Source of the DNA: Candidatus Omnitrophota bacterium
GTDB taxonomy: Bacteria > Omnitrophota > Gorgyraeia > 2-02-FULL-51-18
Direction of reading: 5' to 3'
DNA: 33,857 bases
NCBI GenBank assembly: GCA_016180585.1
Contig: JACPAX010000039.1
Coordinates: 1 to 33,857, forward strand
The position numbers and the translations under genes were made by a program. Within the stretch, counting starts at the first letter, position 1; every line of letters begins with the position of its first letter. The notes beneath the pieces were generated by a model. The model saw only the letters and a program-made list of their open reading frames with translations. It had not been told where the DNA came from and searched no databases. Positions 1 to 33,857 of the stretch are shown in pieces.

Positions 1-2
1 CG

Positions 3-818
3 CTACCCGGCTCCGGTGAATTCCGATGATTCCGATGATACCGGAAGCTTACCTGCAATTTTTCTATTTGTCAAGTAAATTTGATAAATCATCATAACTC
101 CCTTCAGGGTCAAAAGCGGGTCGATTTGGTCGATGCGGCTGCGGCAGTACCGGGCCATGAAGGCCGCGTAGCCGCCGGTCGCGATGAGGAGGCGTTTCCG
201 TGGCAGGGTCTTGCCGAGCTCCTCAATCAAACGGTCGCAGAGGCCTCCGAGGCCGAAGGCGCAGCCGATGCGAATGCTCTCGGCGGTGTCTTTCCCGATG
301 AGACCCCGGGGATGAAGCAGGCCTACCTTGGGCAAAAGGGCTGTTTTGGCGTGCAGCGCTTCAATGCTGATGCCGACGCCGGGGGCGATGACCCCGCCGA
401 GATACTCGCCTTTTTCCGAAACCACGTCCAGCGTGATCGCGGTCCCAAAATCCAGGATCACGGCGGCTTTGCGGTATTGGCGCCAAACCGCCAGCGCGTT
501 CACCAGGCGGTCCACTCCCACCTGCCGCGGGTTGGCGTAGCGGTTCACGATGGGGACCTGGAGGTCTTTTCCCAAAAGACAGGTCCGGATTCCGGCCCGT
601 CTCTCGAGCGTTTTCTTTAAAAGAAGACCGGCGGCGGGAACGACGCTCGCGATGGCCGCTCCCCCGACCCTCCGCGTCGGCAATTTCCGGCGGAGGGTTT
701 CCCAAGCGGCTCTTTTCCCCAACGAATCCGTCGGAATCCGAAACGGCTCAAGCGCCCTCCCCGTCCGATCAAACAGAGCGAAGTGAGCGCTGGTATTGCC
801 GATATCCACGGCCAACAT
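3..818 (-). CDS. coaX: Type III pantothenate kinase
   Basis: Phosphorylates pantothenate with ATP in the first committed step of coenzyme A synthesis; cytoplasmic. The 271-residue protein has the ASKHA-fold marks of CoaX: DIGNT at 5-9 (phosphate loop), GVDR at 101-104, DFGTA at 123-127 and GGVIAPG at 141-147. I chose the ATG at 816-818 because it gives the family N-terminus. The frame stays open for 30 more codons upstream, but that stretch is the inverted-repeat spacer, not kinase. It is the last gene of the run that includes birA, a pairing also common elsewhere. After the normal family end (about residue 247) there are roughly 24 extra residues, partly encoded by a tandem 9-mer, so the C-terminus may be acquired. 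The identification is secure. Confidence 0.95.
   Translation of the reverse strand: MLAVDIGNTSAHFALFDRTGRALEPFRIPTDSLGKRAAWETLRRKLPTRRVGGAAIASVVPAAGLLLKKTLERRAGIRTCLLGKDLQVPIVNRYANPRQVGVDRLVNALAVWRQYRKAAVILDFGTAITLDVVSEKGEYLGGVIAPGVGISIEALHAKTALLPKVGLLHPRGLIGKDTAESIRIGCAFGLGGLCDRLIEELGKTLPRKRLLIATGGYAAFMARYCRSRIDQIDPLLTLKGVMMIYQIYLTNRKIAGKLPVSSESSEFTGAG
20..37. repeat. Tandem 9-mer inside the coaX 3' end
   Basis: Two perfect copies of ATTCCGATG lie side by side at 20-28 and 29-37, followed by a partial third. They are flanked by a 6-bp inverted repeat (TCCGGT at 12-17 and ACCGGA at 40-45). The block is translated as part of the serine-rich end of CoaX. Confidence 0.6.
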
Positions 819-846
819 ATAGGTCAATTTGGCGGGCCCTGCCCCC

Positions 847-1004
847 GCCTGCCGGCGAAGCGTTGCCCCTCGCGCGACCGGTCGATTTTCCCCTCCGAGG
901 AAAATCAACCTCGACGCTCCGGCTGCGCTGGTTTTAAAAGAGAGCGCTTTCCGTGGTGCTCGCCTCCGCGACGTCGCGCGAGGGGCAACGCTTCGCCGGC
1001 AGGC
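847..1004. repeat. Long inverted repeat in the birA-coaX spacer
   Basis: Two perfect 32-bp arms, 847-878 and 973-1004, face each other across 94 bp. Inside is a second inverted repeat, GATTTTCC at 884-891 and GGAAAATC at 899-906. The arms begin with a CTGCCGGCGAAG-type motif that resembles the palindrome in trpB at 25223-25243. The right end runs into GCAATGACA (1017-1025), which matches the terminus of the palindromic element at 25064-25151. The spacer (819-1028) holds no gene. It could fold into a strong hairpin in the birA-coaX transcript, but there is no T-tract to make it a typical terminator. Confidence 0.85.
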
Positions 1005-1028
1005 AGGCGCTTTGCTTGCAATGACAAA

Positions 1029-1994
1029 TTAGCGTAGGTGTTCGACATCGCCCGCCAACACTTTCTCCTGCAACCCGTCGTCCCGCCGAATCCAAAGCGC
1101 GCCGTCCGCGTCGATCCCGGCGGCCACTCCCTCGAGTTTACGCCCGATCGTCCGGACGATCACGTGTTTTCCCGAGGTCACCGAATGCTCTTCCCACTCC
1201 CCGGCGAGCTTTCCAAACTGCCCGCGGATGAGGCGTTCATAATCCCTGTCTATCTCCCGGAGCAGTGCCCGGGCAAACTCCACGCGCGAAATTTTTTTTC
1301 CCAGGAGCGTTTTAAGCGACGTCGCCCCGGGCGGAAGCTCCCGGGCGGAGGCGTTGACGTTGATGCCGATGCCGACCACCACGAAATTCACGCGGTCAAG
1401 CTCCGCGCTCATCTCCGTGAGAATTCCGCAGACCTTCCGGCCCCCGGCGAGAATATCGTTCGGCCACTTGATCCCGAGCTTGAGTCCCGTCGCTTGCCGG
1501 ACGGCGCGCACGACCGAGACCGCCGCCATCAGCGTCATCTTGGACACCTCGACCGGCGGCAGGATCGGACGCAGGAGAATGGAGACCAACACCCCTTTTC
1601 CCTTGGGGCAGACCCAGGACCGGCCCATGCGGCCACGTCCTTTTTTTTGGTGCTCCGCGAAGACAGAGACCCCTTCCCCCACCCCCTGCTCGCCCAGTCT
1701 GAACGCCGCGTCGTTGGTGGAGCCGATCTCCTTATAAGAGAGGATCTGCCGCCCGACGCGGCGCGTGCCCAGGTCCCGGGCGATCTCATCCGGAAACAGC
1801 CGGTCGGGAATTCCGACGAGCCGATACCCCTCGTGCGGATGGGCCTCGATGCGGTAGCCCAGGCGCCTCAACGCCATGATTTCCTTCCAGACATAGGCCC
1901 GGGATACGTTGAGCCTCTCGGAGATTTTTTCCCCCGAGACATAGGCCTTGCCGGCCGCGCGAAGAAACTCCAGCACCCGGTCCTCTTTTTTCAT
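1029..1994 (-). CDS. birA: Biotin-[acetyl-CoA-carboxylase] ligase / biotin operon repressor (bifunctional BirA)
   Basis: Activates biotin to biotinyl-AMP and attaches it to biotin-carrier domains. The N-terminal winged helix suggests that it also represses biotin genes. In 321 residues I see a helix-turn-helix region (about 1-60), the ATP/biotin loop GRGRMGRSW at 119-127, KWPND at 176-180 and GIGINVN at 208-214, followed by a small C-terminal domain. The length fits the two-domain, Bacillus/E. coli type, not the short HTH-less form. Its ATG overlaps the uvrB stop by 4 bp (ATGA), implying translational coupling. The target biotin genes are not in the window, so the repressor role is inferred from domain content only. 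Confidence 0.95.
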
Positions 1995-3964
1995 CGCTCC
2001 GCTTCCATTTTTTTTCGCAGCGCGCGGGCCTGGTCGCGAAGCTGGATCGCCCGCTCAAACTGGAGCTTGGCCGCGGCCTCCTCCATCTCCGCCTCGAGTT
2101 CGCTGATCACGCTCAGGATATCCCCGGTCCCTTCCTCCACGCCGGCCGCCTCCTGGACGATCCGGCGCGCTTTCTTGATCGCCTCGATTCCTTCCCGGAT
2201 TTCTTTTTGGATGCTTCTGGGGGTAATCCGGTTTTGGCGGTTAAATTCCATCTGGCGTTTCCGGCGGCGGTCGCACTCGACGATGGTTTTTCTCATGGAT
2301 TCGGTGACGGTGTCCGCGTAGAAGATCACATGGCCGCTCACGTGCCGGGCCGCCCGCCCGGCGATCTGGACAAGCGAGGTCACGCTCCTCAGGAAACCCT
2401 CTTTATCGGCGTCCAGCACCGCGACGAGCGAGACCTCCGGCAGGTCTATCCCCTCTCTCAAGAGGTTGATCCCCACCAGGCAGTCGAACTTCGCCAGGCG
2501 CAGGTCTCTGAGGATCTCCACGCGCTCGATCGCGTCGATCTCCGAGTGGAGGTATTTGACGCGGACGCCGATCTTCTCGAGGTATTTGGCCAGGTCCTCG
2601 GCCATGCGCTTGGTAAGCGTCGTGACGAGCACGCGCTCTTTGGCCCCGGCGCGTTTTCGGATCTCCCCCAAAAGATCGTCGATCTGGCCCTGGGTCGGGC
2701 GCACCTCGATCGACGGATCGAGAAGGCCGGTGGGCCGGATGATCTGCTCCACGACCCGCGCGGATTTCTTGATCTCCTCGTCGGCCGGCGTCGCCGAGAC
2801 AAAGAGCGTCTGTCGGGTCTTCGCCTCAAACTCCTCGAAACGCAGCGGGCGGTTGTCCAGCGCCGACGGCAGGCGAAACCCGTACTCCACGAGCGTCTCT
2901 TTCCTGGCGCGATCGCCGAAATACATCCCGCGGATCTGGGGAAGCGAGATGTGCGATTCGTCGATGATGGTGAGAAAATCATCCGGGAAATAGTCCAGGA
3001 GGCATGCCGGACGCGAGCCGGGAGCGCGCCCGGCGATGATCCTCGAATAATTTTCGATCCCGGAGCAGAACCCCAGCTCCCGCATCATCTCCATGTCGTA
3101 GCGCGTCCGCTGTTCGAGGCGCTGGGCCTCGACAAGTTTATTTTGGGAACGAAGTTCGGCAAGCCTCTCCTCCAGCTCTTTCTCGATGCCGACGAGGGCC
3201 TTCTCCAGGCGCGGCTCGGTGGTGACGAAATGTTTGGCCGGATAAATCGCGGTCGACTCGAGCGTCTGGAGCGTCCGGCCGGTCAGCGGGTCCATGCGGG
3301 TGATCCGGCGCAGCGCGTCCCACTCGTATTCGACGCGCACCGCGCTTTCCTCATAGGCCAGAAAAATCTCGACGACGTCGCCGCGCACGCGAAACGTGCC
3401 GCGCTTGAAATCGATGTCGTTTCGCTGGTAATGAATGGCCACCAATTTCCTGAGAAGCTCCTCGCGGGGAAGCGTTTTTCCCTCCTCCAGGAAAACCAGA
3501 AGTTCGGAATACTCCGCCGGAGAACCCAATCCGTAAATCGCCGACACCGAGGCCACGACAATCGTGTCGCGGCGGGAGAGAAGCGAGCTGGTGGCCCGCA
3601 GACGCAGGCGGTCGATGTCCTCGTTGATCGAGGAATCCTTCTCGATGTAGGTGTCCGTGTGCGGGATGTACGCCTCCGGCTGGTAATAGTCGTAATAACT
3701 GACGAAATACTCGACGGCGTTCCCGGGAAAAATCTCTTTGAACTCGCTGTAGAGCTGGGCGGCGAGGGTCTTGTTATGCGACAGGACGAGCGTGGGCTTG
3801 CCGAGAGCCGCGATCACGTGGGCCGCGGTAAACGTCTTTCCGCTCCCCGTGACGCCCAGAAGCGTCTGAAACCGCAGGCCCTCCCGGAAACCTTTCACAA
3901 TCTTCTCTATCGCCTGCGGCTGGTCCCCCTTGGGCTCCATCGGAGAACAAATCTTAAACATCAT
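1991..3964 (-). CDS. uvrB: Excinuclease ABC subunit B
   Basis: Damage-verifying helicase-like subunit of nucleotide excision repair; it receives DNA from UvrA and recruits UvrC. The 657 residues match the family length. Visible features are Walker A GVTGSGKT at 37-44, the beta-hairpin region with [12 protein letters not shown] at 90-101, the DESH box at 335-338, the C-terminal helicase domain (RAGRAARH-like motif VI region), and a C-terminal UVR domain (last ~40 residues) for UvrC contact. Two adjacent ATGs (3964 and 3961) could start it, and I see no clear Shine-Dalgarno before either. It follows nadC after 49 bp, the widest gap between genes in this stretch, and overlaps birA by 4 bp. Confidence 0.98.
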
Positions 3965-4013
3965 AAGGAGTCAAACTTGATCCTTCTTCCTCCCCTTAAC
4001 TCCCCTTCTCAGT

Positions 4014-4862
4014 TTATCCGACAATATCCAGGGAAATGTCGAGCGCCGGCGCGTCATGCGTCAGGCAGCCGACGGAGATGCGCTCGACGCCGGTCTTCGC
4101 ATAGTCGAGAACGTTTTCGATATTCACGCCGCCGGAGACCTCCAGGTCCATTTTCGCGCCGGAGGCCTTGCGAAGGCGAACGGCCTCCGCCACCATCCCG
4201 GCGTCCATGTTGTCGAGCAGGATGTAGTTGGCGGGCGTCTTGATCGCCTCGACGAATTCCTTCAGGTTCTTGACCTCGATTCCAATCACGGTTTTTTTGA
4301 GCGTTTTTTTTCTTGCCTGCTCGACGATCCCGGCCATCGGCATGTCGCGCAAGACCCTCAGGTGATTGTCCTTGATGAGCACCTGGTCGTACAGGCCGAG
4401 ACGATGGTTGACCCCCCCGCCCGTGGCGACGGCGTATTTCTCAAGCAGGCGCAGGCCCGGCGTGGTCTTGCGCGTGTCGAGGATCTTGGCGGAGGTCCCT
4501 TTGACCTTCTCGACAAACTGCCGGGTCTTGGTCGCGATCCCCGAAAGATGGCTTAAGAGATTCAGCGCCGTGCGCTCGGCCGATAAAATCCCGCCGCCGC
4601 CCTCGATATAGGCGACTTCGCGGCCCTTCTCCAGAGACTCGCCGTCTTTGGCGACGGGGAGAAACCGGATGTGCTCATCCACCAGGCGGAATACCCGTTC
4701 GGTCACCCCGATCCCGCAGAGCACCCCTTCTTCGTTTACCGTGATGTCGGCCTTGAAGTGCATCGCCGCGGGGATCACGGCCGCGGAGGTGATGTCCTTG
4801 GGGCCGATGTCTTCCTGTAACGCGGCCTTGATGACCGAGTCGATCTGCGAGGGTTTCAGCAT
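4014..4862 (-). CDS. nadC: Nicotinate-nucleotide pyrophosphorylase (quinolinate phosphoribosyltransferase)
   Basis: Converts quinolinate and PRPP to nicotinate mononucleotide in de novo NAD synthesis. The 282 residues are the normal length. Motifs seen: ERTALN at 96-101, DTRKTTPGLR at 129-138, GGGVNHRLGL at 148-157 and KDNH at 164-167, which are the PRPP/quinolinate-binding signatures. The frame is open far upstream through valS, but the family N-terminus begins at the ATG at 4860-4862, overlapping the valS stop by 7 bp. nadA and nadB are not in the window. Confidence 0.97.
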   Translation of the reverse strand: MLKPSQIDSVIKAALQEDIGPKDITSAAVIPAAMHFKADITVNEEGVLCGIGVTERVFRLVDEHIRFLPVAKDGESLEKGREVAYIEGGGGILSAERTALNLLSHLSGIATKTRQFVEKVKGTSAKILDTRKTTPGLRLLEKYAVATGGGVNHRLGLYDQVLIKDNHLRVLRDMPMAGIVEQARKKTLKKTVIGIEVKNLKEFVEAIKTPANYILLDNMDAGMVAEAVRLRKASGAKMDLEVSGGVNIENVLDYAKTGVERISVGCLTHDAPALDISLDIVG

Positions 4863-7579
4863 AGCGTCCGCAGGTTTTCTTCCAGCCTTTTTTTGCGGTT
4901 CTCGAGTTCCTCCGCTTTTTTTTGCTCTTTTTCGACGATCTCCCGCGGCGCCTTCGTGAGAAAATCCCGGTTGGCGAGCCGGCTCCGGAGCCCGCGAATC
5001 ATCTTCTCGACGTCCGCGAGCGCGGCCTCGATCCGCTGCCTTTCCACCTGAATGTCCACGAGACCCGACAGCACCACGTAGGTCTCGACGCGCCCGACGT
5101 TGGCTACGGCCGACTCCTTGGGACGTTTGATGTTTTTGCCGATCTGGAGCGACGAGACCTTTGCCATCTGGACAATCGTGGTGGAGTAGTCCTTCAGGAT
5201 CCCCTGTTCTTTTTCGCGGGCCGTCTTGATCGCGACCGTCACGCTGTCCTTGGGGTTGATCTGCCAGGCCGCGCGGACATTGCGTATCGCCTGGATCTCG
5301 CCGACCACCAGTTGCAGCTCGCCTTCGATCTTCCGGTCGATCCATGCCTTGTCCGCCGCCGGCCAGGGGCTGATCATGATCGAATCGCCCCGGTGCGGCA
5401 GGCGCTGCCAGATCTCCTCGGTGATAAACGGCATGAAGGGATGCAAAAGCTTCAACGTGTTTTCCAGCACATGGGCCAGCGTCCACTGCGTCGGGAGGCT
5501 TTTGATCGCGGGCTTGGAAAGCTCGAGATACCAGTCGCAGAATTCATGCCAGAAAAAATCGTAGAGGGTCGAGACCGCCTCGTTGAAGCGGCTCCGGTCA
5601 AGGCTCAGGCTGACCCCGGCGATGGCCTGGTTCAGGCGGCTGAGGATCCAGCGGTCGATCGGAGACAGCGAAGCGCGCCTGGGCGGCTTGGACAGGGAGA
5701 GCCCCGGATCGAGATTCATCAGCACGAAACGCGCCGCGTTCCAGATTTTATTGGAAAAGTTTCTGCCGACCTCGAATTTCTCCTCGGAGGCGTAGACATC
5801 CTGCCCTTCGGAGGTGATCGAGACAATCGCGTAGCGGAGCGCGTCGGCGCCGTACTGGTCGATCACGCGGATCGGATCGACGGCGTTCCCGAGCGATTTC
5901 GACATCTTGGCCCCGGTCTCGTCGCGCACGATGCCGTGGATATAGACCTCCTTGAACGGTTCTTTTCCCATGAATTCCAGGCCCGCCATCATCATCCGGG
6001 CCACCCAAAAGAAGATGATCTCGTAGCCGGTAACAAGACACGAGGTCGGATAAAAATAGCGGAGGTCTTTGTTTTTTTCGGGCCACCCGAAAATGGAGAA
6101 CGGCCACAGCCAGGAGGAAAACCAGGTGTCAAGCACGTCGGGGTCCTGCGTGAGCTCCGTGCTTCCGCAGGTCCGGCATGCCTCCGGCGCCTGGCGGCAG
6201 ACCATCATGCCCGGCTCCGCATACGCCTTGCCGCCGCCGGTCGTCCGTTTGCCGGCGCCGGCCTCGATCTCCCGCAGGACCTCCGCGGTGCGGCAGCGGC
6301 CGCAGTACCAGACGGGGATCCGGTGCCCCCACCAGATCTGGCGGGAAATGCACCAGTCCTTGATGTGGGTCATCCAGTCCAGATACACCTTGGTCCACCG
6401 CCCGGGCGTGAAAACGGTCTTTCCCTTCTTCACCGCGGCGATCGCGGGCTTGGCAAGCGGCTCCATGCGCACGAACCACTGCAGCGAAAGATACGGCTCA
6501 ACGATAGTCTGGCAGCGATAACAATGCCCGACGGAATGAAGATGCTCTTTGGTCTCCAGAAGAATGCGGCGGTCCTCGAGCTCGGTGATGATCTTGCGGC
6601 GGGCCTCAAACCGGTCGAGGCCGACGAACGGCCCCGCATTCTCGTTGAGCGTCCCGTCGGGCCGGAAGATATTGACCGCCTCGAGCCCATGCCTGGCGGC
6701 GAGATTAAAATCGACCGGGTCGTGGGCCGGCGTGATCTTGAGCACCCCGGTGCCGAACTGGGGGTCGATCTCCTCGTCCTGGATGATCCTCAGCCGCCTC
6801 CCCAAAAGCGGCAAGAGGGCCGTCTTGCCTTTCAGATGATGATAGCGCTCGTCGTCCGGATGACAGCCGATCGCAGTATCGCCGAGCATGGTCTCCGGGC
6901 GCGTCGTCGCGATCGTGACGGTCTGTCCGCCGCTGTCCTCGATTTCGTATTTCAGATAATAAAGATGGCCGGTGACCTCTTTGTGCTGGACCTCCTCGTC
7001 CGAGAGCGCGGTCTGGCAGCGGGGGCACCAGTTGATGATGTATTTGCCGCGGTAGATGAGCCCCTTTTCGTAGAGGCGCACGAACACCTCGCGCACCGCC
7101 TGCGAAAGTCCCTCGTCCATCGTGAAACGCGTCCGGTCCCAATCGCAGGAACAGCCGAGACGCCGGAGCTGGCGGATAATCGTGTTGCCGTATTTCTGCC
7201 GCCATTTCCAGACCCGTTCGAGAAATTTCTCGCGCCCGAGCGCATGCCGCGTAAGCCCCTCTTCCCTAAGGGATTTTTCCACCACGTTCTGCGTGGCGAT
7301 CCCCGCGTGGTCCGTGCCGGGCATCCACAGCGCCTGGCGGCCGGTCATCCGGTGGTAACGGACGAGAATGTCCTGAAGCGTGTTGTTGAGCGCGTGGCCC
7401 ATGTGCAGGATGCCGGTGATGTTCGGCGGGGGGATCACGATGCTGTAGGGCTTCTTTCGGGGGTCCGCCGAGGCCCGGAAATAGCCGCGATCAAGCCAAT
7501 GCTGGTACCAGTTTTTCTCGACCTGCTTGGGATCGTAAACTTTGGGAATCTCGGAGACCGGTAGCTTTTGCTTTTCCAT
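4856..7579 (-). CDS. valS: Valine--tRNA ligase
   Basis: Class Ia aminoacyl-tRNA synthetase that charges tRNA-Val and edits misactivated threonine. In 907 residues I see the HIGH-type motif HMGH at 59-62, the editing (CP1) domain (about 195-350, with TTRPET at 225-230), KMSKS at 558-562, the anticodon-binding domain, and the C-terminal coiled-coil arm (about 840-905) typical of bacterial ValRS. Cysteine pairs occur at 185/188 and 353/356, plus a Cys-rich insert around 426-471 (CGRC, then CRTC) before TQDPDVLDTWFSS. That looks like a zinc-binding knuckle, which some but not all ValRS have. The start lies only 5 bp after the cimA stop, so a T-box leader has no room. It overlaps nadC by 7 bp. Confidence 0.98.
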   Translation of the reverse strand: MEKQKLPVSEIPKVYDPKQVEKNWYQHWLDRGYFRASADPRKKPYSIVIPPPNITGILHMGHALNNTLQDILVRYHRMTGRQALWMPGTDHAGIATQNVVEKSLREEGLTRHALGREKFLERVWKWRQKYGNTIIRQLRRLGCSCDWDRTRFTMDEGLSQAVREVFVRLYEKGLIYRGKYIINWCPRCQTALSDEEVQHKEVTGHLYYLKYEIEDSGGQTVTIATTRPETMLGDTAIGCHPDDERYHHLKGKTALLPLLGRRLRIIQDEEIDPQFGTGVLKITPAHDPVDFNLAARHGLEAVNIFRPDGTLNENAGPFVGLDRFEARRKIITELEDRRILLETKEHLHSVGHCYRCQTIVEPYLSLQWFVRMEPLAKPAIAAVKKGKTVFTPGRWTKVYLDWMTHIKDWCISRQIWWGHRIPVWYCGRCRTAEVLREIEAGAGKRTTGGGKAYAEPGMMVCRQAPEACRTCGSTELTQDPDVLDTWFSSWLWPFSIFGWPEKNKDLRYFYPTSCLVTGYEIIFFWVARMMMAGLEFMGKEPFKEVYIHGIVRDETGAKMSKSLGNAVDPIRVIDQYGADALRYAIVSITSEGQDVYASEEKFEVGRNFSNKIWNAARFVLMNLDPGLSLSKPPRRASLSPIDRWILSRLNQAIAGVSLSLDRSRFNEAVSTLYDFFWHEFCDWYLELSKPAIKSLPTQWTLAHVLENTLKLLHPFMPFITEEIWQRLPHRGDSIMISPWPAADKAWIDRKIEGELQLVVGEIQAIRNVRAAWQINPKDSVTVAIKTAREKEQGILKDYSTTIVQMAKVSSLQIGKNIKRPKESAVANVGRVETYVVLSGLVDIQVERQRIEAALADVEKMIRGLRSRLANRDFLTKAPREIVEKEQKKAEELENRKKRLEENLRTLC

Positions 7580-7584
7580 TTATT

Positions 7585-9228
7585 TTACCAGTCTGCTGAA
7601 AAACCTATGAGTCGAACAGTCCGATCAAAAAGCCCAAGATGCGAGGCGCGAGGAAGCGAGCGCGGAGGCGCTATGGGAATAGCGCCGCACAAGCGAGCGA
7701 CCGAGTAACGACAGCTGGCCTCGATCACGTTGCTGGAAACGCCGACCGTGGTCCAGACTTTTTTGCCGTCCGTGGTCTCGATGAAGACGCGGACCCTGGC
7801 GGCCGTGCCGGACCGGGAGTCCACGATCCGCACCTTGTAATCGTCGAGCCGCAGGTCGCCGATCGCCGGATAAAAGACCGAGAGCGCCTTGCGGAAAGCC
7901 TTGTCGAGCGCGTTCACCGGCCCGTCGCCGGATTCTCTGGCGGACTCTTCTTTGCCGCCGACCTTTACCGTGACCTGCGCCCTTGCCGTCGGGTCGTTGT
8001 CTCCGATTTTTTCCTGGGACACCTGCCCCTTGGCTTCAAAAAACTTTTGGCCTTTGCCCGTCTGGTCGCGCATCAGAAGCTCGAGGCTCGCGTCGGCCGC
8101 CTCGTACTGGTAGCCCTCATGCTCGCGTTTTTTGACTTCCTCAAGGATCCGCCGCGTCTCCGGCGACTCCTTTTTGAGGTCGATGTCCAGCTCCTTCGCC
8201 TTGAGAAGGATGTTCGTGCGACCGCCGACGTCCGACACCAGAAACCGCCGGCGGTTGCCCACCAGCGCCGGGTCAATGTGTTCGTAGGTCACCGGATTTT
8301 TCACCACCGCGTCGATGTGGACGCCGCCCTTGTGGGCGAAGGCGCTCTGGCCGACATAGGGTTGGTTTTTCGCCTGGATTAGGTTGGCCACTTCGCTGAC
8401 ATAGCGCGCCGTCTCGGCAAGCTCCTTCATTTTCTGCGGGGCGATGCAGGCAACCCCGAGCTTGAGCTGGAGATTGGCGATGATCGCCAGAAGGTCCGGG
8501 TTTCCGCAGCGCTCGCCGTAGCCGTTGACCGTGCCCTGCACGTGCTCCGCGCCGGCCTCGACCGCGGCGACCGCATTGGCGATCCCGACGCCGCAGTCAT
8601 TGTGCGTGTGTATCCCGAGCGGGCATTTGATTCTTGGCCGGATTTCGGAAATCATTTTCGAGATCCTGGACGGCAGGCTTCCGCCGTTGGTGTCGCAGAG
8701 GACGAGCGTCGACGCCCCGGCCTCCAGCGCGCTCTCGAGCGTCTTCAGCGCGTAGGCGGGATTGGCCGCGTAGCCGTCAAAAAAATGCTCGGCGTCATAG
8801 ATCACCTTTTTCCCCCTGGACCTGAGATAACCGACCGAGTCCCCGATCATGCGCAAATTCTCGTCGAGGTCCGTCCGGAAGACCTCTTTCACGTGAATGT
8901 CCCAACTCTTGCCGAAGATGGTGATCACATCGGTCCCGGCCGCCAAAAGTCCCTTCAGATTCCCGTCGTCGACGGCCCTGGAACCCGCCTTGCGGGTCGA
9001 TCCGAAGGCGACGACGGACGAATTCCGGAGCTTCGCTTTCTTGATCTCCTCAAAAAAAGCGACGTCCTTGGGATTGGCGCCCGGCCAACCTCCTTCGATA
9101 TAGGGAAACCCCAGCTCGTCGAGGCGGCGGGCGATGAGGACCTTGTCCTGCACGGAAAAGGAAATCCCCTCCCCCTGCGAACCGTCTCTCAGCGTCGTGT
9201 CGTAGATCTCTATCTTTTTGGAGCTCAT
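7585..9228 (-). CDS. cimA: (R)-citramalate synthase with a repeat-derived C-terminus
   Basis: Condenses pyruvate and acetyl-CoA to citramalate, the entry to the threonine-independent isoleucine route. The protein begins with the HMG-CoA-lyase-like barrel signature [13 protein letters not shown] at 9-21, has the metal-binding HTHND at 207-211, and ends in a LeuA-dimer-type regulatory domain. The overall pattern fits the TIGR00977 citramalate-synthase type better than LeuA or homocitrate synthase. Native similarity reaches [12 protein letters not shown] (ending at residue 505). In relatives this continues approximately WQALVDSIEYKL, but here the next 42 residues (506-547, bases 7588-7713) are encoded by an inserted palindromic repeat. 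The enzyme may tolerate this, since the lost part is only the last helix of the regulatory domain. The ATG overlaps the lysC stop by 4 bp. Confidence 0.93.
7588..7713. repeat. Palindromic repeat element fused to the 3' end of cimA
   Basis: This 126-bp stretch fills the space from the point where CimA homology stops to the cimA stop codon, 9 bp before valS begins. It starts with CAGTCTGCTGAAAAACC, contains CAGTCCGATCAAAAAGC followed by AAGATGCGAGGCGCGAG, and has a perfect 8-bp stem with a 4-nt loop at 7667-7686 (GGCGCTAT/ATAGCGCC). The same core, in the opposite orientation, occurs at 15170-15225. I recall similar elements dispersed in several bacterial phyla. It carries no transposase gene. 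Confidence 0.75.
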
Positions 9229-10451
9229 CTTCCCCCTTTTTTGCCGAGCCTGAATTCCTCGTGAAGAATGCGCGCGGCCTTCTCCCCGTCGCCCTTCTTC
9301 ACCACGCAGGAAATCTTGATCTCGCTCGTCGAGATCATCTCGATGTTGATCCGGTTTTTGCCCAGCGCCTCAAACATCGCGGCGGCGACACCCGCGTGGC
9401 TGCGCATCCCGATCCCGACCACGGACACCTTCGCGATGTTTGAGTCGAGCGACACGTCCCGGAATCCCAGTCGCCCCCTCAGAGCGCCGATGGACTTGAG
9501 CGCGTGGTCGGACTCTCCCTTCGGCACCGTGAAAGAAATCGCGGTGTCCGTGAGCTTGCCGATGTTTTGAATGATCATGTCGACGTTGATGCCGTCCCTG
9601 GCGAGCGCGCGAAAAATCGCGGCAGCGACGCCGGGCCGGTTGGGGAGACCGTTTACCGTGAGCTTGGCCTCGCTTTTATTGAGCGACACTCCGCGTATCA
9701 AGACCTCTTCCATCGAACGATCCTCCTTCACGATCCAGGTGCCCTGTTTGTCGGAAAAACTGCTTCTGACGTGTATCGGGATATTAAATTTGCCGGCCAC
9801 CTCGATCGACCGGGACTGCATGACCTGCGCCCCGGAGGAGGCCAGCTCCAGCATCTCCTCGTAGCTGATCCGGCCGATCTTCCGGGCGTCCTTGGCGATC
9901 CGGGGATCGGTGGTAAAAATCCCCTCGACGTCCGTGTAGATCTCGCAGGCATCGGCCGAGAGCGCCTTGGCCAGGGCCACGGCCGTCAGGTCGCTTCCCC
10001 CGCGGCCGAGCGTGGTGATCTCCCGCTGGGGGCTCACCCCCTGGAATCCCGCCACGATCACCACCCGTTTTTTCTCAAGCTCGCGGCGAATCCGATCGGT
10101 GTTGATATTCAGAATGCGCGCACGGGTATACGCCGAGTCCGTGCGGATGCCGACCTGCCCGCCGGTAAATGAAATCGCGTCGCAACCGGTCTCGTGGAGG
10201 GCCATCGCCAGAAGCGCCACCGAGATCTGCTCGCCGGTGGACATCAACATGTCGAGCTCCCGGCGCGAGGGGTTTTTGGAGATCTGCCGCGAAAGCCTGA
10301 GAAGATCATCGGTCGTGTCGCCCAGGGCGCTCACGACGACGACGAGCGAATGCCCCTTCCGCCGGGTGGCCGCGACGCGGCCGGCGACCTTTTGAATCCT
10401 GGCGGGATCGGCGACGCTCGAGCCGCCGTATTTCTGAACCACCAGACTCAT
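9225..10451 (-). CDS. lysC: Aspartate kinase
   Basis: Phosphorylates aspartate, the first step toward lysine, threonine and methionine. The 408-residue protein has the kinase signature KYGGSS at 7-12, TGEQIS and GRGGSD in the amino-acid-kinase domain, and two C-terminal ACT domains (about 265-400, with [10 protein letters not shown] and [10 protein letters not shown]), the usual site of feedback by lysine and/or threonine. It is a monofunctional enzyme, not fused to homoserine dehydrogenase, which is encoded separately three genes upstream. It overlaps its neighbours on both sides by 4 bp (ATGA), so it should be co-translated with the ApgM-like gene and cimA. asd and dapA are not in the window. 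Confidence 0.97.
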
Positions 10452-11605
10452 CGAGCCGCTCCGCCCGACAAAAAATAGCCCATCAGCTCATGGCCGGCGT
10501 TAAAAATGGTCTTGCTCTGCGAGGCGGCGCGCTCGTTAAACGCCCCGGCCGCGTCGCTTTCGATTCGGTCGCCCTCCAGGAGAAACGGCACATGCCCGTG
10601 GAGAAGCGCTCCCTTCGCGGACGATTCGGCGACGTCCGTCGTCAGGAGGACGCGGCGATCGCCGGCGTGGTCTCTGACGAGGCGCGCCGCCCGCGCGTCA
10701 AATTCCTCGATCTTTTTGATCTTGCGCCGGAAATCCGTTTCCACGCGGCCTTTCTCCGTGTTTCCGGAACAAATAAAACACACGTCCTCTTCCGGGAGAT
10801 CGGCGGCCGTGCCCGCGCCACCGCCCGTTCTGAAACCCAGCGCCTTCCCCAATCCCTTCGCGAACGTCGCCTCGGCGGACAACACCCCGCCGTGGCCGAA
10901 CTTTTGCTTGAAAAGCGGCAGTTTGGGCCTTTTGCCCTGTCCCCACAGCCAGGCCATATTGGCCGGATTTTCTTTGAGATCGACGCGGACGCGGTTGATC
11001 TCATGGCTTTCAAGAAACGTCTTCATCCGGACGAGCAAATCCGCGAATTCCCTGTTTTTTTTGCCCTTCGGCGCGTGACGGGTCCAGCGTTCGCCGAGGA
11101 CGTCCAGCGGCGGCGGCATCTCCAATCCTTCCCAGCTTTCCGCCAGCGTCTCGTCCTTTATCAAAAGGAGGTTTTTGTACCCCTCGCCGGCGTGAAACCG
11201 GATCTTTGGGCTCGAAAAGTTCGCGTTCAGCGCGTCGATGAGAATCCCCGATTCCCGCGGCGAAATAAAACCGGCCGTGGCGTCTACGAGCGCCTCGTCA
11301 AGCACCGCCACCAGATCGCAGCGGAAAACCAGCTCATGCTCCCGCTGTTCGAGTCCGAAGGCCAGCGCGTCGAGCGGCCCGGTCCCCGTATAAAATTCGG
11401 CCGGGGAATACCCCCAGACGGAAAAAAGCGCGGCCTCGCGGCTCGGGGAAAGCGACGACGGGGCAAACGAAGCCAACCCCACCTTTCCGCGCCGGGCAAG
11501 CTCGTCCATGAAAGGGGTCTTGGCCACCTCGAGCGGTGTGCGCCCGCCGAGCGCCTCAAGGGGGTCATCGGTCATTCCCTGGCAGACCAACACGAATTTT
11601 TTCAC
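10448..11605 (-). CDS. ApgM-like (cofactor-independent phosphoglycerate mutase family) protein, candidate homoserine kinase, degenerate active site
   Basis: A 385-residue protein of the archaeal-type iPGM (COG3635) branch of the alkaline phosphatase superfamily. The fold is recognised from [14 protein letters not shown] near the start and [17 protein letters not shown] at 64-80. The GTG at 11603-11605 gives the family N-terminus and overlaps the thrC stop by 4 bp (GTGA). Location matters: it lies between thrC and lysC, one gene downstream of hom, where homoserine kinase is needed and no thrB is present. A subfamily of these proteins (TIGR02535, from memory) is proposed to be an alternative homoserine kinase. 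Oddly, the usual DG metal site is CQG here (8-10), the nucleophilic Ser of GSDVAN is Arg56, the DEAGH-type ligand site reads NTEKG (282-286), and the DH pair reads DV (324-325). Mutase chemistry therefore looks impossible. Kinase, regulator and scaffold all remain open. Confidence 0.8.
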
Positions 11606-12660
11606 GCGCGTATCGCCTTCATGATGCTTTCGAGCCTGGCCGGCACCCCCTTTGGTTTCTTGGCCGACGCCAGCGCCCGGTCCGGGTCCTTGAGCCCGTG
11701 CCCGGTAAGCACGCAAACCACCGTGGCGCCACTCCCGCGGCGGAAAAATTTTTTTTTGCCCAGCTTCAGAATCCCCGCGACGCCGGCGGCGCTCGCCGGC
11801 TCCACAAAAACGCCTTCCTTCGCCGCCAAAAAACGGTAGGCCTCGAGAATCTCCCGGTCGCTCACCATCCCGATGAGCCCGCCCGACTCGTCCCGGGCCG
11901 CCTCCGCGGACTTCCAGCTCGCCGGGTTGCCAATGCGGATCGCCGAGGCGATTGTCACGGGCCTGGCGATGATTTTTCCTCGCACGATCGGCGCGGCGCC
12001 CTCCGCTTGAAACCCGATCATCCGGGGCCTGGTCTTCACCCGTCCGGCGCGGTGATATTCCGTATAACCCTTCCAATAAGCCGTGATGTTGCCCGCGTTG
12101 CCGACAGGCATCACATGAAAATCCGGGGCGCGGCCGTCGAGTTGGTCGCAGACCTCGAACGCGCCCGTCTTCTGGCCGTCGAGCCGGTAAGGGTTGACGG
12201 AGTTCACGAGCGTGATCCCATGGCGCCGGGCGATTTCGCGGACCATCTGCAGCGCTTTGTCAAAATTGCCGTCGAGCGCCAGGACTTTCGCGCCGTGCAC
12301 GAGCGCCTGGCTCAGCTTCCCCAATGCGATCGCCCCCCTGGGGATCAACACCACGCAGCCGATCCCGGCCTTCGCCGAATACGCGGCCGCGGAGGCCGAG
12401 GTGTTGCCGGTGGACGCGCAGATCACAAGCCGCGCGCCCGCCTCCACCGCCTTGGAGAGCGCGACCGTCATGCCGCGGTCCTTGAACGATCCGGTGGGAT
12501 TGAGCCCTTCGCATTTCAGGTGCACCGCGACGCCGAGAATATCGGAGAGATGTTTCGAGAAAACAAGCGGCGTGTTGCCTTCGTTCAGCGTGACGACCGG
12601 CGTCCGCGGACCGACGGGAAGAAATTCCCGGTACTTTTCGATAATCCCATGCCAGATCAT
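11602..12660 (-). CDS. thrC: Threonine synthase
   Basis: PLP enzyme converting O-phosphohomoserine to threonine. The 352 residues match the short ThrC type (Bacillus-like). The PLP lysine is in PTGSFKDRG (K60), and the phosphate-binding loop ASTGNTSAS follows at 82-90. The C-terminal half keeps [10 protein letters not shown] and the EPASAAG motif. It overlaps hom upstream by 4 bp and the ApgM-like gene downstream by 4 bp. Its substrate must come from a homoserine kinase, and the only candidate nearby is that ApgM-like protein. Confidence 0.97.
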
Positions 12661-13949
12661 TTCTCGACCCGCAGCACCACCGGCTTTTCGCTGACCGGCC
12701 TCATCGCGCGAATGGTTTCCAGCGCTTTCCTCAGGTCCCGCTCGCGCGCCTCGTAAGTCAGGATCACGACCGGCACCGACCGGGTTTCATGGGATTCTTT
12801 CTGATGGACGCTCAGGATGGAGATCTTGTGCCCGCCCAACGCGCGGGCGATTCGACCCAGGACGCCGGGCCTGTCTTCCACTTGAAACCGGAGATAGTAT
12901 TTTGATTTCACGTCGTCCGTCGGCAGCACCGCCAGCCGCTTGAAAATTGGACGGCCGGACGCGGCGGAAGGGTCGCGCGCGATATCGAGGATGTCGCTCA
13001 CCACCGCGCTCGCCGTTGGAAACTTCCCCGCCCCCCGGCCATAAAACAGCAGATCCCCTGCGCGCCGGGCGCGCACGAACACCGCGTTGTAGGCCCCGTG
13101 CACGTTCGACAGCGGGTGGTCCAACGGCAGCATGGTCGGATGGACGCGAAGCTCAAGGCCGTTCTTCCATTTTTTGCCGATCGCCAAAAGCTTCACGACA
13201 TACCCGAGCTCCGCGGCGTAGCCGATGTCCTCCACCGCCAGATGTCGGATCCCCTCGACGGATATCCTGCCGAAGGAAATCTCCGAACGGAAAGCCAGCC
13301 TCGCCAAAATCGCCAGCTTGTGCGCGGAATCCGTGCCTTCCACGTCGAGCCGCGGGTCCTTCTCCGCGTAGCCTTTGGCCTGCGCCCGGGCAAGCGCTTT
13401 TTGAAACGGCATGGCCCTCTGGGACATCTCGGTGAGAATATAATTGCAGGTCCCGTTCACGATCCCGAAAAAATGCGAAATGTCGTCGGAGACGAGTCCC
13501 TCGGTAAGCGCTTTGATGATCGGGATCCCGCCGCAGACGCTCGCCTCAAGCCCCAGCCGCCGGGAGCGAAGGAAAGACTCCCGGTAGACCGGCTCCCCTT
13601 GTTCGGCGAGCAGGGCCTTGTTGGCGGTTACCACATGTTTGCCGCGGCGAAACGCCTCCAGGATCCACTCCTTCGCCGGATGGACCCCGCCGGCAAGCTC
13701 GACCACGATATCGATCGCGGGATCCTTGAGAACGCCGCGCACATTTGTCGTCAGTTTACCCCCGGGCACCCGCACGCCCCGTTTCTTATGAAGCGCGCGC
13801 ACCCCCACTTTTTTGACGGCGACCCGCACACCCGTTTTTTCCTGGATCCGGCGGCGCTGCGAGACAAGGATCTCGTAAACCCCCGCGCCGACGGTCCCCA
13901 GCCCCAAAAGTCCCACGTTGATGATTTTTGGTTTGTTTGGGTTGGACAT
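12657..13949 (-). CDS. hom: Homoserine dehydrogenase
   Basis: Reduces aspartate semialdehyde to homoserine. The protein (430 residues from the chosen start) has the NAD(P)-binding GLGTVG at 16-21, the catalytic domain with a [10 protein letters not shown] motif, and a C-terminal ACT domain (about 350-425, [13 protein letters not shown]) that likely senses threonine. I chose the ATG at 13947-13949 because a GGGG lies 7 nt upstream; an in-frame GTG at 13961 is possible but adds only four residues. It follows tRNA-Pro by 38 bp in an AT-rich spacer and overlaps thrC by 4 bp. Confidence 0.96.
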
Positions 13950-13987
13950 CGAAAACCCCACTATATCATATTTTTATAAAAATAATG

Positions 13988-14063
13988 TCGGGGTGAGTGG
14001 ATTTGAACCACCGATCTCTACCACCCCAAGGTAGCGCCTTAGACCAAGCTGGGCCACACCCCG
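13988..14063 (-). tRNA. tRNA-Pro (anticodon GGG)
   Basis: A full cloverleaf can be read on the minus strand from 14063 to 13988. It has a 7-bp acceptor stem (CGGGGTG with CACCCCG), anticodon arm CTACC-TTGGGGT-GGTAG with anticodon GGG, T-arm with GTTCAAATC, and discriminator A. The 3' CCA is not encoded and must be added enzymatically. It sits 19 bp after the gpsA stop and 38 bp before hom on the same strand, so it is probably cut out of a gpsA-hom transcript; I see no clear separate promoter. Confidence 0.96.
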
Positions 14064-14082
14064 AGAAAATTGCAAAGCGATT

Positions 14083-15090
14083 TCAGTCCAATTCGTGATG
14101 AAACTCGCGCTTCATCAACGCGTCCACGGCGGCGCGGGGATCGCGCCCGCGAAAAAGAATGCCGTGCACGGCCTCCGTGATCGGCATGCGGACGCGGTGC
14201 CGCCTCGCCAGCGCGACTGCCGAGCGGCTGGTATCCACACCCTCGACCACCATTTCACTGCTTTTAAGAATGTCTTTCAGGCCCCTCCCCTTGCCGATTT
14301 CCTCGCCAAGCCGGCGGTTGCGGCTGAGAGGACTCAAGCACGTCGTCGCCAAGTCCCCGAGTCCGCTCAGACCCATGAAGGTCTCGCGTTTGGCGCCCAT
14401 GCGCTTGCCCAGACGCGCCATTTCGGCGACGCCGCGCGCAAAAAGCGCCGCGCGGGTATTCGAGCCAAACCCCAGCCCCTCGACGATCCCCGCCGAGATG
14501 GCGATCACGTTCTTGAGCGCCCCGCCGAGCTCCACGCCCAACACGTCGTCGCTTTCGTAGAGACTGAAATAAGGGGTCGCGAAAATCTCGCGCGCCCGGG
14601 CGCGTAGCGTCTTATGGGCCGAGGCCACCGATACCGCCGCCGGCATCTCGAGGGCCACTTCCCGCGCGATGGTCGGCCCCGAAAGCACCCCGAGCGGCAC
14701 GGCCCCCAGCTCCTCCCGGACCACCGCCGACATCACGTGGAGCGTGCCGGTCTCGACGCCCTTGGCGACGCTGATAAAATTTTTCCCCGCGAGAGCGCTC
14801 TTCCCCACGCGGCGAAGCACCGCGCGCATGTGTTGCGAAGGCACGGCCAGGACGACCCACTCCGCGCCCCGGACGGCCCGCCCGAGGTCCGCTTCGAGAG
14901 CGACGCTCTCCGGAATTTTAAAACCGGGAAGAAATTTTACGTTTTCCCTTTTCTTGCGGACTTCCTCAACGTAATCGGGAAAGGCCCCCCAGAGCATCGG
15001 GCAGAAACCCTTCCCGGACAAAAGGAGGGCGAGCGTGGTCCCCCATCCGCCATCCCCCAAAATTGATATTTTTGTATCTTTTTTACCCAT
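14083..15090 (-). CDS. gpsA: Glycerol-3-phosphate dehydrogenase [NAD(P)+]
   Basis: Reduces dihydroxyacetone phosphate to sn-glycerol-3-phosphate, the backbone used by PlsY in phospholipid synthesis; cytoplasmic. The 335 residues match the family. Seen are the dinucleotide loop GDGGWG at 12-17 (usually GAGSWG), LSGPTIAREV at 136-145, the catalytic lysine K193 in GALKN, and the C-terminal GLSGLGDLATT signature. The ATG at 15088-15090 is preceded by a well-formed sigma70-type promoter at 15132-15160, so gpsA appears to open the second transcription unit, which continues through tRNA-Pro into hom. Confidence 0.97.
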   Translation of the reverse strand: MGKKDTKISILGDGGWGTTLALLLSGKGFCPMLWGAFPDYVEEVRKKRENVKFLPGFKIPESVALEADLGRAVRGAEWVVLAVPSQHMRAVLRRVGKSALAGKNFISVAKGVETGTLHVMSAVVREELGAVPLGVLSGPTIAREVALEMPAAVSVASAHKTLRARAREIFATPYFSLYESDDVLGVELGGALKNVIAISAGIVEGLGFGSNTRAALFARGVAEMARLGKRMGAKRETFMGLSGLGDLATTCLSPLSRNRRLGEEIGKGRGLKDILKSSEMVVEGVDTSRSAVALARRHRVRMPITEAVHGILFRGRDPRAAVDALMKREFHHELD

Positions 15091-15131
15091 AACGACTTAA
15101 GAATATACCGATTTTATTTTTCAGGAGTGTA

Positions 15132-15160
15132 AGTATAACAAAGGCCCGCAGAATGGTCAA
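15132..15160 (-). promoter_or_regulatory. Probable sigma70-type promoter for gpsA
   Basis: On the minus strand TTGACC (15160-15155) is followed after exactly 17 bp by TATACT (15137-15132). That is 5 of 6 matches in each box. Transcription would start near 15125, about 35 nt before the gpsA ATG. Confidence 0.7.
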
Positions 15161-15169
15161 CCGATTAGG

Positions 15170-15225
15170 CAGTTTGCAAAAAAGCCTCATCGCGCCTTGC
15201 ATCTCGGGACTTTTTGAGCAAACTG
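15170..15225. repeat. Palindromic repeat element between the small gene and gpsA
   Basis: Perfect 8-bp ends CAGTTTGC (15170-15177) and GCAAACTG (15218-15225) are extended inward by A-tract/T-tract pairing, enclosing the GATGCAAGGCGCGA-type core (minus strand). It is the short sister of the element at 7588-7713, in the opposite orientation. It begins directly beside the stop codon of the upstream small gene and lies just upstream of the gpsA promoter. It could fold as a hairpin at the end of that gene's transcript. Confidence 0.75.
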
Positions 15226-15621
15226 TCAGTAGGTGGGAAAGGTTTTTGGCGGATGAAAATCGCCGGAAAGCAGATCAAACTTGATCGTGTGCATGAAAAC
15301 AATCGCGAAAATATGGAGGTTTTGGACGACGTAAAAACTTCCGATCACCCGGTAAATCATTTGCCCGATTCCGCTGTCTCGGTCAAATATCTTCCGAATC
15401 GAAACATGCCGGGATTTTTTCTGAAGCGTCGTGTTTTGGGTGTCCATCCAGGCCTTGAGCCCATCGGGGTCCTTAAAAACGTCGTTTTGCTCCGAGACAT
15501 AATACGAATACTTCTTCTCGGCGCGCGCGACAAAACCGTCCTGATTGATGATCTCCACGATGGAGAGATTTTTTCGGTGGTGGTTTTCAGCCGTCATGGT
15601 CTTGATGCATATCTCTCGCAT
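15226..15621 (-). CDS. Hypothetical protein, 131 residues
   Basis: I do not recognise this protein. The ATG at 15619-15621 has a good Shine-Dalgarno (AGGAG at 15634-15630, 8 nt upstream) and a strong promoter further up, which is why I prefer this strand over an overlapping plus-strand frame. The sequence is soluble-looking, with a charged N-terminal half (HHRKNLSIVEIINQDG, KKYSYYVSEQ) and a hydrophobic segment near residues 90-110 (VIGSFYVVQNLHIFAIVF) that could be a buried strand or helix. It looks less GC-rich than its neighbours. The stop abuts the repeat at 15170-15225, so the last residues may not be ancestral. It is the only gene here with both a promoter and a Shine-Dalgarno of this quality, suggesting independent expression. 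Confidence 0.6.
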   Translation of the reverse strand: MREICIKTMTAENHHRKNLSIVEIINQDGFVARAEKKYSYYVSEQNDVFKDPDGLKAWMDTQNTTLQKKSRHVSIRKIFDRDSGIGQMIYRVIGSFYVVQNLHIFAIVFMHTIKFDLLSGDFHPPKTFPTY

Positions 15622-15701
15622 GACCAAGGCTCCTGTCTCCCTTTAAATACTAGATATTAAACTATTTAAATAAGCCCCCTAAAAAAATCGGCCTTAACCG
15701 A

Positions 15702-15730
15702 AGTATACCCTCAGATTAGGCCATTTTCAA
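15702..15730 (-). promoter_or_regulatory. Probable sigma70-type promoter for the 131-residue gene
   Basis: TTGAAA (15730-15725) and TATACT (15707-15702) on the minus strand are separated by exactly 17 bp. The predicted leader is about 75 nt, AT-rich, and ends in AGGAG before the ATG at 15621. The rest of the 15622-15861 spacer contains the palindrome at 15817-15848 and nothing else I can identify. Confidence 0.7.
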
Positions 15731-15816
15731 GTTTATTCTAAGTATTTTATCTGCTAACTACCTCTAACCACATCCGGAACGACACAGCAGAAGCTCCCCC
15801 TTCCCCCTCCACTGCC

Positions 15817-15848
15817 TTCGTAGCGCAGGTTTAAACCTGCGCTACGAA
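15817..15848. repeat. Perfect 32-bp palindrome downstream of plsY
   Basis: Two 16-bp arms meet with no loop: TTCGTAGCGCAGGTTT and its exact complement, centred between 15832 and 15833. It begins 13 nt after the plsY stop. GTAGCGCAGGTTTAAACCTGCGC-type palindromes recur in many bacterial genomes (recalled, not checked). A transcript hairpin here could mark the end of the long his-to-plsY unit, although no T-tract follows. Confidence 0.9.
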
Positions 15849-15861
15849 CTGAGAGCTGCAC

Positions 15862-16458
15862 TTATAGTTTTCTCTCATCTCCGGAGACAAGCCTTTTAAG
15901 GTTCTGCCGATGCGTCCATACAATCAAAAAGAAGAGGGCGGTAAAAAGGAGCGCAGTCTGGCGCTGCATTTTAAATCCCAAAGACAGAGGGATCAGAGAC
16001 CCGCTCGCCAAAAGCGAAGCGATGGAGACGATTCTTGTTGAGTAAAACGCCCCCAGCCAGACGGCAAGGCTTAAGACCCAAAGCGCCGGAGAAAAAGCCA
16101 GGAGCGCGCCGGCGCCCGTTGCGACTCCCTTTCCGCCCCTGAATCCAAGCCATGGCGTGAAAATATGACCCAACATCGCGGCCGTCGCCACTCCCAATGC
16201 CGAGGCCTCCGTCGGGCCTGCGGGCGACTGCCGGGCCGCGAGGGTAAACAAGGCCACGGGGACCCAGCCCTTGGCAAAATCGATCAGAAGGACAAAAATC
16301 CCCGGCCCCTTGCCAAGCACGCGAAGGGCATTGGTCGCGCCGACATTGCCGCTGCCGCGGGTGCGGATATCCACTCCCTTGAGACCCCGCGCAAGCCAGT
16401 ACGCGGTCGGAACCGACCCACAGAGAAAACCCACCAGACAAAAAACGGTGAGCGTCAT
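15862..16458 (-). CDS. plsY: Glycerol-3-phosphate acyltransferase PlsY
   Basis: Integral membrane enzyme that acylates glycerol-3-phosphate from acyl-phosphate, the first step of phosphatidic acid synthesis. The 198 residues contain several hydrophobic spans and the two PlsY signatures GSGNVGATN (35-43) and FRGGKGVAT (106-114). Its ATG overlaps the pgsA stop by 4 bp. It pairs with GpsA encoded nearby, though in a separate unit. The PlsX partner is not in the window. Confidence 0.96.
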   Translation of the reverse strand: MTLTVFCLVGFLCGSVPTAYWLARGLKGVDIRTRGSGNVGATNALRVLGKGPGIFVLLIDFAKGWVPVALFTLAARQSPAGPTEASALGVATAAMLGHIFTPWLGFRGGKGVATGAGALLAFSPALWVLSLAVWLGAFYSTRIVSIASLLASGSLIPLSLGFKMQRQTALLFTALFFLIVWTHRQNLKRLVSGDERKL

Positions 16459-17003
16459 TTGATCATCCTCTCCCCCATCCGGACATACAAGACGCCGGAG
16501 ACGGCGGTAAACACCGTCGTCGCGATAAAAAGGGCGTTACGCAGGACCGCCGGCGCCATCACGAGCGCCGAGAAGAGCGTCAGCATCTGGACAAAGGTCG
16601 TGACTTTTCCGATGAGAAGCGGCTCGGCCTTGAGGCGGCCGCTCATGATAAAGATGACGAGGGCCCCTATCAGGATCACCACGTCGCGGGTGATCACCGA
16701 CACGGTGACCCAGGCCGGGATGCGCATCGCCTCCGGCAGATGGCCCATAAAGGAGAGAGCGAGAAAACCGCTCACCAAAAGCAGCTTGTCGGCGATCGGA
16801 TCGATGTAGCTTCCCAGCTGCGTCTTCTGGCTGAAGCGCCTGGCCACGTAGCCGTCCATGGCGTCGGTCACGCAGGCCAGCACAAAAAGAAGCGCGCTCA
16901 GCGAACAAAAAAACCCTTCGTGGACGGGAGTGTAAATGAGGCTCGTCAAGAAAAGCGGGATCAGGATAATTCTCAGGATGCTGAGGTTATTGGCCAGATT
17001 CAT
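16455..17003 (-). CDS. pgsA: CDP-diacylglycerol--glycerol-3-phosphate 3-phosphatidyltransferase
   Basis: Membrane CDP-alcohol phosphotransferase that makes phosphatidylglycerol phosphate. The 182 residues show hydrophobic spans and the family motif D-x2-DG-x2-AR-x8-G-x3-D-x3-D at 47-72 (DAMDGYVARR...GSYIDPIAD). D47, D50, D68 and D72 are the metal-binding aspartates. The N-terminal NLANNLSILRIILIPLF is typical of PgsA. It starts 12 bp after the lepB stop and overlaps plsY by 4 bp, so two phospholipid genes and the signal peptidase travel together. A different CDP-alcohol specificity cannot be excluded from sequence alone. Confidence 0.93.
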   Translation of the reverse strand: MNLANNLSILRIILIPLFLTSLIYTPVHEGFFCSLSALLFVLACVTDAMDGYVARRFSQKTQLGSYIDPIADKLLLVSGFLALSFMGHLPEAMRIPAWVTVSVITRDVVILIGALVIFIMSGRLKAEPLLIGKVTTFVQMLTLFSALVMAPAVLRNALFIATTVFTAVSGVLYVRMGERMIK

Positions 17004-17015
17004 CGCGAGGGGATT

Positions 17016-17573
17016 TCATTCGATCCGGCCTATTCTTTTGGGCGGCCACCACCGGAGCACCGCTTTGCCGAGCAGGTTTTTTTTGGGGACAAACCCCCAG
17101 AACCGGCTGTCCGTTGAGTTGGCGCTATTGTCCCCCAGGACATAATAGGATCCCTCGGGCACCCGGATTTTTTCGTACGGCCCGCCGAAGGGGTCGTGGT
17201 TGTAATAGTAAAATTTTCCGAAGGTCTCCGGGTCGTCCAGGACCCTTTCGTTGATGAGGATTTTCCCGTCCTTGATCTCCACGACCTCCCCCTCAAACGC
17301 GACAAGCCGTTTGATGAAATCTTTTTTGGGGTCCTGGGGATACTTGAACACCACGATGTCCCCCCGTGCGGGATCGTGGAGACGGTAACCCAGTTTATTC
17401 ACGAAGAGTTTGTCCCCCTCGACGAGCGTCGGACGCATCGACCCCGAGGGGATCTTGAAGGCCTGGACAAAGTAGTGGCGGATAAAAAGCGTGAGCACCA
17501 GCGCCACGAGAATCGACTGGGCCCACTCCTTGGCCTCTCGGATGAGCGTTTCTCTGGTGCAGGATAGCTTCAT
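17016..17573 (-). CDS. lepB: Signal peptidase I
   Basis: Membrane-anchored serine protease that removes signal peptides from exported proteins. The 185 residues have one N-terminal membrane segment (about 18-36), the catalytic serine S45 in [10 protein letters not shown], the general-base lysine K88 in FIKRLVA, and the C-terminal [11 protein letters not shown] box. The length is that of the compact, single-span type. The frame is open further upstream, but the ATG at 17571-17573 fits the family and overlaps the lepA stop by 4 bp. A lepA-lepB order is widespread in bacteria. Confidence 0.97.
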
Positions 17574-19366
17574 TCCACTTTGAGCGCCGCCAGGAACGCC
17601 TCCTGCGGGATCTCCACCTTTCCGAACTGCTTCATGCGTTTCTTGCCTTCCTTCTGTTTTTCCCAGAGTTTTCGCTTGCGCGTGATGTCCCCGCCGTAGC
17701 ATTTGCTCGTGACATTTTTGCCTAAGGGCCGCACGGTCTCGCGCGCGATGACCTTGCCGCCTATCGCCGCCTGGATCACCACCTCAAAAAGCTGGCGCGG
17801 GATGAGCTCCCTCAGCCTCGCGCAGAGCGCGCGGCCCTTGTGCTGGGCCCTTTCGCGGTGGACGATCGAGCTGAACGAATCGCAGATCTCCGTGTTGATC
17901 AGGATGTCGAGCTTCACCACGTCGCTTTCGCGATGGCCTTTGAACTCGTAGTCCATCGACCCGTAGCCTTTGGTGAGGGACTTGATGCGGTCATAGAAAT
18001 CCACGATGATCTCGGAGAGCGGGAATTCATAAACGATTTTCACGCGGTCGTCGCTCAGGTACTCGGTGGAGCGGTACACCCCCCGCCGCTGTTCGCAGAT
18101 CTCCAGAAGCGCGCCGATGTTCACGGCCGGCGTCAAAATCGTCGCGTCGACAAACGGCTCCAGGATCGCCTCGATCTGGCTGGGATCGGGCATCTTCGAG
18201 GGATTCTCGATCTCCAGGAGTTCGCCGGTCGTTTTTTTGATCTTATAGACCACGCTCGGCGTCGTGATCACCAGATTCATGCCGTACTCGCGCTCGAGCC
18301 GCTCCTGGACGATCTCCATGTGGAGGAGTCCCAGAAAACCGCAGCGGAAACCGAACCCGACCGACGGGGAGCTCTCGATCTCGTACACGAAAGAGGCGTC
18401 GCTGAGCTGCAGCTTCTCCATCGCGTCCTTCAGCGCCTGAAAGTCCTTGGAATTCACCGGATAAATTCCGGCAAAAACGAGCGGCCGCACCTTTTTATAG
18501 CCCGGGAGCGCGAACGCGGCGGGATTGGCCGCCTCGGTGATCGTGTCCCCGTTCTCAACCTCCTTGGCCGAACGGATGTTGCAGGTGAGATAACCGACCT
18601 CCCCGGTCGCCAGCGTCTGGCACGGCGCCGGTTTCGGAGCGAGCACCCCGAGGTCGAGTATCTCAAACTCCAACCCGCTCCCCATCATGCGAATCTTCAT
18701 CCCGCGCCTCAAAACGCCGTTGAAGAGCCGCGTGTAAATGATGACCCCCTGGTACGCATCGAAGGCCGAGTCGAAGATCAGCGCCTGCAGCGGCTTGGCA
18801 GGATCGCCCTCGGGCGGAGGCACTTTTTCGACGATGCGCTCGAGGATCTCGCCGATCCCGATCCCCATCTTCGCGCTGGCCGGAATGATTTCTTTCTCGT
18901 CGATGCCGAGGATTTTGTGGATTTGTTTTTTGACCTTCTCCGTGTCGGCCGTGGCGAGGTCGATTTTATTGACAACCGGGATAATCTCGAGATTGCGCTC
19001 GAGGGCAAGGTAGAGGTTGGCGACCGTCTGGGCCTCGACGCCCTGCGACGCGTCCACCAGAAGCAGGGCGCCTTCGCAGGCCCTGAGGCTTTTGGAGACC
19101 TCATAGGTGAAATCGACGTGGCCCGGCGTGTCGATGAGATTCAGCGTATACTCCTGCCCGTCCTTTGCGCGGTAGCGAATCTTCACGGCGCTGGCCTTGA
19201 TCGTGATGCCACGCTCCTGCTCGAGGTCCATGTCGTCCAGGAGCTGGTTGTGGAAGGTCCGCTGGTCGATCGCGCCGGTAAACTCCAGGATGCGGTCGGC
19301 GAGCGTCGACTTTCCGTGGTCGATATGCGCGATGATCGAAAAATTCCGGATGTTTTTTTGATTCAT
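17570..19366 (-). CDS. lepA: Elongation factor 4 (LepA), back-translocating GTPase
   Basis: Ribosome-associated GTPase. The 598 residues match the family. The G1 motif is AHIDHGKST (13-21), followed by RGIT, DTPGH and NKID, then the EF-G-like domains II, III and V. The LepA-specific C-terminal domain ([25 protein letters not shown]) is intact. It lies 24 bp after the phosphohexomutase stop and overlaps lepB by 4 bp. Confidence 0.98.
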
Positions 19367-19390
19367 GGGGCAGAGGCCCTGACCGTCGGG

Positions 19391-20797
19391 CTACAAATTG
19401 AAGGCCAGCTCCTTGCCCTGGGAGACAAGCCCCTCGGCAAGCGACTGCGAGGTGGCCTCGGAGTAGATTCTCAAGATGGGTTCCGTGCCGGAGAGTCGGA
19501 AAAGAAGCCAACTGCCGTCTTCCAGAATGAACTTCATCCCGTCCTGGCTTTTGATTTCCTTGACCTTCCGCTCGCCCAGGCTCCCGGGAGGCGCGGAAGC
19601 CAGAAACCGGAAGAGCTTGGGCTTGAGCTCGTTGGGGTAATCGATGTCGGACCGGACATAATAAAGCTTCCCGAACTCTTTTTCCACCCGCTCCAGGATC
19701 TCGACGAAGCGCTGCTTCCTCATCGCCATCATCTCCATGAGCAGCAGCGCCGAGAGCATGCCGTCGCGCTCGTAAAGATAATCCTGAAACCCGATCCCGC
19801 CCGACTCCTCGCCGCCGATCAGCACGTTTTCACGGCGCATGATCTCGCAGACGTATTTGAATCCGACCGGCGTCTCGTGCACCTTGAGGCCGAGTTTTCT
19901 CGAGACCTTGTAAATGAGCGCGGTGTTGGACACCGTGGTGACGACGCTGCCGATGCGTTTCAAATCCTCGACGAAGTGCAAGAGAATCAGCGAGAGGATG
20001 ACCCCCGGAGAGATGAACTCGCCGCCGGGACGGATCGCGCCCACCCGGTCCGCGTCGCCGTCGGTGACGACCCCCAGATCAAATCCCCCCTCCTTCATGA
20101 GCGCAATCGAAGGCCCGAGATTATGGGGAATCGGCTCGGGGGCGAACCCGCCGAAGCTTGTGTCGCGGTCTTTGCGTATCGTCGTGACTTGAATGCGGCC
20201 GCCTGAAAGCAGGCGCTCGATGTGGCTGTCCGCGACGCCGTGCATGGAATCCACGAGGACCCGGTAAGGGGCCCGGCGGATTTCCTCGATGCGCAGATAA
20301 TTTTTCAAAAATTCAAGGTATTTGTCATTGAAGTTTTCCGTCCGCGGCGCGGCGGGACCGGCCGGTTTTTTGGCCACCGGGTTTTTTCCGATAAGACCCT
20401 CGACGGCGCTCGTGATGTTCTTGTCGGCGGAACTGCCAAATCCCGTCTTGATCTTGACCCCGTTGTAGGCGGGCGGGTTATGGCTGGCGGTGATCACGAT
20501 TCCCGCGTCGTATTTTTGGTCTACGATCTTGAAACTCACCGCCGGCGTCGGGCAGGCCTCTTCGGCCAGCAGCGTCTCGATCCCGTTGCCGCCCAGCACC
20601 TCCGCAAAAAGCCGGGCGAAGTTTTCGGAATCCTTGCGGAAATCATAGCCTATCGCCACCCGCGGGGCGCCCTTCGATGCGCCGGTCCCGTTGAGATAGT
20701 CGCTGAACGCCTGCGCGACAAGCGCCACGTTTTCAAAAGTAAACTCCTTACCCATGATGGCCCGCCAGCCATCGGTCCCGAATTTTATATCAGCCAC
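19391..20797 (-). CDS. Phosphoglucomutase/phosphomannomutase family protein
   Basis: Interconverts hexose 1- and 6-phosphates through an enzyme phosphoserine. In 468 residues the N-terminal FGTDGWR (6-12), the catalytic serine S105 in TASHNP, the metal loop DGDADR (246-251), the sugar-binding GGEESGG, and the C-terminal phosphate-binding RLSGTEP are all visible. The start is a GTG at 20795-20797, needed to include the conserved N-terminus; it overlaps the rpe stop by 8 bp. The manC-type gene five genes upstream makes a phosphomannomutase role (mannose-6-P to mannose-1-P) attractive, but the sequence does not separate glucose from mannose use. Confidence 0.93.
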   Translation of the reverse strand: MADIKFGTDGWRAIMGKEFTFENVALVAQAFSDYLNGTGASKGAPRVAIGYDFRKDSENFARLFAEVLGGNGIETLLAEEACPTPAVSFKIVDQKYDAGIVITASHNPPAYNGVKIKTGFGSSADKNITSAVEGLIGKNPVAKKPAGPAAPRTENFNDKYLEFLKNYLRIEEIRRAPYRVLVDSMHGVADSHIERLLSGGRIQVTTIRKDRDTSFGGFAPEPIPHNLGPSIALMKEGGFDLGVVTDGDADRVGAIRPGGEFISPGVILSLILLHFVEDLKRIGSVVTTVSNTALIYKVSRKLGLKVHETPVGFKYVCEIMRRENVLIGGEESGGIGFQDYLYERDGMLSALLLMEMMAMRKQRFVEILERVEKEFGKLYYVRSDIDYPNELKPKLFRFLASAPPGSLGERKVKEIKSQDGMKFILEDGSWLLFRLSGTEPILRIYSEATSQSLAEGLVSQGKELAFNL

Positions 20798-21440
20798 GCC
20801 GTAGGTCCTCTATCGCCTGCCGCACATCCGGTCTCCCAAAAATCGCGGTGCCCGCCACCAGCACGTTGGCGCCGGCGCGCACCGCCTCTTTGGCGGTTTC
20901 CCTGTTGATCCCCCCGTCCACTTGAATGTCCCCGCTAAAAACCCTGCGAAGCTCTCCGATCTTGGGCAACACTTCCCGCAGGAAGGACTGCCCCCCGAAT
21001 CCGGGGTTGACCGTCATCAGAAGCACCATGTCGATCCGGTCTAAAAAACCCTCGAGTTGGCGCAGGGGGCTTGCCGGCTTGAGAGAAACGCCGCAGCCCG
21101 TGCCGCAGGACCGGATCGCCTCGATCACCCGCCCCAGCCGCCCCTCGCAAGCCTCCGCGTGGACCGTCAAATGGTCGGCGCCGGCGTCGGCAAAAACCTT
21201 AAGGTATTTTTCGGGATTCTCGATCATGAGGTGGACATCGAGGGGCAGGGTGGTGATCCTGTCTATCGAGCGGACCACCGCCGGACCCACCGTCAGATTG
21301 GGCACGAAGTGTCCGTCCATCACGTCCACGTGGAGCATTTCGCAGCCGGCCTTCTCGACGCCGGCGATCTCGTCGGCCAAGTGGGCAAAATCAGCCGCCA
21401 AAAGAGACGGGGCGATTTTTAACGGTCGCTGCAAACTCAT
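20790..21440 (-). CDS. rpe: Ribulose-phosphate 3-epimerase
   Basis: Interconverts ribulose-5-phosphate and xylulose-5-phosphate in the pentose phosphate pathway. The 216-residue TIM barrel shows APSLLAADF at 10-18, the metal/catalytic HVDVMDGHFVPN, LDVHLMI, VNPGFGGQ and VDGGIN signatures. Start ATG at 21438-21440. A 41-bp gap from the M16 peptidase contains a possible weak promoter. No other pentose phosphate gene is in the window. Confidence 0.97.
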   Translation of the reverse strand: MSLQRPLKIAPSLLAADFAHLADEIAGVEKAGCEMLHVDVMDGHFVPNLTVGPAVVRSIDRITTLPLDVHLMIENPEKYLKVFADAGADHLTVHAEACEGRLGRVIEAIRSCGTGCGVSLKPASPLRQLEGFLDRIDMVLLMTVNPGFGGQSFLREVLPKIGELRRVFSGDIQVDGGINRETAKEAVRAGANVLVAGTAIFGRPDVRQAIEDLRRG

Positions 21441-21449
21441 AAGGCGAAT

Positions 21450-21478
21450 AATATATCAAAACACCGAACAAATGTCTT
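21450..21478 (-). promoter_or_regulatory. Possible weak promoter before rpe
   Basis: Minus-strand AAGACA (21478-21473) and TATATT (21455-21450) are 17 bp apart. Transcription would begin only a few nucleotides before the rpe ATG, giving a nearly leaderless message. The -35 match is poor (4 of 6), so this is tentative. Confidence 0.3.
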
Positions 21479-21481
21479 CGT

Positions 21482-22768
21482 TTAAGCGTTCGGAAATTGA
21501 AGGAGACCGCGCAGGCGATCCTCTTCGGATTTTTCCAGAGGGCCGACGACGCCCAGATGCAGCGCCCGGTTCGTGAAAAGATCGCGCGCCACGCGCCGCA
21601 GGTCCTGCGGACGCACCCTGGAGACCTGCTCAATGACCTCGGAAGGCGTCTTGCAGCGACCGAGCGTCACCAGCTGGTCTCCAATCCAGAGCATGTGGTT
21701 CATGCTGTTTTCGAGCCCGAGCTCCAGTTGGCCGAGATAAAACTCCCTGGCCCTTTCTAATTCCGCGTCGCCGATGTCTTCCCGCGCCACCCCGTGCAGC
21801 ACCGACAAAATCACGCGCAGGGCCTCCTCGAAGTGGCGGTTGTCGACTCCTGCCGAGACGACAAAGGCCCCGGTCTCGTGAAAGCGGCGCACAAAAGACC
21901 CCACGTCGTAAGCGAGACCGCGTTCTTCGCGGACCTCATTGAAAAGCCGCGACGACATGTTCCCGCCGAGCGCGACGCTCAAAAGATCCAGCGCGTACTC
22001 GTCCGGATGTTCCTTGGGATACGCGTGGAGACCCAGCGCCAAATGAGTCTGCTCGGTTTTTTTAGGGTAGATCAAAAGCCTCGGGCCTTCCGGCGCCTTT
22101 CCGAACAAGTCGATCCTCCTTGAAAGAGGCCTGGACTGATGTCCAAAGCGGGATTCCGCCGCCCGCGCGAGGGTCTTTCCGTCAATGTCCCCCGCGGCGA
22201 CCACCGTTAGAAGCGGCGGCTGGTAATAACGGTCCCGATAGGCCCTGATTTCGTCCGGGGTCATCGCGCCGACGGTCTCAAGCGTCCCGGCGATCGGCCG
22301 GCCAAGCGCGTGACCGGGCCAAAGAAGCTCCGTCAGGATCTCGTCGACGAACTGCGAGGGCTGGTCCTGAGTCATCTTGATTTCTTCCATGATCACCGTG
22401 CGCTCTTTGTGGATGTCCTCGGCCTTCAAAGACGCGTGGAGCACCATGTCCACCAGCACGTCGAACGCCTTTTCGAAATGCCGGCTTGCGATCTTGGCGA
22501 GAAAACACGTGCATTCCTCGGAGGTAAACGCGTTGAGGCTCCCGCCGATCCCTTCCACGGCCTCCTTGATTTGGTTGGCGGTGCGGGTCTGGGTGCCCTT
22601 AAAAACGAGATGCTCGAGAAAATGAGACACGCCGCCCAGGCGCTGATCTTCGTCTCTGCCGCCGACGCCGACCCACAGGCCGATCGACACGGACTTTCTC
22701 TCCTTCATCGGCGCCGCCACGACGCGAATGCCGTTCGGCAGCGTAAGGATTCCGGTGTTCCCGATCAT
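21482..22768 (-). CDS. M16 family zinc metallopeptidase (processing-peptidase-like)
   Basis: The 428-residue protein has the inverted zinc motif HxxEH as HFLEH at 49-53, with the third ligand in the VIMEEI segment (E128/E129), and a C-terminal inactive M16 half with SSRLFNEVREERGLAYDVGS. This is the bacterial PqqL/YmxG/mitochondrial-processing-peptidase-beta type, single-chain and short. It has no obvious signal peptide, so it is likely cytoplasmic. Substrates are unknown. Such genes often sit near dut or pnp; here it follows ruvX with a 4-bp overlap (ATGA). Confidence 0.93.
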   Translation of the reverse strand: MIGNTGILTLPNGIRVVAAPMKERKSVSIGLWVGVGGRDEDQRLGGVSHFLEHLVFKGTQTRTANQIKEAVEGIGGSLNAFTSEECTCFLAKIASRHFEKAFDVLVDMVLHASLKAEDIHKERTVIMEEIKMTQDQPSQFVDEILTELLWPGHALGRPIAGTLETVGAMTPDEIRAYRDRYYQPPLLTVVAAGDIDGKTLARAAESRFGHQSRPLSRRIDLFGKAPEGPRLLIYPKKTEQTHLALGLHAYPKEHPDEYALDLLSVALGGNMSSRLFNEVREERGLAYDVGSFVRRFHETGAFVVSAGVDNRHFEEALRVILSVLHGVAREDIGDAELERAREFYLGQLELGLENSMNHMLWIGDQLVTLGRCKTPSEVIEQVSRVRPQDLRRVARDLFTNRALHLGVVGPLEKSEEDRLRGLLQFPNA

Positions 22769-23184
22769 GAACGCCTCCTGGACTCCAGATAACTTTGCAA
22801 AATAAGAACCGCGGCCAAACGATCGCTCTCCTGCTTGCGGCGCCGGCGGGAAAGGCCTCCCTCGATCATGAGCCTTCCGGCCTGCCTCGTCGACAGGCGC
22901 TCGTCCCAGCTTTTAACGGGCAGATTCAGGCCTTTTTCCAACCGGGGGACAAGCGCCATGATTTCTTTCGCCTTCGGACCGAAACTGCCGTCCATGTTGA
23001 CCGGTAGGCCGATCACGACCTCGCCGACGCCATACTCGCGGCAGATCCCCGCAAGGGCCTCTAAAACTTTCGAGGGACCTGTGTTTGGAAGCGTCTCCAG
23101 CCCCTGGGCCGTGAACCCCAGAGGATCCGAGACCGCAAGCCCGATCCGCTTTTCCCCGAAATCGATTCCCAGTATTCGTGTCAA
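22765..23184 (-). CDS. ruvX: Putative pre-16S rRNA nuclease (RuvX/YqgF family)
   Basis: RNase H-like nuclease implicated in processing the 16S rRNA 5' end, also called a Holliday-junction-resolvase-like protein. The conserved start ILGIDFGEKRIGLAVSD, the VVIGLPVNMDGS motif, and the C-terminal DERLST and DRLAAVLILQSYL regions are present. The frame is open upstream, but a TTG at 23182-23184 yields a normal 139-residue protein and makes a 4-bp TTGA overlap with the manC stop, exactly the junction style used elsewhere here. No ATG is available near the right place. Confidence 0.92.
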   Translation of the reverse strand: MTRILGIDFGEKRIGLAVSDPLGFTAQGLETLPNTGPSKVLEALAGICREYGVGEVVIGLPVNMDGSFGPKAKEIMALVPRLEKGLNLPVKSWDERLSTRQAGRLMIEGGLSRRRRKQESDRLAAVLILQSYLESRRRS

Positions 23185-24164
23185 AATTTTCTGATCGGAC
23201 GCACCAACGTCCCTTGCTCCGTCCAAACCACGATGAGATCTTTTTGGCCGGTGGCGACCAGCGGCCTGGGGGTCGCGTTCACTAGGAGCGAGCGTTCGCA
23301 TCCCTGGATCTTCACGGGCCCGACCATGCAGTTGCCCGCCGCATCTTTTTTTGATTTTTCATAAAACATCTCCCAACCGCCCATGTCGCACCAGTCCATC
23401 GTCGTCGGGCATACCGCGATGTTTCGGGCCTTTTCCAACAGCGCATAGTCAATCGAAAGGCAGGGCAGCTTCCGGTAGCTCGAAGCGAGCCGGCCGAGAT
23501 CAAACGCCGAGACAAAAGCGGGGAAACAACGCTTCATCGACGCCTCAAATACGCCCGCCCGCCAGGTAAAAATCCCGGCATTCCAAAAATACCCGCCGCG
23601 CCGCAGATAAAGACGCGCTTTTTTCTCATCCGGTTTTTCCACAAAACGGTTTACGCGAAAAGCGCCGCGGGCGCCCGGGACCGGCTTCCCCGCTTCGAGA
23701 TAGCCATAGCCCGTCGCCGGATAAACGGGCTTGATGCCGACCGTGATCAAAAGGTCGGCGGTCTCCGCCAGACGCACCGCCGACTCCATGGTCCCGGCGA
23801 AGCGCCCCGGGTCCCCGATCAGATGGTCCGCCGGAAAAAAGGAGATCACCTCTTCGGGCCCAAAACGGCGCCCAAGCGCCGCGCAGGCCAGATAGATCGC
23901 CGCCGCCGTGTTGTGGCGTGAAGGCTCGAGAAGGAGGTTCTTCCCGGGGAGGGTCGGCAGTTCTTTGCGAATCAATTTCCGGTGAGACCGCAACGTCACC
24001 ACATGAATGTTTTTCTTCGGATACCCCGCGAGCAGCCGCCGGTAAGTGCCCTCGAGGAGGCTTTGTCCGCCGTTCCAGCGAAGAAGATACTTCGGAAAAT
24101 CTTCATGGGTCATCGGCCAGAACCGCTCGCCCCGGCCGCCCGCCAGGATCACCGCCTGAGCCAT
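23181..24164 (-). CDS. manC: Mannose-1-phosphate guanylyltransferase (nucleotidyltransferase domain only)
   Basis: Makes GDP-mannose from mannose-1-phosphate and GTP for glycoconjugates. In 327 residues the signature LAGGRGERFWP (7-17), EPSRHNTAAAI (80-90), FFPADH (109-114) and RFVEKPD are clear. The length lacks the C-terminal cupin isomerase domain of the bifunctional enzyme, so it should do only the transfer step. It begins 3 bp after the trpA stop. The mutase encoded five genes downstream could supply its substrate. The base specificity (GTP rather than another NTP) is inferred from family likeness. Confidence 0.88.
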   Translation of the reverse strand: MAQAVILAGGRGERFWPMTHEDFPKYLLRWNGGQSLLEGTYRRLLAGYPKKNIHVVTLRSHRKLIRKELPTLPGKNLLLEPSRHNTAAAIYLACAALGRRFGPEEVISFFPADHLIGDPGRFAGTMESAVRLAETADLLITVGIKPVYPATGYGYLEAGKPVPGARGAFRVNRFVEKPDEKKARLYLRRGGYFWNAGIFTWRAGVFEASMKRCFPAFVSAFDLGRLASSYRKLPCLSIDYALLEKARNIAVCPTTMDWCDMGGWEMFYEKSKKDAAGNCMVGPVKIQGCERSLLVNATPRPLVATGQKDLIVVWTEQGTLVRPIRKF

Positions 24165-24167
24165 CGC

Positions 24168-24971
24168 CTAGCGCCCCTCCCCCTTCCCGGCCCTGACCAA
24201 AGGCCGCACAAAACGCCGGGAAAACTCCGCCGCCCCCATGGACGGATGGGCGGCGAGCGCTTTGACGACCGCGCTCCCCACAATCACGCCGTCCGAGACC
24301 GAGGCGACTTTCCTGGCCTGGTCCGGCGTGGAAATTCCGAATCCGACGCAGACCGGCAGGCGGCTTTCGCGCCGGATCCCCTTGAGTTTCCGGCCGATCT
24401 CGGCCGATAGCTTCCGACGGATCCCCGTGACTCCCGTAAGCGAGACGTAATAGATAAAACCCCTGCTCGCGCGCGCCGCCAGACGAATTCTTTTCGGCGG
24501 GCTCGTCGGCGCCAGAAGAAATACCTCGTGAACGCCCCGGCCCCTCATGAGCGACGCGACCTGACGCCCTTCCTCCGGCGGCAGATCGGGCACGATAAAC
24601 CCGTCGACGCCGGACTTTTTGGCGTCGCGCGCGAGCGCCGGCAGTCCGTAACGCAGGAGCGGATTGAGATAGCTCATGAGCAGTATCGGGATCTGGGTTT
24701 TTTTTCGGAGCGCGGCCACGCAGGCCAGGATTTTCTTGAGGGTGGTGTGTTTTTTTAGCGCGCGCCCGGAGGCCTCCTGGATCACCGGCCCGTCGGCCAG
24801 CGGATCCGAAAACGGGACGCCAAGCTCGATGAGGTCCACGCCTTCCTTCTCCAGCGCGAGCACAAGCTCCCCGGTTTTGGCGAGACTCGGGTCCCCGGCC
24901 GCTAGATACACGATGAGCGCTTTCTCGTTTTTTCGTCTCAATTCCAAAAATTTCTTGTCTATTCTGTTCAT
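24168..24971 (-). CDS. trpA: Tryptophan synthase alpha chain
   Basis: Cleaves indole-3-glycerol phosphate to indole, which passes to TrpB. From the ATG at 24969-24971 the protein has 267 residues, and the catalytic acids fall at E49 and D60 (LIELGVPFSDPLADGP), the same numbers as in E. coli TrpA. PILLMSYLNP and YYVSLTGVTG are also present. A TTG two codons upstream is in frame but lies at the edge of repeat DNA. The spacer to trpB (24972-25196) is entirely repeat sequence, and no Shine-Dalgarno is evident, so how translation starts here is unclear. Confidence 0.97.
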   Translation of the reverse strand: MNRIDKKFLELRRKNEKALIVYLAAGDPSLAKTGELVLALEKEGVDLIELGVPFSDPLADGPVIQEASGRALKKHTTLKKILACVAALRKKTQIPILLMSYLNPLLRYGLPALARDAKKSGVDGFIVPDLPPEEGRQVASLMRGRGVHEVFLLAPTSPPKRIRLAARASRGFIYYVSLTGVTGIRRKLSAEIGRKLKGIRRESRLPVCVGFGISTPDQARKVASVSDGVIVGSAVVKALAAHPSMGAAEFSRRFVRPLVRAGKGEGR

Positions 24972-24980
24972 TGGCAAATC

Positions 24981-25008
24981 CGAAATTCGAAATTCGAAAT
25001 CCGAAACA
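24981..25008. repeat. Heptamer repeat just upstream of trpA
   Basis: Tandem 7-mers CGAAATT, CGAAATT, CGAAATC and CGAAACA lie 9 bp beyond the trpA ATG, followed by AATCCGAATGATCAAAATTC. I associate this string with repeats scattered through candidate-phylum genomes. The 7-bp period equals that of the unrelated-looking array at 32835-33046. Confidence 0.7.
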
Positions 25009-25063
25009 AATCCGAATGATCAAAATTCAAATAACTATAGCCAACGCGATAAATCCCGTGACA

Positions 25064-25151
25064 TGTCATTGCGAGCGACCGAAGGGAGCGCGGCAATCTT
25101 TGCGTCGCATAGATTGCTTCGTCGTCGCTGTCGCTCCTCCTCGCAATGACA
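25064..25151. repeat. Palindromic intergenic element in the trpB-trpA spacer
   Basis: An 88-bp element with perfect 12-bp inverted ends, TGTCATTGCGAG (25064-25075) and CTCGCAATGACA (25140-25151). Inside is a 7-bp stem, GCAATCT (25093-25099) and AGATTGC (25111-25117), with an 11-nt loop. It resembles the widespread 'attgcgag...gcaatct' class of miniature intergenic repeats (from memory). No coding capacity is apparent. Its outer end shares GCAATGACA with the birA-coaX spacer at 1017-1025. Confidence 0.85.
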
Positions 25152-25196
25152 GTTTACTTAATGCGTTTGTATTAAAACGAACCCTTTGGATTTCGG

Positions 25197-26468
25197 TCAT
25201 TTAAATTTGGAGCCTTGTTTCGCCTGCCTGCCGGCGAGGCAGGGATTTCGTGCTTCGGATTTCGTGCCTGTCATTTTGGAAATCTGCTCCACGTCCTTGT
25301 CGCCGCGACCCGACAGGCACACCACGAGACTGTCGCTTTTTTTGAAAAGCGACCGGTGTTTCAAAAGATATCCGATCGCGTGCGCGGGCTCCAGCGCCGG
25401 AATGATCCCTTCGTTTTCACTGAGCGCTTTGACGCCCAGAAGCGCTTCTTTGTCCGTCGCCGCCACATAACTCACCCGCCCGGTTTTTTTCAAATACGCG
25501 TGCTCGGGGCCGACCCCCGGATAATCCAGCCCCGCGGAGATCGAATGCGCCAGCCGGATCTGTCCGTCGCCGTCCTGCAGGACCTCGCTTTTTGAGCCGT
25601 GGAGCACCCCGGTTTTCCCGAGCGACAAGGTCGCCGCGTGCCGCGCCGTATGAAGCCCCTCGCCCGCCGCCTCGACGCCGATCATGCGGGATTTGGACCC
25701 CAGATACGGATAAAAAAGCCCGATGCTGTTGGAGCCGCCGCCGACGCAGGCCACCAGATAGTCGGGATCGCTTAAGCCGGCCCGTTTCATCTGCGCGGCC
25801 GTCTCTTTTCCGATCACGGACTGGAAATCCCTGACCATCGCCGGATACGGGTGCGGCCCGATCACGGAGCCGATGATGTAATGGGTGTTTTCCACATGGG
25901 TGACCCAGTCCCGGATCGCCTCGTTCACGGCGTCTTTCAGGGTCCGGGACCCGGCCTTCACGGGAATCACGCGCGCGCCCAAGAGCCTCATCCGAAACAC
26001 ATTGAGCGCCTGGCGCTCGATGTCTTCCTGTCCCATGTAGACGTCGCATTCCAGACCAAACAAGGCGCATACCGTCGCGGTCGCCACCCCGTGTTGGCCC
26101 GCGCCGGTCTCGGCGATGATTCTTTGCTTCCCCATCCGCATCGCCAGAAGGGCCTGGCCCAGCGTGTTGTTGATCTTGTGGGCGCCGGTGTGGAGCAAGT
26201 CCTCGCGTTTGAGAAGCAGGCGGCGCACCCCCAAAAGTTTCGCGAGACGCCTGGCGTCCGTAAGCGGTGTGGGGCGTCCCGCGAAGTTTCGCAGATAGCC
26301 GTCGAGTGTTTTCCTGAAATTTTTGTCCCGCCTGGCGGCGCGGGCGGCCTTCTCGAGTTCCTCGAGCGCCGCCATCAGCGTCTCGGGGACATACCGGCCG
26401 CCATAAGGCCCGAAATACCCCCTGGAGTCGGGCAGCCGCGACCAGGCTTTTTTATTTTTGTTTGGCAT
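25197..26468 (-). CDS. trpB: Tryptophan synthase beta chain with a repeat-derived tail
   Basis: PLP enzyme joining indole and serine to make tryptophan. The 423 residues show [15 protein letters not shown] near the start, the PLP lysine K98 in HTGAHKINN, and the phosphate loop GGGSNSIG, as in TrpB1. The family sequence ends around [16 protein letters not shown]. The last 22 residues (402-423, [17 protein letters not shown]...) are encoded by repeat DNA that includes the palindrome at 25223-25243. The ATG at 26466-26468 overlaps trpF by 17 bp. The tail is unlikely to disturb the active site but might affect the alpha-beta contact. Confidence 0.96.
25223..25267. repeat. Palindrome plus direct repeat inside the trpB 3' end
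   Basis: A 7-bp inverted repeat, CCTGCCT (25223-25229) and AGGCAGG (25237-25243), surrounds GCCGGCG. It is followed by two direct copies of GGATTTCGTGC at 25243-25253 and 25257-25267. All of it is read as the TrpB C-terminal tail. Confidence 0.75.
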
Positions 26469-27066
26469 TTCGGATAAATTCCCTCACGAGCCGCGGGTCT
26501 TTTTTCCCGGGGCTTTTTTCCACGCCGCTTGACACATCCACCCCGTAGGGGCCAAGGAGACGCACGGCCTTCGCCACATTTCCGGGATTCAATCCGCCGG
26601 AGACGATAAAAGGCTTTTTCATCCGCGCGGTCCCCAGAATCTTCCAGTCAAAACTTTTCCCGCTTCCCCCGCGAAGGCCGTCGGTCTTGGTGTCCCACAG
26701 GATGAACTCCGCGGGATAATCCCCGGCCCCGGAAACGTCCGCGGGCGCGGCGACCCGCACCGCCTTGATGACCCTGTACAATAAGGAAAGGCGTCTGGCC
26801 ACCGAGGGCGACTCCTCGCCGTGGAGCTGTATCCCCGAGAGGCGGCAGCGCGCCGCGATCTCAAGGATCGTCCCGATCTTCTCGTTGACGAAGACGCCGA
26901 CCGCGGTCCCCCACGGCCCCACCGCCTCCGCGATCTTTTTGGCCTCTTTGGCGTCCACGCGCCGCGGGCTGGGGGCGAACACAAGCCCTATCGCATCCGC
27001 GCCGGCCTCCATCGCCGATTCGGCGTCCCGGACATTCGTGATCCCGCAGATCTTGACGCGGGTCAT
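26452..27066 (-). CDS. trpF: N-(5'-phosphoribosyl)anthranilate isomerase
   Basis: Isomerises phosphoribosyl-anthranilate in tryptophan synthesis. The 204-residue TIM barrel starts with KICGITN (catalytic Cys), and has FVNE, the QLHGEE motif, the D of [17 protein letters not shown], and the end motif [16 protein letters not shown]. The ATG at 27064-27066 overlaps the trpC stop by 4 bp, which I prefer to an upstream in-frame start nine codons earlier. It overlaps trpB by 17 bp. Confidence 0.96.
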
Positions 27067-27860
27067 CCCGCCGACCTCAAGGCCCTGTTCCATCGGCCGA
27101 GGACCGCGCCGGGATTTTTTTCTTTCATGAAACTTTCTCCCACGAGCGCGGCGCGCGCGCCCAAGTTTTTCAAGTATATCAAATCATCGGGCGTTTGAAT
27201 CCCACTTTCGGAGACGGCGAGGACCCCCTTCGGGAGATGACGGAGAAGCTCTCTGGTGACGCCGAGGTCCGCCCGGAACGTGCGGAGATCACGGTTGTTG
27301 ATTCCGACAAGCCCCGGACGGAGCGGCCCGATTTTCCGAAGGTCGCCGGCGGAGTGGACCTCAAAAAGAACGTCGAGCCCGAGCGCGGCCGCGCGGCGCG
27401 CGAGCGCCCCAAGCTTCCCGGCGGGCAGCGCGGCCGCGATGAGCAGCACCGCGTCCGCGCCGGCCAGGCGCGATTCCCAGACCTGGTATTCGTCCACGAT
27501 AAAGTCCTTTCTTAAAATCGGAAGCCGCGTGCGCGCCCGCACGCGCGAGAGATCCTTCAGGCTTCCCCCAAAAAACTTCCGGTCCGTCAGCACCGAGAGG
27601 GCCGCCGCGCCCGCCTTCTCGTAAGCACGGGCGATCTTGGCGGGATCAAAATTCCGGGAAAGGACTCCTCCGGAAGGCGACTTCCTCTTGACCTCGGCGA
27701 TCACCGGAAAGGTTTTCGAGCGCTCCAGCGCGCGCAAGAAACCCGCTTTTTTGGGCGGCAACCCCAGGACCTTTTTCTTGAGAAGCGCCAGCGGCGCGCG
27801 GCGGCCAAGGCGCCGGACTTCCTCTTTTTTCGATCGAAGAATGCGGTCGAGGATCGTCAT
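27063..27860 (-). CDS. trpC: Indole-3-glycerol phosphate synthase
   Basis: Closes the indole ring of the tryptophan precursor. The 265 residues show VIAEVKRKSPSGG, SVLTDRKFFGGS, ILRKDFIVDEYQ, GINNRDLRTF and SESGI, which carry the catalytic Lys, Glu and Asn positions of TrpC. The ATG at 27858-27860 was chosen because the family begins MTILDRI. The open frame upstream lies inside trpD. The gap to trpD is 7 bp. TrpC and TrpF are separate proteins here, unlike the fused E. coli enzyme. Confidence 0.96.
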   Translation of the reverse strand: MTILDRILRSKKEEVRRLGRRAPLALLKKKVLGLPPKKAGFLRALERSKTFPVIAEVKRKSPSGGVLSRNFDPAKIARAYEKAGAAALSVLTDRKFFGGSLKDLSRVRARTRLPILRKDFIVDEYQVWESRLAGADAVLLIAAALPAGKLGALARRAAALGLDVLFEVHSAGDLRKIGPLRPGLVGINNRDLRTFRADLGVTRELLRHLPKGVLAVSESGIQTPDDLIYLKNLGARAALVGESFMKEKNPGAVLGRWNRALRSAG

Positions 27861-27867
27861 ATTCGCA

Positions 27868-28893
27868 TCATCCGTTCGTGAAGCGGACAAGCGCTTCGAG
27901 CTGGGTCTTCGCCGCGCCCGAGACGATGGTCCGACGCGCCAAATCGACGCCCGCTTTGATCGAGAGGACTTTTTCAGCCGCATAAAGCGCGGCGCCCGCG
28001 TTGAGACAGACCAGGTCCCGGGCCGGGCCGGGCTCGGCGGCGAGCACCTTCCGCGCCGACTGGCAGCTGGATTCCTTCGAAGAAACCTGCAGGCTCGCCA
28101 GGCTTGTTCTCGGAAGTCCCGCCGCTTCCGGCGTCATCACAAAGTTTGCGATCTTTCCGCGCGAGACCTCCGCGCAGACCGTCTCGCCGGAGAGGCTGAT
28201 CTCATCCACCCCGTCGAGCCCGTAGACCACCAGAGCCTTTTTGATCCCAAGGTCCGCCAGGGCCTCCGCCAACACCGGCACAAGTCTTTCCTCGTACACG
28301 CCGAGAAGCTGGTAGTCCACGCCGGCGGGATTGGCGAGAGGGCCGAGAACGTTGAAAATCGTCTTGCCGCGGATTCTTTTTCTCGCCGGCATCGCATAGC
28401 GCGTCGCGGGATGGAAGTTCGGCGCGAAAAAAAACGCGAAACCCGTCTCGTCCAGGCACGCCTCGAGCCGCTCAAGCGGAAGCTCGATCCGGACCCCCAG
28501 GCCCTCCAGGATATCCGCGCTGCCGCAGAGGCTCGACACCGAGCGATTCCCGTGCTTGGCCACGCGGGCGCCCCCGGCGGCGGCGACCAACGCGGCCAGC
28601 GTCGAGACGTTGAGCGTATGGCAACCGTCTCCGCCGGTGCCGCAGGTGTCCAGGAGCGCAGGCCGGGGCCGGCTTGTTTTTACCGCAACTTTTCTCATGA
28701 CGGCGGCGGCGGCGAAGATCTCGACGGCCGTTTCTTTTTTCTCGCGAAGCAGGAGAAGAAATTTTTCGATCTGATCGTCGCCGGTTTTTCCCGTGACGAT
28801 GCTTTCCATCGCGCGCGTCATCTCGACCGCGTCCAGCGATTCCCTGCGGGCAAGTCTGGCAAGCGCGTGATGAAAAGCGTCGGCGGCGGTCAT
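27868..28893 (-). CDS. trpD: Anthranilate phosphoribosyltransferase
   Basis: Transfers phosphoribose from PRPP to anthranilate. The 341 residues hold the PRPP/metal motif DTCGTGGDG (about 82-90), [21 protein letters not shown] and [10 protein letters not shown]. It is a stand-alone enzyme, not fused to TrpG. The ATG overlaps the trpG stop by 4 bp. Confidence 0.97.
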
Positions 28894-29459
28894 TGGGTAA
28901 GCTTCAGAAAATTCCTCAGGATCTCTTTGCCGGGCCGGGTCAGGATGGATTCGGGATGAAATTGCACGCCAAAGACCGGAAATCTCCGGTGCCGCAACGC
29001 CATAATTTCTTTTTCTTTCGTCTCGGCCGTGATCTCAAGCGCCGGGGGCAGGTTCTTTCTCTCGACGATCAGCGAGTGGTATCTCGTCGCGGAGAAGGGA
29101 TTGTCGATATTTTTGAAAAGCCCCTTCCCGTTGTGGAAAATCGGCGAGGTCTTGCCGTGCATCAGGCGATCCGCGCCGACGACGCGGCCGCCAAAGACCT
29201 CCCCGATGCACTGGTGGCCGAGACACACCCCCAACACCGGGATCTTCGGGCCAAGCCTCCGGATCGCCTCGTTGGATACGCCGGCGTCCGAGGGGTCCCC
29301 GGGGCCCGGAGAAATCACGAGGCGCGTGGGCCTGAGTTTTTTGATCCGGTCCACCGTGATCGCGTCGTTTCTGAAAACGCGAAGCTCCTCGCCCATCTCT
29401 CCCAGGTACTGGACAAGATTATAAGTGAAAGAATCATAATTATCGATCATGAGAATCAT
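28890..29459 (-). CDS. trpG: Anthranilate synthase glutamine amidotransferase component
   Basis: Supplies ammonia from glutamine to TrpE. The 189 residues are a class I amidotransferase, with [11 protein letters not shown] at 5-15, the oxyanion-loop PGPGDP at 51-56, the catalytic cysteine C79 in GVCLGHQ, and HPES near residue 168. The gene begins 2 bp after the trpE stop (ATG at 29459, or a second ATG at 29450). It may also serve p-aminobenzoate synthesis, as pabA does in some bacteria; the trp context favours TrpG. Confidence 0.95.
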
Positions 29460-29461
29460 GA

Positions 29462-30955
29462 TTAAATCCCGCCCTCGGCAACCTCGATCGCCTTAAACAA
29501 GGCCCGCGCTTTGTTGACGGTCTCCTGATGTTCGCGGGCCGGATCGGAATCGGCGACAATGCCGGCCCCCGCCTGCACCGTAGCCGTCCCGTCCTTGACA
29601 AGGATGGTCCGTATCGCGATGCAGGAGTCCAGGTTGCCGGAATAACTAAAGTACCCGACGATCCCCGAATAAAACCCCCGCTGTTGGTTCTCGAGCTCGT
29701 CAATGATCTCCATCGCCCGCACCTTCGGCGCGCCGGAGATCGTGCCGGCCGGGAACGTGGCCCGGATCAAATCAAAAAGCGACCGGTCCCGGCGGAGCCG
29801 GCCCTCCACGTGGCTCACCAGATGCATCACATGGGAATAGCGCTCGACCGTCATAAACTCCGAGACCTTCACGGATTCATACTCGCAGACGCGGCCCAGA
29901 TCGTTGCGGCCCAGGTCCACGAGCATCAGGTGCTCGGCCCGCTCTTTGGGATCGGCCAGAAGCTCTTTCTCCAAGCGCGCGTCCTCCGCCGGATTCTTTC
30001 CCCGGCGGCGCGTCCCGGCGATCGGCCGGAGCGCGGCCTTGCGACCTTCGCAGCGGACATGCACCTCCGGCGAAGACCCGACGATCTGAAAATCGCCGCA
30101 GTTCAGATAAAACATGTAGGGCGACGGGTTGATCGAGCGTAGCGCCCGGTAAATGTCAAAAGACCTCGCGCGCACGCGGGTCCGGAAGGCCTGCGACAGC
30201 ACGACCTGAAAAATGTCTCCCTTCCGGATATAGCGCTTGGCCTTCACGACCGCTTTTTCAAAAGTCCCGGGCCTCATGTTGGACTCAACGCGGGTCTTTG
30301 GTCCGGCGCCGGATCCGGCCGGGGAAGAGCGCCTGGCGCCAAACGACTCCAGCCGGCGGATCTCGGTCTCGATCTTTGCCGTCGCGTGCCCGTAGGCCTG
30401 AGAGGCGTCCTTGAAATCGTTCAGAAAAACGTTGGAGACCACTCTTATTTTTTTTAGCAGATGGTCAAAAACAAGCAGGGTGTCGGTAAAGATAAAAAGC
30501 GCGTCCGGCAACTTCAGGGTGTCTTTGTTTTTGTCGGGAATTTTTTCGATAAAGCGGACCGTGTCATAACCCAGATAACCGACGGCCCCTCCGGAAAAGG
30601 GCCCGAGCCCCGGCATCGGGACCTGCCGAAACTCCCCCAGAAGCTTCTCCAGCTCGAAGAACGGGTCCCGGCCCGTCCGGTACGACCTTTGGCCCTCGCG
30701 GGCCGACCACAGAGAGACCGTCCGCCCCTTGCTTTTAAACACCCTCGACGGCGCGCCGCCGAGGAACGAAAAACGCGCGATCGCCGACCCGCCCTCCACC
30801 GATTCCAAGAGATAGGAATAGGGATTGTCGCCGATCTTCATGAACGCGGAGACCGGCGTCTCGAGGTCCGCCAGGATCTCGCGATAGACCGGGATCAGAT
30901 TCCCCTTTTTGGCGAGCCTTAAGAATTTTTTTTTATCCGGGAAATACGCTTGCAC
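29462..30955 (-). CDS. trpE: Anthranilate synthase component I
   Basis: Converts chorismate to anthranilate using ammonia from TrpG. The 497 residues carry the tryptophan feedback-site motif LLES at 49-52, and in the chorismate-binding domain [21 protein letters not shown] and [15 protein letters not shown]. Feedback inhibition by tryptophan is therefore likely. The start is a GTG at 30953-30955 that overlaps the hisI TAG stop by 1 bp (TAGTG). No leader peptide or attenuator can fit between hisI and trpE, so the trp genes are presumably read from the his side. Confidence 0.96.
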
Positions 30956-31350
30956 TAATAAACCTTTTTCGGGTCGAACACGATTTTTTCGGCGATCCGC
31001 CGGCTCCCGTCATTTCCGATCTCCTCAAAATAGCAGCTGAAATACCCCTTGTGGCAACCGGCGATCTTCTGGTCCGCGACGAACAAAACGGATTTGCCTT
31101 CGCAGTCGACGCGGAATTCCTTCACAGCCTGCGTGTGACCCGAGGTCTCGCCCTTTTTCATGAGTTTGTTCTGCGAGCGCCTGAAGACATGGATAAAGCC
31201 GGTCTCAAGCGTCGCCCGGAGCGCCGTCTCGTTCAGATAACAGAGCGTCAGGACCCGGCGGCTCTTCGCGTCCTGAATGATCGCCGGGATCAGCCCCTGG
31301 GCGTCAAATTTGAGCGCGTCTTTGATCTTCAGAAAAGTCTCTCCATCCAT
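30955..31350 (-). CDS. hisI: Phosphoribosyl-AMP cyclohydrolase
   Basis: Opens the adenine ring of phosphoribosyl-AMP in histidine synthesis. The 131 residues show GLIPAIIQDAKSRRVLTLCYLN, KGETSGH, the metal-binding VDCEGKSVLF and CHKGYFSCYF. The HisE (pyrophosphohydrolase) domain often fused at the C-terminus is absent. The start is either the ATG at 31348-31350 (TGATG with the hisF stop) or the GTG one codon upstream (GTGA overlap); the two cannot be separated. Confidence 0.95.
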   Translation of the reverse strand: MDGETFLKIKDALKFDAQGLIPAIIQDAKSRRVLTLCYLNETALRATLETGFIHVFRRSQNKLMKKGETSGHTQAVKEFRVDCEGKSVLFVADQKIAGCHKGYFSCYFEEIGNDGSRRIAEKIVFDPKKVY

Positions 31351-32111
31351 CACCGGACCAACACTCCTTTCCGCCTGAGATATCGTTTCGCCTGGCCGAC
31401 CGTGTATTCTTTAAAATGAAAAATGCTCGCCGCCAGCGCCGCGTCCGCCCGTCCGCGGGTCAGCCCCTCGGCCAAATGCCTGAGATTTCCGACGCCGCCC
31501 GAGGCGATCACGGGGATCCGGACGGCCTCCGATACGGCCCGCGTAAGCTCCAAGTCATAGCCCTCTTTCGTGCCGTCCCGGTCCATGCTCGTCAGCAGGA
31601 TTTCCCCGGCGCCGAGGGCCTCGACGGTCTTCGCCCACGACAGGACCTCGCGCCCGCTGTTGCGCCGGCCGCCGTGCGTGTAGACCCGCCACCTCCCCGG
31701 TTTCTTCCCGGACCATTTGGCGTCTATCGCAACCACGATGCACTGCGCGCCGAAACGCGCGGAGGCCCTCTTGACGAGCCCCGGGTCCTTCACCGCGGCC
31801 GTGTTGATGGACACCTTGTCCGCGCCGGCCTTCAAAAGCTCGCGGACGTCCTCCAGGTTCCTCACGCCTCCGCCCACCGTAAGCGGCATGAAAACCTGCT
31901 CCGCGGTCTTCCGCACGACCTCGAGGAGAACGCCCCGTTTTTCGTGGGAAGCTGTGATGTCGAGAAAAACAAGCTCATCCGCGCCGGATCGGTCATAATA
32001 CTTGGCGCACTCGACGGGGTCCCCCGCGTCCCGCAATCCGAGAAAGCGGGTGCCCTTCACGACGCGCCCTTCCTTCACATCTAAACAGGGAATTATTCTT
32101 TTTGCAAGCAT
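31350..32111 (-). CDS. hisF: Imidazole glycerol phosphate synthase, cyclase subunit
   Basis: Uses ammonia from HisH to form imidazole-glycerol phosphate and AICAR. The 253-residue barrel has the two catalytic aspartates at the canonical D11 ([13 protein letters not shown]) and D130 (VVAIDAKW), plus [21 protein letters not shown] and ASGGVGN. The ATG lies 19 bp inside the hisA 3' end, so the genes are tightly coupled. Its partner hisH is two genes upstream, separated by a repeat array. Confidence 0.97.
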
Positions 32112-32824
32112 GTTTTGACCGCGTCCGCCAAATTCAACTTCTTTTCGTACAAGGCCTTGCCGATAATGACGCCCAAGAGGTTCGCCTGTTTGAGCGCGAC
32201 GAGATCCCGCACGTCTCCGATGGAGCCGACGCCGCCCGAGGCGATCACGTCGATCGCCACCGCTTCGGCCAGCGCCTTGACTGCCTTAAGATTGGGACCG
32301 CCCAGGAGACCGTCTTTTGAAATATCGGTATAAATGACGGTCCGGCCGCCGAGGGCCTCCGTTTTTTTGGCAAGCTCCGCCGCCGGGATCTTCGTCACCT
32401 TCGTCCACCCGTCGGTCGCGACCCGCCCGCCGAGCGCGTCGATCCCGACGATGATTTTTTCCCGGTATTCCGAAACGGCCTCTTTGAGAAATCCCCCGTC
32501 CAGGCAGGCCCTGGTCCCCAGAATGACCCAGCGCGCACCCCTCTCGAAATAGTCCGCCGCCGTCTTCAAGTCGCGGATGCCCCCGCCGACCTCAACCGGA
32601 ATTTTTATCTTTCCGAGCAGGGCCTCCACCGCGCCGAGGTTCCTGGGCTTGCCGCCGAGCGCGCCGTCCAAGTCCACCACGTGGATCCGGGAAGCGCCCT
32701 CCGCCTCAAAGCGGGCCGCGACCCGCTCCGGCCTCTCCGGGTAAACCGTCTCCTCCCTGAAGTCGCCGCGCGAGAGCCGCACGACCTTCCCACCTCTCAA
32801 ATCAATCGCGGGAATAGGAATCAT
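32093..32824 (-). CDS. hisA: Phosphoribosylformimino-5-aminoimidazole carboxamide ribotide isomerase
   Basis: Amadori isomerase that makes the HisF substrate. The 243-residue barrel starts [22 protein letters not shown] (catalytic D8) and has [37 protein letters not shown] and ASGGVGS. The frame runs 43 codons further upstream, but those codons are the heptamer array, so the start is set at the ATG 32822-32824. No Shine-Dalgarno is apparent. The frameworks of HisA and dual-function PriA are similar; the separate trpF here argues for HisA. Confidence 0.96.
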
Positions 32825-32834
32825 AACCAAACCC

Positions 32835-33046
32835 GAAGCACGAAGCATGAAACATGAAACATGAAGAATGAGACATGAGGCATGAGGCATGAGGCATGAG
32901 GCATGAGGCATGAGGCATGAGGCATGAGGCATGAGGCATGAAGCATGAGACATGAAGCATGAGGCATGATAAAAGAGTTGGGTTTTTATGTTTCATGCTT
33001 CGTGCTTCATGTTTCGTGCTTCCTGTTTCATTCTTCGTGCTTCATG
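32835..33046. repeat. Inverted heptamer minisatellite between hisH and hisA
   Basis: The left arm (32835-32967) is 19 uninterrupted 7-bp units of the form GARRCAT, nine of which (32877-32939) are identical GAGGCAT. After a 20-bp spacer, the right arm (32988-33046) has eight complementary units of the form RTGYTTC plus three bases. The arms could pair into a long hairpin. The right arm overlaps the end of hisH and the left arm stops 10 bp before the hisA ATG. The open frame through it encodes a repetitive SCLMPHA peptide, which I do not regard as a gene. Confidence 0.93.
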
Positions 33047-33633
33047 CAAATAAAATTTCTAATGATTTTCAATCCCACGGTCTGGCTCTTTTCCGGGTGA
33101 AACTGCGTGGCAAAGATGTTTCCCCGCTGCAGCGCCGAGCAGAAATTCACGCCGTAGCGCGTCGTCGCCAAAATGTCCCTCCGGTCCTCCGGGACCGCGT
33201 AGTAGGAGTGGACGAAATAAAAAAAACTCCCTTTTTTAAGCCCCTTGGTCAGCGGGCTGTCTTTTTTCAAATCCAGCGTGTTCCATCCCATGTGGGGCAC
33301 CTTGAGCCTCCCCTTGAAACGCACCGCGCGCCCGCCGAGCACCCCAAGGCCCCTGGTCTTCCCGCCTTCTTCGCTCCGCTCAAATAAGATCTGAAGCCCC
33401 AGACACAGGCCCAGATAAGGCGTGCCGGCCGCGATTTTTTCCTTAAGCGCGCCGATGAGCTTTCTCTTGCCGAGCTCTCTCATCGCATGAGAAAAAGAGC
33501 CGACGCCCGGCACGACAATTTTGGCGGCCCGCTCAATCTCGGCGGCGGAGTCCGTGACCTGCGCCCCTGCCCCCGCCGCCTCAAACGCCTTCTGCACGCT
33601 GCGCAAGTTCCCCATCCCGTAGTCGACGATCAC
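33028..33633 (-). CDS. hisH: Imidazole glycerol phosphate synthase, glutamine amidotransferase subunit
   Basis: Glutaminase partner of HisF. The 201 residues show IVDYGMGNLRSV at the start, PGVGSF at 42-47, the catalytic cysteine C77 in GLCLGLQ, and the His-Glu pair of FHPEKS (179-183). No ATG lies near the family start; the GTG at 33631-33633 fits best, and a GTG ten codons upstream (33663) is the alternative. The last residues CMKHEE come from the heptamer repeat, and the stop codon lies inside its right arm. It is the first gene of the window in transcription order; upstream his genes probably lie beyond the edge. Confidence 0.94.
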   Translation of the reverse strand: MIVDYGMGNLRSVQKAFEAAGAGAQVTDSAAEIERAAKIVVPGVGSFSHAMRELGKRKLIGALKEKIAAGTPYLGLCLGLQILFERSEEGGKTRGLGVLGGRAVRFKGRLKVPHMGWNTLDLKKDSPLTKGLKKGSFFYFVHSYYAVPEDRRDILATTRYGVNFCSALQRGNIFATQFHPEKSQTVGLKIIRNFICMKHEE

Positions 33634-33857
33634 AATGCCTTGTAGGATTGCCTCTGACCTCACCAATGCCCCGCCCCCTTCCCCTTTGCTTTCAGACCGC
33701 GCGCTTCCCAGTAAATGCCCGCGCAACCCGGCAAGCTTTATCCTCGCCCGGACGCATGATTTTCGCTCCGACCCGCGAACGGGGCCTGCCGCCTGCGGGA
33801 CTCCGCGGTGCTCGTGTAATTCTTCACTCCGCGCCGCGGAGGCCTCCCCTCCGGCGT
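33634..33857. other. Non-coding region upstream of hisH, reaching the window edge
   Basis: I find no convincing gene in these 224 bases. There is a small palindrome, CTCCGCG-C-CGCGGAG, at 33827-33841, and a CCGCGGTGCTCG string near 33813-33824 that resembles CCGTGGTGCTCG near 951-962 in the birA-coaX spacer. The region therefore looks like more dispersed-repeat sequence. A promoter for the his-to-plsY run could lie here or further upstream, but I cannot point to one. Confidence 0.5.

Follow-up and report, generated by a model that had tools for sequence, protein, structure and literature searches.

A heptamer inverted repeat in the his operon of an Omnitrophota bacterium as a probable gene-less derivative of mobile IVP elements

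The IVS of Coxiella burnetii 23S rRNA is an ∼430-bp element with an S23p/IVP open reading frame and terminal inverted repeats that form a stem. Tandem heptamers of the sequence GACAGAT precede the reading frame, their number varies between strains, and the stem of rRNA IVSs is cut by RNase III (PMC4990558). Heptamer repeats have also been described in Xanthomonas, where GGGAATC forms 70 to 75 inverted pairs, and in Nostoc, where the heptamer is GGGGAYT; that study reported no general association with mobile elements and offered slippage as a hypothesis for their abundance (PMC4692102). The IVP family itself (23S_rRNA_IVP, PF05635) is structurally homologous to Avd of diversity-generating retroelements (PMC10053308).

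The inverted arrays between hisH and hisA

The window analyzed here, a 33,857-nucleotide stretch of DNA from a Candidatus Omnitrophota bacterium (contig JACPAX010000039.1), contains two inverted heptamer arrays, as an earlier note on the sequence had described. The longer arm (32835-32967, plus strand) is made of 19 GARRCAT units, with GAAGCAC as unit 1, a single GAAGAAT, and a run of nine consecutive GAGGCAT units, which agrees with the recent unit expansion suggested in that note. The complementary arm (32988-33046, minus strand) has eight units reading GARRCAT on that strand (32988-33043) and terminal bases that are partly degenerate. The two arms are separated by a 20-bp center (32968-32987) that together with its edge bases forms the core ATGATAAAAGAGTTGGGTTTTT (32966-32988, plus strand; translation MIKELGF). 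TRF scores for the window arrays were 144 to 180 and 64 to 78. The entire element, to which we assign no strand, spans approximately 32835-33046.

The minus-strand RNA, which is the sense strand of the his operon, is predicted to fold at −75.6 kcal/mol compared to −51.4 ± 4.4 kcal/mol for 200 shuffled sequences (z = −5.45), all of which were less stable than the real sequence. The long imperfect hairpin that the note had envisaged in the his transcript is therefore borne out as a potential structure. Rfam gave no match to the element at the gathering score, only sub-threshold plant microRNA models, and we attribute this likeness to chance hairpin resemblance. We also rejected an assembly artefact, given that intact genes flank the arrays and that similar arrays are present in isolate genomes (Geobacter, Anabaena, and Flavobacterium).

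Both neighboring genes were assigned with Pfam and lie on the minus strand. hisH (33028-33636, start approximate) ends inside the element, with the C-terminus ...RNFICMKHEE*, where the last residues CMKHEE are element derived and the TGA stop is supplied by a heptamer. hisA occupies 32093-32824, and its frame remains open upstream across the element, through the 19-unit arm, with ATG codons up to 32953. The third gene, after hisH and hisA, encodes a second His_biosynth protein by Pfam and is hisF by position. The array thus lies within the his operon and before hisA, as proposed, but not solely between genes, since the hisH stop codon sits within it.

In a genome of the same genus (G001), the stop codon of hisH and the start codon of hisA overlap (ATGA) in the sequence CTCAAATGATT. 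None of the 14 hisA copies recovered from relatives, that one and 13 further copies, has a GARRCAT array at hisH-hisA. The window array is therefore an insertion; the element gives HisH its stop codon and parts a formerly overlapping gene pair. In genome G017 (locus L129), inverted heptamers of AACCGGC type are inserted in frame within the HisH coding sequence.

Dispersed copies and a gene-carrying sister

We searched the whole genome, an 81%-complete draft of 1.57 Mb in 94 contigs, and found 161 + 127 matches to a three-unit pattern allowing up to two mismatches, compared to 1 + 0 for the reversed pattern. A BLAST-type search with unit parsing resolved these into 16 elements, comprising 14 two-armed gene-less copies, one gene-less copy truncated by a contig end, and one copy that carries a gene; contig C61 has an additional weak one-armed trace. 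The arm order is invariant, 5'-(GARRCAT)n-core-(ATGYYTC)m-3', the inter-arm distance is exactly 20 bp in 9 of the 14 two-armed gene-less copies, and the core consensus GATAAAAGAACTGTCTTTTC is recognizable, in either orientation, in all copies but one. Arm lengths range from 4 to 28 units and do not correlate between the left and right arms (rho = −0.04), which indicates that no exact hairpin is being preserved. Across 396 units, positions 1, 2, 5, and 6 are conserved at 92 to 99.5% while positions 3, 4, and 7 are variable, a pattern that looks more like conservation of the unit than of a perfect hairpin. Some of the other copies also show higher-order repeats, a sign of slippage.

The genome-wide search for the heptamer called for in the earlier note yielded 16 dispersed copies rather than a site specific to hisH-hisA. 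Their sites include ilvC-leuA, BatA-BatB, rmlA-rmlB, panD-nadX, and other unrelated operon junctions, and where open reading frames allowed both neighbors to be assessed, these are codirectional. These neighbors were named by sequence appearance, with a profile search for hisH-hisA only.

The his operon most likely just tolerates the element as a passenger. Reading inward, TGA occurs in every frame of a GARRCAT arm within 21 nucleotides, while reading outward it does not occur at all, a property of the unit itself. This may make insertions inside operons tolerable and is peculiar to the GARRCAT heptamer. Array-encoded or array-adjacent tails comparable to that of HisH (KHEA, KHET, and KKET) are present in rmlA (L075), rlmN (L079), panD (L072), and a PAPS-reductase-like gene (L077). 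At two other loci, a GARRCAT arm continues in frame into the beginning of a protein, a predicted lipoprotein with a lipobox-like FLSGC in one case (L078, 4403-4604) and a prepilin-like protein (KGFTFIEVLIA) in the other (L074, 4404-4986), so that an array may be the source of a gene's start codon and leader residues.

On contig C53, the gene-carrying copy has ∼380 bp between its arms, and an intact PF05635 gene lies there on the minus strand. Its product is a four helix bundle protein (TIGR02436, NCBIfam), with solved homologues in PDB entries 2gsc and 2rld (five chains each), the former being the pentameric protein XCC0516, homologous to IVP. All five PF05635 genes in this genome lie between the inverted arms of five different short repeats, and a full IVP element, ∼460 bp long, consists of one small four-helix-bundle gene and flanking inverted arrays of an element-specific 7-bp unit. 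Identity at IVP codon positions 1, 2, and 3 is 0.72, 0.83, and 0.49, respectively, which points to purifying selection. To our knowledge, IVP has no recognized nuclease or polymerase motif.

The gene-less core translates as MIKEL-SF, comparable to the IVP protein starts MIKHF, MIKSY, and MIKNY. Two other repeat types, AGTTCGG and AATCCGA, also have gene-less copies, and these retain the terminal sequences of their IVP copies. Given the start-like core and the shared ends, the gene-less copies appear to have arisen by internal deletion. The GARRCAT family shows two features expected of a MITE, multiple dispersed gene-less inverted-repeat copies and ends common to a gene-carrying partner, here the C53 copy. 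Compared to an IVS/IVP element, the window copy has the complementary ends that can form a stem but has no PF05635/TIGR02436 reading frame, which its C53 sister does have, and it sits in the his operon and not in 23S rRNA. We have therefore classified it as a derivative of IVS-like IVP elements outside rRNA and not as a full member. The window holds a further inverted heptamer element, of AATCCGA type, at 24976-25264, with ∼240 bp between its arms; it encloses a second inverted repeat, TGTCATTGCGAG...CTCGCAATGACA, which is apparently nested.

IVP genes and heptamer arrays across phyla

We next compared 172 PF05635 loci, of which 94 came from the class and 78 were usable loci from named genomes of Bacteroidota, Cyanobacteria, Planctomycetota, Omnitrophota, Patescibacteria, Methanophagales archaea, and others. 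The named genomes were scanned with a tighter IVP alignment, the five-protein alignment being too divergent for a scan of the collection. Inverted flanking repeats scoring over 23 were present at 77% of the 172 loci compared to 6% of 388 displaced windows; about one quarter of IVP loci have no clear inverted repeat. In the named-genome set, a control of mismatched pairs had a 99th percentile of 38.7, with 23 of 78 loci above it, but this control is inflated because some heptamers are common to several loci, and displaced windows were used instead.

The arms mostly have a 7-bp period, which is the strongest lag at 110 of 132 IVP loci and at only 2 of 24 controls. In the strongest named-genome arms, identity at lags of 7, 14, and 21 is 0.68, 0.66, and 0.58, respectively, while most other lags are at ∼0.25. 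Where the best lag was neither 7 nor 8, it mostly resembled noise or short arms; a lag of 8 appears to be real in two IVP clusters. None of the 78 named-genome loci matched 23S rRNA. In three cyanobacterial genomes that we reached by way of their IVP loci, the arm heptamer AGGGAAY had 202 to 538 matches and the control had none. The association of IVP genes with heptamer arrays is thus well supported.

The heptamer also follows the protein. Across the 110 heptamer loci, IVP identity correlates with heptamer similarity (Mantel rho = 0.26, reached in 0 of 999 permutations), and a heptamer is shared by 42% of pairs with 60 to 65% protein identity compared to 3% of pairs with 30 to 40%. Common descent must account for some of this sharing. 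Third codon positions are 44% identical in IVP pairs with 60 to 65% protein identity, and in this comparison the heptamer seems to outlast neutral sites, which would give indirect support for its recognition by IVP. The octamer-unit elements L157, L158, L246, and L254 have mutually nearest IVPs, and two further elements with an 8-bp arm unit, L264 and L266, have an IVP group of their own; unit length therefore appears to be a trait of the IVP subfamily.

Mobility, rival explanations and known systems

The three-unit GARRCAT pattern was not found in the same-genus genome and, among 11 genomes of the family, gave one match with one mismatch. At BatA-BatB, where this genome has GARRCAT, three other genera have GAAGCAA, AATCCGA, and GACGAAG inverted elements and others have none, and at ilvC-leuA, which has GARRCAT here, one relative has a TAGCGTA-type element. 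The same operon junctions have thus been hit repeatedly by different families. From the empty sites in relatives, we infer that GARRCAT elements are mobile. The reversed control pattern (TACRRAG repeats) had matches of its own in G017 (3 + 7), G034 (0 + 2), and G037 (2 + 0), which suggests other heptamer families in those genomes.

We consider it likely that the window repeat derives from a mobile IVP element, is non-autonomous in the manner of a MITE, and jumps into operon junctions; its heptamer is probably recognized by the IVP pentamer. An ordinary microsatellite, arisen by local slippage and inverted duplication without any mobile element, could account for the nine identical GAGGCAT units and the higher-order repeats of other copies, in line with the slippage proposed for heptamer abundance (PMC4692102). 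We regard it as highly improbable, since it leaves unexplained a conserved core at unlinked sites, one heptamer common to 16 sites in an invariant arm order, the PF05635 gene of the sister copy, the association of heptamers with IVP across phyla, and the empty sites. A regulatory hairpin or attenuator selected for hisH-hisA coupling would fit the stable predicted fold and the position between the two genes. The earlier note had suggested such a tuning device, but that idea is disfavored by the element being at many unrelated junctions, by the uncorrelated arm lengths, by its absence from hisH-hisA of the relatives sampled, and by the lack of an Rfam match at the gathering score, and it now seems very improbable.

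Two other explanations keep the element mobile and change what moves it. Another enzyme, for example, a Y1 (REP-associated type) transposase, could act in trans with IVP as a passenger or cargo. REPIN-RAYT systems offer a precedent, with inverted pairs mobilized in trans, and the genome has six PF01797 matches, but heptamer arms flank none of the five loci examined, whereas they do accompany IVP genes across phyla and track the IVP phylogeny. We therefore see this as unlikely, though the least so of the rivals. A reverse-transcriptase-dependent retroelement is suggested by the weak match of IVP to the model for Avd of diversity-generating retroelements and by the structural homology of the two families (PMC10053308). 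It is improbable given that no RVT_1 match was found in this 81%-complete genome.

For the preferred IVP-element derivative, the sequence of events could be as follows. The gene of the window copy would have been lost, leaving the arms and a core beginning like the gene start. The IVP pentamer would bind the heptamer array at either the DNA or the RNA level, conceivably with each subunit contacting a single unit. IVP would also be needed to move full copies, and gene-less copies in trans, into operon junctions, after which slippage would lengthen and shorten the arms. Mobile IVP elements with gene-less derivatives are the best-supported part, and IVP itself as the driver of movement is less certain. 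By analogy with rRNA, cutting of the stem by RNase III is plausible at the window element. We also put forward, tentatively and as a possibility we would not yet call probable, a widespread new class of prokaryotic mobile element in which an IVP pentamer recognizes an element-specific tandem heptamer and moves the element with neither a reverse transcriptase nor a conventional transposase; the arms and gene-less derivatives would then explain a large share of bacterial heptamer repeats.

The pairing would give a job to PF05635, a family known mainly from crystal structures and its rRNA location, and it predicts that each IVP prefers its own heptamer. Over-representation of heptamers in bacterial genomes has so far been ascribed to slippage; the pairing is a concrete alternative that may account for the abundance of such repeats. 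In the open-access literature searched, no paper connected IVP with the heptamer repeats of bacteria.

IVP belongs to a four-helix-bundle family homologous to Avd, but unlike in Avd systems, a reverse transcriptase was not found in this genome. As with MITEs and REPIN-RAYT systems, gene-less inverted-repeat copies are dispersed and the gene-carrying copy is rarer, whereas the arms here are tandem 7-bp repeats of variable length and the gene linked to them codes for a four-helix-bundle protein and not a transposase. The Xanthomonas and Nostoc heptamers likewise form intergenic arrays, often in inverted pairs, whose length varies between relatives; the link to IVP is made here and is absent from that study (PMC4692102), and XCC0516, the solved IVP homologue, comes from the same Xanthomonas species as the GGGAATC heptamers. 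The direct precedent is the Coxiella IVS, which has an IVP gene, inverted ends, and tandem heptamers in common with the elements described here. In contrast to that IVS, the present elements lie outside rRNA and in many copies, their gene-less derivatives occupy operon junctions, and their arms are composed mostly of tandem heptamers.
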